DNA of 64,000 bases from Acidobacteriota bacterium. Its GTDB lineage: Bacteria > Acidobacteriota > Thermoanaerobaculia > Multivoradales > J023. The notes under the pieces are model-generated. The model had not been told where the DNA came from and did no database searches. It saw nothing but the letters and a program-made list of their open reading frames with translations. Every line of letters starts with the position of its first letter. Within the stretch, counting starts at the first letter, position 1. Made by a program: the position numbers and the translations under genes. The DNA is taken from the NCBI GenBank assembly GCA_029263395.1, contig JAJCXO010000080.1, positions 1-64,000 on the forward strand, in the 5' to 3' direction. Positions 1-64,000 of this stretch are shown here, in pieces.

Positions 1-176
1 CCTCTCCCGGTTGAGACGACTCGAAGGGCGCCACCCCTTTTTAAATAGTTCGATCAGAGATACGAGAAGGCAGCACGATAGGGGAGAGGCACAAGGACGA
101 GGGTGGTGCGGTCGCTAGCATAGAGGCGACCCCACCCCGTCCCCGCTCGGGGTTGTTGGGCTCTTTATGCTAGCCG
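1..176 (+). ncRNA. Candidate structured RNA or long 5' leader
   Basis: No gene is seen here. The first eight bases (CCTCTCCC) are perfectly complementary to 82-89, and a second element pairs GCTAGCATA at 114-122 with TATGCTAGC at 166-174. Inside the second stem, GAG 123-125 can pair with CTC 161-163, and CCCC 141-144 with GGGG 149-152 around a four-base loop. This nested pairing is more than a simple terminator, and no T-run follows it. It may be the 3' part of an RNA gene that begins left of the window, or the leader of the response regulator at 250. No known RNA family was recognised. Confidence 0.3.
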
Positions 177-194
177 TAATGTTCGGGGCCTAAA

Positions 195-249
195 GTCCTC
201 TCTAGACGGCGGTCAGATCGTCGTCTAGCGAATAGAGAGGACGTCCTGA
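195..249 (+). promoter_or_regulatory. Hairpin sequestering the ribosome binding site of the response regulator
   Basis: GTCCTCTCTA at 195-204 is perfectly complementary to TAGAGAGGAC at 233-242. The right arm contains the purine-rich Shine-Dalgarno sequence GAGAGG for the ATG at 250, so the folded form would hide it. A shorter alternative self-pairing, AGGACGTCCT at 238-247, overlaps the same arm. This suggests translational control, but no ligand or trans factor is evident. Confidence 0.4.
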
Positions 250-684
250 ATGAATACCGCCGTCAACGAAGTCAAATCCAATCTGCCGGAAGCGCGAGTG
301 CTTCTGGCTGACGATAGCCCGATAAGCCAGACCGCCACCCGCTTCATGTTGAAGCACCTCGGAGTCGAGGTTGATGTTGCCGCCCATGGCAGAGCTGCGG
401 TCGAGCTCGCATCTGAACGCGCTTACGATCTAATTTTGATGGATTGCCAAATGCCCATCATGGATGGTTATGAAGCGACCCAAGCGATTCGGCAGCAGGA
501 GCAAGCGCCGGATGCCTTCGGCAGCGTGCCGCGGACACCCATCGTTGCCCTTAGTGGCAAAGTGATGGATGGCGACCGTGAAGAATGTTTGCACTACGGT
601 ATGGACGACTGCCTGGGTAAGCCGTTCGATCTCGCCCACCTACAAGCTTGCCTGCAACGGTGGCTAGCGGACAGTTGCGAGTGA
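250..684 (+). CDS. Single-domain response regulator (CheY-like receiver)
   Basis: A 144-residue protein consisting of one receiver domain with a short N-terminal extension of about 15 residues. The acidic pocket (ADDS), the phospho-acceptor Asp in LMDCQMPIMDG, the switch Ser in ALSGK and the conserved Lys in GKPF are all present, so phosphotransfer chemistry looks intact. There is no output domain, so it probably acts by protein contact or as a phosphorelay intermediate, as in hybrid-kinase pathways. No histidine kinase lies nearby. The start is supported by GAGAGG just upstream, which sits in a hairpin. The stop is followed by about 85 bases without a gene before the convergent small membrane protein. 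Confidence 0.9.
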   Translation: MNTAVNEVKSNLPEARVLLADDSPISQTATRFMLKHLGVEVDVAAHGRAAVELASERAYDLILMDCQMPIMDGYEATQAIRQQEQAPDAFGSVPRTPIVALSGKVMDGDREECLHYGMDDCLGKPFDLAHLQACLQRWLADSCE

Positions 685-768
685 AAGCGGTGCCTTCCGG
701 ACTAGCTGCTTGATCAAGCGCGGCTTGTTGTCTCGAAAGGCGCTCCGATCCGCGCGGCTGCAAGGTCG

Positions 769-1032
769 TTATGCTGGTAGCTTGACGTAGCGCAGCAGCA
801 AGCAGCCGAGGACCGCGCCAAGGGTAGCGGTTGCGAGACTACGGACATCGAAGGCCGCCATACCGCCAAACCCCAGTGCTGTGGCGAGTAAGCCACCGAT
901 CATTGCACTGCCTAGTCCGACCAGTGAGGCAGCTGTTGCCCCTAGGGATGGTTCTCCGGGGAGAAACCGGCTGGCGAGCAACCCGGCTGCAAGTCCGATC
1001 AAGATCCAAGAGACGAGTCCGAGTAAAAGCAT
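769..1032 (-). CDS. GlsB/YeaQ/YmgE family small membrane protein
   Basis: An 87-residue, very hydrophobic protein with three predicted membrane segments rich in Gly, Ala and Leu. It has the GlsB/YeaQ (transglycosylase-associated) pattern: an N-terminal helix with GLAAGLLASRFLPG, then two glycine-rich helices. The family consists of small inner-membrane proteins often induced by general stress; their biochemical role is not established, and the name transglycosylase-associated should not be read as an enzyme activity. It is transcribed away from polA, sharing the 143-base gap between them. Length is typical of the family. Confidence 0.75.
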   Translation of the reverse strand: MLLLGLVSWILIGLAAGLLASRFLPGEPSLGATAASLVGLGSAMIGGLLATALGFGGMAAFDVRSLATATLGAVLGCLLLRYVKLPA

Positions 1033-1175
1033 GATGTGATCTTGGTTTCCTTCTTCGATTGGCGAGTCGACTTCGAGAGTTGGCGCACCGCGAGTTTATC
1101 GCGCCGTGAGTTGGCCCGCCTAGAGTTTGCTGTGCAGACCTGCGCCAAGACGGGTCGCAAGGGTAGAATCGCTCC

Positions 1176-3812
1176 ATGAACAGCGAACGCCCCCGCCTTT
1201 TCCTGATCGACGGCTATTCCAACATCTTCCGTGCCTTCTACGCCATTCGCGGTCTGTCGAGCTCGAAAGGGGAGCCGACCAACGCCGTCTTCGGATTTAT
1301 CCAAATGCTGCGGAAGCTGCTGAAGGACGATAAACCCGAATATCTCGGCATCGCCTTCGACGTTTCGTCTGACACGGTGCGCAAGGACAGCTACAGCGAA
1401 TACAAGGCTAATCGTGCTCCGATGCCCGATGATCTCCGGTCACAAATCCCGTGGATCCGTAAAGCCATCGAGGCTTACAAAATCCCCTTACTGGAGCTTC
1501 CCAAGTACGAAGCCGACGACGTCCTGGGTACCATGGCCAAGAAGGCCGTGGCAGCGGGTTATGAGGTTGTGCTGGTCAGTCCTGACAAGGATCTTATGCA
1601 ACTGGTGGGCGACGGGGTTTTCCAATACCACACGTCGCGCGACAAGCTTTACGATCCGCAGCTAGTCGAGGACGACTTCGGTGTTCCGCCACACCAGGTC
1701 ATCGATGTGTTGGCGTTGATGGGAGACAGTTCGGACAACGTACCCGGGGTGCCAGGCATTGGCCAAAAGGGCGCGGTCAAGTTGGTGAGCGAGTACGGTT
1801 CGGTGGAGACGTTGATCGAGCGCGCCAGCGAGATCACGGCGAGGGGATATGGCAAGAAGCTCACCGAACATCAAGAATCTGCGCGGTTGTCGAAAGAGTT
1901 GGTGACCATTCACACCGACCTCGACATCGAGTTTGACCCCCAATCGTTAGCGTTGGAAGAACCAGACTACGGAGCTTTGCGGGAGCTCTGCTGGCAACTC
2001 GACCTCAACAGTCTGGCACAGGAGCTGGAGGCTTCGATCGGCCAGACCGCTAAACCTGCGGCGCCGGCAGGTGATCTAGCTTCGGATCAGGCGTGGCAGG
2101 ATCTGGTCGATCATCTCGGCAGTGAAATTGTTGTCGGCGTGGTTGGCACCTCACAGGCAGTTGGTGTCGCGATCCTCGACGCCAAGGGGGAACCTTGGTA
2201 CGCGGACTTTCGGCAGGCAGGCTTGCGTGCCGCGGTCGAAGCGAGCCTCGTTACTTGGGCAGGACGGGAAGACATCACTCTCGTAGGCCACGATCTCAAA
2301 GAAGTATTGCGTCTACTACCGCCGCGAGTCATCGTCAGCTGTCGCCTATTCGATACCATGCTGGCGTCTTACCTCACACGCTCCGCGCTCCGCAGCCACG
2401 AACTGCCGGCGGTTGTGCTCGAGCGACTGCACCTGTCGGCGATCACCGCGGCGCAAGCCGGCTTCACCCGCGGCGAGGAGCCGTTGGCCGGCGACTCCAA
2501 ACTGCTCTCTTTTGCTGCTGAACAAGTTGACCTACCGCAACGGATGAAGGCTGCGCTGCACCAAGATCTGGTCGATGACCAACTAGTATCAGTTTACGAA
2601 ACTATCGAGGAGCCGTTGGTCCCAATTTTGGCGGATATCGAGGAATCGGGTATCGAACTCGATGTTATCTACCTCGAAAACATGTCGGATGAGCTAGCTG
2701 GCGAAATTGCCTCGCTCGAGGAGAAGATCTACGAACTGGCAGGAGAACGATTCAACATCAACTCACCGCGCCAGCTCGGCACGATCATGTTCGAAAAATT
2801 GGGCCTGCCAGTTCTGCGCAAGACCCGTAAAACCAAGGCCTATTCGACCGGTGCCGAGACCCTCGAGGAGCTGGCTGCCCGTGGCTTCGACCTGCCTGAA
2901 CATCTGTTGCGGTATCGCGAGCTCACCAAGCTGAAGTCGACCTACGTCGATGCCTTACCTGCTTTGCTGGCGGCTGATGGCAGGCTGCACACTCGGTTCA
3001 ACCAGGCAGTTGCGGCGACTGGACGACTCTCTTCAGCGCATCCCAATCTGCAGAATATTCCGATTCGTACCGAGCAGGGGAATCGTATTCGTAAGGCCTT
3101 TCGCGCCGCCGAGGGCCGAGCCTTGGTGGTCGCTGACTATAGCCAGATCGAGCTCCGAGTTTTGGCGCACATTGCCGACGAAGAGGCGATGATAAAGGCC
3201 TTTCGTGCCGGTGAGGACATTCATGCATCAACCGCCGCAGCGGTATTTGATGTGTCTCCGTTGTTGGTCAACGCCGAACAGCGTCGGATGGCGAAGGTGA
3301 TCAACTTTGGCATCATCTATGGCATGAGTGGTTGGGGGCTGGCCCAGCGCCTCGGGATCGGGAAGAAGGATGCCGAACGGTTCATTGCCGCCTACATGGA
3401 GCGTTATCCGGGAGTCTCTCGTTACACCGAGGAGACCTTGGCTGAAGCTCAGGAAACCCGTCGGGTGAAGACCCTCTATGGCCGGATCCGCCAATTGCCT
3501 GACATCAACAGTCGCAATTATTCACTGCGCGAGAATGCTAAACGGATGGCGATCAACGCTCGTATCCAGGGCACCGCCGCTGATCTCATGAAGTTGGCGA
3601 TGATTGCGGTCGATCACCGTCTACGTCGTGAAATGCCTGACGCGCGCCTATTGCTGACGGTGCATGATGAATTGGTGCTGGAGGGGCCGGCGGAAACGAT
3701 CGAGGCACTCGGTGAGCTGACCCGTGAAGAGATGGAGGGTGTTGCCAACCTCACGGTGCCGTTGGTGGTGGATCTTGGCAAGGGAGAGACCTGGTACGAG
3801 GCCAAGGCATAG
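1176..3812 (+). CDS. polA: DNA polymerase I
   Basis: An 878-residue family A DNA polymerase for gap filling and Okazaki fragment processing. Residues 1 to about 290 form the 5'-3' flap exonuclease (RLFLIDGYSNIFRAFYAI, YEADDVLGT, MGDSSDNVPGVPGIGQK). About 300-480 is the 3'-5' exonuclease-like fold, and about 490-878 the polymerase. Motif A begins at Asp654 (DYSQIELR), motif B is RRMAKVINFGIIYG near 703-716, and motif C is VHDE at 829-832. The middle domain lacks the DxE metal-binding motif at its start, so proofreading is probably lost, as in several bacterial Pol I enzymes. The start lacks a clear Shine-Dalgarno; TAGAAT at 1164-1169 lies six bases before the ATG, which would fit a leaderless transcript. 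Confidence 0.97.
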   Translation: MNSERPRLFLIDGYSNIFRAFYAIRGLSSSKGEPTNAVFGFIQMLRKLLKDDKPEYLGIAFDVSSDTVRKDSYSEYKANRAPMPDDLRSQIPWIRKAIEAYKIPLLELPKYEADDVLGTMAKKAVAAGYEVVLVSPDKDLMQLVGDGVFQYHTSRDKLYDPQLVEDDFGVPPHQVIDVLALMGDSSDNVPGVPGIGQKGAVKLVSEYGSVETLIERASEITARGYGKKLTEHQESARLSKELVTIHTDLDIEFDPQSLALEEPDYGALRELCWQLDLNSLAQELEASIGQTAKPAAPAGDLASDQAWQDLVDHLGSEIVVGVVGTSQAVGVAILDAKGEPWYADFRQAGLRAAVEASLVTWAGREDITLVGHDLKEVLRLLPPRVIVSCRLFDTMLASYLTRSALRSHELPAVVLERLHLSAITAAQAGFTRGEEPLAGDSKLLSFAAEQVDLPQRMKAALHQDLVDDQLVSVYETIEEPLVPILADIEESGIELDVIYLENMSDELAGEIASLEEKIYELAGERFNINSPRQLGTIMFEKLGLPVLRKTRKTKAYSTGAETLEELAARGFDLPEHLLRYRELTKLKSTYVDALPALLAADGRLHTRFNQAVAATGRLSSAHPNLQNIPIRTEQGNRIRKAFRAAEGRALVVADYSQIELRVLAHIADEEAMIKAFRAGEDIHASTAAAVFDVSPLLVNAEQRRMAKVINFGIIYGMSGWGLAQRLGIGKKDAERFIAAYMERYPGVSRYTEETLAEAQETRRVKTLYGRIRQLPDINSRNYSLRENAKRMAINARIQGTAADLMKLAMIAVDHRLRREMPDARLLLTVHDELVLEGPAETIEALGELTREEMEGVANLTVPLVVDLGKGETWYEAKA

Positions 3813-3852
3813 ACGTTCCCTACTGACGCCACATTGTCGCCACATTTGATCA

Positions 3853-3876
3853 CTAGATTGCCTCTGCAATCGATCT
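3853..3876 (+). terminator. Weak hairpin downstream of polA
   Basis: GATTGC at 3856-3861 and GCAATC at 3866-3871 pair perfectly around a CTCT loop about 40 bases after the polA stop. No T-run follows, so this is only a possible factor-dependent or processed 3' end. Confidence 0.25.
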
Positions 3877-3954
3877 AGAAAAGACATCCGCGGAGGTTGG
3901 AATCTTTCCAGCGCCGTCTCTTTCGGTGTCGAACATCCACGCAAGGAGGATCAG

Positions 3955-4203
3955 ATGCTGGTGTGCAGACTCGGCCCAACAACGGCTAGCCAACAACACA
4001 TGGGTGTGAGGTCGACTACTGAAGCGACAGCCAATGGTTCTCGCCTCGGTGATGGTGGTCCAGTGTTTCTACCGCGGCGTAAGCCATCGGCAATCGGCGA
4101 AACACTGTTGGCACATGCTGTTGGCCTCGAGCCGCTGACCTCTTACGAGGAGGGCGCACACGAGATCCGCCTCGACACACCGTGCGATGCCACAAGAACG
4201 TGA
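3955..4203 (+). CDS. Small hypothetical protein
   Basis: An 82-residue open frame preceded by a strong Shine-Dalgarno (AAGGAGG at 3943-3949, five bases before the ATG), which is the main reason to list it. No family, signal peptide or membrane segment is recognised; the protein is polar with mixed composition. It lies in the otherwise empty gap between polA and the convergent lytic transglycosylase, whose stop lies 26 bases beyond. It could be a real small protein or a chance frame. Conservation in related genomes would decide. Confidence 0.4.
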   Translation: MLVCRLGPTTASQQHMGVRSTTEATANGSRLGDGGPVFLPRRKPSAIGETLLAHAVGLEPLTSYEEGAHEIRLDTPCDATRT

Positions 4204-4229
4204 ACCAACCTTGTGGCCCAACACCCGTG

Positions 4230-5963
4230 TCAGGACGGGGAGGGGATCACCAGCACTTGCCGCGGCTGGATAATGTGATTGCGGATCTTGTTAGCGCTTT
4301 GCAGGGCTCGAACGGTGGTGCCATAACGGCGGGCTATACTGGCGAGGGTTTCGCCGGAACGCACCACGTGAGTAGTGGCTGCGTCGGTAGACAACGAATT
4401 CGGTAGGCTGAGTCGTTGGCCCACATAGATGCGGTTGGCGCTACGTAGGCCGTTGTGTGAGCGGAGCGCCGAGACCGAGGTGCCGTAGGCTTCAGCGATG
4501 GCCGACAGCGTTTCGCCCCGTTTGACGACATGTTTGCCGGGAGTTGTCTGCGGTGTAGCGGCAGCGACGCGCGAGCTGGTCGTAATTCCCGAGCTGGAAG
4601 ACCGTGAGCGTCTTCCAGGCGGGATCAACAGTCGTTGGCCGATACTGATCCGGTTTGCACTGCGCAGCTTGTTGGCCTGCTGCAGGCGGGATGTCGAAGT
4701 CCCGAATTTGTCAGCGATCCGACTGAGTGTGTCGCCGCGTCGCACCTTGTAATAGTGGCCAACTTGATGCGTCGAAGTGCGATCGGCCGGCAGGCTGGCG
4801 AAGGCTGTTTCAAAGGCTGTGCCGCGGCCGTCTGGGACCATTAAACGATAGTTCTTCGGCAAGTAGACGTCGCCGCTCCAAACATTCGACGCCAACGCCG
4901 GATTCATCGTCTTCAGAGTGTCGAGATCGGTGTCTGCGGCGCGGGCGAGATCCCGGATCGCTACATAACGATCGGGTCGGTACGCATCGTAACGCAGCGC
5001 TGGAGCTGGCTCGACCCCGGGAAAGTGATGGTTGCGGTTCTCGTAGACGCGGACCGCTGCGATGAATTCGCTGTAGAAATTGCGCGACGCGAAACCGAAT
5101 AGGCGGGATCTATAGCGGGTCGAGATCTCGCCCATGTCGCGAGTTCCCAACCGCCTGACGGCCCGCTGCATACCTGCGCGCCCGTGATTGTAAGCTGTGA
5201 TCGCCAGCGGCCAGGTTTTCAAAGCTTTGTAGTTGCCGGTGAGGTGCTTGCCTGCCGCCTCGGAAGCCAGGAGCGGATCGAAACGTTGGTCGAATTCGAG
5301 CTCCATGTCGAGATACATACGGGCGGTCGGCCGCACGAATTGCCAAATGCCACCAGCCTGTGCTGCGGAGCGTGCCTTCCATTGAAACAGGGATTCCACG
5401 AACGGCAGGCGTGTCAGCTCTTGGGGTAACCCCTGCCCTTCGAAAATTGATTCGATCTCGTCCATGTACACGCCCGAACGCTCGATACCCTCGGCGAATT
5501 GGTCCTTGAGGCATCGCTGGGTGCGCAAACGTTCAGCTGCGGCGCTGTATTTGCTGCGCCCGCCAGGGGTCCCGTTCCAAAGTTGCTCAACCCGTACTTG
5601 ATCTTCTGGGTAACGTTTCGAGACTCGACCCGCCGCCAGATCCATCAACAGCGTTCGATATTTGGTCTTGGCTTGTTGGATCTCGTTGCGTCGAGCTTGG
5701 GCTTTGTGACCCGCTGAGCGCCTGGATGTATCGAGTGCGGTGAAGTCGAGCACTGCATAAATCACGTTGAGGTGGCGTTCGTCGTGAAGCAGTACCTGGT
5801 GACTGTCGTACTTCGAGTAGACGGCAGTCCAGAAGGCGACATTGGGTTCGAGCTGTTCCGGCACTGGAAACAGTCGCGAATCGAGCGCGACCGCCTGGCT
5901 GCCGGCTACCATCGCTAGCACAATCACGAGAGCGGCGGTTCGGACAGCCAAGACAGAGTTCAT
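4230..5963 (-). CDS. LysM-containing lytic transglycosylase (MltD-like)
   Basis: A secreted or periplasmic murein-cleaving enzyme of 577 residues from the chosen ATG, which starts a clear signal peptide (MNSVLAVRTAALVIVLAMVA). The frame is open further upstream, but that part encodes the repeats of the leader and is unlikely to be translated. A goose-lysozyme-type SLT domain occupies roughly residues 150-290; the catalytic Glu is in RLPFVES, followed by AGGIWQF and AITAYNHG. Three LysM repeats follow (each with RGDTLSRIA or RSGETLASIA type starts), preceded by a degenerate one. This matches membrane-bound lytic transglycosylase D. The products are 1,6-anhydro-muropeptides. It is transcribed divergently from the rhodanese gene. 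Confidence 0.92.
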   Translation of the reverse strand: MNSVLAVRTAALVIVLAMVAGSQAVALDSRLFPVPEQLEPNVAFWTAVYSKYDSHQVLLHDERHLNVIYAVLDFTALDTSRRSAGHKAQARRNEIQQAKTKYRTLLMDLAAGRVSKRYPEDQVRVEQLWNGTPGGRSKYSAAAERLRTQRCLKDQFAEGIERSGVYMDEIESIFEGQGLPQELTRLPFVESLFQWKARSAAQAGGIWQFVRPTARMYLDMELEFDQRFDPLLASEAAGKHLTGNYKALKTWPLAITAYNHGRAGMQRAVRRLGTRDMGEISTRYRSRLFGFASRNFYSEFIAAVRVYENRNHHFPGVEPAPALRYDAYRPDRYVAIRDLARAADTDLDTLKTMNPALASNVWSGDVYLPKNYRLMVPDGRGTAFETAFASLPADRTSTHQVGHYYKVRRGDTLSRIADKFGTSTSRLQQANKLRSANRISIGQRLLIPPGRRSRSSSSGITTSSRVAAATPQTTPGKHVVKRGETLSAIAEAYGTSVSALRSHNGLRSANRIYVGQRLSLPNSLSTDAATTHVVRSGETLASIARRYGTTVRALQSANKIRNHIIQPRQVLVIPSPS

Positions 5964-6001
5964 ACGGTGCGGCGCCTTGTGGTAAAAGTTTTTCAACAGC
6001 C

Positions 6002-6079
6002 GGTGCGTGCAATCACAGAACTCCTCGCAACAGAGTTCCTGCAACAGAGTCCCTCGTAACAGAGCCCCTCGCACGCACC
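6002..6079 (-). repeat. Four short direct repeats enclosed by a 9-bp inverted repeat in the transglycosylase leader
   Basis: GGTGCGTGC at 6002-6010 is perfectly complementary to GCACGCACC at 6071-6079. Between them lie four degenerate units of 14-17 bases, each built on ACAGAGnnCCT (6011-6027, 6028-6041, 6042-6056, 6057-6071). On the minus strand this would form a stem with a large repeat loop beginning close to the predicted transcription start and ending about 40 bases before the start codon. Confidence 0.6.
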
Positions 6080-6083
6080 TCAC

Positions 6084-6089
6084 AGTATA
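6084..6089 (-). promoter_or_regulatory. Possible -10 box for the lytic transglycosylase
   Basis: TATACT on the minus strand is close to the sigma-70 -10 consensus and would place the transcript start at about 6077, at the edge of the inverted repeat in the leader. No good -35 is visible at the usual distance. Confidence 0.35.
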
Positions 6090-6090
6090 T

Positions 6091-6407
6091 CGCGGTCGGA
6101 TCGAGAGTTGGTGATGAGCAGCGATGCCAAGGCTCGGCCGAGGGGCAAAAGTGACGAATCACACCTGGATTGCTTCGAACGACAGGAATCGTGAGAAGAT
6201 GAGTGTTCGACGCAGCGGTCGATCCTCGCCGCGAATCTGGACGGGATCGATTAAGCCGAGCCGTGCGTCCGGCGCTGGTATTCGACACGTACCCGTCGGG
6301 AGAATAGACAAGGCGTCGAGAGAACAGAAAGGCGCGGCAGAACAGCTGACGTGTCGAGAACAGAGAAGTCACTCAACCTAGAGTTTGTTCGAAATAGGAG
6401 ACGATCC
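6091..6407. other. Divergent intergenic region with a second repeat-bearing leader
   Basis: About 320 bases without a gene between the divergent transglycosylase and rhodanese genes. CGACACGT at 6283-6290 is perfectly complementary to ACGTGTCG at 6349-6356, and the enclosed stretch contains repeated AGAACAG words (near 6321, 6340 and 6357). This resembles the arrangement on the transglycosylase side. No other structure was seen. Confidence 0.4.
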
Positions 6408-7271
6408 ATGAGCGCTATTGAAAGTCGGGGCTACTCTCAGCCCGATGTGCTGGTTTCTTCCGATTGGGTTGCAGCTCACCTCGACGATCCCAACGTACGT
6501 CTAGTCGAATCGAATGAAGATCCTTTGGTGTATCCATCGGGGCATATCGCCGGTGCCGTCGAAGTGGATTGGACGCGGGATCTCAACGATCAGCTTCGGC
6601 GTGACTATCTCGACAAAGATGGCTTTGAAGCGTTGGCTCGCCGGATCGGAATCACCTCGGAAACTACAGTCGTCTTCTACGGTGACAAGAACAACTGGTG
6701 GGCTTGTTATGCCTTTTGGGTCTTCCAGCTCTTCGGCCATGACAACGCCAAAGTCATGGATGGTGGGCGCCTCAAATGGCATCGTGAAGGTCGCGACTTT
6801 GTGCGCGATCAACCGTCTTACGCGGCGACTACCTACAAGGCCCCGGCGCGCGACGACTCGTCCATTCGCGCCTTCCGTGATCAGGTTTTGGTGCACGCCG
6901 AGAAGCAGCTACCGTTGGTGGATGTCCGCAGCCCAGAAGAGTACAGCGGCGAACGGTTGCACATGCCAGATTTCCCCAACGAAGGCGCGTTGCGTGGAGG
7001 GCATATTCCGGGTGCCAAGAGCGTGCCGTGGGCACGTGCAATCAACCCAGAAGACGGCTCCTTTTTGAGCGCTTCCGAGCTCAGAGCAATCTACCAAGAC
7101 GAGCAGGGGCTCGATCCCAGCGACAACGTTGTCGCCTATTGCCGAATCGGCGAGCGTTCGAGCCACACCTGGTTTGTGCTCACTTACCTACTGGGTTTCG
7201 AAAATGTCCGTAACTACGACGGCAGCTGGACCGAGTGGGGCAACCTCGTCGGTGCGCCGATCGAAAAGTGA
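6408..7271 (+). CDS. Sulfurtransferase with two rhodanese domains
   Basis: A 287-residue thiosulfate or 3-mercaptopyruvate sulfurtransferase. The first domain (about 15-135) is structural and the second (about 160-285) carries the active-site Cys in [11 protein letters not shown]. The Arg/Glu/Arg loop resembles thiosulfate-type enzymes of the CysA/SseA group more than the CGSGV loop of mercaptopyruvate enzymes, but substrate cannot be fixed from sequence. The ATG at 6408 has AGGAG seven bases upstream; the frame continues 19 codons further upstream without such support. The sufE gene starts 10 bases after the stop, so both likely act in sulfur transfer to Fe-S or thio-cofactor assembly. Confidence 0.92.
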
Positions 7272-7281
7272 GCCTCTGTCC

Positions 7282-7734
7282 ATGGGATATCCCCCAAAGC
7301 TGGCGGAGCTAGTCGAGACACTGGAGTTGTTGTCGCGGATGGAGCGGATCGATTATCTGATTTCGGTCGCCGATCGTTTCCAGGAGGTCCCCGACAACAT
7401 TGCCCGGCGTCCCTATGGCGAAGAGCACAAGGTGCCAGCCTGCGAATCGGAAGCCTATATGTGGGCCGAAAAACAATCCGACCAGACCCTCAAGCTGTAT
7501 TTTGCGGTCGAGAACCCTCAGGGTATCTCGGCCAAGGCTATGGCGGTGATCCTCGACGAGAATCTCTCAGGGGAGCCAGCAGAGCATCTCGCGATGGTCT
7601 CCGGTGACATGGTGTACGACATCTTTGGGCGCGAGCTTTCGATGGGTAAGAGCATGGGCTTAATGGGTATGGTGTCGATGGTGACTGGCTCGGCGAAGAA
7701 GCTACACGCGATGATCGCGGAGGCAACTTCATGA
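7282..7734 (+). CDS. sufE: SufE family Fe-S assembly sulfur acceptor
   Basis: A 150-residue SufE-like protein that would accept persulfide sulfur from a cysteine desulfurase and pass it to the Fe-S scaffold. The fold pattern is complete: N-terminal helices (RIDYLISVADRF), the acceptor-loop Cys in VPACESEAYMW, and the C-terminal GMVSMVTGSAKKLHAMI helix. The start at 7282 gives the normal family N-terminus; an upstream in-frame extension overlaps the rhodanese gene. No SufS, SufB or SufC lies in the window. The rhodanese just upstream could supply sulfane sulfur. The stop overlaps the next gene by ATGA, indicating translational coupling. Confidence 0.9.
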   Translation: MGYPPKLAELVETLELLSRMERIDYLISVADRFQEVPDNIARRPYGEEHKVPACESEAYMWAEKQSDQTLKLYFAVENPQGISAKAMAVILDENLSGEPAEHLAMVSGDMVYDIFGRELSMGKSMGLMGMVSMVTGSAKKLHAMIAEATS

Positions 7735-8510
7735 AGACGGAGGGTTCCGAGCGCCAGTTCGAAGGCAAAGTGGTGCTGGTCACCGGCGGATCCGGCGGTA
7801 TTGGACGTACCGTTTGTCGACGTTTCGCGGAGCGCGGCGCCCGAGTTTGGGTCCATTACCATCGGGGAGAAGAGGCCGCCGACGCCAGCCTGCAACAACT
7901 TGATGGAGACGGGCACCACAAAGTGAGTGCGGACCTGCGAGATCCGACGGCCGTGCGCGAAATGGTGGAAGGCGTGGCGACGGAGTCTGGCAGACTCGAT
8001 ATTCTGGTCAACAATGCTGGCATTTTCGAGCGCCATCCGCCGTTGACCGTCGATTTTGAGACCTGGTGCGAAGTCTGGGAACGGACCCTCGGTACCAATC
8101 TTGTCGGCGCGGCAAATGCGGCGTACTGCGCTGCTCGGTTGATGGTTGCGGCGGGAGGCGGGCGAATTGTCAATATTTCGTCGCGCGGCGCCTTCCGTGG
8201 TGAGCCAGAGAGTCCGGCTTATGGGGCTTCGAAAGCTGGAATCAATGCCCTCAGTCAATCCTTGGCGTTGGCATTGGCGCCCCATGGGGTGTACGTCTAT
8301 GCGGTAGCCCCAGGTTTCGTCGAGACTGCGATGGCGAGACCCTACCTGACCGGTGAAATGGCGGAGGCGATCCGTCAGCAGAGCCCGTTGGGGCGGGTGG
8401 CGACCACCGAAGACATCGCCTATTGGGTCCTATGCCTGGCCGACGAGGCCGCAACGTTTGCAACCGGCGCCATCGTTGATGTCAACGGCGCTTCCTACCT
8501 CAGAACATGA
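7731..8510 (+). CDS. Short-chain dehydrogenase/reductase
   Basis: A 259-residue classical SDR with an NAD(P)-binding Rossmann fold. The TGGSGGIG cofactor loop, the NNAG motif and the catalytic Ser...Tyr-x-x-x-Lys set (NISSRGAF, YGASKAG) are all present, so it should be active. The C-terminal part (DEAATFATGAIVDVNGA) is of FabG type. The substrate is unknown. It is fused by ATGA overlap to sufE and followed 10 bases later by the methyltransferase-like gene, forming one four-gene plus-strand unit starting at the rhodanese. Confidence 0.9.
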   Translation: MKTEGSERQFEGKVVLVTGGSGGIGRTVCRRFAERGARVWVHYHRGEEAADASLQQLDGDGHHKVSADLRDPTAVREMVEGVATESGRLDILVNNAGIFERHPPLTVDFETWCEVWERTLGTNLVGAANAAYCAARLMVAAGGGRIVNISSRGAFRGEPESPAYGASKAGINALSQSLALALAPHGVYVYAVAPGFVETAMARPYLTGEMAEAIRQQSPLGRVATTEDIAYWVLCLADEAATFATGAIVDVNGASYLRT

Positions 8511-8520
8511 GGACTTTTCG

Positions 8521-9477
8521 ATGAGCTGGTTTTCTCGCCGTAAGGGCAAAGTGGAAGCGCTCGGCCCGGCGGTGCTTCAAAGTGGTGTTTATCGTTCTCC
8601 TGGGTTGACGCGACTAGGCAAAGAGCTTGATCGACGACGACCGGAGTCGATTCTTGATTTAGGGCCTTCGTCGACAGAGAATGTCAATTTCCTGTCGCGG
8701 TACACCACCAATTTATGCATCCAGGATTTGTTCAACGGTGCCTGTCACGATACCGGCCGTCGGTCGACCGCCTTCCGTTTTGGCGCCGCGGACGAATTGG
8801 AGCTGCCACCGCTCGGTGATCGTTTCGACGTCGTGCTGATGTGGGACTTGATCCACTACTTCGCACCCGAAGAACGCCGACGATTCGTGGCTCGCTTAGC
8901 GTCCTATTGCGAACCGAACGCCTTTGTCTTCCTCCTTGGATCTTCCCTCACTGGTGTCCCGTTGGTACCGATTCAATTCAAGATCGAGACTGAGGAGTCG
9001 TTATTTTACTCCGTGCAGGATGACGAACGCATGGAGCCCGGTGGCCTGACCACGCGATTGGTCGAGGGCGTGATGGAGAACTTCGAACCGTTGCGCTGTT
9101 TCCAGCTGCGTAACGGGCTCCAAGAGTTCCTTTTCCGTTATCGAGGCGATCACACTGGGGATGTTGAAGCGGCCAAACCAGGAAACACCGCAGCATCACA
9201 GGGGGCGATCATAGCCAGTAAGGCGCGGGGGGCCAAGACGGGGGGGCCAGGTAAGTCGGCGTCTGGCAAGGCGGCGACTCCGGGCAGGACCAGCACCGTG
9301 GGAAAAACAAGTACCTCGGGCAAAGCGACATCCAGCAAGGCGCCAGCCAGCAAGGCGAAATCCCGTGCCAAGACTACATTCGACGCGCAGAGTCAGCTGA
9401 AGGAGAAGTCCCCGCCCGCGGGGAAGGGTGCGGCCGCCGATTCAGGGTCTGAGACGACCGATCCAATTGCGGTCTAG
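8521..9477 (+). CDS. Methyltransferase-fold protein with a lysine/alanine/serine-rich tail
   Basis: A 318-residue protein. Residues 1 to about 205 look like a class I SAM-dependent methyltransferase: motif I is ESILDLGPSS, followed by an acidic strand end and a FDVVLMWDLIHYF motif. The glycine-rich loop is less canonical than usual, so cofactor binding should be tested. From about residue 215 the protein becomes low-complexity (GKSASGKAATPGRTSTVGKT and similar), resembling histone H1-like nucleic-acid-binding tails. The start at 8521 follows the SDR stop by 10 bases and gives a sensible N-terminus; an upstream in-frame extension overlaps the SDR. The 3' end overlaps the convergent SMP-30-like gene by 36 bases. 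Confidence 0.75.
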   Translation: MSWFSRRKGKVEALGPAVLQSGVYRSPGLTRLGKELDRRRPESILDLGPSSTENVNFLSRYTTNLCIQDLFNGACHDTGRRSTAFRFGAADELELPPLGDRFDVVLMWDLIHYFAPEERRRFVARLASYCEPNAFVFLLGSSLTGVPLVPIQFKIETEESLFYSVQDDERMEPGGLTTRLVEGVMENFEPLRCFQLRNGLQEFLFRYRGDHTGDVEAAKPGNTAASQGAIIASKARGAKTGGPGKSASGKAATPGRTSTVGKTSTSGKATSSKAPASKAKSRAKTTFDAQSQLKEKSPPAGKGAAADSGSETTDPIAV

Positions 9478-10527
9478 ATTTCCCAGGTAAAGCTCGCCGT
9501 TGACCTCTTCCGCCGAGGTTGTCTGAGGAACCCGTTCACCCGTCGGGTCGTGCAAGCTGCGTCGAACGGCGCCATTTTCGTCGAGCGCTAGAACCAAACC
9601 GTAGGATTGGGGCTTGGGCCATACCCAGCGTGGCATTTTCGAGAGCTGGCGCTTCAACCAAGGGTGTGGATGGAGTCGCTCGAGTGCCGGATTACGCACC
9701 GTATAGAGGGCAACCCAGAAGGTGCCTTGGCGGTTGCTGGAAACCCCGTCGGGAAATCCGGGCAGGTTGTCGGCAAAAATGTCCGAAGTGCCAGCGAGCG
9801 GTCCCGCCAGCCAATACCGAGTTATCCGATAACGATAAGTTTCGTTGACCACAACGAAGTCTTCCGAGCTCGAGAGAGCCACACCATTGGCAAAATAGAG
9901 ATCCTTTAGCAGTACTTCGGTGGACCCAGTCACGGGGTCATAACGCAGCAGCCGCCCACGTGGCTTGGCTTCGAGCAAGTCTTCGAGATGTTGGCCATAG
10001 CCGAATCGCCAACTGGCATCCGAGAAATAAATCTTGCCATCTGAAGCGATGTCGAGGTCGTCGGTGAAGGCGAACGGCAGGTCATCAGCTTGGGTGGTCA
10101 ACGTCTCGATTTGGCCTGCTGGATCGATCGCCAACAGGCCTTTGGCAGCGTCGGCGACGATCAATCGCCCACCGCCATCGAAGTGCAACCCGAGCGGTCG
10201 ACCACCGGTGGTGGCGAAGGTCTCGACTTGCTCGGTGACGCCACCAGCAGTAGGGGAGAGCGTAACGCGGACAATATGACCGTCATGGGTGCCAGCGTAG
10301 ATCCGGCCTTGGTCATCGAGCGCAACATCTTCCGGGCCGTGGAGACTACCTTCAGCGATGCGTTCGACGGCCTGAAGTTCCTGGTTTGGCGCCAGCAGAC
10401 CGGTCAGGGCGGGCGGTTTGGGCGGTGAGTAGGCTGCCGGTGCGATAGGTGCCGGAGCAAGGAGGAATACCAACAGGCCGAGCGTTGGGAGACCTACACA
10501 GAGACCAAGTTTGGAGTGTTTGGACAT
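9442..10527 (-). CDS. SMP-30/strictosidine synthase-like beta-propeller protein
   Basis: A 361-residue secreted or membrane-anchored six-bladed propeller. The N-terminus has a hydrophobic segment (LGLCVGLPTLGLLVFLLAP) serving as signal or anchor. The propeller carries the pattern of the strictosidine synthase/APMAP group: GPEDVALDDQGRIYAGTHDG, FTDDLDIASDGKIYFSDAS, NLPGFPDGVSSNRQGTFWVA and a C-terminal EEVNGELYLGNL. Members hydrolyse lactones or esters, or have unknown roles; no substrate can be assigned. The ATG at 10527 is preferred because it begins just before the hydrophobic segment; a GTG at 10560 is possible. Confidence 0.85.
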   Translation of the reverse strand: MSKHSKLGLCVGLPTLGLLVFLLAPAPIAPAAYSPPKPPALTGLLAPNQELQAVERIAEGSLHGPEDVALDDQGRIYAGTHDGHIVRVTLSPTAGGVTEQVETFATTGGRPLGLHFDGGGRLIVADAAKGLLAIDPAGQIETLTTQADDLPFAFTDDLDIASDGKIYFSDASWRFGYGQHLEDLLEAKPRGRLLRYDPVTGSTEVLLKDLYFANGVALSSSEDFVVVNETYRYRITRYWLAGPLAGTSDIFADNLPGFPDGVSSNRQGTFWVALYTVRNPALERLHPHPWLKRQLSKMPRWVWPKPQSYGLVLALDENGAVRRSLHDPTGERVPQTTSAEEVNGELYLGNLDRNWIGRLRP

Positions 10528-10602
10528 CTCCGGATATAAGCACAGTCGGGAGACGATCACAAATCAACAGCAAGATCTGCTGTTCCAACGGTCCGGTGGA
10601 AG

Positions 10603-10829
10603 CTAGGCTAGATCCCAACCAACAACGCATCGAGAGCTCGGTCGGTCTTGTGGGCTGCGCCGCAGCTCCAGAACTCGCCGGATCTCTTGCAGTATGCCTA
10701 AGTTATTGTATTGCCATCGGATACGAGATGCGAACAGGTGCGAAGCTCAAACATGCTCGCTGCTGGCTCGCTCCACAAGACCTCCCTCACCGAGCTGAGA
10801 ATGGCAATACTAGACGGGATCTAGGCTAG
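10603..10829 (+). repeat. MITE-like element, copy A
   Basis: A 227-base non-coding element bounded by near-perfect terminal inverted repeats: CTAGGCTAGATCCC at 10603-10616 and its complement at 10816-10829 (13 of 14 matching). It contains a short perfect palindrome, GCTGCG/CGCAGC. The same sequence recurs, inverted and about 45 bases shorter, at 42018-42200, and in a diverged form at 15518-15690. It encodes no transposase and lies between the SMP-30-like gene and clpS. An open frame running through it is not considered a gene. Confidence 0.7.
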
Positions 10830-10837
10830 AAAACCGC

Positions 10838-10866
10838 TTGCTTCTAAGGTCTCTCCGCCATAACTT
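10838..10866 (+). promoter_or_regulatory. Candidate sigma-70 promoter of clpS
   Basis: TTGCTT at 10838-10843 and TAACTT at 10861-10866 are separated by 17 bases. The expected transcription start is at or next to the clpS ATG at 10873, so the message would be leaderless. No Shine-Dalgarno is visible before that ATG, which agrees. The promoter begins nine bases after the MITE-like element. Confidence 0.5.
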
Positions 10867-10872
10867 AGTGTC

Positions 10873-11196
10873 ATGAGTGAGTTCGATCCCACTGACGAGC
10901 GCGACGACGAACTTGTTGCCGAGCGCAAACGAAAAACACGCAAACCGCGCCGTTGGAAGGTGCTGTTACATAACGACGATTACACCACCACTGATTTTGT
11001 GGTCGAAATCCTGATGCGCCATTTTCACAAGTCCGAGGCCGAGGCAACCCATGTCATGCTGCAGGTGCATCATCGTGGCCTCGGTGTTGCTGGGGTTTAC
11101 CCCAAGGACGTTGCCGAGAGCAAAGTGGCGGAAGTCGGCGACGAAGCACGCTCCAAAGGGATGCCGTTGCTCCTGACCACCGAGAGCGAGTCATGA
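10873..11196 (+). CDS. clpS: ClpS adaptor for the ClpAP protease
   Basis: A 107-residue N-end rule adaptor. A charged, flexible N-terminus of about 28 residues is followed by the ClpS core: WKVLLHNDDYTTTDFVVEIL, the MRHFHKSEAEATHVMLQVH segment and GVYPKDVAESKV. The Asn-Asp-Asp pocket residues and the paired His region used for N-degron binding are present. It would bring substrates with destabilising N-termini to ClpA in the cytoplasm. Its stop overlaps the clpA start by ATGA, the usual clpS-clpA arrangement. Confidence 0.97.
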   Translation: MSEFDPTDERDDELVAERKRKTRKPRRWKVLLHNDDYTTTDFVVEILMRHFHKSEAEATHVMLQVHHRGLGVAGVYPKDVAESKVAEVGDEARSKGMPLLLTTESES

Positions 11197-13436
11197 ATAT
11201 TTCGCAAGACCTACAGATTTCTCTTTCCGTGGCGGTGTCCGAGGCCGATCGCCTACGTCACGACTACGCTGGCCTGGAGCACCTCCTCTATGCCCTGATC
11301 TTGGATGAATCGAGTGCTGACGTGCTGCGCCATTGTGGTGCCGACGTCGACCGGCTCAAGCGCCGTCTTCAAGCCTATCTCACCGACGAGCTCGACGGTG
11401 TCGAGGCGGAAGCCTGGCAGGAACCCCGCCTGAGTCTTGCCTTTCAACGCGTCTTGGGACGTGCCCAAGCCCACGTCGAGGGGGTAGGTAAGGACGAGCT
11501 CGAAGGGGTTGATCTGCTGGTAGCGATGTTCTACGAGAGTGATTCGTTTGCGGTCCACTTCCTCGACGAGGAAGGCGTGTCTCGACTCGATGTGGTGAGC
11601 TTCCTGTCCCATGGGGTGTCGAAGATCCGGCCGACAATCCCGGGTGCCAGCCTGCCGGCGGGCGACGACGACGGCATGGAAGATGCGGCGGGTGAGGGAC
11701 TCGAGGGATTCACTCAGGATCTCACCGAGCTCGCCCGCGCTGGTCTGATCGACCCCTTGATCGGCCGCCGGAAAGAGATCCTGCGGACGCTGCATATCCT
11801 CCAACGGCGGCGCAAGAACAATCCGCTCTACGTCGGCGATCCTGGGGTTGGTAAAACCGCCTTGGCGGAAGGGCTGGCGCTCAAGATCGCGGACGGTGAT
11901 GTACCGGAACAGTTCCGCGATGTCCGCGTATTTCGGCTGGATATGGGGGCACTGTTGGCCGGCACGCGCTACCGTGGCGACTTCGAGAATCGCGTCAAGG
12001 CGGTCCTGGGGGAGCTCGAGAAGCTGGATAAACCGATCCTATTCATCGACGAAATCCACACTGTGATCGGCGCCGGCAGCGCCGGCCGTGGCACCATGGA
12101 CGCTTCGAACCTATTGAAACCAGCTTTGGAGCGTGGGCGGCTGCGGTGTATCGGCGCAACTACCTGGGAGGAGTATCGGCAGAGCTTCCAGCGCGACCAG
12201 GCGCTGGCTCGGCGATTCCAGCGGGTCGAGGTTGGTGAGCCGACGGTACCCGAGACGGTGAAGATCTTTGAGGGGTTGCGCGACCGTTATGAAGATCATC
12301 ACGGCATTCGGTACACCAAGCCGGCGGTGAAAGCGGCTGCGGAGTTGGCCTCGAGATATTTGCGCGACCGGCGGTTACCCGACAAGGCGATCGATCTACT
12401 CGACGAGGCCGGCGCCGCGGTCGCTTTGCAGAAGCGTAAAACGGTCGGTGTCGGCGAGCTCGAACAGGTGTTGGCGACCATGGCACAGATCCCCGAACGT
12501 CGGGTCAAGGGTGGCGACCGCGAGCGGCTACAGCTTCTGGAAGCTGAGCTTCAGCGCGTGGTGTTCGGCCAGGATGAGGCGATCGAGCGGCTGGTGAGCG
12601 CAATCAAAGTTTCGCGGGCAGGCTTGAGAGATCCTCAGAAGCCGGTTGGCAGCTTCCTGCTAACCGGCCCGACTGGCGTCGGCAAAACCGAAGTTGCTAA
12701 GCAGCTTGCTGAAGTGATGGGGATCTCGTTCCTACGTTTCGACATGAGCGAATACATGGAACGACACACCGTCTCCCGGTTGGTCGGTGCACCTCCAGGT
12801 TATGTCGGTTTCGACCGTGGGGGACTGCTCACCGAAGCAGTTTCGAAGAGCCCACATGCTGTGCTCTTACTCGATGAGATCGAGAAAGCCCACGGTGACG
12901 TGTTCAACATCCTGCTCCAGATCATGGATCACGGGACGCTGACCGATACCAACGGTAAACAGGCTGATTTTCGACAGGTCATCCTACTGATGACTTCCAA
13001 CATCGGCGCCCGGGCCATGTCAGGCCGCAGCCTGGGTTTTGGCTCCGGTGCCGACTCCGATCGCGCCGCTGATAGTCAACAGGCCTTCGAGCGTTTCTTC
13101 AGTCCTGAGTTTCGGAATCGCCTCGATGCCCGCTTGCAGTTCAAGTCTCTCAGTCCGGAGGTCATGGGGCTGATCGTCGATAAATTCATCGGCGAGCTAC
13201 GGCAGCAGCTGCGATCCAAGAAAGTCAAAATCAAGCTGACCGATGCCGGCCGTCAGCAACTCGCCGACCTGGGGTACGACCCGGCTTTCGGGGCGCGTCC
13301 GTTGGCCCGGGTGATCGAAGAGAAAGTGAAGCGGGCTTTAACCGACGAATTACTGTTTGGCGCGTTGGAGAATGGCGGCACGGTCACCGTTGATGCTGGC
13401 GCTGGCGAGATATCCCTCAGTTACGGCGAGTCTTGA
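11193..13436 (+). CDS. clpA: ATP-dependent Clp protease ATPase subunit ClpA
   Basis: A 747-residue AAA+ unfoldase that feeds proteins to ClpP. The N-domain is at about 1-145. The first AAA+ module has Walker A GDPGVGKT at 215-222 and Walker B ILFIDEIH; the second has Walker A GPTGVGKT at 492-499 and Walker B VLLLDEIEKAH. The C-terminal D2-small domain ends the protein. No long ClpB-type middle coiled coil is present, which together with the clpS partner supports ClpA. clpP is not in the window. Translation is coupled to clpS by ATGA. Confidence 0.97.
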   Translation: MNISQDLQISLSVAVSEADRLRHDYAGLEHLLYALILDESSADVLRHCGADVDRLKRRLQAYLTDELDGVEAEAWQEPRLSLAFQRVLGRAQAHVEGVGKDELEGVDLLVAMFYESDSFAVHFLDEEGVSRLDVVSFLSHGVSKIRPTIPGASLPAGDDDGMEDAAGEGLEGFTQDLTELARAGLIDPLIGRRKEILRTLHILQRRRKNNPLYVGDPGVGKTALAEGLALKIADGDVPEQFRDVRVFRLDMGALLAGTRYRGDFENRVKAVLGELEKLDKPILFIDEIHTVIGAGSAGRGTMDASNLLKPALERGRLRCIGATTWEEYRQSFQRDQALARRFQRVEVGEPTVPETVKIFEGLRDRYEDHHGIRYTKPAVKAAAELASRYLRDRRLPDKAIDLLDEAGAAVALQKRKTVGVGELEQVLATMAQIPERRVKGGDRERLQLLEAELQRVVFGQDEAIERLVSAIKVSRAGLRDPQKPVGSFLLTGPTGVGKTEVAKQLAEVMGISFLRFDMSEYMERHTVSRLVGAPPGYVGFDRGGLLTEAVSKSPHAVLLLDEIEKAHGDVFNILLQIMDHGTLTDTNGKQADFRQVILLMTSNIGARAMSGRSLGFGSGADSDRAADSQQAFERFFSPEFRNRLDARLQFKSLSPEVMGLIVDKFIGELRQQLRSKKVKIKLTDAGRQQLADLGYDPAFGARPLARVIEEKVKRALTDELLFGALENGGTVTVDAGAGEISLSYGES

Positions 13437-13544
13437 CGCACTATCTGCGAATGGTTGGGGAGTCCGGACGCCACATGCTACGGTGAGGCTTCGAATTCCC
13501 AGGCCCCGTGACGTGCGCTCAGCTGGAGGGTACGCGCATCATCA

Positions 13545-13562
13545 ACGCGGCGTAAGCCGCGT
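13545..13562 (+). promoter_or_regulatory. Stable GNRA-loop hairpin ahead of the lipoprotein start
   Basis: ACGCGGC at 13545-13551 pairs perfectly with GCCGCGT at 13556-13562 around a GTAA loop. It ends immediately before the AAAGGAG ribosome binding site of the gene at 13578. It could stabilise the message end or affect initiation. Confidence 0.35.
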
Positions 13563-13577
13563 CGAAAGGAGACCGGC

Positions 13578-15503
13578 ATGCGTCGCATAGTCGAGTGTCG
13601 CCCCTCAGTCTCGTTGTTTCTGCTGCTTTTCATCGCCGGCATCACAAGTGGCTGCGTCGGACTAGCAGAGGACATCGCCACCCACTTGGCCAAGCAGGAT
13701 CTCAGAGAGATCAACCAAGATTTCAAGGTCTTCGAGGCCGACCTGGCACAGTTTAGGCAGTGCCTCAAAGAGCGCGGGGGAGTTTGTGACGGAGATGTTC
13801 AAACCGCCCTGCCGGCCAGCTCACAACACCTCAAGGGGCAGGCGATAAAACCGATCATGCCAGGCAGCAGTTCACTGCTGGCTTCGTCGGTGGATGGCCT
13901 GACTGCCGGTGATCCGACCCGCAACGCCTATGAGGTGCTCAGCCATCCGGTCGTGACACAGGCGGCAGGACTCCACCATCACCTGCGGGGTCACGACGTT
14001 GGCGACGTTCCGGGTATTTCGACGCAAACCACGCCGCGAGGTCAGGACAGTACCGAGAGCACGATCACCGTCGACATGAAGCTCGCCAAGGCTCGGCATT
14101 TTCACTCGCGACTGTTGTCCTCGATCGGAACCACCGCTTGGGAAGCTCTCGTCGGGCATTGTGATGGTTTGCTGGCGAAACATCGAGGTGACAAAGGTTA
14201 TGACGATCTGGTCTCGGATTGCCGCCGCGCCACCTTTATCCGCGGCTATCTAGACGCTTACCTACGTAACGGCCAATTCCTTCAAGTCGACGTCCAAGTG
14301 GCGAGGGCGATTCAGGCCATTCGTCACGAAGGATCCAAGATCGAAGGCGATATCCAGACTTTGAGAGGCGACGTCACGACGCTCGAGTCGAAGATTGCAA
14401 CCGCCGAGGCCTCTGTGGTATCCGCACTTGCGAGTCGTACCAGCAACATAGGGACGGCGGTGACGAGCTTGATCAACAAGGTCGGCACGGATGTGGAGAC
14501 GCACTACGGCGTGGCGGGCAAAAAGATCGCGCAAGCCCTCTCGACCCTCGCCACCCAAGCCGGCGCGCTGGCTCAGTCGTTGACCCAACAAGCGGACACC
14601 AAGGTGGATGCCGAGTTGCAGAGGTTGGTCACTAAGCTCGACAACGTCCTCAACGAGATCGATAGCACACTGCAGGCGTTACAGCAGGAAGTCAGCCACG
14701 TCGACGAACGACTGGTGCAAGACATTCAGCTCGGACTCAACCAGGCGGACAACAAGTTGAGCAACGTCTTCCGGTTCTCGACCACCGGATTTGTGTCGCG
14801 AGACGGCCAGTTCCAGGCCCACTTGCCAACCCTAAACGCCACCGTCGACCCGACCGCTAACCGATTGGTAACGGTCAAAGACGCGGACGCGAACAACGAA
14901 GTGATCACCGGTTCGACTCGTCTAGCTGATCTGGGCGTCGCCAGCGATACGTCCGGTGTCGGTACCGGAGCAAGAATTGGTGCCGAGATCGTGCGAGTGT
15001 TTCTCGAAGCGTTGTTCGATGCTCACGAAGGACTGCCGGCGGTAGCACCAATTGGCGCAAATCGCCCAACCGGATTGACCCTCGGCAGTGACAGCTTGCC
15101 GCTCTTTCAGTCACCCCTAGGACATGTTGACGCCCGTGACCTCGATCACATGACCCGCATCAACGACCGCGTCGCAACCCAAACCCGGGTCGTCGTTGGC
15201 CGTATCATCTCCGGCTTGGGACCGTTCAGCCTCAACAACCCACCGCTCGAAGATCTGCTTGTTGAAGTAATTGCCACCAGCGTCCGGAAAGCAGCTGAAA
15301 AGGCGAGCTGGTGTTGGTATGCCTGCAATCTCGACGTCGATAGCCAGAAGCTGAAAGCCGACGTTGAGAAAGACGCGAAGGACAAGGTCAAAGAGGCAGA
15401 GCAGAAGGTCGAGGGTGCTATCAAGAAGGATGCGGACAAGGTCCGAACCTGGTCACACAAAGAAGCCCAACATGTCAGTGTGCGGTTGAAACTCAGCCGG
15501 TAG
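13578..15503 (+). CDS. Large coiled-coil lipoprotein of unknown function
   Basis: A 641-residue protein with a signal peptide and a lipobox ending in ITSGC, with Cys26 as the likely lipidated residue. No known family was recognised. About residues 230-390 are heptad-rich (DIQTLRGDVTTLESKIATAE and on), predicting a long coiled coil. A more globular part follows, with a conserved-looking Cys pair in ASWCWYACNLD near 575. The last 60 residues are Lys/Glu-rich helix. A second Cys pair lies near the mature N-terminus (FRQCLKERGGVCDGD). It is likely anchored in an outer or inner membrane leaflet facing the periplasm. A strong AAAGGAG precedes the start. It stands alone after clpA, 141 bases away. 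Confidence 0.8.
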   Translation: MRRIVECRPSVSLFLLLFIAGITSGCVGLAEDIATHLAKQDLREINQDFKVFEADLAQFRQCLKERGGVCDGDVQTALPASSQHLKGQAIKPIMPGSSSLLASSVDGLTAGDPTRNAYEVLSHPVVTQAAGLHHHLRGHDVGDVPGISTQTTPRGQDSTESTITVDMKLAKARHFHSRLLSSIGTTAWEALVGHCDGLLAKHRGDKGYDDLVSDCRRATFIRGYLDAYLRNGQFLQVDVQVARAIQAIRHEGSKIEGDIQTLRGDVTTLESKIATAEASVVSALASRTSNIGTAVTSLINKVGTDVETHYGVAGKKIAQALSTLATQAGALAQSLTQQADTKVDAELQRLVTKLDNVLNEIDSTLQALQQEVSHVDERLVQDIQLGLNQADNKLSNVFRFSTTGFVSRDGQFQAHLPTLNATVDPTANRLVTVKDADANNEVITGSTRLADLGVASDTSGVGTGARIGAEIVRVFLEALFDAHEGLPAVAPIGANRPTGLTLGSDSLPLFQSPLGHVDARDLDHMTRINDRVATQTRVVVGRIISGLGPFSLNNPPLEDLLVEVIATSVRKAAEKASWCWYACNLDVDSQKLKADVEKDAKDKVKEAEQKVEGAIKKDADKVRTWSHKEAQHVSVRLKLSR

Positions 15504-15517
15504 GTACCTCGGCTGTG

Positions 15518-15690
15518 CTAGTCGGTGGTCTGGGTGGGCTGCGCGCGAGGCTGCGTGACTCGCCGGATCCTTCTCTAGATGCGTCAGCTAACCCAAAACA
15601 ACCAGTCCGCGAATCCTTCGATGATGCACGCTCAAACATACTCGCTCGTGCTCGCTCCACCCACACGACCTCGACCGCTCAGCTACTCAA
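15518..15690 (+). repeat. Diverged copy B of the MITE-like element
   Basis: This stretch between two convergent genes matches copy A (10603-10829) in blocks: GGGTGGGCTGCGC, ACTCGCCGGATC, then GCTCAAACATACTCGCT and GCTCGCTCCAC. Clear terminal inverted repeats are not visible, so it seems older or truncated. The remaining bases up to 15774 hold nothing recognisable. Confidence 0.5.
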
Positions 15691-15774
15691 TTTCTGGAGG
15701 TGGAGATCTCGTTCAGTTTTACCATCTTGGCCTCGGTGAGGGGAGACCTGTGGAACGAGCAAGCACCGAGGGTA

Positions 15775-16761
15775 TTAGTCCTGCCCCCACGGTAGCTGAA
15801 TGAACTGTGGATTGGTGAGTTGGTCGAGCCAAGGGACGTCGATCCAGGTCAGCAGGGCCAGGGCCAGGGTCAGCAGCGCGACCAGCATCATCAGGGTTTT
15901 CTCGCGGAACAACTTCTCAGGAGTCTGAGCCGACGAGCCGTGTTTGAGTCCGACGTGAAGGTAAGACGCAAAGAGGGCGGCGAAAAAGGGCAGGGAGAGC
16001 AAATATTCGATGCGATATTTGATCAGGAAGACGGCCAGGAAGAACGACGCCATCTGGGCATAGAGGAAGCTCGAGATCAGCAGCGAGTTTTCGGTGTAGA
16101 AGCGAAACGAGGTCCGATAGAGACCCAATCGTTCTATGTTGTCAGTGGCAGCTACTGTGCGATATTCAGCGAAGCGTTTGATGGCCATCAGAAAGGCACC
16201 GCTCATCCAATACGCCCCCAGTAGGCTGGACGGCGGCAACGTCGTGGGGTCGACCATCGCCCAGCCCAAGGTCAGGCGGATCGGGTTGTTGAGGGCCTCG
16301 CTGAGAACGTCCACGTAGACGCGATCTTTGGTGCGTAGTGGCGGCACATTGTAGAGCACTGCACTCGCCAGGAACGCGCCGATCGTCACCAGATAAAGTG
16401 TTGAGAGAGACGCAGCCAGCCCGAGTCCGATGGCGACGAGGGTCAAGTAGAAAAGCTTAACGACAACCGGCGAAAGATCTTTGGCGACCGCGGGCCGTTG
16501 GGACTTGGTTGGATGGAAGGCGTCCCGCTGCTTGTCGAGCCATTCGTTCAGCACATAGTTGGACGAGGCGACCGCGGCGGCGCTCGCCAACCCGACGATC
16601 AATGGCAGCACTAAAGTCGCAATTGGGACGGGATGATGAAGGAAGGCTAGGGCGATACCCGGCAGAATGAAAATCTGTTTGATCCAGTGGTCGGGCCGGG
16701 CCATCGCGAGATAGTCTGCTACGGTGGGCCGCCGCGAACTGACTGATGAGTGCCGCTGCAT
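15775..16761 (-). CDS. UbiA-family prenyltransferase, DPPR synthase-like
   Basis: A 328-residue integral membrane protein with about eight or nine predicted helices. The start MARPDHWIKQIFILPG and the motif NEWLDKQRDAFHPTKSQRP match the Asp-rich substrate site of decaprenyl-phosphate phosphoribosyltransferase-like members of the UbiA superfamily. These transfer phosphoribose from PRPP to a polyprenyl phosphate, supplying lipid-linked pentose for cell-surface glycans. Partner phosphatase or epimerase genes (DprE1/DprE2 type) are not in the window. It is divergent from the GT39-like glycosyltransferase, with 154 bases between, which is compatible with a shared surface-glycan role, but that is inference. 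A different prenyl acceptor cannot be excluded. Confidence 0.85.
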   Translation of the reverse strand: MQRHSSVSSRRPTVADYLAMARPDHWIKQIFILPGIALAFLHHPVPIATLVLPLIVGLASAAAVASSNYVLNEWLDKQRDAFHPTKSQRPAVAKDLSPVVVKLFYLTLVAIGLGLAASLSTLYLVTIGAFLASAVLYNVPPLRTKDRVYVDVLSEALNNPIRLTLGWAMVDPTTLPPSSLLGAYWMSGAFLMAIKRFAEYRTVAATDNIERLGLYRTSFRFYTENSLLISSFLYAQMASFFLAVFLIKYRIEYLLSLPFFAALFASYLHVGLKHGSSAQTPEKLFREKTLMMLVALLTLALALLTWIDVPWLDQLTNPQFIQLPWGQD

Positions 16762-16915
16762 GAAAACAGCCTTTGCAGACAGGAAAAGAGAGTGATTGGA
16801 TGCCGAGTGGTGGTGAGTCGGCGAGCAGCAGCGAAGGCGAAGTCATGATCTCCGGCCTACTGACCGGCGTCAAGCGATCTTTTGTCAAGGGTTCGAGAAT
16901 AATGGCGGGCGCATC

Positions 16916-19036
16916 ATGAAGCCTGCGGTGTTGTTCACCGAGGTTGCTTCCACCGAACCGGTCAGGATCCAACGCAAGACCTGGAAGCTGCTTCTGCTCG
17001 TGCTGCTGTCGGCCCTCGCCTTGCGGGCGTGGTACGGCAGCTGGAATCTCAACCAGAATCGTTTTTGGGATGAACAATATGCGCTCAAGAACGTCCGCTC
17101 CCTCCTGTTGACCGGCGACGTCAAGCCAGTCAACGCCTACTATCCGTCGCCCGTTTGGTCGGTGCCACAAGCTGCGGTCTTGAAGCTGTCGGACGTCCTC
17201 TATACGCAAACCGGCAACGGTGCGTTGCGTGTGCTCGACGACCAATTTGGCTTCACGCCAACCGGCATCCTGCTGTGCCGCTGGATTCAAGCGATCTATG
17301 GGACCTTGGCGGTGTGGTTCGTTTTCCTTGCCGGCCGTCGACTGTTTACCTCCCAGATCGCCTTGGTGGCGGCCGCGATGGTCGCCTTTGCACCCTGGGC
17401 AATCCACGCCTCGGGCTACATCAAGCCTGACGGATTGTTGCTGATGTCGATCACCATGGCATTCTGGGCATCCCTAGCGGCAGTTGACTCGCCAACAGTG
17501 AAGCGGCACCTGCTCGCCGGCCTGGCGATTGCGCTGGCCCTCAGTAGCAAGCTCACCGGTGGCTTGATCGCCATGCCTTTGGTGGTTGCTGTGGCGATCC
17601 TCGGTTGGCGAGAGCGGCGTCGGGTTGGCTTGTTGGTGGTGGCGGGTGCTTCCAGCGCCGCGTTTTTCATTGCCCTAAACCCCTATTGGCTGCACTACCT
17701 GTCGTTTCTCAGCGGTCTCAAACGAGACTACGCCATGCGTGCGGGCTGGGCAGAGATGACCCGGCTGTCGATGCCTGGCCGGGTTGTTGGCTTCATCACC
17801 GATGGTTATCTACACGGCTTGGTGCTCGGCAGTGTCAGCCTGGTCGGTTTTGCGCTGTTGGCTGTTGGCGTCCTTCGACGAGGCCGACCCGGAGGCCTGG
17901 GAGCAACCGGGGACCTGATCGGCGAGGGGGGCGCCACGGTGCGTAGTCGTGGCGGCGAGCTCATCAACCTCGCTAAACGCGCCATGTTCCTCGTGTTCCC
18001 TCTGCTCTACACGCTGGTCTACATCGTCCAAACACCTTACTTCAAGCCCAACAACTTCTTGCCGCTGGCGCTTTTCACCGCACTCTCCGCGGCCTGGCTG
18101 TTGATTGGTTGCTGGCGATGGGTGTCCGTACGTTGGCCGCTCGTGCAACACCCTGCCATCGTCGGCGTCCTGGCTGTCATCCTTGTTGCGGGTATCGTGT
18201 TGCCGGGTTGGCTCTACACCTATCGATCCGTGACACCGACCACCCGCGACCTGGCGCGCCTCTACCTCGATCAGGAGCTGAATGCGCCACCGAGCGCCAA
18301 GCTAGTGTTCGCCGAAGCGTGGCAAGAGCCCCGGCCACCCTGGGGCAGTGGCGAGCGGCGTTTGCACGACGGCCTGTCCGCGATCCACGAGGTACCAAAC
18401 CTCGAAAAGTTATCGCCGAGAGCACTCGATCTCAGTGACGGCCTAGTCTTCTTTGGCCACCGCCAGATCGGTGGCAAGACCTTTCTGCGCGAGCGGGAAG
18501 TTGGCGGGCCTGAAGCGCAGGTTACAGTCTTTCGTGCCCAACCGTTCAAAGCCCGCGGTCCGACGATGGTGGCAGTGGCTTATGGCTGGCTCCGCAATGG
18601 ACCCTATCTCGACCTTACGTCCCATCCTTGCATTGATGCGGCACCGGGTTGTCGGGCCGTCGACTTGCCAGTGGATTTGGTAGCCGAAGAGCTCGCCAGC
18701 TTTTTTGTCCTGTTGACCTGGGACAGTCTGGGTGAATCAGCCGAGACGCCACACATCGAGGTCGGTGATCGCAGCCTCGATTTAGTGGTCGCTTCCAAGC
18801 AGCCTAGCGGCATGCTCTACGTCTCGCCACGTTTCCAACTCGGCGACGGACCGCGGGTCGCACGGTTGGTACGGGACGATGACTTTGGGGATGATGACTT
18901 GGAGGACGATGACTGTGAGGACGATGACTTGGAGGACGACGACTGTGTGGGCGATGACTGTGAGGGCGACGATCGGACGGAAGGTGGGATGTTGATCCAA
19001 TTAGCGCGTTGGGTCCCCGGAAGAGCGCCCAGCTGA
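16916..19036 (+). CDS. GT39-like membrane glycosyltransferase with Asp-rich repeat tail
   Basis: A 706-residue polytopic membrane protein of the GT-C (dolichyl-P-mannose:protein mannosyltransferase, ArnT-like) superfamily. The first lumenal loop holds the Asp-Glu motif in NRFWDEQYALKN, and about ten to twelve hydrophobic helices fill residues 20-430. It would use a polyprenyl-phosphate sugar to glycosylate a periplasmic acceptor. The soluble C-terminal part (about 440-650) is unassigned. Residues 654-690 consist of DDDxx repeats (DDDFG, DDDLE, DDDCE and so on), extremely acidic with interspersed Cys, followed by a short tail ending WVPGRAPS. The repeats are a DNA-level 15-bp expansion. No Shine-Dalgarno is evident before the ATG. 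Confidence 0.85.
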   Translation: MKPAVLFTEVASTEPVRIQRKTWKLLLLVLLSALALRAWYGSWNLNQNRFWDEQYALKNVRSLLLTGDVKPVNAYYPSPVWSVPQAAVLKLSDVLYTQTGNGALRVLDDQFGFTPTGILLCRWIQAIYGTLAVWFVFLAGRRLFTSQIALVAAAMVAFAPWAIHASGYIKPDGLLLMSITMAFWASLAAVDSPTVKRHLLAGLAIALALSSKLTGGLIAMPLVVAVAILGWRERRRVGLLVVAGASSAAFFIALNPYWLHYLSFLSGLKRDYAMRAGWAEMTRLSMPGRVVGFITDGYLHGLVLGSVSLVGFALLAVGVLRRGRPGGLGATGDLIGEGGATVRSRGGELINLAKRAMFLVFPLLYTLVYIVQTPYFKPNNFLPLALFTALSAAWLLIGCWRWVSVRWPLVQHPAIVGVLAVILVAGIVLPGWLYTYRSVTPTTRDLARLYLDQELNAPPSAKLVFAEAWQEPRPPWGSGERRLHDGLSAIHEVPNLEKLSPRALDLSDGLVFFGHRQIGGKTFLREREVGGPEAQVTVFRAQPFKARGPTMVAVAYGWLRNGPYLDLTSHPCIDAAPGCRAVDLPVDLVAEELASFFVLLTWDSLGESAETPHIEVGDRSLDLVVASKQPSGMLYVSPRFQLGDGPRVARLVRDDDFGDDDLEDDDCEDDDLEDDDCVGDDCEGDDRTEGGMLIQLARWVPGRAPS
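18875..18964 (+). repeat. 15-bp in-frame tandem repeat coding for DDDxx
   Basis: Six 15-base units based on GACGATGACTTGGAG lie in frame inside the 3' end of the GT39-like gene. They differ mainly at the codons for the fourth and fifth residues (Phe, Leu or Cys, then Gly, Glu or Val). A partial unit follows. This is a coding minisatellite. Confidence 0.85.
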
Positions 19037-19708
19037 CGAACTGCGGTCACCGTTTTCGAAGCGTGTTGACCCCTTTTGTCGACGATTGACGCGTTTACGC
19101 ACAGACCATTATGAAACGCATCGTCGATCGCATGTCGTGCCTGCTAGCAATACTCGTAAGGTCTCCCTGCGGCTGCGTTCCTCGCTCTGAGCCCCGGTAT
19201 CCGGCTGCCGGAACCCAACAACAATAGAACATCGAGCGCTTTGCCTTGTTGAACGTCAATGCGGTCAAGCACTACCTGTGCTTTTCCTTGATCAGTCTCA
19301 ACGCGGTCAAGCGCAAGATGCACTTTGCCAGGATGAGCGTCAACTGGGTCAAGCGCAAGATGCGCTTTGCCATTATGAGTGTCAACGCGGTCAAGTGCAA
19401 TCTGTGCTTTGCCCTGATGAGTCTCAACGCGGTCAAGCGCAGCGTGTGCTTTGCCTTGATGAGTATCAACATGTTCAAGTGCAGCGTGCACTTTGCCATG
19501 TCGGATCGCAAACTGGTCAAGTGCAGCGTGCACTTTGCCATGTCTGATCGCAAAACGGTCAAGCGTGGCGTGTGCTTGACCTGAGTCAAGAGAATAGAGG
19601 CCAAGCAAGACATGACTCGAGGCGGAGAGTCCGCATGTCGAGCTCTGTTGATGTTCGTCTTGACCTGAGTACGGATCTATGAGGTCAAGCAAGCTGTGTT
19701 GATCAACA
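19037..19708. other. Repeat-rich intergenic region
   Basis: About 670 bases between the GT39-like gene and the CGNR gene without a convincing gene. Its central half is the 42-bp tandem array at 19264-19557; degenerate units extend it to about 19229-19590. Several frames on both strands stay open across the array because 42 is divisible by three. On the minus strand the array reads as a 14-residue repeat with consensus close to LDRVDTHQGKAHAA, and looser matches continue to about 19700, but no start codon with a ribosome binding site was found. The rest shows nothing clear. Confidence 0.6.
19264..19557 (-). repeat. Seven 42-bp tandem repeats
   Basis: Seven contiguous 42-base units begin at 19264, 19306, 19348, 19390, 19432, 19474 and 19516; partial units flank both ends. 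Each unit begins GTCAAGCGCA or close, and contains an imperfect inverted repeat (AAGCGCA...TGCGCTTT) able to form a small hairpin. There are no spacers, so it is not a CRISPR array. The units differ from each other at many positions, so the array is not very recent. Confidence 0.9.
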
Positions 19709-20353
19709 CTAGCGCCGATAAGAAATCCGTGAGCGTTTGCCGAGTCGGTGGTAATGGCGGAGCGCCTTGTCGCGGTTGCCACAGGTCCGTCGTTCACACC
19801 ACACGCGCTGACCTGAAGGGCTCCGATCAACGAAGAACAGTCGGCACTCCTTAGCGGCACATTGGCGCACATGGGGCCGACCTTGGAGGGAGATCAACAA
19901 TTCGGCCGCCGATCGCAATACTGGCCACACCATGCGGTCAAGGGCGCTCTCTTCGCCGGCCCATCCCCAAGTCAAGCCGTTTTTGCCGGGCACCAGCTGC
20001 ATCGCCGGCAGCGCGGCTGCCAGAGCGGTATTGAGCCTCTCGAGATCGTTTGCGGAGGGCTCTCGTCCCCTGCCGGTGGCGAGGAAGATTCGAGACAGTG
20101 TTAGGCGCATCTCGGCTGTTTGGGTGAACACTGCCTGCGCTGCTTCTGGCTCCGACTTCGCCCGCTGAGCCATGAGCCCTGCTTCCGTCGGCGACACCAG
20201 GCCAACCTGCTGACCCCAAGTCATCAACTCGGAGTAACTCTGCACACCTTGTTGCCGATTGTTCGTCCGTGCGGCTGCTGTATTCACGAACGCCACACAG
20301 AGGTCGCCGGCAAGCTCGAGCTGGGGGCCACGGGGAGGTTTAGCTTTTGCCAT
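19709..20353 (-). CDS. CGNR zinc-finger protein (ABATE domain)
   Basis: A 214-residue putative transcriptional regulator. The N-terminal ABATE-like domain (about 10-150) starts LELAGDLCVAFVNTA. The C-terminal zinc finger has the family order: RQCAAKECRLFFVDRSPSGQ, then RVWCERRTCGNRDKALRHYH, giving four Cys ligands and the Cys-Gly-Asn-Arg signature. The family is widespread and thought to bind DNA; targets are unknown. Its 3' end abuts the 42-bp repeat array. The gap upstream contains AT-rich words and hairpins that could be its promoter. Confidence 0.88.
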   Translation of the reverse strand: MAKAKPPRGPQLELAGDLCVAFVNTAAARTNNRQQGVQSYSELMTWGQQVGLVSPTEAGLMAQRAKSEPEAAQAVFTQTAEMRLTLSRIFLATGRGREPSANDLERLNTALAAALPAMQLVPGKNGLTWGWAGEESALDRMVWPVLRSAAELLISLQGRPHVRQCAAKECRLFFVDRSPSGQRVWCERRTCGNRDKALRHYHRLGKRSRISYRR

Positions 20354-20677
20354 CGTCGTAGTCTAACCCGGAGAGATTCGTCTGCGGGAGATTCTACTGC
20401 CTCAAACCCTGAGGAGCTTGCCTGTTGCTGTGCTCGGTGCAAGAGGGCTGGGGGCCCTGGCCAACCTTCCGGGCCCAGCCTTGCACCGATACCGTGACGC
20501 TGAGAAAAAATCTCAAAAAAATGACACCTTATGGAGCCCAATGACGCGTCTACTAGGTAAGCAATATTGACCGGATGAGCTGCCTGTTATGAATACTCAT
20601 CAGGTTTCCTTGGGAGGGTGAGTCTTCGGTCCTGGGCCTCGTTTGAGGCCCAGGATCGAGGCTCAGATCCAGTCCTG
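20354..20677. other. Intergenic region with several hairpins
   Basis: Between the CGNR gene and the guaB end, no gene is evident. It contains a long imperfect hairpin at 20436-20487 (GGTGCAAG...CTTGCACC with GGCTGG/CCAGCC and GGGCCC-type pairing), an A-rich stretch at 20501-20521, a GATGAG/CTCATC pairing near 20575-20608 and a perfect hairpin at 20630-20655. The A-rich stretch could belong to a promoter. Confidence 0.4.
20630..20655 (-). terminator. Terminator-like hairpin downstream of guaB
   Basis: TCCTGGGCCTC at 20630-20640 pairs perfectly with GAGGCCCAGGA at 20645-20655 around a GTTT loop. It is the first strong hairpin after guaB and the small frame that follows. It lacks a T-run on either strand, so intrinsic termination is uncertain. 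Confidence 0.5.
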
Positions 20678-20866
20678 TCAGGCCTCGCCGTCGATTTCAA
20701 TACCGGTGACGTTGGCGGTCCAGTGATCCTTGGGCAGCCGAGAAAGGACTTCGAGCTTGTCCTTGCTCAGATGGTGGATTTGGTCGCGGGCGCTGGGCAT
20801 GCGATCACGATTTCTGTGGGCAACGGTTCGAGCAGGTCTCTGGGGCGAAACGACTCGGGTCGGCAA
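20678..20866 (-). CDS. Possible small protein after guaB
   Basis: A 62-codon frame starting at a TTG, with an inner ATG at 20800 that would give 40 residues (MPSARDQIHHLSKDKLEVLS at its start). It begins 19 bases after the guaB stop on the same strand and ends 22 bases before a strong hairpin, so it would be the last cistron of the guaB unit. The inner part is amphipathic and its composition looks protein-like, but no ribosome binding site or family is visible. It may be a chance frame. Confidence 0.28.
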   Translation of the reverse strand: MPTRVVSPQRPARTVAHRNRDRMPSARDQIHHLSKDKLEVLSRLPKDHWTANVTGIEIDGEA

Positions 20867-20885
20867 AACTGCGGTCCGCGCCGCG

Positions 20886-22355
20886 CTAGCGCTCCACCCA
20901 ATAGTTCGGCGCTTCCTTGGTGATCATGACGTCGTGGGCGTGACTCTCTTTGTGGCCGGCGGCCGAGATCCGCACGAATTTGGCTTTGGTGCGCAACTCC
21001 TCGATCGAGGCACAGCCGGAGAGGCCCATGCCGGAGCGCAGGCCGCCGGTCATTTGTTGGATCATCTGATGGACGCTGCCTTTGTAGGGCACCATACCTT
21101 CGATGCCTTCCGGCACCATCTTGGCCAGGGTTGGTGCATCTTCTTGGAAGTAGCGGTCGGCGCTGCCTTGAGCCATGGCGGAGAGTGAACCCATGCCGCG
21201 GTAGGCCTTGAAGGACCGCCCCTGGTAGAGGATGGTCTCGCCCGGGCTCTCTTCGGTGCCGGCGAACAACGAGCCGATCATGACGCTGTGGGCGCCGGCG
21301 GCAATCGCTTTGGTGAAGTCGCCAGAGAACTTGATGCCACCATCGGCGACGGCGGGAATACCGGCTTCGGCGGCGGCGCGCGCACAGTCGACGATGGCGG
21401 TGATCTGCGGCATGCCGGCGCCGGTAACGATGCGGGTGGTGCAGATCGACCCCGGTCCGATGCCGACTTTGATGCCGTCGGCGCCACGTTCCGCCAGGTC
21501 GCGGGCCCCTTGCTCGGTGGCGACGTTGCCAGCCAGGATGCGGGCGTCGGGGAAACGTTCACGCAAGGTTTCGAGGGCGTTCAAAACACCCCGACTATGA
21601 GCATGGGAGGAGTCGAGTACCAACATGTCGGCTTTAGCGTCGAGCAGGGCGGCGGCACGGTCGAGAAAGTCGCCGCTGGCGCCAACCGCGGCTCCGACTC
21701 GCAGGCGCCCGAGGCCGTCTTTGCAGGCGCTGGGGTACTCGAGCATTTTCTGGATGTCTTTGACGGTGATCAGACCGGTGAGATGGCCGTCTTCGACCAC
21801 CAGTAGCTTCTCGATGCGATGCTGGTGGAGCAGGGCCTTGGCTTCCTCGAGGGTTGTGCCCGCCGGAACCGTTATCAGATTGTCGCGAGTCATCAGCGCG
21901 CTCACCGGCCTCTCGCTGTTGGACTCGAAGCGTAGATCACGGTTGGTCAGAATGCCGACCAACTTGCCGTCTTCGTCGGTGACTGGGACGCCGGAGATCT
22001 TGAAGCGCGCCATCATCTGGAGAGCTTCCTTGATCTTTTGATGCGGACGCATGGTCACGGGGTCGACGATCATTCCGGCTTCGGAGCGCTTGACCTTGTC
22101 AACTTCCTCAGCCTGTCGTTCAACGCTCAAGTTCTTGTGGACAATCCCGAGGCCACCTTCCTGGGCGAGGGCAATCGCCAATGCCGATTCGGTGACGGTG
22201 TCCATGGCCGCGGACAGCAGCGGTACGTTGAGTCGGATGCCACGGACCACTTCGGTTTCGAGACGAACCTCATTGGGGTGAACCTCGGACAGACCGGGCT
22301 CTAGGAGCACATCATCGAATGTCAGAGCTAAACGGGGGGCGTCGAGACTGAACAT
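20886..22355 (-). CDS. guaB: IMP dehydrogenase
   Basis: A 489-residue enzyme oxidising IMP to XMP with NAD+, the committed step to GTP. The (beta/alpha)8 barrel starts at [13 protein letters not shown], and two CBS domains are inserted at about 95-210. The catalytic Cys lies in [15 protein letters not shown], the DGGIKFSGD phosphate site follows, and the mobile flap carries YRGMGS. The ATG at 22355 is chosen because GGAG sits nine bases upstream and it gives the standard N-terminus; the frame continues 36 codons further upstream without support. No guaA lies in the window. It faces the ECF sigma gene divergently. Confidence 0.96.
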
Positions 22356-22487
22356 GGGCTCGTTCTCCAGGGCATATGATTTTTCTCGGAATACGTAGGA
22401 TGGGCGGATTCGTGAAGAATAACACGCTCGGCCGAGAGACTTACCAAGGGATTCAAACCCCACGTCTAGATACGGTATCTAAGGGGC

Positions 22488-23180
22488 ATGATGATGGACC
22501 TCCGAGCCGAAAGCGCCCGCGAAGTTGGCCGAGAGACCGCAGGGCCCGGTATCACGAGCTTGCCAGGTGGCTTGCCGATAGAGGTTGCTGCCGAGAAACC
22601 GGAGGCCTGTTACGCTCGCCTGGAAGGGGCACCTCAGACGGTGGAGACTGAATCGACAGCCACGGAACAATTGGTCGAGCAGGCGCAGTCGGGCGATGTG
22701 GCGGCCTTCGAAGTGTTGTACCGCCAGCATGCGGAGCGGGTGTATGCCCTGTGTTTGCGGATGAGCGGCAACGCCCAAGAGGCAGAAGAGCTGACGCAGG
22801 ACGCGTTTGTGCGGGCGTGGGGAAAACTCGAGACGTTTCGCGGCCAGAGCGCGTTCTCGTCGTGGCTGCACCGTTTGACGGTCAACGTAGTGCTCGGGCG
22901 TTGGCGCTCGAAAGGGCGACATCGCGAACGGGTAGTCTCGCTGGCCGATGTCGCAACGCTCGGAGAGCACAACAAGCACCCCGAGCCCCGGCTGGCAGTG
23001 GATCTGGAACGAGCCATCGCTGGACTACCTGCCGGCGCACGGACGGTGTTCGTGTTGCACGACATCGAAGGCCATCGACATCGAGATATCGCTGATATGA
23101 CAGGGCTGGCGGTGGGTACATCCAAAACCCAGCTTCACCGGGCACGACGGTTGTTGAGGAAGGCGCTGGGTTATGCATGA
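22488..23180 (+). CDS. ECF-type RNA polymerase sigma factor
   Basis: A 230-residue sigma-70 family factor. The first 60 residues are an unaligned N-terminal extension. Region 2 runs from DVAAFEVLYRQHAERVYALC to RAWGKLETFRGQSAFSSWLHRL, and region 4 from AIAGLPAGARTVFVLHDIEG to TSKTQLHRARRLLRKAL. It would redirect RNA polymerase to envelope or stress promoters. Three consecutive ATGs open the gene; AAGGGG lies seven bases before the third (22494), which may be the true start. The anti-sigma gene begins 63 bases downstream. Confidence 0.93.
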   Translation: MMMDLRAESAREVGRETAGPGITSLPGGLPIEVAAEKPEACYARLEGAPQTVETESTATEQLVEQAQSGDVAAFEVLYRQHAERVYALCLRMSGNAQEAEELTQDAFVRAWGKLETFRGQSAFSSWLHRLTVNVVLGRWRSKGRHRERVVSLADVATLGEHNKHPEPRLAVDLERAIAGLPAGARTVFVLHDIEGHRHRDIADMTGLAVGTSKTQLHRARRLLRKALGYA

Positions 23181-23271
23181 GACTCCAGACAGGCATAGGA
23201 CCCTAAACAGGCATAGGACCTGGACAAGCGTGAGACTACGGACATGTGTGAGACACCAGATATGAGAGAGA
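23173..23271 (+). repeat. Degenerate 17-18-bp direct repeats at the sigma/anti-sigma junction
   Basis: Five to six degenerate units, each ending in GGACC or GAGAC, occupy the end of the sigma gene and the start of the anti-sigma gene. The word ACAGGCATAGGACC occurs twice exactly, at about 23189-23202 and 23207-23220; later units have drifted (ACAAGCGTGAGAC, ACATGTGTGAGAC, AGATATGAGAGAGAC). The repeats contain both possible start codons of the anti-sigma gene. Confidence 0.6.
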
Positions 23272-23960
23272 CAAAAAGCCCGGAGCCGAGCTGCCGTCAG
23301 GTTGACCCGTTGCTCGATGATTTGATTGATGGACAGCTATCAGAAGGCCAACAAGAAGCGGTGCGACGCCACCTGGCCGGATGCCAGGCATGTCGTGAAC
23401 AGCTGGCTTCTCTCGAGCGGTTGCTCGACGAGGTGGCCGCTTTGCCGCGTGCCGTCGAGGTACCAAGGGATCTTTGGTCTGATATCGAGCCTCGGTTGAC
23501 CGAGCGCCCGATGGCAGCGACGTCGGGTCGCTGGCCAGACCTTCGACAAGTCGCCGCTGCGCTGTTGTTCATGACTTTGGGTGGAGTGTTGACGCATTTT
23601 GTACAGCCAGCATTGCGCCGGCCGGTCGATGTTTCAAACCCGCAACCGAGCACCACGGTACAGACAGTAGAGCTCATGGCCACCGAGCGGCGAGCTGACT
23701 TCGCGCTCGCAGAAGCTGACTACCTGCGGGCCAAGGAAGCCTTGTGGTCGGCGGTTTACAGCAATCGCCAGGACGTGTCGCCAGTGACCCGTGACGTGGT
23801 GGAGCGTAATCTGGAGGTGATCGATCAAGCGATTCGGGAGTTGCGGGCGGCGCTGCATGTCGACCCGGGGAATCACCAACTCGAAAATCTGTTACTGGGA
23901 CAACATCGTACGGAAATCGATCTCCTCCAACGCTTGGCGCTGAGGACTTCGGAGATATGA
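23244..23960 (+). CDS. Anti-sigma factor with zinc-finger domain
   Basis: A 238-residue membrane protein pairing with the ECF sigma factor just upstream. The N-terminal anti-sigma zinc-binding domain has the His-x3-Cys-x2-Cys signature in RRHLAGCQACREQL, with CRQVDPLLDDLIDGQL before it. One membrane helix follows (VAAALLFMTLGGVLTHFV, about 95-113), then a periplasmic helical region of about 120 residues. It would hold the sigma factor at the inner membrane until a periplasmic signal arrives. The start is either 23244 or 23262; both lie in short repeats without a good ribosome binding site. Confidence 0.88.
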   Translation: MCETPDMRETKSPEPSCRQVDPLLDDLIDGQLSEGQQEAVRRHLAGCQACREQLASLERLLDEVAALPRAVEVPRDLWSDIEPRLTERPMAATSGRWPDLRQVAAALLFMTLGGVLTHFVQPALRRPVDVSNPQPSTTVQTVELMATERRADFALAEADYLRAKEALWSAVYSNRQDVSPVTRDVVERNLEVIDQAIRELRAALHVDPGNHQLENLLLGQHRTEIDLLQRLALRTSEI

Positions 23961-24013
23961 AGATCAGGGAGATATCCCACGGCGATACCCTCGCCCGGGA
24001 ACAAGGAGACGTG

Positions 24014-24907
24014 ATGGCATCAATTCGAGTTCATTTGTTGATCGCCTCTTGCGGTCTGTTGATGTTGGCCGCTGCTGCCGCGGCAGGTTCTGAGGTCGAA
24101 CGGCGTGTCCCGGCGCGGCCCGACGGCCTGGTGACGGTGAGTAATGTTGCTGGCTCAGTGACGGTGGTGGGTTGGAACCGTGATGAAGTCGAAGTCATCG
24201 GTTACCTCGGGCATAGAGTCGAGGAGCTCGAGATCGACAGCTCAGGTCGAGTAACGGATATCGAGGTTGAGCTGCGGGGTCGCAGCCATGGCTCGGACTC
24301 TAGCGCTCGCCTCGAGATTCGGGTGCCGCAGGGGAGTGATCTCGATATTGAAGTCGTGAGCGCGGAAGTTGAAGTCTCTGACGTACACGGCGACGTGACG
24401 ATTGAAACCGTGAGCGGGTCGATCGACCTCGAGGGTACTTCGAAGGCGGCGGATCTGGAGTCGGTGAGCGGCTCGATCAACGTCGAGGGTAATTTTGATC
24501 GCTTGGATGCCGAATCCGTGAGCGGCCGGATCCGAGTACGGGGCGAAGCACGAGAGGTGGAACTCAGCACCGTCAGTGGTGAGCTCGAGCTCCGGGTTGA
24601 TGGCATCCGTCGCGGTGATCTGTCGACTACCTCGGGCAGCATCGAACTCGTCGGCAAACTCGACGCCCGCGCCGAAATCGAAGCCGACAGTCACAGCGGC
24701 AGGGTTGAACTACAGTTACCTCCTTCGACTTCGGCACGGTTTCGGGTATCGACCCACAGCGGCCGGATTAGCAACGAGCTTGGGCCGCCAGCGGAACGCA
24801 CCAGTCGCTACGGACCAGGGCGAAAGCTCGAGTTCGAACTCGGCGGAGGAGATGGCCGGATCACGATCGACACCTTCAGTGGCAGCGTCTCACTGCGTCG
24901 CCGTTAG
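24014..24907 (+). CDS. DUF4097-type beta-repeat secreted protein
   Basis: A 297-residue exported protein from the ATG at 24014, which has AAGGAG six bases upstream and starts a signal peptide (MASIRVHLLIASCGLLMLAA). The mature part is a right-handed beta-repeat domain of the DUF4097 adhesin-like family: VSGSIDLEG, VSGSINVEG, VSGRIRVRG, VSGELELRV and TSGSIELVG recur about every 18-20 residues. Family members commonly sit beside ECF sigma/anti-sigma pairs and anti-sigma-like proteins, but their activity is unknown. An alternative start at 23957 overlaps the anti-sigma stop by ATGA. It is the third gene of the sigma operon. Confidence 0.88.
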   Translation: MASIRVHLLIASCGLLMLAAAAAAGSEVERRVPARPDGLVTVSNVAGSVTVVGWNRDEVEVIGYLGHRVEELEIDSSGRVTDIEVELRGRSHGSDSSARLEIRVPQGSDLDIEVVSAEVEVSDVHGDVTIETVSGSIDLEGTSKAADLESVSGSINVEGNFDRLDAESVSGRIRVRGEAREVELSTVSGELELRVDGIRRGDLSTTSGSIELVGKLDARAEIEADSHSGRVELQLPPSTSARFRVSTHSGRISNELGPPAERTSRYGPGRKLEFELGGGDGRITIDTFSGSVSLRRR

Positions 24908-24987
24908 TCTGGAACGCTTACAAGAACGCATCGAGGGGGCTCTCAGGAAGGCGAGAAACGGATTTCTGGATGGACTCTAGTTAACGT

Positions 24988-25485
24988 TCAGTCGTCGTCG
25001 TGGCTCTGTAGGCGGTGGTAGCCGCGATTCCAGTAGACCAATGGTGCGGCGTCTGATTGGGGCACTTGGGTGGCTTGGACTTCACCGATGTAAACGTTGT
25101 GCGTACCGGCGGCGGAGCTGGAGTGTAACGTGCAGTCCAGCCAGGCGGCGGCATCGGCGAGGATCGGTGCGCCGGTCTGTGCTGTGGTCCAATCACCTTC
25201 GAGAAAGCGGTTCTCCTCTTTGACCCACGCGAAGCGGTCGGAGAGGGCGGCTTGGTCTTGGCGCAAGATGTTGACCGCGAAGACGGCTCCTGGCCGTTCG
25301 ATCAGCCGGTAGGCACTGTGTTGACGATCGATCACCACTGCGATCAGCGGCGGTTCCGGTGAAATCGAAGCGAAAGCCGAGACGGTCAAGCCGTGGATGT
25401 CGTCGCCCCCCTTGACCGTGACGATAGTTACGCCGGAAGCAAAGTGGCAGAGCGTGTTGCGAAACTCGTCGGACGTGATCGGCAC
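24988..25485 (-). CDS. Flavin reductase-like domain protein
   Basis: A 165-residue single-domain flavin reductase (FMN-binding split barrel, HpaC-like). It shows FRNTLCHFASGVTIVTV, GLTVSAFASISPEPPLIAVV and the C-terminal YIGEVQATQVP...PLVYWNRGYHRL of this family. Such proteins reduce FMN or FAD with NAD(P)H and often supply a two-component monooxygenase; no monooxygenase partner is adjacent. The start is a GTG with GAGGAA eight bases upstream. It converges on the DUF4097 gene and is divergent from the bacilliredoxin. Confidence 0.9.
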   Translation of the reverse strand: MPITSDEFRNTLCHFASGVTIVTVKGGDDIHGLTVSAFASISPEPPLIAVVIDRQHSAYRLIERPGAVFAVNILRQDQAALSDRFAWVKEENRFLEGDWTTAQTGAPILADAAAWLDCTLHSSSAAGTHNVYIGEVQATQVPQSDAAPLVYWNRGYHRLQSHDDD

Positions 25486-25600
25486 GGTCTATTTCCTCAG
25501 GAGTTGGTTCGTTGGTGTGCAGGCATATGGAGAAGAGACTCAGTCTCCCGTGGCGAGGAAGTTTAGCATTGGGCAGGGATCTGTCGCCGCCTGATAGCGA

Positions 25601-25630
25601 TTGGATCGCGAGCCTTGGGTGGCGTAGAAT
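25601..25630 (+). promoter_or_regulatory. Candidate promoter of the bacilliredoxin operon
   Basis: TTGGAT at 25601-25606 and TAGAAT at 25625-25630 lie 18 bases apart, giving a transcript start near 25637 and a leader of about 54 bases before the ATG at 25691. Confidence 0.45.
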
Positions 25631-25690
25631 GGAGAAGCGGCGGTTTATATCTGCCGTGTCTCAAATTTGTCACTCAGGAGGAATCTCACT

Positions 25691-26107
25691 ATGTATAGTC
25701 CACTACTCGTCAAGCCGATGCGCGAAGAGCTCACGTCGGCTGGCTTCGAAGAGTTGCTGAGCGCTGAGGATGTCGACCGCTTTGTCGCCAACAAAGAGGG
25801 CACCGCTCTGCTGGTGATCAACTCGGTCTGCGGCTGTGCAGCTGGCATGGCCCGCCCGGGGGTGCGGCTCGCACTCGAACATGGCAAGACGCCGGATCGA
25901 CTCGGTACAGTGTTTGCTGGCCAAGAAGCGGAAGCGACGGCACGGGCGCGCGGTGCCTTTCCTGAGATCCCGCCGTCGAGTCCGTCGATGGCCTTGTTCA
26001 AGGAAGGCGAGCTGGTACATTTTGTGCCGCGTCACCGGATTGAAGGTCATAGCCTCGAGGCTCTAGCACAAGATCTGACCCAGGCGTTCGATCAATTCTG
26101 CGCCTAG
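25691..26107 (+). CDS. BrxA/BrxB family bacilliredoxin
   Basis: A 138-residue thioredoxin-fold protein of the YphP/YqiW (DUF1094) family. The active site is the Cys-Gly-Cys in INSVCGCAAGMARPGV, and the family's C-terminal FFKDGE-like strand appears as ALFKEGELVHFVPRHRIEG. In Bacillus these proteins remove bacillithiol from S-bacillithiolated proteins; whether this organism makes bacillithiol cannot be seen here. The start has GGAGG ten bases upstream. It leads a plus-strand cluster with a 90-residue hypothetical and a DUF423 protein. Confidence 0.93.
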   Translation: MYSPLLVKPMREELTSAGFEELLSAEDVDRFVANKEGTALLVINSVCGCAAGMARPGVRLALEHGKTPDRLGTVFAGQEAEATARARGAFPEIPPSSPSMALFKEGELVHFVPRHRIEGHSLEALAQDLTQAFDQFCA

Positions 26108-26117
26108 GTAGGACGTG

Positions 26118-26390
26118 ATGGGCACTTTTCACCAGAACAAGAGCGAGCTGCACGGCATTACTGTGGTCGTCGACACCGCAGGACCCGAAATTTATGTCGG
26201 GCGTTGCGACGATATGGACGATGCCCGAGTGATTCTGCTCGATGTTGATGTTCATAACGATGGCGACGGCGGGCGATCAAAAGACGAGTATGTTCGCAAG
26301 GCGGCACAATTCGGGGTCTGGAAGAAGCACGACCAATTGGTACTCGATCGCGCCCAGGTGACCTCTGTCCGTCGCCTGAGCGAGCTCTGA
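26118..26390 (+). CDS. Conserved-looking small hypothetical protein
   Basis: A 90-residue acidic protein starting 10 bases after the bacilliredoxin stop and ending 12 bases before the DUF423 gene. It is predicted as short beta strands (LHGITVVVDTAGPEIYVGRC, DARVILLDVDVHND), then a helix (SKDEYVRKAAQFGV) and a final strand pair. One Cys is present (GRCDD). No family was recognised. The tight spacing strongly suggests a real gene translated with its neighbours. Confidence 0.75.
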   Translation: MGTFHQNKSELHGITVVVDTAGPEIYVGRCDDMDDARVILLDVDVHNDGDGGRSKDEYVRKAAQFGVWKKHDQLVLDRAQVTSVRRLSEL

Positions 26391-26402
26391 GACGGGGGTT
26401 GT

Positions 26403-26771
26403 ATGGCCCAGAACTGGATCGCTCTCGGAGCGTTATGGTGCGCTCTGTCCGTGGTGGCGGGGGCGTTTGGCGCTCACGGTCTCAAAACACGCCTCGACAT
26501 CGAGGCGCTTGCGTTGTGGGAGACCGCAGCCCGTTACTTCATGTACGCTGGTTTCGGAATCGTGCTCAACGGCATGGCAGCATGGCAGCAAGGTCGGCAA
26601 GGGTTCGATACCGCTGCGGTCTGCCTGGTTGCTGGTAGTCTGATCTTCAGCGGTACCGTCGCCGTGCTGGCCCTGGGAGGCCCACGTTGGCTCGGGGCGG
26701 TCACACCGATTGGCGGACTGCTCATGATCGTCGGCTTCGTGGTGTTCGGTTGGACGGCTTGGAGAGCATGA
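26403..26771 (+). CDS. DUF423 small membrane protein
   Basis: A 122-residue inner-membrane protein with four predicted helices. It has the DUF423 (YgdD/YwdK) signature: ALWCALSVVAGAFGAHGLK near the start, then WETAARYFMYAGFGIVLNGM, FSGTVAVLALGG and GGLLMIVGFVVFGWTAW. The family is very widespread and its function is unknown. It follows the small hypothetical protein by 12 bases. Confidence 0.92.
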   Translation: MAQNWIALGALWCALSVVAGAFGAHGLKTRLDIEALALWETAARYFMYAGFGIVLNGMAAWQQGRQGFDTAAVCLVAGSLIFSGTVAVLALGGPRWLGAVTPIGGLLMIVGFVVFGWTAWRA

Positions 26772-26885
26772 GGCGCCATCCCGAACCACGTTCGAGGTGG
26801 GTTTCGCCAGCAGATTCTGATTTCAACAAAAGATCACGATTGATTGCGATCCCGTCGGTCGCGCTAGAAAAGGAGATTCAGTTCC

Positions 26886-28517
26886 ATGCCTAACGGAATC
26901 GTTCAGATCCCGACCCCAGTCAACGAGCCGGTTCGCGCCTATGCTCCGGGTTCGGTGGAGAAGGCCGCCCTCAAACAGCGTCTGCATGAGATGCTCGGTG
27001 AGAAGGTCGAGATTCCACTGATTATCGGCGGTCGTGAGGTCCGGACGGGTCGCATCGCCGAAGCGGTCTGTCCACACGATCATGGTCATGTACTCGCCGA
27101 ATTTCACCAAGCCAGCGGTGAGGAAGTACAGCAGGCGATCGATGCGTCCCAGGCGGCGTGGAAGGACTGGTCGGAGATGGCATGGGAAGACCGTGCAGCG
27201 GTTTTTTTGAAGGCAGCTGATCTGCTCGCCGGCCCGTGGCGCGACACGATCAACGCTTCCACGATGCTCAATCAGTCGAAAACGGTCTACCAGGCAGAGA
27301 TCGATTCGGCCTGCGAGTTGATTGACTTCTGGCGGTTCAACACCTCGTACATGCGGCAGCTCTACACCGAGCAGCCAGGTTCGGTCAGCGGCATCTGGGA
27401 TACCTCCGAGTACCGCGCACTCGAAGGTTTTGTCTTCGCGGTGGCGCCGTTCAACTTCACGTCGATCTCTGGCAACCTACCGACCGCACCGGTTCTGATG
27501 GGTAACGTGGCGCTGTGGAAGCCGGCGTCGACGTCGGTCCTTTCGAGCTACTACCTGATGAAGCTGCTGCAGGCTGCGGGACTACCGGACGGGGTCATCA
27601 ACTTTGTGCCAGGGCCTGGGGCGGCGGTTGGTGATCCGGTGTTGGCGAGCCCTCACTTGGCGGGAATCCACTTTACCGGTTCCACCGGCACCTTCCAGTC
27701 GATGTGGCAGACCATCGGCAACAACATTCGGAGTTATCGGTCGTATCCACGCATCGTTGGCGAGACCGGTGGCAAAGATTTTGTTTTTGCCCATCCGACC
27801 TCGAGCGTCGATGCGTTGGTTGTGGCGTTGGTGCGAGGGAGCTTCGAATATCAGGGGCAAAAGTGCTCGGCGGCATCCCGGGCCTACATCCCGCGGTCGC
27901 TGTGGCCACAGGTATCTGCGGGTCTGAAGGATATGGTCGGTTCGATCGACATGGGTTCGCCGATGGATTTCCGGAATTTCATGGCCGCGGTGATCGATCG
28001 CCGAGCCTTTGGCAAAATCACGGGCGCAATCGATCGTGCCAAGTCGTCCAATGACGCTGAGATTCTGTGCGGTGGTGGCTTTGACGATGCGGTCGGCTAC
28101 TTCATTGAACCGACCGTCATTGTCGCCAACGATCCTCGCTACGAAACCATGCAGGAGGAGCTTTTCGGTCCGGTGTTGACGATCTACGTCTACGAAGACG
28201 AAGATCTGGATGCTGCGCTCGAGCTGTGTGATTCCACCAGCCCTTACGCTCTCACCGGCGCCATTTTCGCCGATGACCGTTCGGCGCTCGTCAAAATGTC
28301 GGCCGCTTTGCGACATGCGGCAGGTAACTTCTACCTCAATGACAAACCGACCGGTGCTGTGGTCGGTCAGCAGCCGTTTGGCGGGGCACGCGCTTCAGGC
28401 ACCAACGACAAGGCTGGCTCGGTCTTCAACCTCCTTCGCTGGACATCCCAGCGTTCGATCAAGGAGACGTTTGTTCCTCCCACGGACTATCGTTATCCCT
28501 TCATGGAGGAAGAGTAG
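26886..28517 (+). CDS. pruA: L-glutamate gamma-semialdehyde dehydrogenase
   Basis: A 543-residue aldehyde dehydrogenase for the second step of proline catabolism (delta-1-pyrroline-5-carboxylate to glutamate, NAD+-dependent). The N-terminus (EPVRAYAPGSVEKAALKQRL) is diagnostic of the stand-alone PruA type also found in Bacteroidetes and eukaryotic mitochondria. The general base Glu lies in RIVGETGGKDFVF and the nucleophile Cys in EYQGQKCSAASRAYIP; the C-terminal PTGAVVGQQPFGGARASGTN loop is present. AAAAGGAG precedes the ATG by nine bases. No proline dehydrogenase gene is in the window. A 114-base gap separates it from DUF423. Confidence 0.96.
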   Translation: MPNGIVQIPTPVNEPVRAYAPGSVEKAALKQRLHEMLGEKVEIPLIIGGREVRTGRIAEAVCPHDHGHVLAEFHQASGEEVQQAIDASQAAWKDWSEMAWEDRAAVFLKAADLLAGPWRDTINASTMLNQSKTVYQAEIDSACELIDFWRFNTSYMRQLYTEQPGSVSGIWDTSEYRALEGFVFAVAPFNFTSISGNLPTAPVLMGNVALWKPASTSVLSSYYLMKLLQAAGLPDGVINFVPGPGAAVGDPVLASPHLAGIHFTGSTGTFQSMWQTIGNNIRSYRSYPRIVGETGGKDFVFAHPTSSVDALVVALVRGSFEYQGQKCSAASRAYIPRSLWPQVSAGLKDMVGSIDMGSPMDFRNFMAAVIDRRAFGKITGAIDRAKSSNDAEILCGGGFDDAVGYFIEPTVIVANDPRYETMQEELFGPVLTIYVYEDEDLDAALELCDSTSPYALTGAIFADDRSALVKMSAALRHAAGNFYLNDKPTGAVVGQQPFGGARASGTNDKAGSVFNLLRWTSQRSIKETFVPPTDYRYPFMEEE

Positions 28518-28637
28518 GGGTCTTTCCGAACCAACGCAGTTGCGATTCGTCCCTCGGCTCTCGACTCGCAGCTTCCCAATTTGATGTCTTCGTTACCATG
28601 GGACTGTCTGCGGCGAAGACCGGACCCCGTGACTAGC

Positions 28638-28668
28638 CAGCCGCCCTCAACGAGAGGTGGCTGAGGGC
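28638..28668 (+). promoter_or_regulatory. Two mutually exclusive hairpins before the ThDP enzyme start
   Basis: CAGCCGCC (28638-28645) can pair with GGTGGCTG (28656-28663), or GCCCTCA (28643-28649) with TGAGGGC (28662-28668). The two stems share bases and end just before the ribosome binding site GAGAGGAG (28671-28678). This might be a switch in the leader or coincidence in GC-rich DNA. Confidence 0.3.
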
Positions 28669-28683
28669 TCGAGAGGAGATGGC

Positions 28684-30414
28684 ATGACAGGCGGAGATTT
28701 GGTCGCGGATGTGTTGGTGAAGCATGGTGTCCCCTGTGTCTTCACCTTGTGTGGTGGGCATATCTCACCGATTCTCGTCAGCTCGAAAAAGCGTGGCATT
28801 CGGATTGTTGATGTTCGCGACGAGGTGACAGCGGCGTTTGCCGCCGACGCGACATCACGCTTGACGAATACAGTGGGGGTGGCGGCGGTCACCGCAGGTC
28901 CCGGAGTGACCAACACCATCACCGCGATCAAGAATGCACAACTGGCGCAGTCGCCCTTGGTGCTGCTCGGAGGGGCTACCGGTACCATCCTCAAGGGGCG
29001 GGGCTCGTTGCAGGATATCGATCAAATGGCGTTGTTCGAGCCCCATGTGAAGTGGATGGCGGCAGTCGAACGGGTGCGCGATCTGGTGCCGGCGCTCGAG
29101 CAGGCATTCGAAGAAGCCAGACTGGGGGTGCCCGGTCCGGTTTTTGTCGAGTGCCCGGTTGATCTGCTTTACGAGGAAACTTTGGTCCGGGATCTGTATG
29201 GTGTTTCGAAGGAAGCGCGGTCGACTCGTGAAAAGGCCTTACACTGGTATCTCGGACGCCACCTGAATCGACTGTTCAAGGGAGCCGACAAGGTCAGTGC
29301 TTCCGAGCCACGCCGATTTGCGCCGGTGGTTGCTTCTGGCAGTGAGATCAAGCGAACCATGGCCAAATTGAAGCAGGCCGAGAGGCCGGTCCTGTTGGTG
29401 GGCAGCCAGTCGATGCTGCACCCCGAACGTGTCGACGAACTGGCGTCAGCTGTAGATCAGCTCGGCATACCGGCCTACTTGAGCGGCATGGCACGGGGGC
29501 TTCTTGGCCGTGACCACCCCCGTCATATGCGGCACCAGCGAAGGCTGGCGCTGAAGGACGCAGATTTGGTCATGCTCGCCGGGGTACCGAACGATTTTCG
29601 TCTCGACTATGGCCGCAATATCAATCGTCGTGCCAAGACGATAGCGGTCAATCTCAGCGATCACGACCTGACCAAAAATCGGCGTCCGAGCCTCGGTGTG
29701 TTGGCCGATCCGGGGCGCTTCCTCGAGGATCTTGCGGCGACGATGGGTACGGGTGGTGAGACTCGTTGGTCGGATTGGATCGACACGCTCCGAAAACATG
29801 ACGACGAACGCGAAGAGAATATCGCCGAGCGGGCTGCGGTCGAGACCGATTACATCAACCCGCTCTATCTCTGTCGGGAAATCGACAAGGCGCTCGACGA
29901 TGACAGTGTCCTAGTGGCCGATGGCGGCGATTTTGTCGCAACTGCGTCGTACACCATCCGCCCTCGAGGTCCCCTGCGTTGGCTCGACCCGGGGGTGTTT
30001 GGCACGCTCGGGGTTGGTGGTGGATTTGCGATCGGTGCTGCGCTGGCGCGACCAACGTCCGAAATCTGGCTGTTGTACGGTGACGGCTCGGCAGGTTACA
30101 GCCTGGCTGAGTTCGATACCTATGCGCGGCACGGATTACCGGTGATTGCAGTCATCGGCAACGATGCTGGCTGGACTCAGATTGCTCGTGAGCAGGTTGA
30201 GGTTCTGGGCGATGATTGTGCGACGGTCTTGCGCCACACCGATTACCACGTGGTAGCGAAAGGGTATGGTGGTCAAGGGCTATTGGTGGATCGGCCTGAG
30301 GATGTGCCGAACGTCCTGGCCGAGGCCAAAGAGATCGCACGCAGTGGTGCTCCGGTGTTGATCAACGCATTGCTCGGCAAAACCGATTTCCGCAAGGGCT
30401 CGATCTCGATGTGA
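28684..30414 (+). CDS. Thiamine diphosphate-dependent enzyme, acetolactate synthase/HACL-like
   Basis: A 576-residue three-domain ThDP enzyme. The pyrimidine-binding domain carries the catalytic Glu in [14 protein letters not shown]; a Rossmann-like middle domain follows ([10 protein letters not shown]); the ThDP-Mg domain has the [19 protein letters not shown]...VIGNDAGW motif. The GGHISPIL and [15 protein letters not shown] segments resemble the ILVBL/2-hydroxyacyl-CoA lyase branch more than anabolic IlvB, and no small regulatory subunit gene is adjacent. The substrate is unknown. The ATG at 28684 has GAGAGGAG five bases upstream; a GTG at 28657 would add nine residues. It follows pruA on the same strand. 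Confidence 0.87.
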
Positions 30415-30430
30415 CTTGGCTCGTATTGTG

Positions 30431-30471
30431 CATAGGTCTCGCGTCATGTGAGGCCCCATATCGAGCCTATG
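30431..30471 (+). terminator. Hairpin downstream of the ThDP enzyme
   Basis: CATAGGtCTCG at 30431-30441 pairs with CGAGCCTATG at 30462-30471, a ten-pair stem with one bulged T and a 20-base loop, 17 bases after the stop. There is no T-run. Confidence 0.4.
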
Positions 30472-30559
30472 TGTGGCTCGGGATGTTCAACCCAACTCCA
30501 GCGGCCTGATCGACTCTGGTGAGGCTGAAGACAGCAGACAACGAATGAGGTATTCGATC

Positions 30560-31618
30560 ATGCAGATCTCAACTACGCCTTGGCATCGACGCGCCGTGAT
30601 GGCGGTTTCGAATCAGATACGTGTCGTCATGGCAGCTTGGCTGGTCCTCGGTCTATTGGGGCCGGTTGCCCTGTCTGCGCAAGCTCCGCCTCAACTGCCG
30701 CCGCTGAAGATCGATGTCAGTCAAATACCTGACATCGTGGCGCGGATCGACGGTGATTCGATCACCAAGCGCGAACTACTGGCGCAGTCGCAAACGATGC
30801 GGATTCAGGCGCTGCAAGCAGGGGCTGCAGACCCGGCGGACAACGAAGACTTCTTGTCGTTTGTGCTCGACGCATTGATCGGTGAGCGTCTGATATTTGC
30901 CGATGGAGAAAAGCGGGGCGTCGGAGTCACCGACACCGAGGCGACCGAGCGGGTCGAAGCAATCATCAAGGCCTATGGTGGTCAAGAAGCCTTTGAGAAG
31001 GCCTTGGAGGAGCAGGGGCTCGATCGCGCCTACGTTCAACGCCAAGTCAAACAGAGTATGACCATCGACAAGTTGATGGAAGGCGAGATCATGCCTACGA
31101 TCAAGCTAGCCGACGAGGATCTGAAGGCCTACTACGATCGTTTCAGCGACCAGATGAAGGTGCCGACAACCTACAAGGTACGTCACATCATGAAGCGATT
31201 CCCGCCGGAAGGTAAGGCTGCTGTCGAGCAGACTGCCACAGGGGAGCTCGAGGGCTTGCGTAAGTTGGTCGAGGAAGGCGGAGATTTTGCTGCCTTGGCC
31301 ACGCTACACACCGACGACGAACGCAGTCGTGAACAAGGTGGGGAGCTACCATGGATGGCTCTTACCGGGCGCGAAGGCAAGTTCGGTGAAACCGTGGCCC
31401 AGCTCGATGTCGGTGGGATGAGCGGCGTGATCGAGTCCGCTGAGGGGTTGCACCTGATTCAGCTGGTCGAGCGCCGACCGGAGAGGACTCGTACCTTCGA
31501 GGAAGCGCGGCCCGAGATCAACAATATTCTAGGAGCCTACGAAGCGCGAGAAGAGATCCAGCGCCGGATCACCGACCTCAAAGGCAGCGCCAAGATCGAG
31601 ATCCTGATAGACAGCTAA
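30560..31618 (+). CDS. Periplasmic PPIC-type peptidyl-prolyl isomerase (SurA/PrsA-like)
   Basis: A 352-residue exported chaperone. A signal peptide (VVMAAWLVLGLLGPVALSAQ) is followed by a SurA-like N-terminal helical domain (ARIDGDSITKRELLAQSQ to about residue 170). A single parvulin domain then starts at KVRHIMKRFPP, with LVEEGGDFAALATLHTDD, GGELPWM and the C-terminal GLHLIQLVERRP. It likely assists folding of outer-membrane or secreted proteins. The ATG at 30560 is favoured by GAGG ten bases before it; nearby ATGs at 30545 and 30599 are possible. Its stop overlaps the stop of the convergent membrane protein by three bases. Confidence 0.9.
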   Translation: MQISTTPWHRRAVMAVSNQIRVVMAAWLVLGLLGPVALSAQAPPQLPPLKIDVSQIPDIVARIDGDSITKRELLAQSQTMRIQALQAGAADPADNEDFLSFVLDALIGERLIFADGEKRGVGVTDTEATERVEAIIKAYGGQEAFEKALEEQGLDRAYVQRQVKQSMTIDKLMEGEIMPTIKLADEDLKAYYDRFSDQMKVPTTYKVRHIMKRFPPEGKAAVEQTATGELEGLRKLVEEGGDFAALATLHTDDERSREQGGELPWMALTGREGKFGETVAQLDVGGMSGVIESAEGLHLIQLVERRPERTRTFEEARPEINNILGAYEAREEIQRRITDLKGSAKIEILIDS

Positions 31619-33780
31619 CTGTCGATGACTTCGATCTCGGTCTGGCAGGCTGCGGACTTGTTGCGGTGTGAGAACCAGGCCACATTCTCGCGGAGTGGGT
31701 CCACTTCCAGCAGGTAGTGTCCGGGTTCGGCTGGGGCCCGGACGTTGAGCCAGGACGAGATCTCTTGATCGGGTTCGACGTCTGCAGCAAGCTCGGTCCG
31801 CAACCCGGCTGCCTGGATGGCATTGCCACTGGCGTCAAGCCAACGATAGGACAGACGGACCCTGGCGGCTCCCAGATGTGGCCAGCGATGTCGACTGGTG
31901 TTGCGCAGGCTGGTCATCGCAAGGAATTCCTCGTTGACGCGCACAGCTTGGGGAGCAGTGCAGGCCTGCCATTCAGCCGAATAGAGATCGAGCTCTAGGG
32001 CCTCACGGGTTCCTAGAATGGCGAAGGCCACCCCCAAGTAATCGCTCGACGCGACGCTTCCGCGCCAGCTTGGCTTTTCGCCGGTCCGGGAGGTGATCTG
32101 GAGTCGGTAGTAGTAGATCGCACCGTCGCTGTCGTGACGGGTCCGGCTTGGGTGGCGAGCGTCGAGTTGGGTCTGGAAGCTGATACCAGGCGCTGGTACA
32201 TCTTCGAACTGGCGGTCGGTTTTGGCGCCAGCAAAATTGACCGAAATCTGATTGTGCGGTGCCAGATTGCGCAGCGCAAAAACCGCAGTCGGAATCTCGA
32301 CGCGGCTCTCCAGCCAAGCTTCGACGGATTCGCCGCCCAACAGCCAGAGCTCATCGCCGACAATTTTGGCTTGATCGGCGGGTGCCCAGAGACGCGCTGA
32401 GCTGGTCCCATCGAGATCGATGTTGTAGACCGCAACTTGTCGAAAGTCGGGGGCTTCGCCGAGGGTTGGGTATTCGAAGGGTAACCAGGAAAAGGGGACG
32501 TTGCGAGTATGTGCTTGGACTGGAGCAAAGGGCACTACCGCACCGAAGGGAGTCAAGAGCAACGTGCTGAGTGTGAGGGCTCCCAAAGCATAACTAGCAG
32601 TGATCATCCACCGCGGTACCCTCCGCAGCAGGTAGAGGAATAACGGATAGATGGCGACGGCATGGGGATTCCCGATCTGTCCGATGTGATGGGCTCGTCC
32701 TGCGGGTTCGTAAAAGACTTGCGTTGCGCCGAGCAAAACCACCGTTGCCAGCATCACCCACTGTTTCTGCGATCGGCGTGAAGCAGTGAGGAAAACAGCC
32801 AGCACCGGAAGGACGAGGGGAAAGTACGGCAGAAGGCCACCTCGCCGTCCCCACAACACAAAGCCTGCGTCTTCTACCATGTTGCCGAGCGTGCGTTGCG
32901 GTGACGGGTGCGCGCTCTTCGTATTCGAGCCGCTGACCTCCAGCCAGGGGATCGAAAGCGGGTTGTCGACCGAGAAGGTTGCAACGTCCAACGCCTCGCT
33001 GCGACTGGCCCGACCGAGGCCTTGATGCCCAGCGAGAGTGCTCGATAGCAGCATGACCGTCGCCAGTGCCACTGCGCAGCCGGCGATCCAAGTAGCAACA
33101 TCGCGTGGGCGCCGCCGAAGCCCGATGAGCAGCGGCAGCGCCAGCAGCGCCAGGGTCGGCTCTTGGGCGATCGCAAGGGCGAAGCTGGCACCGGAAATGG
33201 CCACCCGCCAAAGAACTGAGCGCTTACCCGGCTCCGCCGTCGTATCATCGCGCTGCCACGCCAAGCTCAAAGCAAGTGCGATTGCCGCCATGATCACCAT
33301 CTGAGGCTGCAAGCGAAAGAGATATGCAAAGGCGCTCGAGAGCACAAGAAAGCCTAGGCAGTAGAGCAGGGCAGTGCCGTCCGAGTTCCAGCGCCGGAGC
33401 CGATTCCAAGCTAGGTAGATAACTAGCAGAAAACACAGCGCATTCAGGGTTATGACGCCATTGGCCCCGGCGAGGGCTGCAAAAGGGGCAGACAGTAGGG
33501 GGTAAACCAGAGGCTCCGCGTAGCGAGCGGTGTTCCAGTTGTCATCGCTGGTTAGCGATAGCTCGACGCCAGAAGCGAATGGAAAGTCACTGAACAGTCG
33601 AGCCAGATCGTTTGCGTCACAGGTCAAATCTCCGTCGCGAAGCAAGCTCGTGGCCATCAAATACTGAGTTGGCTCGATGGTGTCGAGCTGCATTGGTAAC
33701 CCAGGCTTCTGAACCGACAGAGTCAAGAGCAGTAAGCAGAGCGCAAAACAGGCGAAAGCAAGACTTGCCGGGCGACTCAT
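31615..33780 (-). CDS. Large polytopic membrane protein, GT-C-like
   Basis: A 721-residue protein. Residues 1 to about 440 contain around ten hydrophobic helices; the first extracytoplasmic loop carries LDTIEPTQYLMATSLLRDGD and NWNTARYAEPLVYPLLSAPF, a layout seen in GT-C type glycosyltransferases and related hypothetical proteins. The C-terminal 280 residues are soluble beta-rich, including SWLNVRAPAEPGHYLLEVD near the end, which looks Ig-like. No catalytic motif can be named with confidence, so transferase activity is unproven. It follows the carbamate kinase by 22 bases and is the last gene of that minus-strand unit. Confidence 0.75.
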   Translation of the reverse strand: MSRPASLAFACFALCLLLLTLSVQKPGLPMQLDTIEPTQYLMATSLLRDGDLTCDANDLARLFSDFPFASGVELSLTSDDNWNTARYAEPLVYPLLSAPFAALAGANGVITLNALCFLLVIYLAWNRLRRWNSDGTALLYCLGFLVLSSAFAYLFRLQPQMVIMAAIALALSLAWQRDDTTAEPGKRSVLWRVAISGASFALAIAQEPTLALLALPLLIGLRRRPRDVATWIAGCAVALATVMLLSSTLAGHQGLGRASRSEALDVATFSVDNPLSIPWLEVSGSNTKSAHPSPQRTLGNMVEDAGFVLWGRRGGLLPYFPLVLPVLAVFLTASRRSQKQWVMLATVVLLGATQVFYEPAGRAHHIGQIGNPHAVAIYPLFLYLLRRVPRWMITASYALGALTLSTLLLTPFGAVVPFAPVQAHTRNVPFSWLPFEYPTLGEAPDFRQVAVYNIDLDGTSSARLWAPADQAKIVGDELWLLGGESVEAWLESRVEIPTAVFALRNLAPHNQISVNFAGAKTDRQFEDVPAPGISFQTQLDARHPSRTRHDSDGAIYYYRLQITSRTGEKPSWRGSVASSDYLGVAFAILGTREALELDLYSAEWQACTAPQAVRVNEEFLAMTSLRNTSRHRWPHLGAARVRLSYRWLDASGNAIQAAGLRTELAADVEPDQEISSWLNVRAPAEPGHYLLEVDPLRENVAWFSHRNKSAACQTEIEVIDS

Positions 33781-33802
33781 GGCTGGAGAGACGTGCCGTC
33801 GA

Positions 33803-34774
33803 TCACGGGTAAATCCAGGTTCCCGTGCTGCCTTGGAGGGCCTGCTCGAGCGTCAGAACGTCAGTGATCAGCGCCCGTTGGCCTCCGTGTTCCAGAAACT
33901 GACAGGCTGCTTCGATTTTGGGACCCATACTCCCGTCAGGAAACTGCCCGTTTGCCATATGAGCCCGTGCCTCGCCTACGTTCATTGAGCTCAAGAGCGT
34001 TTCCTGGGCGGTCCCGAAGTTGAGGGCAACCTGCTCTACAGCGGTCAGAATGTAAAGTTCCTCGGCGCAGAGTTCATGGGCCATGACCGCGGATGCCAGG
34101 TCTTTGTCGATCACCGCCTCAACACCTTGCAGTTGGCCATCCTCGGCTCTTGCGACCGGGATACCGCCACCGCCGGTGACAATCACCAGAGCTCCGGAAT
34201 CGATGAGTGTGAGGATCAGTTGACGTTCGACCACCGCAATCGGCTTGGGAGAAGGAACAACCCGGCGCCAGCCTCGCCCAGAATCTTCTTTCATGATCCA
34301 ACCGCGCTGTTCCTCTAGAATCGAAACTTCGTGTTTCTGGAAGAACGGTCCGACGTACTTGGTCGGGTTTTGCAACGCAGGGTCGTCGGGATCAACTTCG
34401 ACGAGACTGAGAAGGGCGCAGACCGGTTGTTCCAAGCCGTGACTCAGCAAGCGGTTGCGCAGCACTCGTTCGATCATGTAGCCGAGGCCGCCTTGCAGGT
34501 CAGCAACCATCAGATCGAGCGGCAAGTCGGGAGCTTGTCCCCGAGCGAGCTCGACACGAATCATCTGATTGCCGACTTGTGGTCCGTTACCATGGGTCAA
34601 CACAACTTCATAACCTTGCTGGACAAGGTAGATGACGCTATCCAGGCTATGGTTGAGATTGGCATAGTCCTGGCCAACACTGCCATCGTCACCTGGGCGT
34701 GTGATCGCATTGCCGCCGAGAGCGACGATGACACGGCATGGCTTAGGGAGAGTTGATTCGGTGCTGGTGGTCAT
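33803..34774 (-). CDS. arcC: Carbamate kinase
   Basis: A 323-residue amino acid kinase family enzyme that interconverts carbamoyl phosphate plus ADP with carbamate plus ATP. ALGGNAI, THGNGPQVGNQ, PTKYVGPFF and TGGGGIPV are carbamate kinase signatures, and length is typical. It would normally complete arginine deiminase, allantoin or agmatine fermentation, but no ornithine carbamoyltransferase or arginine deiminase is in the window. Its start overlaps the upstream M29-like gene as TAATG, so the two are coupled. The link with a peptidase suggests nitrogen salvage from peptides or another carbamoyl donor; this is inference. Confidence 0.93.
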   Translation of the reverse strand: MTTSTESTLPKPCRVIVALGGNAITRPGDDGSVGQDYANLNHSLDSVIYLVQQGYEVVLTHGNGPQVGNQMIRVELARGQAPDLPLDLMVADLQGGLGYMIERVLRNRLLSHGLEQPVCALLSLVEVDPDDPALQNPTKYVGPFFQKHEVSILEEQRGWIMKEDSGRGWRRVVPSPKPIAVVERQLILTLIDSGALVIVTGGGGIPVARAEDGQLQGVEAVIDKDLASAVMAHELCAEELYILTAVEQVALNFGTAQETLLSSMNVGEARAHMANGQFPDGSMGPKIEAACQFLEHGGQRALITDVLTLEQALQGSTGTWIYP

Positions 34775-35925
34775 TAGATTGCGTAGCTCTGGTCGCGCAT
34801 CAGAGGAAGGGTTTCTCCATCCGGCATCGCCAACATCAAACTTCGGATTTGGATTGCGGGCTGAGTTTCGCTGAGATAAACCCGGTCGATGTGTACAGCA
34901 GCAGCAGGCGAGCTGAACTGGGCCGCGCCCACTTGTCCTCCAAAGTGGTCACTCCTTCCGAAGGCAATATGCAGTCCGAGTTTCTCGTCGAGCAAAATCT
35001 GGCCGATCGGTTGGATGCCGAAGTCGCTCAAGACGCCGAGGCCGAGTTCGGCTAGATTGCCGTAAGCGGGCTCGCGAGTTAGGTACTGAGCTTGCTCCCG
35101 AGAGGCTGGGCCTTCACTCTCGACTGCCACCGCTCGGTTACCTTCGATTCGGAAAGCAACCACTTCATCGCCAAACTGAACCGGCAGGATACCTGCCGAG
35201 CGACTGGCATCCCCAACATGCTCGCCCTCGTAAGGCACGATGTAGGCTTCTCCTGATGGTAAGTTTCCCGCGGTGCCAGGCCGCGTTACAAGGCCGCTAG
35301 ATGCATGAGCCGTCCGATGTCTGAGGTCGAGCTGGAGCATGGCGGTGCCAGCGTCGGTCTCAAAGCGAAAGTAAGCGGCAGTGGCTCGATCGAGCAGAGT
35401 CTTGAGGCGCTGTACCCTGCGGTCGACCTCGACATAGTCGAGCTTCAAAGCGGGCAGCATGGCAACACTGAAGCCCGGCATGGTTGCGGCACGAAATCCG
35501 TGACGGGCAGCTGCCAGCTTGAGTGGTGCTGTGGTCGAGAATTGAGTCGGCGCGATGACAATGCTGTGCTGACCAAAAATCGAAGCGAAGGGTTCCGCGG
35601 TGACGATGTCGAGTTCGTTGGCTGAGGCTGGCAGTGATCCTTGGTGGAATGGCCAAGCCATTGTGGGAAGATCGGCATTGTTCTGGCCGACGCTGGCGTA
35701 GAGGTAAAGATCAGCTTTCAAGCCAATACGGTCTGCCATCGCATCGAGACGTCGGGCCCAATCCGCGGCCAACTGACGGCGTTGCTTCCAGGCCGGAAGG
35801 TCGTCGGCAGGGGAGGTTGGGAGATCTGTCAATACCGCGATGCGAGTATCTTGTTCTGTGGGCTGAAAAGCCCGTTGAACGAGAGCGCTGAGCTCGCCGT
35901 CGTTCAGAGATCTGTGCTCTTGCAT
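34774..35925 (-). CDS. M29-like (thermophilic type) aminopeptidase family protein
   Basis: A 383-residue member of the M29/AmpS-like fold, which also includes ring-cleaving dioxygenases such as NicX. The C-terminal metal site looks complete: Glu in PSGEAYIVPYEGE, Glu in NLAELGLG, His in LGLHIAFG and the His/Asp pair in AVHIDRVYL. The N-terminal Rossmann-like half (ARRLDAMADRIGLKADLYLY) aligns only loosely. Peptidase activity is likely but not certain. It heads a minus-strand operon with carbamate kinase and the large membrane protein. Confidence 0.78.
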   Translation of the reverse strand: MQEHRSLNDGELSALVQRAFQPTEQDTRIAVLTDLPTSPADDLPAWKQRRQLAADWARRLDAMADRIGLKADLYLYASVGQNNADLPTMAWPFHQGSLPASANELDIVTAEPFASIFGQHSIVIAPTQFSTTAPLKLAAARHGFRAATMPGFSVAMLPALKLDYVEVDRRVQRLKTLLDRATAAYFRFETDAGTAMLQLDLRHRTAHASSGLVTRPGTAGNLPSGEAYIVPYEGEHVGDASRSAGILPVQFGDEVVAFRIEGNRAVAVESEGPASREQAQYLTREPAYGNLAELGLGVLSDFGIQPIGQILLDEKLGLHIAFGRSDHFGGQVGAAQFSSPAAAVHIDRVYLSETQPAIQIRSLMLAMPDGETLPLMRDQSYAI

Positions 35926-36618
35926 GACTACCCGGATGTCGTTCGAAGGTGACGCTCGAAGTTGAGTTGCTCGAGCGGTTGATCGTCTGAATAGGCTGTG
36001 GCTAATCCTTTATTTTAGCAGGCATGCGGATATCGAAGCGGTGATGGGGAACGATTTATCGCGGGGGTTTAATCGTCGACGGTGTTGCTGTATTCTTGAA
36101 TGTCTCCGGTATGCGTTGTGTTGAGCACAAGGTTCAAGACTCGCGACGGGCTGATTGCAACCGATGGCTGCCAACTTTTTTGGCAGTGATGTCAACTTAT
36201 CTTGCAAGTTCGGTGTCTGAGGTTCTCAGCGCCAACCATTCTTCGGAAGCGCAGCTCGGCAGGGTACCGCGCTTCGGAAGCCTTAAAAGCTTGTCGCTTT
36301 GTGGCGGATTGAAGACTCGGCCAACGGCTCGGCCTGGTAACCGGGTCGAAGTCCAAACTTTGCAGGATGGTTGGCATCTATCATGCAATTCTACTGAGAT
36401 GCGGTGAGGGTTTCTGAGGTTGGAATAGGTGGGTCCGTTGCCCGCTGAATCGTCCGGTTTCCAGCCTCTGGGACAGTGGACGGGGTCAACCGCATTGTCA
36501 ACTTGGCTTCGCTCGAGTTCGGAGATGATGAGTCTCCGTGCAAGCTGTCCCGACACCAAAACGGGGGCTGATGGCTGCGTGATTTTCGCGCACGGCCCCA
36601 ATAGAGGGAAGGAATGCT
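35926..36618. other. Gene-free region rich in hairpins
   Basis: Nearly 700 bases between the divergent aminopeptidase and FG-GAP genes, the longest stretch without a gene. An open frame at 36096-36407 lacks a ribosome binding site and has no protein-like features. Between 36095 and 36375 perfect inverted repeats follow one another closely and are listed as a candidate RNA. Flanking parts (35926-36094 and 36376-36618) show nothing clear. Confidence 0.6.
36095..36375 (+). ncRNA. Candidate structured RNA (series of perfect hairpins)
   Basis: Consecutive perfect stems: CTTGAA 36095-36100 with TTCAAG 36133-36138, enclosing TTGTG 36116-36120 with CACAA 36126-36130; CTGCCAA 36168-36174 with TTGGCAG 36180-36186; AACTT 36194-36198 with AAGTT 36206-36210; CTGAG 36217-36221 with CTCAG 36225-36229; and a 9-bp closing stem GCCAACCAT 36231-36239 with ATGGTTGGC 36367-36375. 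The last encloses GAAGCGC 36246-36252 with GCGCTTC 36269-36275 and a small CCTGG/CCGGG hairpin. This resembles a free-standing RNA or riboswitch-like leader with a multibranch junction. Strand is uncertain because stems read on both; plus is assumed. No family was recognised. Confidence 0.4.
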
Positions 36619-38745
36619 ATGCAAGATCGAGCGCTGTTGAAAACTACCGGCTCGTCGAATTCGGGCACCAGATTGGGAACGTTGGTGACCTGCGGATTGG
36701 CCCTCTTGCTATTCGCCCAGGGGGCGTGGGCGGATGGGGGCGTTGTGTTCCAAGATATCGCGGCTGGTGGTGGCGCCGGTTTGAGTTACGAACGTGTGCG
36801 ATCTGACTCGGATGTCATCTGGGACGACTTTCGGGCTGCCGGTGTCTTCTTTTTCCCAGATACTCCCAACACACCTCTCAAGTCCCGCGGCGCTCCGGGT
36901 GTTGCGATCCTCGACTACGACAACGACGGGGATCTAGACATCTACGTCACCAACGGACCCGAGACCGCCAACAGTCTGTTCTCGAATCAGTTGGTTGAGA
37001 GCGGGCAACTGACGTTTGTCGATGTGGCGACCGCTGCTGGGGTTGGCCTTGCCGATCAAGACAGTTCCGGGGTGTGCTTCGGCGACATCGACAACGATGG
37101 CGACCATGATCTGCTGGTTCTCAGTGGATTTGAGCCTAATCGACTGTTCGAGAACAATGGCGATGGTACGTTTACCGACTTGATGGCATCGAGTGGCCTG
37201 TCCAATGACCAAAAGACATCGGTCTCGTGCACCTTTGGCGATGTCGACAACGATGGTTTGCTCGATGTCTACATCGGCAACTGCTGCCTCGACATGAGTG
37301 ATCAGTTCGCCACCGCATCTGGTGAGCCGTTCGCGTTCAACCAACACAGCCAGCTCTATCTCAATACCGGCGGCAACGTTTTCGTCGACGTCAGTGCTTC
37401 GTCAGGAATCGAAGACCAGAAAGGGTTCCCACCCGGTTTCGACGGTTCTCCTGGCGTAACCTGGGCAGCAGCCATGGTGGATTACGATCTGGATGGTGAC
37501 GTCGACATCATCACTGCCGAGGATCAAGCAGCAGTACCCTTAGCCAGGGATGGCGGCACCGACCGCGGGTTGATCCATCTTTACGACAATGACGGCACCG
37601 GGCATTTCACCGACCTGACGGTCAGCAGCAACCTCAATCGTGCCGGCGCCTGGATGGGGCTGTCGTTCGGGGACATCAATGCGGATGGCCATTTAGATCT
37701 TTTCGGATCTAACCTCGGTGACTATGCAACAACTCTGCTGACGCCACTGGATCCGGTCTACGGCGACTTCGTCAACTATGAGCTCGGTGACATGAGCTCT
37801 CGATGGTACCTGGGTTCGAGCAGCGGAGTATTCGTCGATCCGGGGTTGGGGGCGATCGTCGCGACGCCCTTTGGTTGGGGGACCTCGATGGAAGACTACG
37901 ACAATGATGGTGACACCGACATCATCTACCATGGAGGTCTGTTGCCAGGCCCGACGGTTCAGGGCGCCCCTGGGGTGATCCTACAGAACGATGGCAGCGG
38001 GCAGTTCACCCGCGACATCGCCGCTCTTGCCGGTTCTACGGATCACGAACGTCGGACGGTGCAAGGGATTGCGATGGGAGATCTGAATGACGATGGATTC
38101 TCCGACATCGTCTCGGTGTCCAACTTCGATGTTCCGATATCGGCGTCACTCTCGACGTACAACCACAACTGGGGATCGCCTTTTGATGGCGGTCAGTACT
38201 TCCAGTTTTTTGTACCGACGCCAACACCTCTTTTGACGGATTTTAGCGGTGTTCAATTCGACAATGGTTCGCTTTCGGTCGAGGTCAACAGCGCAGACAA
38301 CGGCAATCGTTCGGCGACCATTCAGCTGTTGGGAACAGTTGGACTGACGAGTGGTGGCTCTGTCAATCGAGACGGTATCGGGGGAGTTGTCCGGTTTCGG
38401 ACGTCCCGTGGCCAAAGAGCGATGAAACCGGTTCTTGGAGGCTCGAGTTATGCTTCGCAGGACAGCTTGGAGCTGGTCTTCGGTATGGAGAGGGCCCGGC
38501 GTGGCCGGGTGGATGTTCTCTGGCCAGGCGGGGTACGCAATCGACTTTACGGCGTTCGACGTGGCGAAGACATCACTTTCCCGGAGATTCCTTGTGACTT
38601 CGCCGGCAGCTGGTCAAGCTTCTTCGAGTATGCGGTCTGTGTTAGCGGAGCGCTACATGAATTGCGCGACGCTGAGGTGATCAGCCACCGCGCGAAGAGT
38701 CGATTCTTCGTCAGTGCGATTCTCGCTTTTCTCGAGGAGCACTGA
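36619..38745 (+). CDS. FG-GAP/VCBS repeat protein with ASPIC/UnbV domain (CRTAC1-like)
   Basis: A 708-residue secreted protein with an N-terminal signal segment (LGTLVTCGLALLLFAQGAWA). Several calcium-binding FG-GAP repeats follow, each built on DxDxDG: DYDNDGDLDIYVTN, DIDNDGDHDLLV, DVDNDGLLDVYIG, DYDLDGDVDII, DINADGHLDLFG, DYDNDGDTDIIYHGG and DLNDDGFSDIVS. These predict an integrin-alpha-like beta-propeller. An ASPIC/UnbV-like part follows (VVRFRTSRGQRAMKPVLGGSSYASQ...VDVLWPGGVRN). Such proteins are abundant in Acidobacteriota and Planctomycetes; their role is unknown. The last 50 residues are extra. GGAAGG lies six bases before the ATG. Confidence 0.9.
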   Translation: MQDRALLKTTGSSNSGTRLGTLVTCGLALLLFAQGAWADGGVVFQDIAAGGGAGLSYERVRSDSDVIWDDFRAAGVFFFPDTPNTPLKSRGAPGVAILDYDNDGDLDIYVTNGPETANSLFSNQLVESGQLTFVDVATAAGVGLADQDSSGVCFGDIDNDGDHDLLVLSGFEPNRLFENNGDGTFTDLMASSGLSNDQKTSVSCTFGDVDNDGLLDVYIGNCCLDMSDQFATASGEPFAFNQHSQLYLNTGGNVFVDVSASSGIEDQKGFPPGFDGSPGVTWAAAMVDYDLDGDVDIITAEDQAAVPLARDGGTDRGLIHLYDNDGTGHFTDLTVSSNLNRAGAWMGLSFGDINADGHLDLFGSNLGDYATTLLTPLDPVYGDFVNYELGDMSSRWYLGSSSGVFVDPGLGAIVATPFGWGTSMEDYDNDGDTDIIYHGGLLPGPTVQGAPGVILQNDGSGQFTRDIAALAGSTDHERRTVQGIAMGDLNDDGFSDIVSVSNFDVPISASLSTYNHNWGSPFDGGQYFQFFVPTPTPLLTDFSGVQFDNGSLSVEVNSADNGNRSATIQLLGTVGLTSGGSVNRDGIGGVVRFRTSRGQRAMKPVLGGSSYASQDSLELVFGMERARRGRVDVLWPGGVRNRLYGVRRGEDITFPEIPCDFAGSWSSFFEYAVCVSGALHELRDAEVISHRAKSRFFVSAILAFLEEH

Positions 38746-38758
38746 CCGGCAACGATAG

Positions 38759-38793
38759 CTAGTCCCGGCCTCTGCCCGAGGAGCCGAGACTAG
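38759..38793 (+). terminator. Hairpin after the FG-GAP gene
   Basis: CTAGTC...CGGC at 38759-38768 pairs with GCCG...GACTAG ending at 38793, 11 of 14 positions matching, 13 bases after the stop. There is no T-run. A second perfect stem follows at 38819-38844. Confidence 0.4.
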
Positions 38794-38818
38794 TAGTTAC
38801 GCTGTTTGGCTACAAAAG

Positions 38819-38844
38819 AGGCTTCGCCGTCCGTGGCGAAGCCT
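38819..38844 (+). terminator. Perfect hairpin ahead of the RND pump
   Basis: AGGCTTCGCC at 38819-38828 pairs perfectly with GGCGAAGCCT at 38835-38844 around a GTCCGT loop. It ends 15 bases before the chosen RND start, which argues against using the upstream in-frame start at 38806, since that would place the hairpin inside the coding region. Confidence 0.45.
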
Positions 38845-38859
38845 TCTACAATAGGCTTC

Positions 38860-41800
38860 ATGAAAGCCATCTTGGAGCAATTCGCCCGTCATGGCGTCGC
38901 AGCGAATTTGCTGATGGCAATGATTGTCGTCGGGGGTTTCGTGAGCCTAGGGAAGATCCGTACTCAGGTTTTCCCTAGCTTCGACACCGACCTCATCTCG
39001 ATTACTGTGCCTTACCTCGGTGCAGCCCCGGAGGAGGTCGAGCAGGCGGTGTGTGCCCGGGTCGAGGAGCGGGTTCAGGACTTGGAGTTCGTAGACCGTG
39101 TGCGATCTGTTGCTGCCGAGGGCATCGGAACGATAACCCTCGAAGTTCTGGCTGGAGTCGATCTAGACCGGGCCGTCAACGAAGTTGCTGCCAGAGTTGA
39201 CGCGATCGATTCTTTCCCAGCGGAAGTCGAGAAGCCGATCATTCAGCGGATCGAACCCCAACATCAGGTTTTGAGTGTCGCGATTTCTGGACCGCTGGAC
39301 GAGCTCAGCCTGCGACGATTAGGAGAGCGAGCTCGCGACGACATCTCTGCACTGGACGGTGTCAGCCGAGTCCAGTTAGCTGGCAGTCGGTCCTACGAGA
39401 TTGCCATCGAAGTGTCTGAGCGAGCGCTGCTGCGTCATGGCTTGACCTTCGATCAGGTAGCTGAGGCGGTGCGACGGTCTTCGGTAGATCTTCCCGGAGG
39501 GACGGTCAAGGCAGCCAGTGGCGAGATCCTTCTGCGAACCCGTGGTCAAGCTTATCGCGGCGACGACTTTAGCAAGCTGCTGTTGCTAACCGAGGCTGAT
39601 GGTGCGCGCTTGACGGTCGGCGACGTGGCGACGGTGGTCGACGGTTTTGCAGAAACCGAGCAATCGACCCGTTTCGACGATCAGCCAGCGATTCTCGTGC
39701 AGGTCTATCGAGTGGGTGCTCAGGACGTCATCGATGTTGCAGATCGAGTGAAAGCGTATGTCGACGAGGCGCGATCATGGCTTCCGGCAGGAGTACAAAT
39801 GACCGCCTGGCAGGACGAGACGACCGTGCTCCGAGGCCGACTCGACACCTTGAAGCGTAATGCTCTAGCTGGTTTGGTTTTGGTCCTGGTCGTTTTGGCG
39901 CTGTTCCTCGAGCCACGGGTGGCCTTCTGGGTTGGGGTCGGTATCCCGATCTCTTATCTGGGGGCTGCGTGGGTGATGCCGGCCTTCGGCCTGTCGATCA
40001 ATATCGTTTCGTTGTTCTCCGGCATCATCGTCTTGGGTATGGTGGTGGATGACGCGATTGTGGTGAGTGAGAATATCTACGGCCACTTCGAGCGGGGCAA
40101 AGACGGCCTGACGGCGGCTATTGACGGAACCCGAGAAGTAGCGATTCCGGTCTTATTCTCGATGTTGACGACGGTTGCCGCTTTCTCACCCCTGATTGTG
40201 ATGGCCGGGGTGTTGGGGAAGGTCATTCGTGTCATTCCACTGATCGCAATCGCAATCCTGGCATTCTCATTGATCGAGTCCCTGTTGATCCTGCCACGGC
40301 ATCTTTCACACCTCCGGCATCGGCAGACGCAGTCGGATGGCAAGATGTCCTGGAACTTGTGGCAAAACATCCAAGATGCATTTGCTCGGGCATTGCGTTG
40401 GACAATAAGCCGTCTTTATCTACCGCTGTTGCGCTGGGCTCTGACCTGGCGGTACACCAGTGTTGGTATCAGTCTCGCCGTCTTGTTCCTGACGCTCGGG
40501 TATGTTGCTGGTGGCCATATCAAGTTCAACTTCTTCCCGCCGGTTGCTGCCGACAATCTCGTTGCTCTACTGAACATGCCGCAGGGGACACCAGCAGAAG
40601 TCACTGCTGCCAGCTTGGCGCGACTCGAGGCAAGCTCAGGAGAACTCCGCCAGCAACTCGAGGCAGAAGGAGAAATTGGTGTAGTACGGCATGTGTTGAC
40701 CTCGATCGGTGAGCAGCCATTCCGCAGTCGCCAGAGTAGCAATACAACCGGACTCTCGGCGAGCTTTACAGGCTCGCACCTTGGCGAAGTCAATATCGAG
40801 TTGACTCCCGCCGAGCAACGTGAAACTACCGCCGAGGGGTTGCTGCTGCGTTGGCGGGAGCTGACAGGACCTCTGCCAGATGCTACTGAATTGACCTTCA
40901 ATGCTTCCTTGTTTACTACCGGTGAGGCCATCGACATCCAACTCGCCGGTCGCGATTTGGCTGAATTACGCAGCGCTGCGACGGAGCTAGAGAGTGCTTT
41001 GGCTATCTATCCGGGTGTTCTCGGCATCGCTAACTCTTTTCGTGCCGGCAAACAGCAGCTGGAGCTCTCGATCAGCCCAGAAGCGGAAACTCTAGGCTTG
41101 ACACTGTCTGATCTGGCCCGGCAGGTTCGTCAGGCCTTCTATGGTGAAGAGGCTCAGCGTATCCAGCGTGATCGTGACGAGGTTCGTGTGATGGTGCGTT
41201 ATCCGGCAAGCGATCGAAAATCGCTGTCGAGCTTGGAGAACATGCGTATCCGAACGCCAGCCGGCGCCGAAGTACCCTTCGCGGTGGTTGGGCGCGTCGA
41301 GCCAGGACGGGGATTTGCCACGATCGAGCGCACAGATCGCAGACGCACCGTCAACGTCACTGCCGCCGTAGATCTCACTCGTGCCAACAGTAACGAAATC
41401 TTGGCTGATGTCGAACGGACTGCATTGGCTGACATTCTCGCTCGATACAGTGGCATGACCTACAGTTTCGATGGGCAAAGGCGCCAGCAGCAAGAGACCC
41501 AAGCAAGTTTGAGTGGTAGCTTGTTGATGGCCTTGTTTCTTATTTATGCGTTGCTTGCGGTGCCGTTTCGGTCCTATGTTCAGCCGCTGATCGTGATGGC
41601 TGCAATCCCGTTTGGCATTATCGGAGCGATTTGGGGCCATGTCCTCATGGGGCAGAATCTGACCGCTTTTTCAGGCTTTGGAATTGTCGCGCTCACCGGC
41701 GTCGTAGTCAACGATAGCCTGGTCTTGGTGAGTTTCATCAACCGATCCTACCGTTCCTCTGTACCGCTGGTGGAATCTTTGGTCGAGGCCGGGGCTAGCC

Positions 41801-42021
41801 GATTCAGGCCCATTATCCTAACGTCAGTGACAACCTTTGTAGGGCTCACGCCGCTGCTTCTCGAGCGAAGCATCCAGGCCCAATTCCTGATCCCAATGGT
41901 GACGTCCATCGCCTTCGGTTTGCTGTTCGGGACGGTGATCATCCTGGTCTTGGTACCAGTGCTCTACCACATACTGCGGGATCTTCAGGGTTTGATAGGT
42001 CGACGACGGAGTACTGTCTAG
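38860..42021 (+). CDS. RND-family efflux transporter permease
   Basis: A 1053-residue inner-membrane proton-driven pump of the AcrB/HAE1 type. It has the duplicated architecture: TM1 (VAANLLMAMIVVGGFVSL), a large periplasmic porter loop (about 35-330), TM2-7 including IVVLGMVVDDAIVVSENIY with the paired Asp of the proton relay, and a second half with its own loop and TM8-12 (GFGIVALTGVVVNDSLVLVSFINR). No membrane fusion protein or outer-membrane channel gene is adjacent, so partners must be encoded elsewhere. TACAAT at 38847-38852 lies seven bases before the ATG, with no Shine-Dalgarno, consistent with a leaderless message. The TAG stop lies inside the terminal repeat of the MITE-like element. 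Confidence 0.95.
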   Translation: MKAILEQFARHGVAANLLMAMIVVGGFVSLGKIRTQVFPSFDTDLISITVPYLGAAPEEVEQAVCARVEERVQDLEFVDRVRSVAAEGIGTITLEVLAGVDLDRAVNEVAARVDAIDSFPAEVEKPIIQRIEPQHQVLSVAISGPLDELSLRRLGERARDDISALDGVSRVQLAGSRSYEIAIEVSERALLRHGLTFDQVAEAVRRSSVDLPGGTVKAASGEILLRTRGQAYRGDDFSKLLLLTEADGARLTVGDVATVVDGFAETEQSTRFDDQPAILVQVYRVGAQDVIDVADRVKAYVDEARSWLPAGVQMTAWQDETTVLRGRLDTLKRNALAGLVLVLVVLALFLEPRVAFWVGVGIPISYLGAAWVMPAFGLSINIVSLFSGIIVLGMVVDDAIVVSENIYGHFERGKDGLTAAIDGTREVAIPVLFSMLTTVAAFSPLIVMAGVLGKVIRVIPLIAIAILAFSLIESLLILPRHLSHLRHRQTQSDGKMSWNLWQNIQDAFARALRWTISRLYLPLLRWALTWRYTSVGISLAVLFLTLGYVAGGHIKFNFFPPVAADNLVALLNMPQGTPAEVTAASLARLEASSGELRQQLEAEGEIGVVRHVLTSIGEQPFRSRQSSNTTGLSASFTGSHLGEVNIELTPAEQRETTAEGLLLRWRELTGPLPDATELTFNASLFTTGEAIDIQLAGRDLAELRSAATELESALAIYPGVLGIANSFRAGKQQLELSISPEAETLGLTLSDLARQVRQAFYGEEAQRIQRDRDEVRVMVRYPASDRKSLSSLENMRIRTPAGAEVPFAVVGRVEPGRGFATIERTDRRRTVNVTAAVDLTRANSNEILADVERTALADILARYSGMTYSFDGQRRQQQETQASLSGSLLMALFLIYALLAVPFRSYVQPLIVMAAIPFGIIGAIWGHVLMGQNLTAFSGFGIVALTGVVVNDSLVLVSFINRSYRSSVPLVESLVEAGASRFRPIILTSVTTFVGLTPLLLERSIQAQFLIPMVTSIAFGLLFGTVIILVLVPVLYHILRDLQGLIGRRRSTV

Positions 42022-42200
42022 GTTTTGTCCCGTTTAGCCATTTTCGGCTCAAGGAGGGCAGGTCTTGACGAGCGAGCAAGCAGCGGGCTTGTTTGAACTG
42101 CGCACCTGTTTCTGCCTGAGATCCGGCAAGTTCTGGAGCTGCGGCGCAGCCCACGGATCGACCGAGCTCTCGATGCATTCTTGGACAGGATCTAAGCTAG
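42018..42200 (-). repeat. MITE-like element, copy C (inverted)
   Basis: Inverted relative to copy A at 10603-10829 and very similar over long blocks (GCATCGAGAGCTCGGTCG, GTGGGCTGCGCCGCAGCTCC and CCGGATCTC on the minus strand). It lacks about 45 central bases present in copy A. Ends are CTAGG at 42018 and CTAAGCTAG ending at 42200, weaker inverted repeats than in copy A. Its left end supplies the TAG stop of the RND gene. Confidence 0.7.
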
Positions 42201-42228
42201 TGTCGAGATTCTCGGGACAAGAAACAGC

Positions 42229-42262
42229 AAAAGCCCCGAAGCCGATGGCTTGCGGGGCTTTT
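42229..42262 (-). terminator. Intrinsic bidirectional terminator
   Basis: AAAAGCCCC at 42229-42237 pairs with GGGGCTTTT at 42254-42262, giving a GC-rich stem with A- and T-runs on both sides. It serves the barrel gene (stop 24 bases away on the minus strand) and possibly the RND gene on the plus strand. It is the only classical intrinsic terminator noticed in the window. Confidence 0.85.
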
Positions 42263-42285
42263 CGGAATCGATCAGGACTCGGTGC

Positions 42286-43533
42286 TCAGAAGCTGACCGA
42301 GAAGCTGGCAATCGAGTAGTCGCCGTCTTCAGCAGTAGCGAAGATCGGCTGAAGCTGAGGCCCTTGTGGTGTGAGGATGGGCACAAAATTGAAGAGCTCA
42401 GACTCGACGTTGAAGTGGTGCTCCACCTTCAGCACTAGGTGTGGAGCGAACAGGTAATTGAGGGAGATCGCAAAGTCTTCGCGCAGGTCGGCTGAAATTG
42501 CTTGGGATGCGGGGATCCCGAACGGGCGTATGAAATCTTCAGGATCATGGTCCGCCTGGGAAAACTCAGCCTGAGCGTAGATGCGAAATTTCTCAGTGGG
42601 ATGGAAGCCGGCTTGGAGGTAGGAGACTGTGAAATCTCCGCCAAAGAAGATCTGTCCGCTGTCGGCGGTGAACTCACGATACTCGCCGCGGAAAACATAT
42701 TTCTCGAGATCCAAATCAAACGAGAAATACCAGTCTTCGAATTGATCACTTTCGTCAGCTAGACGGAAGATCCCGACGAGGCCGCCGGTCACGTCGCGTC
42801 GTTGGCCGCCGAGGCCAAAACGCAGAGCGGGAAGTGGCGTGTTCAACCATAGTTGGAAGCCGATCGCATCTTCAGCCTTGGCAGGACTAGCCTGACCACC
42901 TTCCAAGAATGGATTAACCTCGAAGAAGTCGTATTCTCCGAACCAAATATCAGCTTCTAGGGCCCAGTTCGAAGCTGGAGCGAAGGTATGTGAGAACACC
43001 ACACCATCGACGGTCTCACTGGTAAAGCTACCTTCTTGGTACATGACATAAGCTGGTCGGTAGAAGGGCAGCACGGTGCCAACATCTCGAAGCTCATTGA
43101 AGATTCCGAAGGGGATCTGTACGCGACCGATCTTGACTGAGGTGTTGTCGCCGATACGTCGCTCGTAGAAAGCCCAGTCGAGCTCGATATCGTCTTCGAC
43201 ATCGTTGATCGGGCTGTTACCGAGGCTGCGGCTACTTAGTTGCACAATCATTACGTCTTTATCAGTGATCTGATAACGAAATTGTAATGCCATGGCACGG
43301 TAGTCGAAGGTTCCATCCTCTGGAATTCCGAGAATCAACTCGTCGGTTGTTGGACTAAAGAGGCCACCCTTCGATAATGAAGATGTGGCGTAAGCCTGGG
43401 TCAGAAAGCCATGAATCGAAAGCTTAGAAAGAGGGCCCTTGGGGTCCTGTGCATGTGATGGCGTCCAACCTGCCATGACGAGACTGAAGATAATCAGAGA
43501 CTTGAGGATCAGCGGCATAGTCTTTGGACCCAT
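42286..43533 (-). CDS. Outer-membrane beta-barrel (porin-like) protein
   Basis: A 415-residue exported protein. The ATG at 43533 has GGAGG ten bases upstream and opens a signal peptide (LKSLIIFSLVMAGWTPSHA). The mature protein consists of alternating strands with aromatic girdles (DWAFYERRIGDNTSVKIGRVQIPFGIFNE, RPAYVMYQEGSFTSETVDGV, DWYFSFDLDLEKYVFRGEYREF), and it ends in SIASFSVSF with the terminal Phe recognised by the BAM complex. It resembles DcaP/porin-like proteins, but the substrate is unknown. It ends 24 bases before an intrinsic terminator. Confidence 0.82.
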   Translation of the reverse strand: MGPKTMPLILKSLIIFSLVMAGWTPSHAQDPKGPLSKLSIHGFLTQAYATSSLSKGGLFSPTTDELILGIPEDGTFDYRAMALQFRYQITDKDVMIVQLSSRSLGNSPINDVEDDIELDWAFYERRIGDNTSVKIGRVQIPFGIFNELRDVGTVLPFYRPAYVMYQEGSFTSETVDGVVFSHTFAPASNWALEADIWFGEYDFFEVNPFLEGGQASPAKAEDAIGFQLWLNTPLPALRFGLGGQRRDVTGGLVGIFRLADESDQFEDWYFSFDLDLEKYVFRGEYREFTADSGQIFFGGDFTVSYLQAGFHPTEKFRIYAQAEFSQADHDPEDFIRPFGIPASQAISADLREDFAISLNYLFAPHLVLKVEHHFNVESELFNFVPILTPQGPQLQPIFATAEDGDYSIASFSVSF

Positions 43534-43673
43534 GGTTCCCCCTCCTAACCGTTTTGTGGTGACATTGTGAACTTGTGTCCAGAAGTATACACCAGAAACT
43601 GGTTCGGAACGGATGGGCTCGAGCCTGCCGAAACGGATTCTCAATCTGCGTTGCAGATCTCCGCGGTGTTAGC

Positions 43674-45170
43674 TCAAAGAGTCACCATCTGCCGAATATA
43701 GCCGCCGATCTTGGCTCGGCTGAGGCTGAACTTGCGATCTTGAGTGTGGATGGTCATCGGCAAACCGCGCTTGGGTGACATCACAACATTGACGTGTGGA
43801 TCGATCTTTGTGCCATCGACCAGCCCTAAGCGATAGTGCTGCAAGATCAGAGCAACAATGACTTTGAGTTGGATGGTGCCGAGGCCAGCCCCGATACATT
43901 TGCGAGGGCCGGCTCCGAACGGCAGATACTCATACGCAGATGGTTTCAGTGACAGCCAGCGTTCCGGACGGAAGCAGTTGGGCTCAGGGTAGATAGTGGG
44001 GTCATGGTGGGTGATATACGGACTGAATAGGACCTCGCTGCCGGCGGCAATCTCGAATTCACCAAGGGTGGTGTCACGTACCGCGATGCGAGGAAAAATG
44101 ACACCGGGTGACAGGACTCGCAAACTCTCCTTAATGACACGATCCAATACCGATAGGGAGTAAGTCTGCTCGTAAGTCGGCGGAGCTCCGGCCAGGTGCT
44201 CGTCGAGTTCATCGAGTAACTCGGATGCTACGTGCGGATGTGTCGCAAGGAGAAACAGGGTCCAGGTCAAAGCACAGGATGTGGTGTCATGTCCGGCAAA
44301 GAAGACGACAAAGGACTGGCTTACGAGCTCATCGTCGCTCAAGCGGCCAGCGTCCTCGTCATGGGCTGCGATCATCATTGAGAGGAAATCCTCGCCAGGA
44401 CTTCCTTGGGCGCGTTTGCGAGCGATCTCAGTCTGTAAGCTGGTGACGGTCTCTTCAAGATTGAGACGGAGTTTGCGATATGGCGTTCCCGGCAAGTCGA
44501 GAGGCACCATGGCCAGTGGTGAAAACAGGACGTCGACCATCTGACGAATCTTGAGCGCCAACGATCTCGAATCCGTGGTTGGGTTCAGGCCAAAAAGCGT
44601 CTTGGTAGAGATCGCAAGGGTCAGTCGAGTCATTTCGGAGAGCATGTCGCGGCGCTCGCCCGGTCGCCATCCTCGCAGGTGTTCTTCAGTGTTCTCGACG
44701 ATGTCGTTGTGGTAGCGATGGAGATGTTCGCGGGTGAAAGCCGGCATCAGTAAGCGTCGCTGCTCATCGTGCTTCGCGCCGTTCATGGTCAAGATGTTGT
44801 TCGACAGCAGATCGAAGGCCCGGGTCTTGGGACCCCGCGGGCGTCCGGTTTGGAAATCATCGATGCTGGTCAGGACACGGCGATTGTTTTCGGCTCCAAA
44901 CGCGAAGTAAGTTCGACTCTCGAGACCGGTAGGTCGAAAAAAGACGGTCGGGCTCTGGCCTTGAACCAAGCAGGCTACTGGACCGTAAGTTGATCGTAGG
45001 TCCGACATATAGCGGATCGGATTGCGAAAAAAGCGAATGGCATTGCCCCGCCAGCCGAGTATCGGCATCGCAGGCGGTGCCGGAGCCGGGCCAACAGGCC
45101 TGAGTTGTGCTGCAGGATCGCCAGCAACAGGCGGTGCATCTGAAGCGCTCGAGTTGGTTAACGGTTCCAA
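43674..45170 (-). CDS. Cytochrome P450
   Basis: A 498-residue class-typical P450. The heme-binding loop PFGAGPRKCIGAGLG carries the axial Cys, the I-helix has FFAGHDTTS, and the K-helix ExxR is KESLRVLSPG; the PERW motif follows (CFRPERWLSL). The N-terminus is Pro-rich without a clear membrane anchor. It resembles soluble bacterial relatives of CYP102/CYP4-like enzymes. The substrate is unknown, and no ferredoxin or reductase gene is adjacent. It lies 17 bases after rnd on the same strand, probably in the same operon. Confidence 0.94.
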   Translation of the reverse strand: MEPLTNSSASDAPPVAGDPAAQLRPVGPAPAPPAMPILGWRGNAIRFFRNPIRYMSDLRSTYGPVACLVQGQSPTVFFRPTGLESRTYFAFGAENNRRVLTSIDDFQTGRPRGPKTRAFDLLSNNILTMNGAKHDEQRRLLMPAFTREHLHRYHNDIVENTEEHLRGWRPGERRDMLSEMTRLTLAISTKTLFGLNPTTDSRSLALKIRQMVDVLFSPLAMVPLDLPGTPYRKLRLNLEETVTSLQTEIARKRAQGSPGEDFLSMMIAAHDEDAGRLSDDELVSQSFVVFFAGHDTTSCALTWTLFLLATHPHVASELLDELDEHLAGAPPTYEQTYSLSVLDRVIKESLRVLSPGVIFPRIAVRDTTLGEFEIAAGSEVLFSPYITHHDPTIYPEPNCFRPERWLSLKPSAYEYLPFGAGPRKCIGAGLGTIQLKVIVALILQHYRLGLVDGTKIDPHVNVVMSPKRGLPMTIHTQDRKFSLSRAKIGGYIRQMVTL

Positions 45171-45187
45171 GGCCTCTCCCTGGTTCC

Positions 45188-46348
45188 TTACGCTCTGCTG
45201 GCGCTCAATCGCTCCACCAAACGATCGCCGACGACCGATTGTCGCCAGCCTCGAAGCTCCCGCGGTAGAACCGGTGATCGACCATCGAGGAATCTCCTCA
45301 TCAACTTTTCGAGGCCCTTTCGGGTTGCCACTAGCTCAGGAGGGAGATTGGCTTGTGTCGCGATCGCATCCGCGTCTTTCCGTAGCTGCTGAATCTGTTG
45401 GCGATAAGGCGAAAGATCACGCCCATGTCTGGGGGCTGGCGGGAGGTGCTCAGTTTTGGCGCTACGGCCCTTTTGGATCAGTCGGAGCAGAGTCTCGCCG
45501 TAGTGTTCTCGTTCAACTTTGCGCAGGGACTCAATCCTTCCGAGGGACTTTCGATCTGTCGGCTGTTGCCGTGCCAACTCGATCAACGTCTTCTCGTGTA
45601 GCACAAAATTTCTCGGCAGATTCCTTTGTCTCGCTTGTTGTTCGCGCCAGCAAGCAAGCTCTTGGAGAACGGCAAGTTGGCGTGGATACATTGCCTTTGT
45701 CGCTCGGATCCGCCGATACGCGAGCTCTGGTGGTGGAAGAAAGCGCTCGACGTCGAAGAGGGACTGCAGTTCTTCGTCCACCCAAGCTTCGCGCCCCAAC
45801 CGTCGGAGCTCGAGCTTTTGCTGACGATAGGCAGGAATGAGATACGCCACATCCTGCGCGGCATAGAGTTGCTGGGCGTCACTTAGCGGTCGGCGCATCC
45901 AATTGGTTCGAGTCTTGTCCTTGGGCAATTGGATGTCGAAGAGCTCAGCAACCATTCGTCCATAACCCATCGAGAAACCCAAGCCACATAGAGCGCCTGC
46001 AACCTGTGTGTCGAACACAGCTTGCGGGAACGCGCCAAAGCGGTGGTAGAGAACTTCCAGATCTTCACCACAGGAGTGGAAAACTTTTGTGACGTTTGAA
46101 TCGAGGAACAAGTCTGCCAGCGGTGTGAGGTCGTCAATCACCACGGTATCGACAAGCGATGCCGAGTCTTCGTCGGCAACTTGAATCAAGCCAAGGTTGG
46201 GGAAGAACGTCCGTTCGCGAACGAACTCAGTGTCGATACCAACTACGGCGGCACGTCGCCAGCGCTGACAAGCCAGCTCCAGTGCCTTACGACTCTCGAT
46301 GAGCTGTGGTGTGACATCAAGGGATTGGTGGCTTCTCGTTGGACTCAT
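45188..46348 (-). CDS. rnd: Ribonuclease D
   Basis: A 386-residue DEDDy 3'-5' exoribonuclease acting in tRNA and structured RNA 3' maturation. The exonuclease domain has DTEFVRERTFFPNLGLIQ (motif I), FHSCGEDLEVLYHRFG (motif II) and LYAAQDVAYLIPAY (motif III, Tyr present). An HRDC domain follows (LAVLQELACWREQQARQRNL) and a second is likely in the C-terminal part. Its start overlaps the mscS stop by ATGA. Confidence 0.94.
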   Translation of the reverse strand: MSPTRSHQSLDVTPQLIESRKALELACQRWRRAAVVGIDTEFVRERTFFPNLGLIQVADEDSASLVDTVVIDDLTPLADLFLDSNVTKVFHSCGEDLEVLYHRFGAFPQAVFDTQVAGALCGLGFSMGYGRMVAELFDIQLPKDKTRTNWMRRPLSDAQQLYAAQDVAYLIPAYRQQKLELRRLGREAWVDEELQSLFDVERFLPPPELAYRRIRATKAMYPRQLAVLQELACWREQQARQRNLPRNFVLHEKTLIELARQQPTDRKSLGRIESLRKVEREHYGETLLRLIQKGRSAKTEHLPPAPRHGRDLSPYRQQIQQLRKDADAIATQANLPPELVATRKGLEKLMRRFLDGRSPVLPRELRGWRQSVVGDRLVERLSASRA

Positions 46349-47430
46349 GTTGGCCCCTGACTGTTCGCTTCATTGACCTGGTGCAGGTAGATGTCCCGCG
46401 ATGGGTAGGGAAAGCAGATTCCCTCAGCCTGGAAGCGCTGAAAAACCGCACTGTTCAGCGCGTCGAGAACCCTGCCGCGTAACACGGGTTCCGCAACCCA
46501 GGTGAGGAGCTCGAATCGCAAACCCGAGTCCTGAAACTCTCGAAATCTAACTCTTGGCTCAGGCTCGGTCATGACCTGGCTGTGGCTGTTGGCTACCTCT
46601 AGAAGGACTCTTCGGACTAGGTCGATATCGCTATCGTAGGCAACTTGCACGCTGACTCGGACTCGGCGTTGGCGCGTGGGTCCACCCGCTTCGTTGATGA
46701 TTTTAGAATTGGCGAGGATCGAGTTGGGAAGGACGATTTCTAGATCGTCACGAGTAAGTAATCGGCTCGATCGAATACCGATTCGGATGATCTCGCCTCG
46801 TTCTCCGCTTTCTAGAATGATGAAGTCGCCGACCGTGAAGGGTGCGTCCGCGAGGATCGAAACTCCTGCGAACAGATTGGCCAGAGTATCTTTGGCAGCA
46901 AGACCAATTGCTAGACCAGCAATGCCGGCGGATGCCAACCACCCAGATACCGAAACATGCCATGCCAATAGCAGAAAGTAGGTGGCGCCGCCGACCAAGA
47001 GGACTGTCGCGGCGTTTTCCAACACCGGCAAGGTTTGGGGCTGGACAAACGTAAAGATGTCTCGCTTACGGGAAAGGGTCTGGAGCACTAGATTGGAAAA
47101 ACGGAGTGCAAATCCCAGCCAAACAAACACGGCCATCGTGGCGAGCAGAGATCCGAGATAACGATCGAACGGCTCAACGATGGTTAATGGCAATAGTGAG
47201 AAGTGGATGCCGATCAGTAGGAAGCTCGCCGAGACTGGCCTTTGCAAAATCTCGAAGAACTGATCGTCAATCTCGGTTTCTGTGCGTCGAGTGAGGCGCG
47301 GCAACAGATTGGCCGAGACCCACTCTGCTAGTTTGGCGACCGCTAGCGATAAAACAAGGATCAATAACGACTGAACCCATGGATTGGGGCCGAGCCGTGC
47401 GACGAGCTCTTCGAGCTGGTGACGCATCAT
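46345..47430 (-). CDS. MscS-family mechanosensitive channel
   Basis: A 361-residue small-conductance mechanosensitive channel that releases solutes on osmotic downshift. Four to five helices precede the pore helix, SAGIAGLAIGLAAKDTLANLFAG, which shows the Ala/Gly packing of MscS TM3. The cytoplasmic beta domain follows (FTVGDFIILESGERGEIIRIGIRSSRL, LPNSILANSKIIN) and then the alpha/beta vestibule. It lies 41 bases after secA and overlaps rnd by ATGA. Confidence 0.94.
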   Translation of the reverse strand: MMRHQLEELVARLGPNPWVQSLLILVLSLAVAKLAEWVSANLLPRLTRRTETEIDDQFFEILQRPVSASFLLIGIHFSLLPLTIVEPFDRYLGSLLATMAVFVWLGFALRFSNLVLQTLSRKRDIFTFVQPQTLPVLENAATVLLVGGATYFLLLAWHVSVSGWLASAGIAGLAIGLAAKDTLANLFAGVSILADAPFTVGDFIILESGERGEIIRIGIRSSRLLTRDDLEIVLPNSILANSKIINEAGGPTRQRRVRVSVQVAYDSDIDLVRRVLLEVANSHSQVMTEPEPRVRFREFQDSGLRFELLTWVAEPVLRGRVLDALNSAVFQRFQAEGICFPYPSRDIYLHQVNEANSQGPT

Positions 47431-47471
47431 GTGGAGTAGGGGGCGCTGTGCCTATCGCGCTGAAAGTAGAC

Positions 47472-50213
<2,742 letters not shown>

Positions 50214-50404
50214 GGAACGAGATTCTCTCAGCTGAAAGAAGGGGAGGGGGAAGCGAATCGGAAAGCGTTCGCCTGCGGAGGGATCGAAGGACTAAACCTT
50301 CTGAGATGATTCTATCAGAGACCGGCTGAGCGTTAGCCACCGGATCGGCAAGCTAAGGCACAGGCAATCGCTCGTGCGAGGCCGTCAATGGCGGGAGTGC
50401 AAAC

Positions 50405-50439
50405 GTGAGCCGATAGCCAGAGAGGACTACCTGGCTCAC
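50405..50439 (-). terminator. Hairpin between the M23 gene and secA
   Basis: GTGAGCC at 50405-50411 pairs perfectly with GGCTCAC at 50433-50439, just after the M23 stop (50452) on the minus strand. No T-run follows, so it may separate the two transcripts only partly. The rest of 50214-50451 holds no gene. Confidence 0.35.
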
Positions 50440-50451
50440 TGTGCGGGCGGC

Positions 50452-51324
50452 TTAGGGAGAGGTGCCGTCGAGGATGTAGCCGAGAGGGTTGACGGCTCGG
50501 CCATCAACATGAATTTCGTAATGCACGTGCGTGCCGGTCGCTCGACCCGAAGAGCCGACCAGTCCGATCACATCACCACGCCGAACCCTTTGGCCCTCTT
50601 TGGCAATGAGTTTGGACATATGACCGTAGCGAGTGCTGAACCCGAAACCGTGGGAAATGAAAACCGCATTTCCCAAACCCTGCGCACGGCCTGCGCGCGT
50701 GACAACACCGTCACCAGAGGCCCAGACTTCTTTACCGGCAGGGGCCACGATATCGATTCCCCGATGCATCGCCTTTTGGCCGGTGAAGGGATCGCTGCGG
50801 TAGCCAAAGCCACTCGTGAGGAGGCCACGCACGGGGGCGATTGCCGGGGTTGCGGAGATCAACGAGAAGCGCTCACCAAGCTTCAGTTCCAGCAAGCGCA
50901 TGCCACCGTTCATTTCTTGTAGCGTGCCCTCTAGAGCACCTAGTTGATCACTCATCCCCAAACGATCTCGTGATGGGTCTGTTCCGCCAATACCAGCTTC
51001 TGCGCTTGGCGAGAGCTCGGTCAAGCCAGCTACGATCGCTAGCTTGTGGATCCGTTGCTGATAGTCGCCGACTTGGGCCTCGAGCTCACGAATACTGGTC
51101 TCGAAACCTTGATTCACTGTTCTGAGCGAGGCGTTCTCGGCACGGACTTGGTCTAGTTGCCCGCGGTCAAAATTAGTCGAGAAGAACGCGACCGCGGCGA
51201 AAATTCCGCCAATGGTGAAGAAAGCCAGGGTACCTAGTAGGAGGCCAACCTGGAGAGACGAGAACCGCCACTTGCGGAACTTCGCCCGGGCGTGCGGAAC
51301 GAAGATGATCGTGTGTTGTTTCAA
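50452..51324 (-). CDS. M23-family metallopeptidase (LytM domain)
   Basis: A 290-residue envelope protein. One membrane helix near the N-terminus (LLLGTLAFFTIGGIFAAVAFF) is followed by a coiled coil (LDQVRAENASLRTVNQGFET...DYQQRIHKL) and a LytM domain at about 165-285. The zinc ligands are present: His and Asp in AMHRGIDIVAP, His in THVHYEIHVDG. It may cleave peptidoglycan cross-bridges or, in anchored forms, activate amidases. An intact zinc site argues for catalysis. It precedes secA. The 230 bases upstream (51325-51554) contain no recognised feature. Confidence 0.92.
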   Translation of the reverse strand: MKQHTIIFVPHARAKFRKWRFSSLQVGLLLGTLAFFTIGGIFAAVAFFSTNFDRGQLDQVRAENASLRTVNQGFETSIRELEAQVGDYQQRIHKLAIVAGLTELSPSAEAGIGGTDPSRDRLGMSDQLGALEGTLQEMNGGMRLLELKLGERFSLISATPAIAPVRGLLTSGFGYRSDPFTGQKAMHRGIDIVAPAGKEVWASGDGVVTRAGRAQGLGNAVFISHGFGFSTRYGHMSKLIAKEGQRVRRGDVIGLVGSSGRATGTHVHYEIHVDGRAVNPLGYILDGTSP

Positions 51325-51554
51325 GGTCAGGATGGTGATCCGAAGTCGATAAGAGTTGACCGATCATGACACTGACCGGGATTCAGCGCTCCTCCCAAAA
51401 CAACACTGCGAACCTGAAATCTCGGTTCCACAGTTCTACTGCGACAGCCGTGAAGGCGGGATGAACTGAATTCTACTCAAAACTAACTCGGAGTCAAGCA
51501 GCTGATTCATTGTGACTTAGCAATAAGAATCACTAGGCTGCAACGAATCGTAGG

Positions 51555-52622
51555 CTATAACGAATCCAGCACCGTACCGCCGAAGGAATCGGTCGAGGTG
51601 GTGCGATCGGAGGAGGCTTGACTAGGGCCTAGTCTGCCGAGGTCAACGAGTCGGTCAAGAAAATCGACCAATATCTCCCACAGCTCGTCAGGGTGATCCA
51701 TCATCAGCCAATGGCTAGCGCCCCGCACATGGCTGAACGAGACATCGGGATGTGATCGGTGTAGGCTGTTGGGAAGCGTATTGAAGTCACTGACCACACT
51801 ATGAACCGGCCCGTCATACTTTGCCAAGTCGTCCAATGGGGTGTGGCGCATTGCGCTTTCGAAGGCAGCCACCAGTACTCTGGGAGCGATTGTTTTCAAT
51901 TCTTCGAGCACTCGTTCGGCAACCTCCGGCTGAGCACCGACGAGGAGTTGCTTGAAATGCCAGGACACTTCGTCGTGAGGGGCTCGACGCAGCTGATTGA
52001 GGACTGTCTCATGCTGAGTTTGTGGTAGGCGAGTTTGATCACCGCTCGGGTCGACCAACAACAGGCCAGCTACCCGATTCGAATGCAAACTTGCGTAGTG
52101 GACTGCAGCAGCTGCACCGAGACCGTGCCCAACCAGGGTAAACCTGCGTAGTCTCGAGCTGTCGACAACCGCGGCGATGGTTGCCGCTAGTCTCGGGACG
52201 GAGTAGTCGTCGTCCTCAGTTGGATCAGATTGGCCGTGTGCTGGTAGGTCGATGGCGACGGCTCGTATCCCGAGCCCGACGGCGGCGAACTGCGCTGCCC
52301 ATTGCTCGGCCCGGCCGCCAAGTCCATGGACAAAGACGATTGGGACGGTGCCGCTAGGGAAGCGCTCGAGGACTCTAATCGACCCAGACGGACCCGGAAT
52401 CCAGGAAGCGGTAACATCGGCTGGCGGCTCGAACAAAGGTGCTTCGAGATCATTTGCGGGCTCAACGGAGGCTCGATCGAGGGGGGGTGGGGAAGACCGA
52501 CGCTCACCACGCAGTAACGCCGTAATGGCGAGAACGACGGTACCCAGTCCGAGCCATCGCCAGGGGTGCAAGCGTTGTTTGCGGACCGGCTGAGAACGTT
52601 GCCGGGGCTGCTTTCGATGCAT
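51555..52622 (-). CDS. Alpha/beta-hydrolase fold protein lacking the nucleophile
   Basis: A 355-residue protein with an N-terminal membrane anchor (HPWRWLGLGTVVLAITALL), a Pro-rich linker and an alpha/beta-hydrolase domain (about 80-335). The oxyanion loop FVHGLGGRAEQW, an acid in VVSDFN and the His region GASHWLMMDHP are present. The nucleophile elbow, however, reads VGHGLGAA: the usual Ser of GxSxG is Gly. Classical Ser hydrolysis is therefore unlikely unless another residue substitutes. It follows the repeat protein by 24 bases in the kinase operon. Confidence 0.85.
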   Translation of the reverse strand: MHRKQPRQRSQPVRKQRLHPWRWLGLGTVVLAITALLRGERRSSPPPLDRASVEPANDLEAPLFEPPADVTASWIPGPSGSIRVLERFPSGTVPIVFVHGLGGRAEQWAAQFAAVGLGIRAVAIDLPAHGQSDPTEDDDYSVPRLAATIAAVVDSSRLRRFTLVGHGLGAAAAVHYASLHSNRVAGLLLVDPSGDQTRLPQTQHETVLNQLRRAPHDEVSWHFKQLLVGAQPEVAERVLEELKTIAPRVLVAAFESAMRHTPLDDLAKYDGPVHSVVSDFNTLPNSLHRSHPDVSFSHVRGASHWLMMDHPDELWEILVDFLDRLVDLGRLGPSQASSDRTTSTDSFGGTVLDSL

Positions 52623-52646
52623 GTTGAGGTCACCAGCTCTAGTTGC

Positions 52647-53987
52647 TCAAGCGTCGGGCCTCGGCCCGGCACTTGATTGCGGTTCGGATGAATCAGCGGC
52701 AGTCTGGATGGTGTCCTCCGCGCCATGTGAGTCAGTTTCGTCCTGCGAACCAGTTTCGTCGCCTAGCGCATTCGCTTCTTCGAGTACCAGTGTATGGATC
52801 TCTAAGAAACGAGGTGAAAAGAACTTGCTGTCGGGGGCCAGCGGGGGATCGATATCCGCACAGGCGATGATTTCCTTTGCAATCAAGTCTCGGCCGCCGT
52901 TGTCGCCCTCGCCTCCAAGAACCCACAGCGCATGGCGAGAGGCGGCCCGCAGCAAACAGACGTGAGCACGCATCCGCGATTCGCTTTTGAGTTTGGAGTC
53001 ATCGGTCAGTTCAAGAACGAGGTCATAACTGGCACTGAAGAAAGCTTCGACAGCTTGTCTCAGTTTCTCTGGAGGTCGGCGTGCCGACCTTCGCAGAGCG
53101 GCCAGCGCCACTGTCAATTCGTCTGTCAGTTGGCTGAGGCGGGACGGATTGGCTCCAGACTTGCTATCGACGACGGACTTCAGAGCTTGTTCGACGGCTG
53201 CTACTCTGGCGCCAAGGATCGATGGGTACGGGGCCAAGTCGGCGATCGAACGTAAGACTCGCCGAGAACTAATTTCTGCTTGTTCCAAGGTCTGAAGCGC
53301 CTCGCCGGTTGCAGCATTGTCAAGCTCGCTGATCCTCTGGCGGGCGGCCACGGTGGTTGTCTCGAACCCTGTCTGTGCCTGATTGGCTAGTGCCTTGGAG
53401 GATTCGAGAAGATCAAGCAGGTTCTCACGTTTGCCTTGGTCGAACTTCTGGCGAGCTTCAGTCAGCTGTCGAGAAGCGCGTTGCTGAAGCTCACGAAGGG
53501 ACGGTGAGCCCTCATCCCATACGGGTGCCAAATCCGGAGTCTTACTGAGATCCTCCACCGAGGTTGCGCTGACCTGCACTGTCGTTAGTAGTTGTTTGAC
53601 CTCGGTGGCGGCAGTTTCAACCTGTCGAAGAAAGCTTTGGCATTTCTTGTTGCGTTGCTCTAGGTCATCAAGCTGTTTGGACCGCTGGATCTGCTCTTGC
53701 CGCAGCGACTCGTTCCAAGCCTTGATCGCGGCGCGACATTGGCCTTGTTCCGCCAGTGCGATGCCGAGATAGTAGTGTGGCAAGTAGGCAGTCTTCAGGA
53801 AGCGGTTGACCTTCTCTTCGGAGCGTTCTTCGATCGCGCTACGAAAGAATCTTTCAGCGTCTGCCCAGCGCCCTGCGTCTACTGCTTCTAGTCCAAGTTT
53901 GTGGACTTCTTTCCAATCGGCGTGGGCAGGCCAAGCGGCTAACCATCCGAACAAGAGCAGAGCGAACAACGCAAATTGGCGCTTCAT
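52647..53987 (-). CDS. Secreted TPR-like helical protein paired with the kinase
   Basis: A 446-residue exported protein. The ATG at 53987 overlaps the kinase stop by ATGA and opens a signal peptide (FALFALLLFGWLAAWPAHA). The N-terminal third shows TPR-like helices (LGLEAVDAGRWADAERFFRSA, YYLGIALAEQGQCRAAIKAW); the middle is mostly coiled (KQLDDLEQRNKKCQSFLRQV, QLTEARQKFDQGKRENLLDL). The C-terminus is acidic and low-complexity. No enzyme motif is seen. Coupled translation with the kinase suggests a shared envelope-signalling role, possibly as target or sensor, by inference. Confidence 0.82.
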   Translation of the reverse strand: MKRQFALFALLLFGWLAAWPAHADWKEVHKLGLEAVDAGRWADAERFFRSAIEERSEEKVNRFLKTAYLPHYYLGIALAEQGQCRAAIKAWNESLRQEQIQRSKQLDDLEQRNKKCQSFLRQVETAATEVKQLLTTVQVSATSVEDLSKTPDLAPVWDEGSPSLRELQQRASRQLTEARQKFDQGKRENLLDLLESSKALANQAQTGFETTTVAARQRISELDNAATGEALQTLEQAEISSRRVLRSIADLAPYPSILGARVAAVEQALKSVVDSKSGANPSRLSQLTDELTVALAALRRSARRPPEKLRQAVEAFFSASYDLVLELTDDSKLKSESRMRAHVCLLRAASRHALWVLGGEGDNGGRDLIAKEIIACADIDPPLAPDSKFFSPRFLEIHTLVLEEANALGDETGSQDETDSHGAEDTIQTAADSSEPQSSAGPRPDA

Positions 53988-56104
53988 CGCCACCACCCAC
54001 TGGCCTTGAAGTATTCTGTGACATCGGTCTCGGCAAAGGTTGGCGTGCAACTCGCTACCGCTTCGAGGGTGATGTCGAGTGTACAGGTCTCAACAGTTTC
54101 CCCCGTTGGGTCACGCAGCTGCACCGTGTAACTATCCGGCGGCAATTCTAGGTACAGAGGAGTCTGTGCAAGGGGAGGGAGGTCCTTCAGGTAGCCTTTG
54201 GAGTCAGTAATCTCTGTGACTTCCGCCCACGGTGTTGCGTTGATTATGAGCGCGCCCAGCAGTGGCTGTGTTGTCGGCGGCAGATTCGCTACCGCAGCGA
54301 CTGATGACTCCGGCGCTTCGATTTCCGGCGGTGCTGAGCCAGACTCGCGCAAGGTAACCCAGCTGCCTACAAGTACCACCAGTGCGATAGCCGCTGCGAT
54401 TGCAGCCCATTTACGGCGGTCAATAGGCTGTCGAATCACAGTGCGATACGTATCGCTTCCTGTGGCCTCGGTGGGCTCGACGGACGACAATCGACTAGAC
54501 GGAGAGGCTTGCTTGCCCAGCGGCGGGCTCAAACGTTTAGCAGTAACTGGCGGCTGGGCTGAGGTCAGGGACGGCGCTGAAGCTTGAGCTGGAGCTAGTT
54601 TGGAGACTTGATTTTGCTTCGAGGCCCGTTTCTGGTTCGAGAGCTGATCGGCCGGCTTAGCACCAGAACTCTTTGGGCGCGGCACGGTCAGGGGGGACGT
54701 TGGACTGGGCCGCTGCGTGCTTGTAGCGTCTACCTCAGGAGCGGCCGGTATCTCGCTGAGAGTAGAGACCCCAGTCAAGTCTTGACGATTGATGGTCGCT
54801 TCCAGCTGTTCTTTAGCGGCTTCCAGCTTACCTTGTGCTACTAACTCGCTAATCTGGTTGGCAGTCGAGGTCAAGTCTGCTTCGAGTTCAGCGGGAGACG
54901 TATTTGAGGACACGATGGGAATCCGCTGCGTAGTCTGTACCGCCTCCGGCTCGAGGTTCTTGGCATCAAGAATTCTGGTTTTCAGCGCCGCATCTTCAGC
55001 CGATACGGCTGAAGGAATTGGCTGCGTGGTACCAGGCGCATCGGAGCGGGCGGCGATCGGTCGGGTAGAGTTTTCCGTCTTGGTATCACTCGGTGGTCGC
55101 AGGACGTCTCGAGCCGATGCAACTGTCGAGATCGTGTACTCACCGACCTTGCCTTCGAGCACCCCTTGGGTTGTCCGGCTAATGATGGTCGGCGACAACA
55201 CATCACTTGGCTCACTCAGGTTGGCCGCGGTCCGCGGATGTAATGCTGGAGATGTCGGGACGGTCTCCAGTGCAGGCCACTCTCCAGCCTCGATGTCAGC
55301 CTGAATCGCCTCGAGCTCGGGGATCAAGTCATGGAACGAGTCAAAGCGACGTTCTGGCTTCTTGTCGAGACAGCGGGCGATCAGGTCAGACAGAGGACTC
55401 GGGCATTCGGTCCACACCTCGGTCATCGGTTGCGGCACTTTGTAGAGGATTTGATAAACCAACGCTGACAACGTGCTGCCACGGAAGGGCCTTTCGTAGG
55501 TCAGCAGTTCGTAGGCGAGAACACCAAAGGAGAAGATGTCGGCCCGATGGTCGAGATCTGAGCCGCGGACCTGCTCGGGAGGAAGATAACTCGCGGTCCC
55601 CATGGTGACGCCCTTCTGCGTCAACTGAGTTTCTGCGCTGGCCAGCTTGGCGATGCCGAAATCCATGATCTTGACTTGACCGTCTTCGAGCACCCGGATG
55701 TTGCCAGGTTTGATGTCACGATGGATGACGCCTTCGGAGTGGGCATAACCCAGACCGCGGGCTACCTGCAGTAGGTACTCGAGGCGGGTGGATGGAGCGA
55801 GCGGAGTTCGCCGCTTGACGATCGGGCCGAGGTCTTCTCCAGAGAGGATCTCCTGCACCAGGTAAGGGATGTCCCCTTCGAAGCCAAACTCGTAGACCGT
55901 GACAATATGTTTGTGGACTAACCTGCCAGCGATTTCGGCTTCACGAAAGAAGCGTTGGCGCAAGCCTTCGTCTTCCACAGAGCAGATCTTGATCGCAACA
56001 TCTCGCTTGAGATAGGCGTCTCGCCCTTTGTAAACCACTCCAAAGCTCCCCTGGCCGAGCTTTCGAGTGATCTTGTACTTGCCGATCTGCTCAAAGGTGA
56101 TCAC
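53984..56104 (-). CDS. Transmembrane Ser/Thr protein kinase with PEGA-like C-terminus
   Basis: A 706-residue Hanks-type kinase. The kinase domain (about 8-270) is complete: GQGSFGVVYKG loop, VAIKIC Lys, VIHRDIKPGNIRVLEDG catalytic loop, IMDFGIAK and a GTASYLPPEQ activation segment. A long Pro/Ser/Thr-rich linker follows, then a single membrane helix near residue 580 (WAAIAAAIALVVLVGSWVTL). The outside part, about 100 residues, resembles a PEGA-type module ending CTPTFAETDVTEYF. The start is a GTG with GAGG five bases before it; TATGAT lies nine bases upstream. It follows the Nudix gene by 51 bases. Confidence 0.93.
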   Translation of the reverse strand: MITFEQIGKYKITRKLGQGSFGVVYKGRDAYLKRDVAIKICSVEDEGLRQRFFREAEIAGRLVHKHIVTVYEFGFEGDIPYLVQEILSGEDLGPIVKRRTPLAPSTRLEYLLQVARGLGYAHSEGVIHRDIKPGNIRVLEDGQVKIMDFGIAKLASAETQLTQKGVTMGTASYLPPEQVRGSDLDHRADIFSFGVLAYELLTYERPFRGSTLSALVYQILYKVPQPMTEVWTECPSPLSDLIARCLDKKPERRFDSFHDLIPELEAIQADIEAGEWPALETVPTSPALHPRTAANLSEPSDVLSPTIISRTTQGVLEGKVGEYTISTVASARDVLRPPSDTKTENSTRPIAARSDAPGTTQPIPSAVSAEDAALKTRILDAKNLEPEAVQTTQRIPIVSSNTSPAELEADLTSTANQISELVAQGKLEAAKEQLEATINRQDLTGVSTLSEIPAAPEVDATSTQRPSPTSPLTVPRPKSSGAKPADQLSNQKRASKQNQVSKLAPAQASAPSLTSAQPPVTAKRLSPPLGKQASPSSRLSSVEPTEATGSDTYRTVIRQPIDRRKWAAIAAAIALVVLVGSWVTLRESGSAPPEIEAPESSVAAVANLPPTTQPLLGALIINATPWAEVTEITDSKGYLKDLPPLAQTPLYLELPPDSYTVQLRDPTGETVETCTLDITLEAVASCTPTFAETDVTEYFKASGWWR

Positions 56105-56155
56105 AGTAGCCTCATCATACCATCGTGGCAGTTCTTGCTGGACTCCGACAGGCGG

Positions 56156-56734
56156 TCAGGATTGTCTATGGCCTGCAAGTTCCAACCACTGAAAAGCTGC
56201 CACCACCAGTGAATGTGTGATCCGTCCTTGCCGCATCAGCCCAGGGATTTGGCTCAGCGGTATTTCAACGACAGTCAGGTCCTCACCTTCATCGGGCGAA
56301 GGCTCTGCAGTCTTGCGCGCACCAGTGATCAACCAGGTCGAGCAGGCGTTATTCTGGATGGCCGGGTTAGGGTGTACGGTACCCAGGTGCACCGGCATTT
56401 CGCCGGTATAGCCAGTCTCTTCGACTAACTCTCTAGCTGCGGCAGTGGCTGGGTCCTCATCCGGTTCGAGCACCCCGCCTGGAATCTCGTGGGTGATTGC
56501 GTCGAGACCGTGCCGGTATTGCGACACCAAGATCACCTTATCGTCCGGCGTCAGAGCGATCACGTTGGCCCAGTCGGGAATATGTAGGACTTGGTACTTG
56601 CCCTCTCGACCAGTGCGGGGCGATAACCGGGTGACTTCCTGCAGACTGAAGACGCCGCGGGCAATCAACTCACCGGTTTCGAGGGTTGGCCAGGGGCGTG
56701 GGACGGGCCAGTTCTCAGGAGATTTAGTGCTCAT
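56156..56734 (-). CDS. Nudix hydrolase, ADP-ribose pyrophosphatase-like
   Basis: A 192-residue Nudix enzyme. The Nudix box is complete (GGVLEPDEDPATAAARELVEETGY): the Gly, the Arg-Glu and the paired Glu metal ligands are present. The region before it (VILVSQYRHGLDAITHEIPGG) and the following MPVHLGTVHPNPAIQNN segment resemble ADP-ribose or sugar-nucleotide pyrophosphatases. It likely hydrolyses an NDP-X substrate in the cytoplasm. It precedes the kinase on the same strand. Confidence 0.9.
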   Translation of the reverse strand: MSTKSPENWPVPRPWPTLETGELIARGVFSLQEVTRLSPRTGREGKYQVLHIPDWANVIALTPDDKVILVSQYRHGLDAITHEIPGGVLEPDEDPATAAARELVEETGYTGEMPVHLGTVHPNPAIQNNACSTWLITGARKTAEPSPDEGEDLTVVEIPLSQIPGLMRQGRITHSLVVAAFQWLELAGHRQS

Positions 56735-56758
56735 TTTGGGATCCTAAGCTAATAGTGT

Positions 56759-56805
56759 GGCCCCGCGGAGTGCGCGGGCCTTGGAGCACCACCTACCTTG
56801 GTAGG
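56759..56805 (+). promoter_or_regulatory. Two hairpins in the Nudix/symporter divergent region
   Basis: GGCCCCGCG at 56759-56767 pairs with CGCGGGCC at 56773-56780, and CCTACC at 56792-56797 pairs with GGTAGG at 56800-56805. They lie between the divergent Nudix and symporter starts and may be part of the symporter leader. The rest of the 196-base gap shows no other clear signal. Confidence 0.3.
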
Positions 56806-56930
56806 CAACACCGGCTGGCAGCTCCGCACTAGCTCGCCAGACTTAGCGGCTTACGGGGCAGTGCCCAGTGTGGGTCTTGGTCGTCGATGTACTTGCAGTC
56901 ACTGGCCGCATGCCATAACGTCTCAGCGCA

Positions 56931-58190
56931 ATGGAAAGCACTTACAATTTACCATGGTATGGGCGCTTGCATTGGCAAGTCTTCATAGCGATGTTCCTCG
57001 GCACCATTGCGGGACTCATCGGTGGACCGGAGCTAGTCCCGAAAGTCGGCTGGCTTGGCGAGATCTTCATCAAATTGCTGAGGATGATGATTGTTCCGCT
57101 GGTCTTGACCTCGATCATTTCCGGTGTTGCGTCGGTCGGCGGTGGCCGCAGTTTTGGCCGACTGTTCGGCAAGACGCTCGGCTACTACATCCTCACCAGC
57201 GGCTTGGCCGCGATGACCGGACTCATGTTGGTCAACTTGATCAATCCGGGAGTAGGAGCGACCTTTGCCGGAGTCGAAGGCGCAGAGTTACCGGAGCTGA
57301 CCACGGCAACATCCCCCAAGGATTTGTTGCTCGATATTGTGCCGTCGAACGTGATTGCGGCTGCGGCTTCAGGCAAGATGCTGGCCGTCATCTTCTTTGC
57401 AATTGTCTTCGGCATGACCATCGGTGGGTTGCCGACCAAGCAGCGTGACGTGCTGACGTCATTTTTCGACGCCGCGTTTCACGCCATGATGAGGATGACC
57501 AGCGGCATCATCAAGTTTGCACCGATCGGTGTCTTTGGATTGATCGTGCGGGTAGTTGGTGCCACTGGTTTCGCCAGTTTCAAGGCACTCGGGCTTTACA
57601 TGCTCACCATTGCCTCCGGGTTGATTATTCATCTCTTCGTGACGTTGCCCCTGCTGCTGATTGTGCTCGGGAGGATCCGTCCATGGATCCACTTCCGGAA
57701 CATGATTGAGCCAATGGTGATGGCGTTCTCGACCAGTTCTTCCGCCGCCACGTTACCGGTCACGCTCAATGCAGTCGAAAAGAAAGTTGGCGTGTCGAAC
57801 AAGGTGTCTTCGTTTGTGCTGCCGATGGGTTCCACGGTCAATATGGACGGCACAGCGCTTTATGAGTGTGCCGGAGTACTCTTCATTGCGCAGGTCCTGG
57901 GAGTAGACCTCAGCCTTATGCAACAGGGTGTGGTCGTCTTGACGGCGCTGTTGGCATCGATTGGCGCCGCGGCGGTGCCGTCCGCTGGCCTGGTAATCAT
58001 CTTCCTGGTGCTAGATGCCGTTGGTCTGCGAGGGCCGGAAGTAGATGCGATCGTGGGGGCAATGTTTGCTATCGATCGTCCGCTGGATATGGGCCGAACC
58101 GTCGTCAATATCTTCAGCGACTCTTGTGGAGCGGCGATTATCGCCCGCTCTGAAGGTGAGGACAACGTCGATACGGAGGTTGTGGTTTGA
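56931..58190 (+). CDS. Dicarboxylate/amino acid:cation symporter (GltP/DctA family)
   Basis: A 419-residue DAACS-family secondary transporter for glutamate, aspartate or C4-dicarboxylates, driven by Na+ or H+. The family motifs are in order: the Ser-rich hairpin STSSSAATLP, the TM7 motif VLPMGSTVNMDGTALYE, and the TM8 motif DRPLDMGRTVVNIFSDSCGA, whose Asp residues bind cation and substrate. The usual Gly-Asp after NxxG is replaced by Ser-Asp. No clear ribosome binding site is visible. The next gene begins within its stop. Confidence 0.94.
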   Translation: MESTYNLPWYGRLHWQVFIAMFLGTIAGLIGGPELVPKVGWLGEIFIKLLRMMIVPLVLTSIISGVASVGGGRSFGRLFGKTLGYYILTSGLAAMTGLMLVNLINPGVGATFAGVEGAELPELTTATSPKDLLLDIVPSNVIAAAASGKMLAVIFFAIVFGMTIGGLPTKQRDVLTSFFDAAFHAMMRMTSGIIKFAPIGVFGLIVRVVGATGFASFKALGLYMLTIASGLIIHLFVTLPLLLIVLGRIRPWIHFRNMIEPMVMAFSTSSSAATLPVTLNAVEKKVGVSNKVSSFVLPMGSTVNMDGTALYECAGVLFIAQVLGVDLSLMQQGVVVLTALLASIGAAAVPSAGLVIIFLVLDAVGLRGPEVDAIVGAMFAIDRPLDMGRTVVNIFSDSCGAAIIARSEGEDNVDTEVVV

Positions 58191-59008
58191 GCCGGCTCAG
58201 TATGAAACGTGTTCTTATCACCGGCTCAGCTCAAGGATTGGGGCTGGCGATGGCCCACCGTTTCGCCGGGGAAGGGGCTGAAATTGTCCTCACCGACCTG
58301 GACGCGGCCGCATTGGAAACGGCACGCGACGAATTGACCAGCGCCGGTGGGAGATGTCGATCGTATGTTCTCGACGTGACCGATATTGACGCGATCGAAG
58401 ACGTCCGAGCTGAGTTGCATCACGATGCCGGAGCGATCGATCTTTTGGTCAACAACGCCGGCGTTGTTTTCGGCGGCAACTTCTTGGATGTGCCGTTGGC
58501 TCGGCATCAGTTGACCTATCGCGTCAATGTCGAAGGGGTCGTCGCGATGACCCACGCTTTTCTTCCCGACATCATTGCGTCTCCTGGTGGTCACCTGGTT
58601 TTCATCGCTAGCGCGTCGGGTTACGTTGGACTGCCCAAGGGGTCGACCTATGCCTCTAGCAAATGGGCCGCAATCGGCTTCGCTGAATCGATCCGTGCCG
58701 AGCTCAAACAACTCGGGCACCGCAAGGTCGGGGTGACGACGGTGTGCCCGACCTATATCAACACGGGCATGTTCGAAGGTGCTGCGCCACCCAAGACGAC
58801 GACGATGCTGGATGCCTCACAGATCGCTGAAAAAGTTGTTGAGGCTGTCAAGCGGCGTCGGGTGTGGGTCAGGGAACCATGGATCGCCAAGATTACGCCA
58901 CTGCTCAAACATGGACTACCTACACCGATCTCCGATTATTTGAGCGATGCATTCGGGGCCACTTCCAGCCTAGACCATTGGCAAGGCCACGGTAAATCCG
59001 AGACCTGA
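58187..59008 (+). CDS. Short-chain dehydrogenase/reductase
   Basis: A classical SDR of 273 residues if started at the TTG at 58187, which overlaps the symporter stop and has GGAGG seven bases upstream; an ATG at 58202 would shorten it by five residues. The cofactor loop reads TGSAQGLG, followed by NNAG and the catalytic Ser/Tyr/Lys (SASGYVGLPKGSTYASSKWA). It resembles DltE/SDR-family acyl or retinol-type reductases; the substrate is unknown. It is followed, without a gap, by the TraB-family gene. Confidence 0.9.
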   Translation: MSRLSMKRVLITGSAQGLGLAMAHRFAGEGAEIVLTDLDAAALETARDELTSAGGRCRSYVLDVTDIDAIEDVRAELHHDAGAIDLLVNNAGVVFGGNFLDVPLARHQLTYRVNVEGVVAMTHAFLPDIIASPGGHLVFIASASGYVGLPKGSTYASSKWAAIGFAESIRAELKQLGHRKVGVTTVCPTYINTGMFEGAAPPKTTTMLDASQIAEKVVEAVKRRRVWVREPWIAKITPLLKHGLPTPISDYLSDAFGATSSLDHWQGHGKSET

Positions 59009-59025
59009 GCACAGGAGCGCCGGAG

Positions 59026-60237
59026 CTGAACACGGAGTCACCGGTCGCGCCGAGTAGCGCTGCGCCCGAACCCTACCCACAGGAGGTCCGATTCCTCGAC
59101 CTCGATGGCCGCCAGTTCATTCTGGTCGGGACGGCTCATGTATCCCGAAGCTCGGTTGACCTAGTTCGGAGAGTGATCGAAACCGAGACGCCGGATTGCG
59201 TCTGCGTTGAACTTGATCCACAGCGTTACGAGTCCCTTGCCAAGGCTCAGAAGTGGGAGGCGCTCGATCTCAAGCAGATCATCCGCTCGAAGCAACTGCC
59301 AACACTGTTGATGAACCTGTTGTTGGCTGGCTATCAGAAGCGCCTGGGTGGAGATCTAGGGGTTCAACCGGGTAGTGAGTTGCTCGAAGCAACGCGGGTC
59401 GCCGAAGCACATGGTATTCCGACCGAGCTCTGTGATCGCGACGTCCGGGTCACTCTTCGTCGAGCGAGCCACGCGACGTCGTTTTTTCGCAAGATTGTCT
59501 TGTTCTCCGAACTGTTGGTTGCAACCTTTGAGAATCCGGAGATCTCGGAAGAGCAACTCGAAGAGCTCAAAGAACAGGATGTGTTGAGTGAGTTGATGGA
59601 CGATCTAGGTCGGCATCTGCCAGCGCTGAAGCGTGTCTTGATCGACGAGCGAGATTCCTATCTTGCCGAGCGTATCCGGCGCGCTCCGGGCCAGCGGGTC
59701 GTGGCGGTCGTCGGTGCTGGGCATCTCGAAGGAATCGTGCGGGCCCTGTCAGAAGGTGAAGAGGTCGACCTGGAAGCTTTGTGCGAGATACCGTCGGTGT
59801 CGCCAACTTGGAAGCTCTTCGCCTGGGGTATACCGTTGGTGATTCTGAGCGCATTGGCGTGGATCGGTTGGACTCAGGGCGCTGAGAGGATGGGCGAGGA
59901 TCTCCTGTTCTGGGTGTTGGTCAACAGCATTCCGACGGCGATAGGTGCGGCTATCGCCCTGGGCCATCCGCTGACTATCCTGGCGGGTTTTGTTGCGGCG
60001 CCGATAACAAGCTTGACGCCCGTTGTGGGCGCGCACTACATCACAGCCTTTGTACAGGCGTACATCAGGCCTCCCGTCGTCAAAGAATTCCAGACGGTGG
60101 GTGACGATATCTTGGTGCTCGGGAAGTGGTGGCAGAACAAGCTCCTCAAGGTGTTTCTGGCGTTTGTCTTACCGGCGTTGGGGAGTGTGCTCGGAACCTT
60201 GATCGGAGGCGGTAAGATCTTCTCTAGCCTCTTCTGA
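59026..60237 (+). CDS. TraB/PrgY family membrane protein with an apparent CTG start
   Basis: A protein of about 403 residues related to TraB/PrgY (pheromone shutdown) proteins, a putative metalloprotease-like fold related to GumN/Tiki. The family's opening motif, FILVGTAHVSRSSVDLVRRV, is encoded at 59116-59175, before the first GTG (59173) in this frame. Upstream, back to the in-frame stop at 58993, there is no ATG, GTG or TTG. CTG at 59026 has AGGAG nine bases upstream; CTG at 59005 overlaps the SDR stop. The second motif GAGHLEGIVRAL and a conserved Glu in VCVELDPQRYESL are present. Three to four C-terminal membrane helices follow (about 260-400). Confidence 0.85.
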   Translation: MNTESPVAPSSAAPEPYPQEVRFLDLDGRQFILVGTAHVSRSSVDLVRRVIETETPDCVCVELDPQRYESLAKAQKWEALDLKQIIRSKQLPTLLMNLLLAGYQKRLGGDLGVQPGSELLEATRVAEAHGIPTELCDRDVRVTLRRASHATSFFRKIVLFSELLVATFENPEISEEQLEELKEQDVLSELMDDLGRHLPALKRVLIDERDSYLAERIRRAPGQRVVAVVGAGHLEGIVRALSEGEEVDLEALCEIPSVSPTWKLFAWGIPLVILSALAWIGWTQGAERMGEDLLFWVLVNSIPTAIGAAIALGHPLTILAGFVAAPITSLTPVVGAHYITAFVQAYIRPPVVKEFQTVGDDILVLGKWWQNKLLKVFLAFVLPALGSVLGTLIGGGKIFSSLF

Positions 60238-60338
60238 CGAAGGCTCCAAAAGGCGTTGAAATCCTAGCCCAAGGTTGGGGCGGGAGAGTCTTTCCGATTC
60301 CAAGGGTTTCGGAAATCACGGCAGAGCTGGCAAGAGAC

Positions 60339-62930
60339 ATGCAGAAACAGATCTCACATTTCAAGATCCTCGATGAGATTGGCTCTGGGGGGATGGGTGT
60401 GGTCTACCGCGCCCGAGATCTGAGACTGCGGCGCTCCGTGGCACTCAAGGTGCTACCAGCAGGAGCTTTCGCCGAACCGATGATCCGTGAGCGTTTGATG
60501 CGAGAGGCACAAACGGCGTCGTCACTGAACCATCCTCACATCGTTACCGTTTTTGAAATTCACTCAGCTGGCGATCGTGATTTTATTGCGATGGAGTTTG
60601 TCGAAGGCCAGTCCCTCGACCGCTTGATCGGGGATGAAGGGCTGCCCCTCGAGCAAGCATTGCGTTACGGTATTCAGATCGCGGATGGCCTTTCCTGTGC
60701 ACACGAACATGGCGTCATCCATCGTGATCTGAAACCACAGAACGTCATGATCACACCGAGTGACGGTGTCAAGATTCTGGACTTTGGACTGGCCAAGCGG
60801 TTCGTTCCTTTGGGCTTCGAGGCAGCCGCTGACAACTCGAGCCTGCATCCCGGGCTGGTGACGCTCACCGCACCAGGGGTCAAAGTCGGAACGCCGGCCT
60901 ACATGTCCCCTGAGCAGATCGAGAGTCGGCCGATCGACGCCCGCAGTGACATTTTCTCGTTCGGCTGTTTGCTTTACCAGATGTTGACCGGGGTGACACC
61001 GTTCAGTCGTCGTAATGCGATCTTGATCTTCAAGGCTGTTCTGAGTGATCAGCCGGAGTCGCTGCGCAGCCTTAAGCCAAAGTTGCCGGTTCGCCTCGAG
61101 AAGATTCTGTCTAGAGCGATGGAGAAAGTGCCGGAAGACCGCTACCAAAGCATGGACGAACTTCTGGCGCAGTTGGAATCGCTGCATGATGCCCTCTACG
61201 GTACTGGCATCCATGCATTGCGCTCGGGAAATATTCCCGCGCCGATCGTTCCTCGCCGTTCACGGCCATGGCAACTGGCATTGACGCTCGCTGGCATCGC
61301 CGCGGCTGTTATCTTGATCTGGTTCGTGTTTGCGACCTCCCGACCGCCAACGTTGACCAACCATCGGTTGATCTCGGCCTTACCTGGATATCAGGCCAGC
61401 TTTTCACCGACCGGTGATGAGATAACGTTCGTCGGCCGAGATCGCGATGGAGTAGCCCAGATTTGGACTCAGTCCATGATGGGTGGTCTGCCGGTGCAGC
61501 GCACCATGGAGGGTTTTGCTAGCGAAGGCCCGCTGTGGCTGACGCCAAATCGACTGCTATTCGGTGTACACGGGGCTGGTATTTGGTCGGCATCCTTGGA
61601 CTCGGATGATCAACCGAGCCAGTTCCTCGAGTTGGGCTCGAATCTTCGGCTGGATCACAACCGTCGACAGTTGGTTATGGAGCATCAGGGAGACATCTGG
61701 CTAGTTGATGCTGGTGGCAACGATCTCGAGCTAGCGAGTGCTATTCCGACAGCTTTCTTCGCCCGCTGGGTGGCGCGATCCCCAGCCTTTTCTCCAGATG
61801 GCCAGTCCCTGGTCTATTTTCAGCCGGAGGTCGGCTCGGTAGGCAGTCTGTGGGTGTCTCCGGTGGTCGGTGGTCAACCTCGCCGATTGGTCGAGAGTTC
61901 GTTTTCAGGCGGTGATCCGGTTTGGACTCCCGACGGACGCTGGATTGTTTTCTCGGCTGATCTGGCTGGCGAAACCAATTTGTGGTGTGTTTCGGCGCAG
62001 GGCGGAAAGCCGCGGCGGCTGACGCGCGAGGCCGGTCGGCATACCGAACCGGCGCTAGCTCCCGACGGCCAGAAGCTGGTCTATACCCTGTCCTACCCTT
62101 CGTTTTCTCTGAGGATACGCCCGGCCGACGGCAGTAGCGACAAGGTGCTCTTCGAAAGCCACTTCGAGATCGTTATGCCGACCGTGTCACCAGATGGTGA
62201 GCGGGTTGCTTTTTTTTCGCCGGCCGGTCGAGCAGTCCACATCTTCGTGATCGGTATCGATGGCCAAGGGTTGCGGCAAGTCACCCAGGGTGAGGGCGAG
62301 AAGAACCTGTTGCCGCAATGGTCCGCTGACGGTTCAAGTCTCTATTTTTATCAAGAGCAGCCTAGCGCTAGCTTTCGCGTCGTGGCGCAGGGAGGTGGCG
62401 AGAGCCACGAAGTCTTGTCCGGTTGGTCTCTGAAGACCCACTACGATACCGCGGTAGATCCTAGCGGGCAGCGCGTGGTCTACACGCCGCTTACCATGGG
62501 GAAGCCCGGAGGTTTGCGGGTGAGAGACCTTGACAGCGATCAGGAGCAGAGACTGACGGTCAGTCTAAGGTCACCTCGTTGGTCGCCGAGTGGCGGTTTG
62601 ATCTTGGGCTCGGACGATAATGATCGAATCGTACTTTGCTCAGTGTCGGGCGCTACTTGCCGCGACCTGGTTGACGGCCTCTATCCGCGCTGGCAGCCGG
62701 ACGGGGATTCGATCACCTTCGTTCACCGCGCTGCGGTCAATTCACGCCACAATGTTATTGAGGTGGAGCTTCGCGGCCTTCAGCTCGAGAGTCTCGAACA
62801 GCGGTCGATTGCTGTCATCAGTGCCCTTGGACCGCTGTCTTTTGGCTACGATCTCTTGTCTGACGGGAGTGTCATCTGGAATCACCTGGACGCCGGACGC
62901 AGCGAGTTGTGGATGGCGGACGTAAACTAG
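60339..62930 (+). CDS. Ser/Thr protein kinase with TolB/PD40 beta-propeller sensor
   Basis: An 863-residue receptor-type kinase. The cytoplasmic kinase domain (about 8-285) has GSGGMGVVYRA, VALKVL, VIHRDLKPQNVMI, ILDFGLAKR and GTPAYMSPEQ, all intact; the activation loop carries an insertion of about 25 residues. One membrane helix follows (LALTLAGIAAAVILIWFVFA, about 310-330). The extracytoplasmic part has repeated PD40/TolB-type blades (SPTGDEITFVGRDRDG, SPDGQSLVYFQPE, TPDGRWIVFSADLAGETNLW, APDGQKLVYTLS, SPDGERVAFFSPAG). This architecture is very common in Acidobacteriota. It lies 101 bases after the TraB gene. Confidence 0.94.
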   Translation: MQKQISHFKILDEIGSGGMGVVYRARDLRLRRSVALKVLPAGAFAEPMIRERLMREAQTASSLNHPHIVTVFEIHSAGDRDFIAMEFVEGQSLDRLIGDEGLPLEQALRYGIQIADGLSCAHEHGVIHRDLKPQNVMITPSDGVKILDFGLAKRFVPLGFEAAADNSSLHPGLVTLTAPGVKVGTPAYMSPEQIESRPIDARSDIFSFGCLLYQMLTGVTPFSRRNAILIFKAVLSDQPESLRSLKPKLPVRLEKILSRAMEKVPEDRYQSMDELLAQLESLHDALYGTGIHALRSGNIPAPIVPRRSRPWQLALTLAGIAAAVILIWFVFATSRPPTLTNHRLISALPGYQASFSPTGDEITFVGRDRDGVAQIWTQSMMGGLPVQRTMEGFASEGPLWLTPNRLLFGVHGAGIWSASLDSDDQPSQFLELGSNLRLDHNRRQLVMEHQGDIWLVDAGGNDLELASAIPTAFFARWVARSPAFSPDGQSLVYFQPEVGSVGSLWVSPVVGGQPRRLVESSFSGGDPVWTPDGRWIVFSADLAGETNLWCVSAQGGKPRRLTREAGRHTEPALAPDGQKLVYTLSYPSFSLRIRPADGSSDKVLFESHFEIVMPTVSPDGERVAFFSPAGRAVHIFVIGIDGQGLRQVTQGEGEKNLLPQWSADGSSLYFYQEQPSASFRVVAQGGGESHEVLSGWSLKTHYDTAVDPSGQRVVYTPLTMGKPGGLRVRDLDSDQEQRLTVSLRSPRWSPSGGLILGSDDNDRIVLCSVSGATCRDLVDGLYPRWQPDGDSITFVHRAAVNSRHNVIEVELRGLQLESLEQRSIAVISALGPLSFGYDLLSDGSVIWNHLDAGRSELWMADVN

Positions 62931-62934
62931 GCTC

Positions 62935-63741
62935 TCATGGCGATTCGGGCAGTGCTGCTAGGCGTTCCTCGAGACGAACCTCTAACTGGCGGAGGTAGCT
63001 CGCCTGACTCTCGAGGTCTTCCGTCAGTTCGTCGATCAAGTCGCCCAAATGTGCTTCGCCTTCATCCTCGAGCCGATCGGAAAGCTGCTCGTCTGCTGTG
63101 CGCCCGCGATGACGCAGCAACTTGGTCATGTGGCGCACCGCCTGAGCGATACCTTTGCGACTGGTCTTGAACAAAGTCCGAGCCAGCGACGACACCGTTC
63201 CGGTGTCGGTGGTCTGGAACACGGTTTCGATCGCCTGGCGCACAGCAAGCAGGCGGGCGTCTGGTGTCAGGCCAGCTGTAGCCTGCGCGGTTGGGGCATA
63301 AGCCTCGCCTGGAACGGCGTTCGAGATGGTGCTGATCTTCAGAGCATGGCGTACCAGGTAGGCTTCGTGAAACGTTTGGGAGAATGTGTCGACGGTATCT
63401 TTGATGGTCAAGAAAAAGAGGATCTTGCGTACTAGCTTGCGCAGGATCACGGTTGCAAAAAACACGATCGGTTTCACAAACAGGGTCCGCAAACAGCTCG
63501 ATGCACACCCACTGGCCGTTGTCGGATGGTACCCGCAGGCCAGCACTTTGCAGGAAGCAGGAGGTAGATGCAGACCTGACTCGGCCACCAGCTGCGAAAC
63601 TAATCGGTGTCGTAGAAGATCCCGAGCCCAGTCATCCAACACTGGGATCGGGATCAATGGACACAGCCCACTGGCCAGGCTGTACGACACGATCTGCCGT
63701 AAGTTGCTACCGGCTGCTGTCGTGTCGTCGACGGAGTTCAA
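62935..63741 (-). CDS. Hypothetical protein with hydrophobic N-terminal half
   Basis: A 268-residue protein of no recognised family. The N-terminal half has a short motif, LASGLCPLIPIPVLDDWARD, a Cys cluster (SCKVLACGY, SGCASSC) and a hydrophobic helix (VKPIVFFATVILRKLV, LRKILFFLT). The C-terminal half is helical and charged (DRLEDEGEAHLGDLIDELTE and on), likely coiled. Its start overlaps the stop of the partial dehydrogenase gene by ATGA, so the two are co-translated. It converges on the propeller kinase with only four bases between. Confidence 0.75.
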   Translation of the reverse strand: MNSVDDTTAAGSNLRQIVSYSLASGLCPLIPIPVLDDWARDLLRHRLVSQLVAESGLHLPPASCKVLACGYHPTTASGCASSCLRTLFVKPIVFFATVILRKLVRKILFFLTIKDTVDTFSQTFHEAYLVRHALKISTISNAVPGEAYAPTAQATAGLTPDARLLAVRQAIETVFQTTDTGTVSSLARTLFKTSRKGIAQAVRHMTKLLRHRGRTADEQLSDRLEDEGEAHLGDLIDELTEDLESQASYLRQLEVRLEERLAALPESP

Positions 63742-64000
63742 CGCGAGGTACTCGTCCAGGCTGCAAGGTCGCCACTCTCGAAGCTATCTGAGAAGACCGA
63801 TCCTGGCGAGTTCAGCAAATAGATCGAGCCGTTGAGGTCTACCAGGTAGAGTTCGCCATCCTCATCTTCGCCATAGGAGCTGATACTGAAGTTGGTGTCC
63901 CGCCACAGCGTGCTCGTCCAGTTGTCGCTGTCGTCACGGGTGGCGAACCACATGTTGCCGCTGCAATTGTCGCCATAGATGTAGGTTCCGAAAAACCCAT
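63738..64000 (-). CDS. C-terminal end of a secreted PQQ-dependent sugar dehydrogenase-like protein (partial)
   Basis: Only the last 87 codons lie in the window; the gene continues beyond the right edge. The segment reads GFFGTYIYGDNCSGNMWFAT, the characteristic late blade of soluble aldose or PQQ-dependent sugar dehydrogenase-like propellers (YliI/Asd type), followed by GEDEDGELYLVDLNGSIYLL. The protein then ends with a short tail, SFESGDLAAWTS, seen at the C-termini of secreted proteins in some Acidobacteriota. The stop overlaps the next gene's start by ATGA. Confidence 0.82.
   Translation of the reverse strand, partial: GFFGTYIYGDNCSGNMWFATRDDSDNWTSTLWRDTNFSISSYGEDEDGELYLVDLNGSIYLLNSPGSVFSDSFESGDLAAWTSTSR

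Follow-up and report, generated by a model that had tools for sequence, protein, structure and literature searches.

The intergenic sequence at 36095-36398 of the window (the whole 64,000-nt stretch of Acidobacteriota DNA that was analysed) is most probably a control region that combines an enhancer with a sigma-54 promoter for the gene at 36619, which encodes an FG-GAP/UnbV protein, and that belongs to a lineage-restricted regulon. Most of it, 36095-36375, had been described in an earlier note as a series of perfect hairpins that could be a free-standing structured RNA or a long leader of the FG-GAP gene. If the sequence is a control region, the most conspicuous hairpin is a protein-binding palindrome. 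Because transcription is predicted to start near 36398, 3' of the hairpins, the hairpin stretch would lie upstream of the transcript. The earlier interpretation was right to see constraint in the stretch and a probable connection with the FG-GAP gene; a structured RNA is not the best reading. The case would illustrate how what looks like a 'hairpin array' in raw sequence may be an enhancer, and would supply a concrete, testable upstream activating sequence (UAS) motif for an orphan bacterial enhancer-binding protein (bEBP), of which uncultured Acidobacteriota have many.

Genetic context

The hairpin stretch, on contig C80, falls inside a gap of 693 bp (35926-36618) between divergent genes (Table 1), in a genome of 10.7 Mb. 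By eye, the N-terminus of the 708-aa FG-GAP/UnbV protein resembles a signal peptide and no PEP-CTERM tail is present. The 383-aa protein encoded on the other side had no match in Pfam or NCBIfam at E 0.001. The gap contains no gene, as the earlier note had stated, and its description of the stretch as less GC-rich than the neighbouring DNA also holds, with a slight difference (0.50-0.53 in the overlying 300-base windows against 0.53-0.61 elsewhere in 34000-38500). Scans gave neither a terminator-like site (shuffle mean 1.1) nor a sigma-70-like one (shuffle mean 0.3).

A coding role for the gap was considered and rejected, since its alignment with the sister species G001 shows by eye numerous gaps of one and two bases, which make a conserved reading frame unlikely. 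A repeated or mobile element was rejected as well, because the intergenic sequence matches its own genome once.

Table 1. Features of the proposed control region and loci carrying the dyads with a sigma-54 site. Offsets are dyad starts relative to the start of the sigma-54 site.
Feature	Position	Strand	Remarks
Divergent neighbour	34774-35925	-	383 aa
Dyad 1, predicted activator site UAS1	36168-36186		CTGCCAA-CTTTT-TTGGCAG; arms kept in G001; core recurs at family sigma-54 loci
Dyad 2, degenerate	36190-36206		TGTCAACTTATCTTGCA; 12/17 to TGCCAACTTTGTTGGCA; starts 21 bp after the start of dyad 1
9-bp closing stem	36231-36375	+	GCCAACCAT/ATGGTTGGC, arms 36231-36239/36367-36375; right arm overlaps -24 element
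7-bp stem	36246-36275	+	GAAGCGC/GCGCTTC, loop well conserved; 7/7 pairs kept in G001, one via G-C to G-U
Predicted sigma-54 promoter	36371-36388	+	TTGGCATCTATCATGCAA; -24 GG 36373-36374, -12 GC 36385-36386, GG-N10-GC
Predicted 5' leader of FG-GAP gene	36398-36618	+	most of best-conserved block; consensus fold z -3.06
Target gene	36619-38745	+	708-aa protein, FG-GAP repeats and UnbV_ASPIC domain (Pfam PF13517, PF01839, PF07593)
Dyads, window	offsets -202, -181		FG-GAP/UnbV
Dyads, G001	offsets -202, -181		FG-GAP/UnbV
Dyads, G000:C205	offsets -174, -153		FG-GAP/UnbV
Dyads, G002:C43	offsets -317, -252		FG-GAP/UnbV
Dyads, G000:C266	offsets -244, -179		AfsA hotdog (PF03756) then amidohydrolase (PF04909)
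Dyads, G002:C63	offsets -368, -313		orthologous AfsA hotdog (PF03756) then amidohydrolase (PF04909)
Dyads, G004:C140	offsets -243, -178		three successive proteins with prepilin N-methylation motif (PF07963)
AfsA-amidohydrolase operon, L178 (G000:C266)	2670-4436		
AfsA-amidohydrolase operon, L175 (G002:C63)	665-2295		
Further member candidate, L222 (G005:C333)	1954-3755		genus g3

The dyads and their recurrence

Dyad 1 ends 186 bp upstream of the predicted sigma-54 site. In G001 both arms of this 7-bp stem are identical and the spacer differs, which is what would be expected of a protein-binding dyad. The step of 21 bp to dyad 2 is found again in G001 and in the paralogue at G000:C205. Homologous upstream regions also have the dyad, as TTGCCAACTTTGTTGGC at G000:C205 and as TTGCCAACAAAGTTGGCAA at G002:C43.

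The 15-base core GCCAACTTTGTTGGC, from which the window dyad departs by one mismatch, was found five times, at four loci, when 148 genomes of the class were searched, and every time in the window's family, in three of its seven genomes; the other 141 class genomes have none, and the reversed control gave 0. Two of the four loci were already known as FG-GAP loci. The targets are an FG-GAP paralogue, an FG-GAP orthologue, an AfsA-type operon and a pseudopilin operon. On one side of the dyad, and no more than 420 bp away, all four loci have a sigma-54 core (plain consensus TGGCAYN5TTGCW; one mismatch tolerated, but none in GG or GC); the distances are 158-352 bp. The chance expectation is about 0.03 per locus for both sides, given a background of 0.010 per 300 nt on one strand (515,354 bases contain 18 sites, those of the set among them). 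The dyad, followed by a sigma-54 type site, thus precedes genes that are unrelated to one another, and judged from the sequences this is best read as a signal in DNA rather than in RNA. With one mismatch allowed, TGCCAAC-N3-GTTGGCA was found at 27 places in the seven family genomes, modestly more than the 16 of the reversed control; 23 of the 27 were examined, G001:C723, G000:C215:1984, C282 and C285 being left out.

Together with the window, G001 and a second AfsA locus, the four exact-core loci form a set of seven. Each of the seven has a sigma-54 core on one side and a pair of dyads, a dyad being counted when no more than 5 of its 17 positions differ; the background frequency is 0.20 per 420 nt. 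Each locus had been included on account of its first dyad, not of its second. The start-to-start steps are 21 bp at three loci, 65 bp at three and 55 bp at one. The dyad ends 186, 186, 158, 162 and 163 bp from the sigma-54 site in five loci; in the two G002 loci it is farther away, at 301 and 352 bp. The orthologous AfsA-amidohydrolase operons of two genera both have the module of dyad and sigma-54 site. Two of the module targets have a serine/threonine kinase gene as their immediate upstream neighbour, at 1840-4332 of L054 (G000:C205) and 561-3344 of L174 (G004:C140).

The dyad also occurs apart from a sigma-54 site. Two of the six exact TGCCAA-N5-TTGGCA sites in the window's own genome are in the set, and the other four (C53, C162, C263 and C112) have no sigma-54 core nearby. 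Among 13 further one-mismatch loci, all six outside the GC-rich genus g3 (G003 and G005) lacked a nearby core, and five of the seven within g3 have one at 73-145 bp. Across g3 loci selected without regard to the dyad, 46,408 bases counted over both strands contained no core. One g3 locus, L165/L222, has an exact sigma-54 core, a second dyad 21 bp away and a ketoacyl-synthase gene downstream, and L222 is probably a further member in this genus. Other g3 dyad loci are in or beside long reading frames; those tried against Pfam matched nothing or, weakly, cyclophilin (L170 was left out). The g3 dyad loci are regarded as candidates outside the seven-locus set.

The predicted sigma-54 promoter

The predicted promoter TTGGCATCTATCATGCAA shows the GG-N10-GC spacing exactly and has one mismatch to TGGCAY-N5-TTGCW (A instead of T at the second base before the conserved -12 G). 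Its counterpart in G001, TTGGCATCTATCGTGCAT, lies at the identical distance of 186 bp from the dyad. The distance from the site to the start codon is 248 bp in the window, 255 bp in G001 and 313 bp at C205; at G002:C43 the two possible ATG codons put it at 90 or 159 bp. The window site is unconvincing when taken alone, since the 64-kb window has four one-mismatch consensus sites, three of them outside this locus. It should also be noted that the sigma-54 hypothesis arose after inspection of the sequence.

Under an approximate weight matrix, with p values taken from the highest-scoring background site in each 900 nt, the window site reached 13.5 (p 0.015). The orthologous site of G001 scored 13.0, and a second site 297 bp further upstream in G001 scored slightly better (13.7, p 0.014). 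The sites of the paralogue at G000:C205 (60% identity) and of the orthologue at G002:C43 (58% identity) scored 17.1 (p 0.001) and 16.5 (p 0.002), respectively. No comparable site (p >=0.066) was present in 29 of the 33 FG-GAP upstream regions scanned. This sample included 23 of 48 homologue loci, some of which may duplicate G-numbered genomes; the remaining 25 were L066, which is G001's contig, and 24 loci excluded because they came from distant relatives or matched close to the end of a contig.

The RpoN DNA-binding domain was found in six of the seven family genomes, including that of the window, with a match to PF04552 over the cut-off at G000:C278; it was not found in G005 (81% complete). 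The FG-GAP homologues in G003-G006 have no sigma-54 site although G003, G004 and G006 do have RpoN, so control of the FG-GAP gene differs within the family.

Conservation

The intergenic sequence matched over its length only G001 among 58 relatives, and the next-best match (E 7.6e-4) covered 25 bases. Similarly, nhmmer over the loci gathered placed only the window and G001 above threshold, with sub-threshold matches to the dyad of two further loci (E 0.81 and 4.4). Between window and G001 the 693-bp gap is 73% identical, compared with 45% at fourfold-degenerate sites (22 genes, 4590 sites), and is therefore under constraint. This value is not exceptional, since other intergenic gaps of the window span 40-82% (the list includes 24908-26885, which contains short ORFs). 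The best-conserved block, 36376-36525 with about 85% identity, lies immediately 3' of the hairpin stretch and opens with the promoter site. The stretch itself is 69% identical, and 60-base windows across 36286-36375 show 52%.

Hairpins and alternative readings

The density of hairpins, which had been considered higher than expected, proved to be ordinary. Six perfect stems (arms >=5, loops <=20) were counted against a shuffle mean of 3.98, and 62 of 300 shuffles reach six. Stems with arms >=7 are the sole class to stand out, with two against 0.32 expected (reached in 9/300 shuffles). The 9-bp stem reported to close the array is present, but stems of at least 9 bp occur in 27/300 shuffles and six of its nine pairs remain in G001; it is probably due to chance. 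Conservation of stems in the one close relative is partial: both 7-bp stems are kept in G001, but neither the 9-bp stem nor one 6-bp stem (four of six pairs retained) is kept in full. The stem at 36246-36275, between the dyads and the promoter, is not explained by the sigma-54 reading. The proposed scan against Rfam gave no match in the window at the gathering threshold; at a permissive threshold there were three sub-threshold matches (E 0.89 and weaker), none of them credible. As a single sequence the stretch folds better than dinucleotide shuffles on both strands (+, z -4.05, 0/200 shuffles reaching the observed value; -, z -3.03, 1/200).

Since the number of perfect hairpins lies within the shuffle range, it might be thought that they are chance formations in a non-functional spacer. 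This is scarcely credible, as the excess of identity over fourfold-degenerate sites disfavours it and the dyads recur at other loci. A conserved structured RNA of the + strand, either an independent RNA or a long leader transcribed from a more distant upstream promoter, is an unlikely explanation, although folding argues for it. In addition to the z of -4.05 for the window, the G001 sequence alone gave -2.06, and the consensus fold of the two sequences at 36132-36291 had, relative to column shuffles, z values of -4.46 (+ strand) and -0.41 (- strand). The former is slightly beyond the best (-4.1) of 470 background windows, but the background was scanned with a step of 150 and the region with a step of 20, which favours the peak of the region. 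These background windows were pooled because their split into 404 genic and 66 others was unreliable (the gene list missed several genes, such as those ending near 22463, 43644 and 54050). Over the whole of 36095-36375 the consensus fold gave z -2.67 on + and +0.21 on -, with 19 one-sided changes that keep pairing. Against these values stand a single double-sided change in 71 predicted pairs (two sequences only), the breaking of the closing stem in G001, the lack of an Rfam match, of a sequence homologue outside the genus among the loci gathered and of an upstream promoter in the sigma-70 scan. The region resembles structured leader RNAs and riboswitches in having dense stems before one gene; unlike them it matches no Rfam family and lies upstream of the predicted start. 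A transcript through 36095-36375 itself is possible but unsupported. A modestly structured leader 3' of the hairpin stretch is plausible: the consensus fold of 36398-36618 (z -0.99 on the - strand) contains one double change (A-U to G-C) in 58 pairs and six one-sided changes, again in two sequences only, and either leader folded by itself is barely better than its shuffles (z -1.57 and -1.10).

The dyad would equally suit a dimeric repressor, and the divergent gene shares the control region. We nevertheless consider it very improbable that this is an ordinary promoter or operator for another class of regulator (a repressor or a sigma-70 activator) with a coincidental sigma-54 site. The sigma-54 core stands on one side in 4/4 exact-core loci and in 7/7 loci of the set, a sigma-70-like site was absent in the scan, and the dyads are 158-352 bp from the sigma-54 site. 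Such a distance from the promoter is unusual for a repressor operator.

Proposed mechanism and candidate regulon

The motifs, their conservation and co-occurrence, and the presence of RpoN in the genome point to a control region that might function as follows. A bEBP would bind the two TGCCAAC-N3-GTTGGCA-like dyads, whose starts at 36169 and 36190 would place them on the same face of the DNA, 21 bp corresponding to two helical turns; two bEBP oligomers may thus occupy the phased dyads. About 190 bp of intervening DNA would loop, and by ATP hydrolysis the bEBP would open RpoN polymerase at TTGGCATCTATCATGCAA. Transcription would start near 36398, about 12 nt past the GC, giving a leader of about 220 nt. 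Genes behind the same pair of dyads and sigma-54 site would form a small regulon within this Acidobacteriota family. Binding, looping and start are modelled on the established behaviour of sigma-54 systems, for which PMC4641369 describes a layout with bEBP upstream sites and the promoter consensus tGGcacg / tTGCt.

The arrangement is like that of sigma-54/bEBP UAS systems in its -24 GG/-12 GC spacing, its TGGCAY...TGCW core and its repeated dyads more than 100 bp upstream. It is unlike those described in that no paper with this dyad was found in the open-licence library searched, nor any that joins UnbV with sigma-54 or the Thermoanaerobaculia with sigma-54 and an enhancer; Acidobacteria, sigma-54 and enhancer-binding proteins came up together in one paper, a review of ECF sigma factors. 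Another comparison is the PrsK/PrsR-RpoN control of PEP-CTERM genes in floc formation, which (PMC9850573) similarly places RpoN and a predicted enhancer before the gene of a secreted or surface protein. The system studied here differs in the absence of a PEP-CTERM tail, judged by eye, and PrsR was rejected as the activator because none of the seven family genomes had a match to TIGR02915 over the NCBIfam cut-off. The activator in our model would be one of many orphan bEBPs. The G000 genome has at least 52 bEBP-like proteins (TIGR02915, E<=1e-60; 81 of 181 candidates scored), a large repertoire of sigma-54 activators in an Acidobacteriota genome; TIGR02915 also matches below the cut-off in 4/14 control genomes. 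Among the matches listed, no bEBP was on the contigs of the seven set loci.

Tentatively, a bEBP regulon may be proposed for one Acidobacteriota family, in which a single activator acting through paired TGCCAAC-N3-GTTGGCA-like dyads and sigma-54 would switch on the genes of FG-GAP/UnbV proteins whose N-terminus resembles a signal peptide, the AfsA-type operon (with its hotdog enzyme), in one genus the pseudopilin operon and perhaps in another the ketoacyl-synthase gene, as a coordinated programme of surface and cell-signalling functions. AfsA makes butyrolactone signals in Streptomyces. If the regulon holds, an AfsA-type enzyme would be tied to FG-GAP proteins.

An interspersed repeat elsewhere in the window

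An interspersed repeat is present at 42027-42200, just 3' of an RND gene, and again at 10603-10692 on the - strand. It has at least 62 matching stretches in its own genome (40 of 163 candidates scored) and more than 15 matches in the sister species G001. The copy of the window is without about 39 internal bases that are found in most aligned copies (six sequences). This copy folds no better than shuffles (z -0.91). The repeats seem to represent a family of small repetitive elements.
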